Assembly (NCBI GenBank): GCA_020723935.1
Contig: DYHY01000018.1
Coordinates: 8,586 to 16,747 of the forward strand
Length of the DNA stretch: 8,162 bases
Reading direction: 5' to 3'
DNA from: Candidatus Micrarchaeum sp.
Lineage (GTDB): Archaea; SpSt-1190; DYHY01
Below the pieces are notes generated by a model. The model had not been told where the DNA came from. It made no database searches and saw only the letters and a program-made list of their open reading frames with translations. The position numbers were made by a program, and so were the translations under genes. Positions 1 through 8,162 of the stretch are shown here, piece after piece (within the stretch, counting starts at the first letter, position 1; every line of letters begins with the position of its first letter).

Positions 1-513
1 CAGCTCAGGGATGGGCGCGTCATCGTGACGACGCCGCCCTACGAGAGCCTCGACCCGCCGATCAACGTGCGCCAGGCCATCCCCTCTCTTCTCTTCGCGG
101 AGGGCGGCTCGCCCACGGACGTCATCTCGCAGGCGGTCTGCGGCAAGGGGCCGGTCGTCGCGGACGGAAAAATCCATTCCTACGTCCTCACGCGCACCAA
201 GGAGGTATGGACCAGCCACCACGCGAGGACGTCGATAGGCTTCGACAGGTGGGGAACTGTCCTTGACCTCGTCGTCGTCGTCGTCAAGGAGACTCCAATC
301 CCCGGGAACGCGCCCGGGTACTGCGACGGCGTGTCGGTCGCGGGCCTCGCCGAGATACTCGGGAGGTTCGGGGTGGCTGATGCCATCTACATGGGCGGCG
401 GGGGCGAAGCGATGATGGCGATGGAGGGCAGGCAGGTCATTGGCTACATCGCGAGCGCCGACGGCGGGCCCGAGACGACGGCAAACCAGCTCGGGATAGC
501 GGCGAGCCCCTGA
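1..513 (+). CDS. Phosphodiester glycosidase (NAGPA-like) domain protein, C-terminal part
   Basis: The reading frame is open from the first base, so the 5' end lies outside the window and 170 residues are visible. The order of motifs matches the C-terminal half of the NAGPA/phosphodiester glycosidase family: a GP-V-ADGK segment, then ARTSIGFD (the family's R-T-A-[IV]-G strand), a hydrophobic strand ending in five valines encoded by GTC repeats at 271-285, a G-V-S-x-x-x-L-A-E-I-L helix, VADAIYMGGGG, and a closing ANQLGI like the family's ANALGV. Family members cleave GlcNAc-1-phosphodiesters or related sugar phosphodiesters, often outside the cell. The usual L-D-GGG-S core reads Y-M-GGGG-E here (391-408), so the acidic residue is missing and the activity is uncertain. 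The fold assignment is fairly safe; the substrate is unknown. A GTG at 25 is probably internal. A 5S rRNA gene follows. Confidence 0.6.
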   Translation, partial: QLRDGRVIVTTPPYESLDPPINVRQAIPSLLFAEGGSPTDVISQAVCGKGPVVADGKIHSYVLTRTKEVWTSHHARTSIGFDRWGTVLDLVVVVVKETPIPGNAPGYCDGVSVAGLAEILGRFGVADAIYMGGGGEAMMAMEGRQVIGYIASADGGPETTANQLGIAASP

Positions 514-532
514 AAACGGGCCAGTGGGAAAC

Positions 533-540
533 TTTATAAA
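533..540 (+). promoter_or_regulatory. TATA box of the 5S rRNA gene
   Basis: TTTATAAA lies about 25 bp before the 5' end of the 5S rRNA, the usual archaeal distance. A purine-rich GGGAAAC directly upstream fits a transcription factor B recognition element. Confidence 0.75.
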
Positions 541-560
541 CGGCCGGAAGGCACTCTGCA

Positions 561-678
561 TGTCAGCGGCCATAGGTTCCGGGCAAGACCCGTTCCCATC
601 TCGAACACGGAAGTGAATCCGGAACGCGAATGCGCGTGTACTGCCCTTCGTGGCGGGAAAACGCATAAGCTGCTGACA
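561..678 (+). rRNA. rrf: 5S ribosomal RNA
   Basis: This 118-nt stretch has the marks of archaeal 5S rRNA. The termini TGTCAGC (561-567) and GCTGACA (672-678) pair perfectly as helix I, and one more pair beyond gives a G-U wobble. The conserved loop segments CCCGTTCCCATCTCGAACACGGAAG and a late GTACTGCCC...GTGGCGGGAAAACGC block are present in the right order and spacing. The gene has its own TATA box and no 16S or 23S gene is adjacent, so it is an unlinked 5S gene, as in many archaea that lack a compact rRNA operon. The last ten bases, with the following C-rich sequence, recur imperfectly about 45 bp downstream. Confidence 0.95.
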
Positions 679-757
679 CCCGTCCCCCCCCGAGGCCAAG
701 CCCTCTGCGGAGGGCTGCTGACACCCCTCTTTCCCCCCCCTGAGGCCAAGCGCCCTC
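669..757 (+). repeat. Imperfect tandem repeat of the 5S rRNA 3' tail
   Basis: Copy 1 (669-705) starts with GCTGCTGACACCC, the last ten bases of 5S rRNA plus three, then a C-run, GAGGCCAAG and CCCTC. Copy 2 (714-757) starts with the same GCTGCTGACACCC, then a longer C/T-run, GAGGCCAAG and GCCCTC. The two differ mainly in the length of the pyrimidine run. It looks like a local duplication that included the gene's 3' terminus, or a repeated processing or termination signal. Confidence 0.75.
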
Positions 758-777
758 CTTCCCGCCTTTCGCCATCA

Positions 778-784
778 TTTTAAA
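778..784 (+). promoter_or_regulatory. TATA box of the parvulin gene
   Basis: TTTTAAA is centred 27 bp before the ATG at 808. Transcription would therefore begin at or next to the start codon, giving a leaderless mRNA. Confidence 0.55.
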
Positions 785-807
785 CCGCCGCCTCCCCCGG
801 TGCAGGC

Positions 808-1098
808 ATGCCAGGCAACAACGGGAAGGTGCGCGCAAGCCACATACTTGTCGAGAAGCAGTCCAAGGCAATAGAGCTGGCGCAGCTCATAGTGAACAAG
901 CAGAAGACCTTCGAGCAGGTGGCACTCGAGAATTCGATCTGCCCTTCCAGGAAGAGGGGCGGGGATCTGGGATGGTTCGCCCGCGGGCAGATGGTCAAGC
1001 CCTTCGAGGAGACGGCCTACAAGCTGTCGGTGGGGCAGATGACGTCCGAGCCGGTGCGCACGCAGTTCGGCTACCACATAATCAAGCGGACCGGATGA
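808..1098 (+). CDS. Parvulin-type peptidyl-prolyl cis-trans isomerase
   Basis: A 96-residue single-domain parvulin that speeds cis-trans isomerisation of peptide bonds before proline and so helps protein folding. It is close in length and sequence to the small bacterial parvulin PpiC (Par10) and to archaeal PinA-type proteins. Visible landmarks are ASHIL with His12, SICPS with Cys45, the KRGGDLGWF turn (49-57), GQMVKPFE with Met62 and Phe66, and the C-terminal TQFGYHIIK with Phe87 and His90; these are the usual active-site positions. No signal peptide or membrane segment is present, so it should act in the cytoplasm. The ATG at 808 follows its own TATA box at leaderless distance, and no longer in-frame start is better supported. 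It stands alone, with a separate promoter before the next gene. Confidence 0.95.
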   Translation: MPGNNGKVRASHILVEKQSKAIELAQLIVNKQKTFEQVALENSICPSRKRGGDLGWFARGQMVKPFEETAYKLSVGQMTSEPVRTQFGYHIIKRTG

Positions 1099-1125
1099 TT
1101 ATTCTGCATTTTAAAGTGACAAAAA

Positions 1126-1133
1126 CTTAAATA
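1126..1133 (+). promoter_or_regulatory. TATA box upstream of the 1156 gene
   Basis: CTTAAATA is preceded by the A-rich ACAAAAA and centred about 26 bp before the GTG at 1156, again a leaderless arrangement. Confidence 0.55.
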
Positions 1134-1155
1134 CGGGCGCGAGCATCTTCCGGCG

Positions 1156-1512
1156 GTGCGCGGGGTCTTCGAGCCCAGGGGCAGGCTGCTCCAGTTCGAC
1201 TATCAACGGAGCCTGTCCCCGGGCGAAGGCGCGTTCTTCGTCAAGCGCGGCGTGGGCCCCGAGCCGCCCGCCGAGGGCGCAATCCTCTATTCCGCGGAAT
1301 TCCCGCGCGGCCGCGAGCCGAGGGTGCACGTCGCCCTGCTGGATTCCAGGTATTTCCACAGGCTCTACGACGGGAGCGGGTCCACGGGCTCCGCGTTCTT
1401 CCCCCTGGCGCAGCTCAATTTCCTTGACGACGGCAGCCGCATGAACCGCGCGGAGGTCTCCGTCCTCGCGACGTCTTCCTACTCCGGTGCAGCGCCGGAG
1501 CCGGCGGGCTAG
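1156..1512 (+). CDS. Hypothetical protein (118 aa), leaderless GTG start
   Basis: I do not recognise this protein. It has 118 residues, starts at GTG 1156 and ends at TAG 1510-1512. Codon third positions are strongly G/C, as in neighbouring genes, and a TATA box at the leaderless distance supports both the frame and the start. There is no signal peptide and no clear membrane segment. The N-terminal half alternates charged and hydrophobic residues as in a small beta-rich domain (FEPRGRLLQFDY, then EGAFFVKRGVG). The middle contains VHVALLDSRYFHRLYDGSG. The last 25 residues are Ser/Ala/Pro-rich and probably disordered. It is followed after 32 bp by another orphan protein with its own weak TATA. 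A long minus-strand frame across it (1111-1869) is antisense and low in complexity. Confidence 0.65.
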   Translation: MRGVFEPRGRLLQFDYQRSLSPGEGAFFVKRGVGPEPPAEGAILYSAEFPRGREPRVHVALLDSRYFHRLYDGSGSTGSAFFPLAQLNFLDDGSRMNRAEVSVLATSSYSGAAPEPAG

Positions 1513-1522
1513 GAGATACCAG

Positions 1523-1528
1523 TTTATT
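1523..1528 (+). promoter_or_regulatory. Possible weak TATA box upstream of the 1545 gene
   Basis: TTTATT lies about 20 bp before the GTG at 1545, slightly short of the usual spacing. It is the only AT-rich element in the 32-bp gap between the two hypothetical genes. Confidence 0.35.
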
Positions 1529-1544
1529 CCTTCCCCTTCGAGCT

Positions 1545-2105
1545 GTGCGCGTAGGAGCCGCGCCCGCCGCGAAGAACGGCCCGCCGGCCCTGCCCCTTGT
1601 CTCCTCCCTGGCAGCCGGGAAGAAAAAGGGCGCCGGCTTCCTTGTCTTCGGCGCGCCCGAGCGCGTCCTACCCGTCGAATATTCCGGCTGCGTGAAGGCG
1701 GGGAGGGTGACTTACCGCGGCGAGGATCTGGAAGCCCTTGCCGGCAGCCGCGTGCTGTACGCGAGCTCCACGGGGACGCAGGTCCTCGCGGATCCGGCCA
1801 AGGCGCTGGAGAGGGAGGATGCGATCGCGCGCGCCCTTGAGGGAACTTGCCCGGTTTTCTCGTCGGCATACTTTTCCGAGGCCGGGATGGTTGCCCTGGG
1901 CGGCCCGGTGAGAGCGTTCATCTTCCCGCTCGCCGCGGAAAGGTATAGCGGGCCAGGAGGCGTCGTTTCGGACGCCCTGGTCGGCAGCGGGGCGAGGGAG
2001 GTTTCATGCGAAGGCTCGGACGCGCTGACCGCCCTGGACGCTTATCTGAGGCTCCCCCTTTGCGGAAATTCAAGAAGAAATCCTGGAATTTTACAAAAAG
2101 GATAA
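1545..2105 (+). CDS. Hypothetical protein (186 aa)
   Basis: I do not recognise this protein. It spans 186 residues from GTG 1545 to TAA 2103-2105, and the start is the first candidate after the preceding gene and its weak TATA. Codon use has the high G/C third position of the region until about residue 170. The last 14 residues (CGNSRRNPGILQKG) run into AT-rich DNA and may be a recent extension or the result of a changed stop. The sequence looks cytoplasmic and alpha/beta, with a GFLVFG strand, an acidic helix around residues 80-100 (AKALEREDAIARALEG), a VFSSAYFSEAGMVALGG segment and a VRAFIFPLA strand. No catalytic motif is clear. A T-rich terminator zone follows directly. Confidence 0.65.
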   Translation: MRVGAAPAAKNGPPALPLVSSLAAGKKKGAGFLVFGAPERVLPVEYSGCVKAGRVTYRGEDLEALAGSRVLYASSTGTQVLADPAKALEREDAIARALEGTCPVFSSAYFSEAGMVALGGPVRAFIFPLAAERYSGPGGVVSDALVGSGAREVSCEGSDALTALDAYLRLPLCGNSRRNPGILQKG

Positions 2106-2114
2106 ATAACTGTC

Positions 2115-2148
2115 TTTTTCAAGGCCATTATCTATTTTAACATTTTTT
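2115..2148 (+). terminator. Oligo-T archaeal terminator cluster
   Basis: Three T-runs (TTTTT at 2115-2119, TTTT at 2135-2138, TTTTTT at 2143-2148) lie just after the stop codon at 2105, in the most AT-rich stretch of the window. Archaeal transcription commonly ends at such oligo-T tracts without a hairpin. Confidence 0.6.
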
Positions 2149-2182
2149 AAGTAATATTTATCAGCCAAAAGAATGATAAATG

Positions 2183-2190
2183 TTTATATA
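2183..2190 (+). promoter_or_regulatory. TATA box of the 2225 gene
   Basis: TTTATATA, within TTTATATACTA, predicts a start of transcription near 2210-2214. The same 11-bp TTTATATACTA occurs in the promoter at 2797. Confidence 0.75.
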
Positions 2191-2191
2191 C

Positions 2192-2207
2192 TACTTTACA
2201 GTAAGTA
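2192..2207 (+). promoter_or_regulatory. Possible operator dyad near the transcription start
   Basis: TACTTTACAGTAAGTA forms an inverted repeat with arms TAC and TTAC on the left and GTAA and GTA on the right around a central A, with one unpaired T at 2195. It lies between the TATA box and the ribosome binding site, where a bound repressor would block transcription. The evidence is symmetry and position only. Confidence 0.25.
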
Positions 2208-2213
2208 TACATT

Positions 2214-2220
2214 AGGTGAT
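2214..2220 (+). promoter_or_regulatory. Shine-Dalgarno sequence AGGTGAT
   Basis: AGGTGAT is the exact complement of the ATCACCT common at the 16S rRNA 3' end. It lies 4 nt before ATG 2225 and 7 nt before ATG 2228. It argues against the GTG at 2216, which lies inside it. Confidence 0.7.
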
Positions 2221-2224
2221 AGCG

Positions 2225-2524
2225 ATGATGACCGAACTCTCCGCAATGAAGACGCCGCTAGTGGAATTCGAAGTGGGGCCCATCCTCGTTACCGAGGAGG
2301 CGCTCAAGGACGGGGGCTTCGAGATACACGAGGAAGGGAGGACCATCGGCATCGACGTTGAGAAGCACGGCCACAAGTACAGGTACGAGATACACGGGTG
2401 GGATCACACGAAACTCAAGCTCGCAAAGGACACTGTAGAAGGGGTGATAAGCGAGGCCGAACTGACCGGCGACTTTGCAGGTCTTGGTAGGAAGATCGCG
2501 GAGGAGCTGGCGGAGCTCGACTAG
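2225..2524 (+). CDS. Hypothetical protein (about 99 aa), small acidic
   Basis: I do not recognise this protein. The start is ATG 2225 (or 2228) because a perfect SD sequence precedes it; a GTG at 2216 falls inside that SD. About 99 residues, acidic and soluble, with no signal peptide or membrane helix. The N-terminal half alternates as in beta strands (LVEFEVGPILV, then FEIHEEGRTIGIDVE), and a HGHKYRYEIHGWDH segment is rich in His and aromatic residues and could bind a ligand or metal. The C-terminal 45 residues look helical (LAKDTVEGVISEAEL, then LGRKIAEELAELD). It has the clearest TATA plus SD signals of the left half and a possible operator, so it is probably transcribed separately and perhaps regulated. 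Confidence 0.75.
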   Translation: MMTELSAMKTPLVEFEVGPILVTEEALKDGGFEIHEEGRTIGIDVEKHGHKYRYEIHGWDHTKLKLAKDTVEGVISEAELTGDFAGLGRKIAEELAELD

Positions 2525-2770
2525 GGAGAGAATCCGTCGTCCGATCCCCGGAAAGCGCCCGGGCGGGCTGGTTCGTCCGAGTCTTGAGGGCCGGACGTGA
2601 CCCCTGCCGTCGGGGCGGCAAGTACGCGGGTGTCGGGGGCTCCCGATTGCCCTGTCGGGCTGGGAGCTTTTGGTCAGGCGGAAGGGTTTCTCCCTCGGAT
2701 GGCAGCGCGTGTGCCGGCGGCGGCGCGACCAGCAGTGGATCCGGCGCCACCACCTCGCCCCTTCGTTATG
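2525..2770 (+). other. GC-rich hairpin-dense intergenic region, possible structured RNA
   Basis: No convincing gene lies between 2525 and 2796. Instead there are at least five potential hairpins: CGTCCG 2574-2579 with CGGACG 2592-2597 (extended by GGT/ACC at 2570-2572 and 2600-2602); TGCCG 2605-2609 with CGGCA 2616-2620; a two-part stem GCTCCC 2639-2644 with GGGAGC 2662-2667 enclosing GCCC/GGGC and followed by TTTT; AGGG 2683-2686 with CCCT 2692-2695; and GGCGC 2722-2726 with GCGCC 2744-2748. GCTGGT near 2567 could also pair with ACCAGC near 2728. A GGTCAGG...GGAAGGG stretch (2672-2686) loosely recalls SRP RNA helix 8, but the spacing does not fit. No promoter directly precedes it on the plus strand, so it could be the 3' UTR of the 2225 gene or a processed RNA. 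Confidence 0.4.
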
Positions 2771-2796
2771 ATTTCGCTTTTATTCATATGGGAAGA

Positions 2797-2804
2797 TTTA
2801 TATA
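2797..2804 (+). promoter_or_regulatory. TATA box of the split small gene at 2826
   Basis: TTTATATA with upstream GGGAAGA (BRE-like) is centred 25-26 bp before ATG 2826, the leaderless spacing. It shares TTTATATACTA with the promoter at 2183. Confidence 0.75.
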
Positions 2805-2825
2805 CTAATTTTGAGTAGTGATATT

Positions 2826-2993
2826 ATGGGCGAGGCTCCCGCAGCCAAGAACTACGATGGCGCGACCGCGGCCGATTTTTCCGGGATACCTTCGGACAAG
2901 GACCTGATGCCTCGCATCTCCCCCCTGCGGGGTCTGGAAATAGATCTTCTGCAGGGCGAGGAGCGACTACGTCGCGTGGGTCCTCATGAGTAA
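2826..2993 (+). CDS. Small hypothetical protein, 5' part of an apparently frameshifted gene
   Basis: The ATG at 2826 lies at the leaderless distance from a strong TATA box; the earlier in-frame start at 2811 lies upstream of the predicted transcript start and is rejected. The frame runs 55 codons to TAA 2991-2993. Its first 46 residues (to LLQGEE, 2963) use G/C-rich third positions, but the last nine (RLRRVGPHE) do not. The +1 frame contains DYVAWVLMSNPDMD continuing in good codon usage to 3093. Omitting one base near 2964 joins the two parts into an 88-residue protein. I do not recognise the family. There is no membrane segment, and the N-terminus is Ala/Asp-rich and probably flexible. It may be a sequencing error, a real mutation or recoding. 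Confidence 0.5.
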   Translation: MGEAPAAKNYDGATAADFSGIPSDKDLMPRISPLRGLEIDLLQGEERLRRVGPHE

Positions 2994-3093
2994 CCCAGAC
3001 ATGGATCCCGAGACGGTCTTGAACCAACTGAACCAAGCGACAAATGTAAGGGCGGCCGAGGAAAGGCCGGCCCAGAAGAAGTACATAAACTAG
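2986..3093 (+). CDS. Small hypothetical protein, 3' part of the frameshifted gene
   Basis: A 35-codon frame from ATG 2986 to TAG 3091-3093, starting before the upstream frame ends. It is in the +1 frame relative to the 2826 gene, and that frame stays open back to a TAG at 2941-2943, so readable sequence begins well before its ATG (DYVAWVL precedes MSNPDMD). No good SD lies before ATG 2986, which argues against an independent gene and for the C-terminal part of an 88-residue product. The peptide is polar, with a likely helix at PETVLNQLNQAT and a basic end QKKYIN. Confidence 0.45.
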   Translation: MSNPDMDPETVLNQLNQATNVRAAEERPAQKKYIN

Positions 3094-3116
3094 ACCACTG
3101 CCCTGACTAGGAATCC

Positions 3117-3125
3117 TTTTTTTAA
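3117..3125 (+). promoter_or_regulatory. T-run/TATA-like element before the glycosyltransferase
   Basis: TTTTTTTAA lies 24 bp after the stop at 3093 and is centred about 28 bp before ATG 3149. It could end transcription of the small gene and also act as the TATA box for a leaderless glycosyltransferase mRNA. Confidence 0.45.
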
Positions 3126-3148
3126 CGGGAGCTTGGGCTCTAGCGCCG

Positions 3149-3847
3149 ATGATGCGCGCCTGCGTCGTCCTGCCAGCGATGTCGGAGGAAGAGAACCTAG
3201 CGATGCTGTTGCCGGCCCTTTCAAGGCTTCCGCAGGTCTCCGGGATACTCGTCTGCAGCTTCGGCCCGGACGGCGCGACCGCAAGGCTGCTAGCAGGATT
3301 CCCGCGCGCGCGCCTAGTGCGCGTCCCGCAGGGGGGCCTGGGCCCAGCAATACTTGCCGGCATGCGGGCCGCCCTCCGAAGGGGGCCTACGGTCACGATG
3401 GACGCCGACATCTCGCACTCCCCGCAGGACCTGGAGAGGCTGCTATGGATCTTCTCCAGGGAGAAGCAAGACGTCCTCCTCGGCTCGCGCTACGCGCCGG
3501 GCGGAAGGATCGTCGGCTGGGACGCCTTCAGGCACTTCCTCTCGCGGGCCGCAAACTCCCTCGCGCGCCTGGCACTGCGCTCGGAAGCGCGCGATCTCAC
3601 GGGCGGCTTCAGGGTCTATTCCCCGCGGGCCGTGCGCGCGATCCTGAAGACTGCCTGGAAGCTCCCTTCCCACGCATATTCGTTCCAGCTCTCCTCCCTC
3701 GCGCTGTGCGAGCGCTCGGGCCTGCGCGTCGCCGAGGCGCCAATAACCTTCCGCGAGAGGGTGCACGGGGAATCAAAAACTTTCTCGTTCCGCGGAATGG
3801 CGATGTTCGCGGGGACGCTACTGCGCCTGGCCGCGCGCAGGGATTAG
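3149..3847 (+). CDS. GT2 family glycosyltransferase, dolichyl-phosphate mannosyltransferase (Dpm1)-like
   Basis: A 232-residue protein with the Dpm1-like GT2 fold along its whole length. Such enzymes move a sugar from a nucleotide sugar (GDP-mannose in the best-known cases) to a membrane polyprenyl phosphate, supplying N-glycan or lipid glycosylation. Matching landmarks are PAMSEEEN at 9-16 (family PTYNEREN), GGLGPAILAG (62-71), the metal-binding DAD at 85-87 in MDADISHSP, LLGSRYAPGG (110-119), VGWDAFRHFLSR (122-133), ARDLTGGFRVY (147-157), and FRERVHGESK (201-210). The early acidic motif (VVDD-S-DGT in the family) reads VCSFGPDG (35-42) and lacks the aspartates that contact the nucleotide base. 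There is no C-terminal membrane domain, so it is the soluble Dpm1 type. The start could be ATG 3149 or 3152. The gene converges on the YkgJ gene with one base between the stops. Confidence 0.85.
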   Translation: MMRACVVLPAMSEEENLAMLLPALSRLPQVSGILVCSFGPDGATARLLAGFPRARLVRVPQGGLGPAILAGMRAALRRGPTVTMDADISHSPQDLERLLWIFSREKQDVLLGSRYAPGGRIVGWDAFRHFLSRAANSLARLALRSEARDLTGGFRVYSPRAVRAILKTAWKLPSHAYSFQLSSLALCERSGLRVAEAPITFRERVHGESKTFSFRGMAMFAGTLLRLAARRD

Positions 3848-3848
3848 G

Positions 3849-4673
3849 CTAGGCCAGGTCCGCTTCGAAGGAGAATTTCTTCCTCGAGCCGGAAATCCAT
3901 TCCGGGAGCTCGCTTTCGGCGAGCTCGATCGTCGCCGCCAGCTCGCTCTTCGAGATGATCCCCTCGCGCTCGAGGAAGTATGAGAGCCGGATCGGCCTTC
4001 GCGCGGCCCGCGCGAGCTCGCCCTTGGTCTTCGTCGTCTTCGCGAAGAAACCCACCTTCCTCATCTTCCTCGCGATGGCTCCGAGGAGGAGGAAATGCAG
4101 GTCGTAGCGGATCTTCCCGATGTAGGCGTCTCCGAACGTGCGGAAAGCCGTCGAATGGATGTCCTCGAAGGCAAGGAGCCTCCTCGGTGCCGGCCGCAGG
4201 TCCTTGGAGCAGCCGCACTGGACGGAATATTCGACCGGGAAATACCTCCCGCTCCTCTCGCCCGCTATGAAGCTCTCGTCGGCCGAGAGGGGGAAGCGCC
4301 TGCAGACGAGGGGCCGCGCGGGATAGATGCCGCACAGGCCGCCCTTCTTCGTGAGGAACGGGCAGGCCATGCTGTGGATGTTCCAGGTCACCGCGACGCA
4401 TTCGCCCCCCTCCTTCCTCGTGAAGGCCACGTGCCAGGGGACGAGTTTCTTGGCTAGCCTTGCCTTCTTCTCCCTGGCAAGCGCCCGCAGGCCGCCCACC
4501 TCCCAGTCGAAAAGGCCGACGCCGCCGAGGCTCTGCACCTTCCCGACCTTGTGGACGTAGCCGGAGCTCTTCGTCTTGTCATCCTCCCAGAATTCCCGCG
4601 GCGGGGCCACAGGTATCAGCCTAGTGCAGCACTCGCCCGTGCCCCTGCAGCTGAAAACGCGTTCCGTGCGCAT
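3849..4673 (-). CDS. YkgJ family cysteine cluster protein
   Basis: A 274-residue protein from ATG 4673; a TTG one codon earlier is the only near alternative. It carries the cysteine cluster of the YkgJ (CxxCxxCC) family, thought to bind zinc or an iron-sulfur centre: Cys9 and Cys15-Cys16 in SCRGTGECC, Cys104 in ACPFL, Cys114 in LCGIYPARP, Cys124 in VCRRFPL, and a later QCGC pair (Cys153, Cys155). The CGIYxxRPxxCRxFP signature is typical of the family. After about residue 160 the chain is basic and helical, longer than minimal family members, and ends in a charged tail. The reaction is unknown for the whole family. It starts 15 bp after the nnrD stop, so the two are surely co-transcribed, which is weak context for a metabolic or repair role. 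Confidence 0.85.
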   Translation of the reverse strand: MRTERVFSCRGTGECCTRLIPVAPPREFWEDDKTKSSGYVHKVGKVQSLGGVGLFDWEVGGLRALAREKKARLAKKLVPWHVAFTRKEGGECVAVTWNIHSMACPFLTKKGGLCGIYPARPLVCRRFPLSADESFIAGERSGRYFPVEYSVQCGCSKDLRPAPRRLLAFEDIHSTAFRTFGDAYIGKIRYDLHFLLLGAIARKMRKVGFFAKTTKTKGELARAARRPIRLSYFLEREGIISKSELAATIELAESELPEWISGSRKKFSFEADLA

Positions 4674-4688
4674 CAAGGGCCCTATGCC

Positions 4689-5519
4689 TTACAGGCTGTG
4701 GCTCATTGCTTCCGGGATGTGCTCTATCAGCCAGTGCGGAAGGACGCGGCGCCTCTTCTTCAGGCACAGGTCGCCCGCAAGGCCGTTCACCCACGCCGCC
4801 GCGCCGGCCGCCTCGAAGGGCTTCTCGGGGCTCTGGGCCCAGAAAGTGGCGAGGATCCCCGCGAGGGTGTCGCCAGTCCCCCCGACAGTCATCTCAGGGT
4901 TGTGGACGGTGTTCTCCTCCATCCGCTTGCCGTCGGTTATGAGGTCCACGCCGCCCTTGAGGAGTATGACGCTCTTCGTCTTCTCGGCGGCCTTCCTCAC
5001 GGCTTCGCGCCTCTTGTCTATCTCCTTCACGGGAGGTATCTTGTCGAAGAGCGTGAGGAACTCGCGCTCGTGCGGAGTGAGGACGCACTTCTTGGGCACG
5101 TATTTCGCCTTGAAGGCGTCGGCGTCTATCAGCACGCGGGCTTTGGCCTTGTCCAGCTTCTGGAGGAGGACCGCAACCGCCTCTATTGTCTCCTTCCTGT
5201 CGCCTATCCCGCTCCCAACGACCACGACGTCGGACCTTGCGGCTTCGGAAAGGATAGTCTCGACATGCTCCCTGCCGAAATAGCTTCCCGGGAGCTTGAT
5301 CGTTATGAGGTGCGGGGAATACGTGTTGATCGTCCAGGCGACCCTTTCGGGCGCGGCGATCTTGACGACGTCCGCCCCGGTGGCATAGGCGGCCATCGCG
5401 ACGAAGGTGGGCGCGCCCACATAGGTGGGGGAGCCGCCGACGACAAGGACCCTTCCGTAATCGCCCTTGTGGCCCGTCATTGTTCTGGGTCTTATTACTT
5501 CTTGAAGGTGGTGAGACAT
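4689..5519 (-). CDS. nnrD: ADP-dependent (S)-NAD(P)H-hydrate dehydratase
   Basis: A 276-residue protein of the YjeF C-terminal (ribokinase-like) family. It uses a nucleotide (ADP in prokaryotic members) to dehydrate damaged NAD(P)H hydrate back to NAD(P)H, a metabolite-repair step in the cytoplasm. Visible motifs are HKGDYGRVLVVGGS (17-30) with the following GAP, the GADVVKIAAPE strand (48-58), VVGSGIGDR (101-108), LIDADAF (130-136), LTPHEREF (147-154), LLKGGVDLITDG (186-197) and the catalytic GGTGDTLAG (213-221) with Asp217. The N-terminal epimerase domain (NnrE) found fused in many homologs is absent. The ATG at 5519 is about 46 bp from an AT-rich TATA, so a short leader is expected. It is the first gene of an operon with the YkgJ gene. 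Confidence 0.93.
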   Translation of the reverse strand: MSHHLQEVIRPRTMTGHKGDYGRVLVVGGSPTYVGAPTFVAMAAYATGADVVKIAAPERVAWTINTYSPHLITIKLPGSYFGREHVETILSEAARSDVVVVGSGIGDRKETIEAVAVLLQKLDKAKARVLIDADAFKAKYVPKKCVLTPHEREFLTLFDKIPPVKEIDKRREAVRKAAEKTKSVILLKGGVDLITDGKRMEENTVHNPEMTVGGTGDTLAGILATFWAQSPEKPFEAAGAAAWVNGLAGDLCLKKRRRVLPHWLIEHIPEAMSHSL

Positions 5520-5560
5520 TTATGTTCCAAGCCTCGCCCTGTCAAGACTTCCCGGGACTT

Positions 5561-5570
5561 TTTAAAAATA
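5561..5570 (-). promoter_or_regulatory. TATA box of the nnrD operon
   Basis: On the minus strand this reads TATTTTTAAA. It predicts a transcription start near 5539 and a leader of about 20 nt before the nnrD ATG at 5519. Confidence 0.55.
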
Positions 5571-5675
5571 ATGGTTCGCTCCGTTTTTGCAGTGCTTTGT
5601 CGGCCATAATAGGCTTCTGAGGACGAGTTTTTGCGGTTTGAGCGGCATTACGGCCCGATGGACAAACTTTCCTTT

Positions 5676-5761
5676 CCGGGCTCCGGGAACTCCTCCCGGC
5701 AGACTCGCATCCGCTCAGGATGCATATTCGGGTCCTTCGGACCATTTGGCGCGGACGCCCG
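5676..5761. other. Cluster of four hairpins between the membrane operon and nnrD
   Basis: Four perfect inverted repeats follow each other: CCGGGA 5683-5688 with TCCCGG 5694-5699; GCATCC 5707-5712 with GGATGC 5718-5723; GGTCC 5731-5735 with GGACC 5739-5743; GGCG 5748-5751 with CGCC 5756-5759. CGGGC 5677-5681 can pair with GCCCG 5757-5761 instead of the last hairpin and close a cloverleaf-like shape. No T-loop or D-loop signature of a tRNA is present. It lies within 12 bp of the end of the membrane operon, so on the minus strand it would form the 3' UTR, as an RNA end structure or a small RNA. The rest of 5520-5772 shows only the nnrD promoter. Confidence 0.45.
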
Positions 5762-5772
5762 ACTCGGCCGTC

Positions 5773-5970
5773 TTATTTGGCGTTCATCACGAAGATGATC
5801 ATTCCGATGATCCCTGCGGCAATCGCCCCGTAGAGGAGGAGCTGGTCGCTGAAATTTATCCCGCCGAGGCCAAAAATCTCCCTCCAGCCGGGCGTCGTCA
5901 CGACGAGCAGGCCTATTATGGCCACCGCGACTATCAGGATTATCGTCTTCTTGTCAATCTGTCCCTTCAT
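5773..5970 (-). CDS. Small two-helix membrane protein, fifth gene of the membrane operon
   Basis: A 65-residue protein with two predicted membrane helices (about 9-27 and 44-63) joined by an 18-residue loop containing GWREIFG. No signal peptide is evident and the first residues are basic (MKGQIDKK). A strong SD (AAGGAG at 5980-5975, with AAAGGAGG just before) fixes ATG 5970, 19 bp after the stop of the upstream gene. Its sequence aligns with the last 65 or so residues of the 170-residue protein two genes upstream: a hydrophobic helix, then W-[KR]-x-[IL]-FG, then I-[DN], then a G-x-x-A-x-G-[IV]-IG helix ending in VM. It therefore appears to be the detached C-terminal module of that protein type. 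The function is unknown. Confidence 0.85.
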   Translation of the reverse strand: MKGQIDKKTIILIVAVAIIGLLVVTTPGWREIFGLGGINFSDQLLLYGAIAAGIIGMIIFVMNAK

Positions 5971-5989
5971 TACACTCCTTCCTCCTTTC

Positions 5990-6301
5990 CTAGGCTACGT
6001 TCTTGCTGATGAACGCGTTCACGACGAGTATTATCAGCACTATCACGAAGATTATGCCGGCCTTCCCTAGGAGGAAGGACAGGAACTCGCCCACTATCGG
6101 CACGCTCGAGAGGAACAGCGTCACGAGCAGGGCTATCACGCCAGCTATCAGGCCCGCGATTATGTTGTCCTCGGCGACCTTGGACGACTTGAGCAGCACG
6201 AACGTCACGAGGAAGATCAGGGCGAAGGGCAGGACTATCTGGTAGATCTGGTTGTTTACCGCCTGGTCTATCGCCCCTTGGATTACGCTAGCGTACAGCA
6301 T
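5990..6301 (-). CDS. Three-helix membrane protein with LPF and FLSFLxGK motifs, fourth gene of the operon
   Basis: A 103-residue hydrophobic protein. The SD GAGGTG (within 6308-6314) overlaps the TGA of the upstream gene and sits 6 nt before ATG 6301, so this start is chosen over the TTG at 6337 that gives 12 more residues. Predicted membrane helices are at about 21-38, 47-66 and 81-98. Key features are LPFALIF (24-30), a charged cytoplasmic-type turn KSSKVAEDN (38-46), GEFLSFLLGK (71-80) and a short basic tail SKNVA. It aligns throughout with residues 1-100 of the 170-residue protein encoded just upstream, sharing LPF, K[IV]A and FLSF-x-x-GK. No family is recognised; it is presumably a subunit of a membrane complex with its neighbours. 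Confidence 0.87.
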   Translation of the reverse strand: MLYASVIQGAIDQAVNNQIYQIVLPFALIFLVTFVLLKSSKVAEDNIIAGLIAGVIALLVTLFLSSVPIVGEFLSFLLGKAGIIFVIVLIILVVNAFISKNVA

Positions 6302-6307
6302 TCCGGC

Positions 6308-6314
6308 CACCTCA
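6308..6314 (-). promoter_or_regulatory. Shine-Dalgarno sequence deciding the start at 6301
   Basis: TGAGGTG on the minus strand complements the 16S tail. Its TGA is the stop codon of the upstream gene, so the two genes are probably translationally coupled. Confidence 0.7.
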
Positions 6315-6824
6315 GGACCCCATGACCCAGCCGACAAGGCCTATCACGCCCGCGACGGCCCCTATTCCTATGACCGTCGCCCAGTCTATCTGGATGTCCT
6401 GGCCAAAGAGCATCTTCCACGTGTCGGGGCTCGACTGGAGTATCAGCAGGATTATGGTCAGGCACGCGGCGAAGATTATCAGCGCGTACTTCCAGTCCTG
6501 GTCCTTCTTGATCATCCCGTTGTTCTGGAAGACCTTGAAGACGAACGTCGTCATCATGAACGTGAAGATCAGGATGATTATCGTCAGCATCGACTTGCCT
6601 GTGAAGAACGACAGGAACCTCCCCACCTGGAAGACCCTGAAGAAGTACAGGCCGAACAGGGCGATGAGCATCGCTATCACCGCGTTTATCGACTTCTTGT
6701 CGCCGGCGATCTTCGTCTGCTCGAAGATGGCGAAAGCCACGAAGAAGAACAGGAGGAAGGGCAGGATGTAGTCGAAGAACCCCTGCGTCACAAGCGTGCT
6801 TATTGTCTCGTCAATAAATGCCAT
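6312..6824 (-). CDS. Five-helix membrane protein (170 aa), third gene of the operon, fused form of its two neighbours
   Basis: ATG 6824 is chosen because the frame upstream of it is Pro/Arg-rich antisense of the preceding gene, that gene stops at 6830-6832, and GGAGG plus AGGA lie just before the ATG. The protein has 170 residues with likely membrane helices at about 19-36, 48-66, 79-97, 113-130 and 149-168. Motifs are YILPFLLFF (19-27), KIAGDKKSIN (38-47), GRFLSFFTGK (68-77), KKDQDWK (106-112) and DTWKMLFG (134-141). Residues 1-100 align with the 103-residue next protein and residues about 105-170 with the 65-residue one after it, so this gene equals those two joined. No known family or catalytic motif is seen. 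Confidence 0.87.
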   Translation of the reverse strand: MAFIDETISTLVTQGFFDYILPFLLFFFVAFAIFEQTKIAGDKKSINAVIAMLIALFGLYFFRVFQVGRFLSFFTGKSMLTIIILIFTFMMTTFVFKVFQNNGMIKKDQDWKYALIIFAACLTIILLILQSSPDTWKMLFGQDIQIDWATVIGIGAVAGVIGLVGWVMGS

Positions 6825-6829
6825 TTTTC

Positions 6830-7159
6830 CTATCTTGCCTCCTTTGTCAGTTCCTTTTCCAGTATGCTTCCCAGGTGTATGTGCTGCAAGTACACCCGTA
6901 TCGCCCAGAACTCCCTCCCAATGGAGAGGAGCCCGAGCACGATTATCCAGGGGAAGACGTAGACCTTCAGGGCCGAGAACGCGTCCGCGAGGGGCCCCAG
7001 CCACGATCCGCCGGTGAACATGAAGAGCAGGACTGAGAGGGAGACGAATATCGAGAAGAGGAGGGCGAGGATGGAGAGCCAATCCCCGGCGAGGTTGAGG
7101 CCCTCGAGGGCCGGATTACCCTCCGGCGCCCTAGCCCGCGTCCCCGGTTTCTTCGCCAT
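6830..7159 (-). CDS. Two-helix membrane protein with charged ends, second gene of the operon
   Basis: A 109-residue protein from ATG 7159, 31 bp after the stop of the first operon gene and ending 5 bp before the third gene's ATG. The first 20 residues are basic and Pro/Gly-rich (MAKKPGTRARAPEG), suggesting a cytoplasmic N-terminus. Two membrane helices are likely at about 27-49 and 65-82, followed by a 28-residue amphipathic, charged C-terminus (REFWAIRVYLQHIHLGSILEKELTKEAR), so both ends would face the cytoplasm. Unlike the other operon proteins it lacks the LPF motif and does not align with them, so it may be an accessory or scaffold subunit. The family is not recognised. An AGGG about 12 nt upstream is only a weak SD. 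Confidence 0.82.
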   Translation of the reverse strand: MAKKPGTRARAPEGNPALEGLNLAGDWLSILALLFSIFVSLSVLLFMFTGGSWLGPLADAFSALKVYVFPWIIVLGLLSIGREFWAIRVYLQHIHLGSILEKELTKEAR

Positions 7160-7190
7160 AGTTGTTTTCCCTAGCCCTTGCCCCGCAGCC

Positions 7191-7718
7191 CTAGAACCCG
7201 TCGCCGAGCTTCTTCATGTGCTCGCCGATCTTGCTGAGCGCCCCTAGTGTCGAGGAGACGCTCGTCTCGGTCTTGGCGATCGCGGTGGCGAACTTGTAGC
7301 CCCAGAGGAACTGCCCAATCACCCACCAGAGCGCCATTATGATGAACACGAAGGTGAGCATTGGTATCCAGATGCCGCTCCCCGATGTTCCCGTCCCTAT
7401 CAGGACGCCTATGAGCTCAACCACCTGCTTGTAGACCCCGAAATGGGCTCCGAAGAGGGCCAGTATCAGCGATATCACCTGCGCGGTCCTCTTCCTGAAG
7501 AAGCCCATCAGCCAGATGAAGTCGTAGAAGGTGAAGTAGATCAGGAGGAAGGGCAGGATGTAGATGAAGATGACCTCCTGAATTGGCGCGCCCGTTGTCC
7601 CGAAAAGGAGGGCCAGGATGTCAAGTATGAACGCCCCTATTTTGTTTATCGCGTCTATGACGACTCCGGAGCTTGTCGCGGGCAAAAACATCCAGAGCTT
7701 GCTGTCCTTGGTATTCAT
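7191..7718 (-). CDS. Polytopic membrane protein (175 aa), first gene of the operon
   Basis: A 175-residue protein from ATG 7718. A longer form from ATG 7823 adds 35 polar residues with lower G/C at third positions. Each start has a TATA element at suitable distance (7852-7859 for the long form, 7741-7749 for the short), so two mRNAs are possible. Likely helices: about 28-40, 50-72 containing YILPFLLIY, 78-105 and 118-142. The Trp-rich ALWWVIGQFLWGYKFA segment is followed by a soluble amphipathic C-terminus ending LGDGF. The LPF helix and the ISLILALFG helix resemble those of the third and fourth operon proteins. A close paralog lies directly upstream and shares a 55-base identical tract (7288-7342 with 8108-8162). 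The function is unknown. Confidence 0.83.
   Translation of the reverse strand: MNTKDSKLWMFLPATSSGVVIDAINKIGAFILDILALLFGTTGAPIQEVIFIYILPFLLIYFTFYDFIWLMGFFRKRTAQVISLILALFGAHFGVYKQVVELIGVLIGTGTSGSGIWIPMLTFVFIIMALWWVIGQFLWGYKFATAIAKTETSVSSTLGALSKIGEHMKKLGDGF
7288..7342. repeat. 55-bp exact repeat, copy 1 (second copy at 8108-8162)
   Basis: It is identical at every base to 8108-8162, which ends at the window edge, so the shared tract may be longer. It encodes the same Trp-rich segment (MALWWVIGQFLWGYKFA) in both paralogs, including all synonymous sites, while the flanking coding sequence has diverged. Confidence 0.9.
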
Positions 7719-7740
7719 CGTAAGTCTGCTACCTCTGGCC

Positions 7741-7749
7741 GTTTTAAGG
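7741..7749 (-). promoter_or_regulatory. Possible second TATA box for the membrane operon
   Basis: On the minus strand CCTTAAAAC is centred 27 bp before ATG 7718, the leaderless spacing. It lies inside the longer reading frame that starts at 7823. Confidence 0.4.
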
Positions 7750-7851
7750 CTTGACTTGCATTTAAGGTTTTGGCTGTCCGACTTTTCCTTCCCCGACCCG
7801 TTCCCAAACAAGGATATTGCCATGCTATCCGAATTAACTACTAACTAATGG

Positions 7852-7859
7852 TTTATATA
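7852..7859 (-). promoter_or_regulatory. Main TATA box of the membrane operon
   Basis: TATATAAA on the minus strand with upstream CGAAAC (BRE-like). Transcription would begin near 7828, 5 nt or so before ATG 7823 and about 110 nt before ATG 7718. The element also reads TTTATATA on the plus strand, but no plus-strand gene follows. Confidence 0.65.
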
Positions 7860-7863
7860 GTTT

Positions 7864-7962
7864 CGTAGAGGGTGGCAAAGCCGTACCCGAGGGGACCGAA
7901 CGGGACTTTGACAGGGGCTTGAAGGAACCTGGCGCCGGACCGCACCCCATCCTAAAGCTACG
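7864..7962. other. Three-way-junction-like inverted repeat in the intergenic region
   Basis: CGTAG 7864-7868 pairs with CTACG 7958-7962 and GGGTG 7870-7874 with CACCC 7943-7947. They enclose two hairpins: CAAAGCCGT 7876-7884 with ACGG 7900-7903 and CTTTG 7906-7910 (GA bulge), and CAGG 7912-7915 with CCTG 7928-7931. The element lies between the end of the upstream paralog and the operon promoter, both on the minus strand. No TATA at the right distance would start an RNA here on either strand, so it may be a processed RNA or a 3' UTR structure. Nothing else is seen in 7824-8010. Confidence 0.4.
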
Positions 7963-8010
7963 GCCCGGCTCCCTTGTCTTCCTGTCCGCGCGGCGCGCGT
8001 CTCTTCCCGC

Positions 8011-8162
8011 CTAGAACTTGTCCCCGAGCTCCTTCATGCGATTCCCGATGTGGGTGAGCGCGCTTATCGCGCCCTCGACGCTCGTCACGTCCTTGTTGAT
8101 CGCCATCGCGAACTTGTAGCCCCAGAGGAACTGCCCAATCACCCACCAGAGCGCCATTATGA
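8011..8162 (-). CDS. Paralog of the first membrane-operon protein, C-terminal 49 residues
   Basis: The minus-strand frame is open from the right edge to TAG at 8013-8011, giving 49 complete codons; the 5' end is outside the window. The residues MALWWVIGQFLWGYKFA are identical to the protein encoded at 7191-7718. The rest (MAINKDVTSVEGAISALT, then HIGNRMKELGDKF) keeps the same pattern with substitutions, ending LGDKF against LGDGF. It is therefore a tandem paralog: the end of a membrane helix followed by a cytoplasmic-type amphipathic tail. It lies about 190 bp upstream of the membrane operon in the same direction but is separated from it by a promoter, so it probably belongs to a preceding related transcription unit. 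Confidence 0.88.
   Translation of the reverse strand, partial: IMALWWVIGQFLWGYKFAMAINKDVTSVEGAISALTHIGNRMKELGDKF

Follow-up and report, generated by a model that had tools for sequence, protein, structure and literature searches.

The question raised by this locus is whether one small membrane protein is encoded side by side in a whole and in a split form, how such an arrangement came about and what it may serve. The stretch of DNA that we analysed (8,162 nt, here called the window) ends where its contig ends, a 16.7-kb contig in the 1.14-Mb genome of Candidatus Micrarchaeum sp. On the reverse strand, an intact gene for a 170-aa protein with five transmembrane (TM) helices (6312..6824) lies directly upstream of two half genes: one encoding a front half of 103 aa with three TM helices (5990..6301) and one encoding a back half of 65 aa with two TM helices (5773..5970). 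The window's two halves lie in different frames, separated by a 19-nt gap (5971..5989, reverse strand) with the Shine-Dalgarno-like AAAGGAGG ahead of the back half. A preliminary description, whose positions, strand and lengths (170, 103 and 65 aa, with 103 + 65 = 168) proved correct, read this as a tandem duplication followed by fission of one copy or fusion of the other, with the two modules touching in a heteromeric complex.

Direct comparison answers the first part of the question for the front half. The 170-aa and 103-aa proteins are paralogs (BLASTP E 1e-10; hhalign probability 99% over 97 columns), and LPF, K[IV]A and FLSFxxGK occur in both at the spacing that had been claimed. For the back half, W[KR]x[IL]FG is present in both the 65-aa and the 170-aa protein, and the second proposed motif, GxxAxGxIG, is literal in the 65-aa protein, whereas its counterpart in the 170-aa protein, GAVAGVIG, is shorter by one residue. 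The two proteins give no significant pairwise match (BLASTP E 2.9), and profile–profile comparison of the 65-aa protein with the full-length proteins within the class is not significant either (probability 3–5%). The claim that the 65-aa protein is the counterpart of residues 105–170 gains no support from direct comparison, but it is supported through a model of the wider family, as set out below. Against the family model, the 170-aa protein scores E 3.6e-47 (the protein itself being among the model rows), and the window's halves align to about positions 4–101 (front) and about 114–170 (back).

The arrangement extends well beyond the window. Nine genomes of the class, from three taxonomic families, contain the protein family, and in all nine the genes follow the order full-length, front half, back half; a tenth class genome (72% complete) gave no match in the family profile search. 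The trio forms a tight operon with intergenic gaps of −20 to +19 nt, and its products measure 170–181 aa (full-length), 102–114 aa (front) and 58–72 aa (back). In eight of the nine genomes the halves lie in different frames, often with Shine-Dalgarno-like sequences. The exception is the closest relative, G001 (deposited as Candidatus Altiarchaeota archaeon), in which the halves share a frame and are separated by a single TAG directly before an ATG (L033:9988-10485); here the family model spans positions 2–172 of the pair straight through the TAG (E 1.3e-25). Read-through of this TAG need not be invoked, because the other genomes have their halves in different frames. Pseudogene decay or sequencing error has next to no chance of explaining the short genes: the single stop in G001 is all that speaks for this reading, and it is already refuted by conservation, with both halves kept in nine genomes, in different frames in eight and often preceded by Shine-Dalgarno-like sequences.

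Identification of the back half draws on a reference model built from 78 full-length relatives, all from outside the class. In 9/9 genomes, the homologs of the 65-aa protein align on their own at positions 114–177 of this model, and adding the back half lifts the score of the front half by 10–18 bits. Front plus back beats 359 of 359 two-helix decoys in eight genomes and 358 of 359 in the ninth. In profile–profile comparison, the back half matches columns 121–181 of the wider-family profile (hhalign 89.5%, E 2e-6), whereas reversed decoys reach 9–17%. Reversed back halves score below the true ones in eight of nine genomes, narrowly in several, and above the true one in G008; part of the back-half signal is thus helix spacing, since the reversed sequences add to the score as well. 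Being related, the nine genomes do not amount to nine independent tests. A profile of class full-length proteins was uninformative for the back half as a yardstick in the decoy test, probably because the C-terminal halves of the class full-length proteins have diverged. Together, the sequence comparisons support a back-half match that is more than chance, and it is the family, not the two window proteins by themselves, that carries it. A different reading takes only the 103-aa protein as a paralog, shortened at its C end, and the 65-aa protein as an unrelated small two-TM operon protein. The insignificant direct comparison with the 170-aa protein and the close scores of reversed back halves in some genomes would fit it, but we give it only a small chance, given the position-specific C-terminal match in all nine genomes against 359 decoys, the gap between the true and reversed hhalign probabilities, the in-frame halves of G001 with one stop between them, and the constant position of the 65-aa gene directly downstream.

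How the split arose can be judged from relatives outside the class. The family profile (A4), searched against 394 archaeal genomes, detected members in 91, outside the class mostly as arrays of two to five paralogs. One large group has three paralogs that fall into three clades and keep the same gene order. Members retrieved outside the class are all full length; a single short copy, in G370, is cut by the contig end, and we rejected it as an independent split. In the tree, every class copy, whole or split, falls together (branch support 89/65), which moderately supports a class-specific duplication. The split halves do not form one clade in the best tree, and a single origin is not rejected (p-AU 0.188). 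Front (about 3–101) and back (114–177) correspond to non-overlapping parts of one protein that is whole in the retrieved outgroups. A single gene fission after duplication is the simplest history, as no retrieved member from outside the class is split; of the two routes first proposed, fission of one copy is thus favored by the trio in nine genomes, the whole outgroups and the single stop in G001, while fusion is disfavored. One duplication and one fission would suffice, presumably in that order. For the 170-aa gene to be the product of a fusion, the ancestral state would have to be split; whole and split states do stand side by side in every class genome where the family was found, but members from many other families are full length, and fusion would require a split ancestor of the whole family, which makes this route very unlikely.

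Where the protein was cut can be placed with the help of AlphaFold models of the 170-aa protein and of the G001 pair read through its stop. Both are of low confidence (mean pLDDT 57.7 and 53.1, respectively) and were built on one set of four sequences, so that they are not independent; given the low pLDDT, helix order alone is used from them. The predicted order is common to both: an N-terminal helix, TM1, TM2, a short helix, TM3, TM4, a short helix and TM5. A structural comparison of the single protein with the pair thus gives the same helix order in both, but confidence too low for more (pLDDT 53–58). The fission point would fall between residues 101 and 107 of the 170-aa protein, where one modeled helix (77–101) ends and the next starts (107). 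Charged residues suggest that the TM1–TM2 turn and the TM3–TM4 loop are cytoplasmic. Foldseek with the low-confidence model returned no match with E < 1.

Which machine the family might serve cannot be read from database families, as neither the three window proteins (Pfam, NCBIfam, PHROG) nor a 25-member family set (Pfam, NCBIfam) match one beyond scattered weak hits in the latter. Solved structures searched by sequence likewise gave only weak, scattered hits, and no family member matches a known type IV pilus component. Gene neighborhoods are more telling. At 32 array loci outside the class, a coiled-coil gene adjoins the array in 24, a T2SSE-type ATPase in 23 and a TadC-like platform gene in 20; pilus neighbors are absent at eight of the 32, in some owing to contig ends. 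The linked ATPase matches Pfam T2SSE (E 1e-11 to 2e-16), with archaeal GspE, CpaF and FlaI as its nearest solved structures. Of six genomes tested for T2SSF, five give a weak match for the platform (E 3.7e-5 to 8.4e-4, above the cut-off in one only); among these matches in platform-sized genes, four of five are the linked gene, and that of G075 lies on contig C2, away from its array. Each of the ten class genomes encodes one close ATPase ortholog. In G001, the coiled-coil genes, the ATPase and the start of the platform adjoin the trio; in most class genomes the ATPase is on another contig than the trio, the window's genome among them, where ATPase, coiled-coil neighbors and platform sit together on contig C17. 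All five genomes tested for a prepilin peptidase, the window's among them, have a Peptidase_A24 match above the cut-off, and prepilin-like genes, by pattern match only, occur near the platform: five consecutive in G075 and others in G000, G013 and G361. Coiled-coil matches are unspecific; one neighboring coiled-coil protein resembles FlaC_arch (E 1.8e-5), which recalls FlaC/D/E of the archaellum, but the match falls below the curated cut-off. The family forms part of a gene set, centered on a type IV pilus-type motor, that is widespread in archaea and has for the most part not been described. That it instead serves another export or import machine, such as Ced/VirB2-like DNA transfer, and shares only its neighborhood with pilus genes seems improbable to us. 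A weak match to Pfam TrbC (TrbC/VirB2 pilin), in one of 25 members only (E 0.0011), and the arrays with no pilus neighbors point that way, against a linked ATPase of T2SSE/FlaI/CpaF type, a linked platform with a T2SSF signal and a neighborhood that recurs across many families.

Taken with the comparisons above, we think it likely that the locus encodes two paralogs of one 5-TM family, one of them split at the TM3–TM4 loop, and that they serve an archaeal type IV pilus-type machine as accessory membrane subunits. One copy would have stayed whole, and the other would have undergone gene fission at this loop in the ancestor of the class, as comparison across genomes supports, yielding separately translated 3-TM and 2-TM proteins. 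These may reassemble and together supply one full-length subunit; with the TM3–TM4 loop cytoplasmic by the positive-inside rule, both halves could insert with the parent topology. The conserved gene neighborhood argues for family members being membrane-embedded accessory subunits of the machine, most likely forming a hetero-oligomer that encircles the TadC-like platform and would tie it to the cytoplasmic coiled-coil proteins and the secretion ATPase. The subunits may surround or brace the platform, with whole and split copies in one complex. Contact between the two modules in one heteromeric complex, as suggested in the preliminary description, would be plausible. A bolder possibility, which we offer tentatively, is that the arrays encode a membrane ring or cage, hetero-oligomeric and so far undescribed, belonging to a type IV pilus-type machine that is widespread among archaea with small genomes. 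Many lineages would build this ring or cage from three orthologous paralogs whose order is fixed, and this class from a whole and a split subunit.

Fission has a precedent in such machines: the TadB/TadC inner-membrane platform of Tad and Epd pili is encoded by two tandem genes that arose by gene fission (PMC6668835). As with TadB/TadC, two tandem genes derived by fission would encode one membrane protein of a type IV filament machine. The protein is a different one, as TadB and TadC are T2SSF-domain platform proteins while the 5-TM family gives no T2SSF match, and here, unlike in TadB/TadC, the locus retains a whole copy next to the split copy. The archaeal type IV pilus loci described in one survey (PMC4858521) resemble the context of the 5-TM arrays in having a T2SSE ATPase, a TadC/FlaJ-type platform, extra membrane proteins and tandem paralogs. 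The 5-TM arrays may also belong to the same kind of island as the DPANN ‘dark matter’ pilus islands, described as containing a FlaI-type ATPase and TadC together with unassigned proteins that are interpreted there as diverse pilins bearing signal peptides (PMC6393860); in contrast to those proteins, members of the 5-TM family are multi-TM and have no pilin layout. In the searched passages of the two surveys (PMC4858521, PMC6393860), the 5-TM array is not named, and an arCOG entry may exist. For a family with no database entry, this provides a concrete context of pilus-type motor, platform and coiled-coil partners, in archaea about whose surface machines little is known. Next to TadB/TadC, the locus would be another example of gene fission affecting a membrane part of a type IV filament machine. 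The whole and split copies kept together amount to a two-piece experiment done by nature, which marks where the subunit can be cut and allows a simple co-purification test.

Upstream of the trio lie a 109-aa two-TM protein (6830..7159, reverse strand) and, farther upstream, a larger membrane protein (7191..7718, reverse strand; start probably the ATG at 7718, with the longest ORF reaching 7823). The latter is a member of a sister family that stands beside the trio in the class. Its similarity to the 5-TM family is weak and in register (E 5.8e-4; hhalign 28% vs 0.4% for a reversed decoy), and homology is not claimed. The C-terminal end of a second copy (8011..8162, reverse strand; 69% identity over 49 aa) is cut by the contig end. 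Since the window's contig (C32) breaks within a larger-protein copy and contig C19 opens with the N-terminal part of one, C19 probably follows C32. Tandem copies of the larger protein are seen in the window (7191-8162) and in L061 (1-700), and similar-sized counterparts of the 109-aa protein adjoin larger membrane proteins in G001 and G003 (by eye). A tRNA-splicing endonuclease-like gene lies directly 3′ of the back half in most class genomes (L034-L039, by eye). Elsewhere in the window, the forward strand carries a phosphodiester glycosidase domain (25-513), a 5S rRNA gene alone among protein genes (562-678; Rfam RF00001, 63 bits), a single-domain parvulin-type prolyl isomerase of 96 aa (808-1098; PF00639, E 2.1e-21) and a family 2 glycosyltransferase (3149-3847), and the reverse strand a CxxCxxCC zinc/iron-chelating protein (3849-4676) and an NAD(P)H-hydrate dehydratase (4689-5519). 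L003 contains a perfect 11-base tandem repeat, GGTCCCCGGCA, in 4.5 copies (7862-7911), and the translations of L060 and L061 hold further simple repeats and masked stretches.
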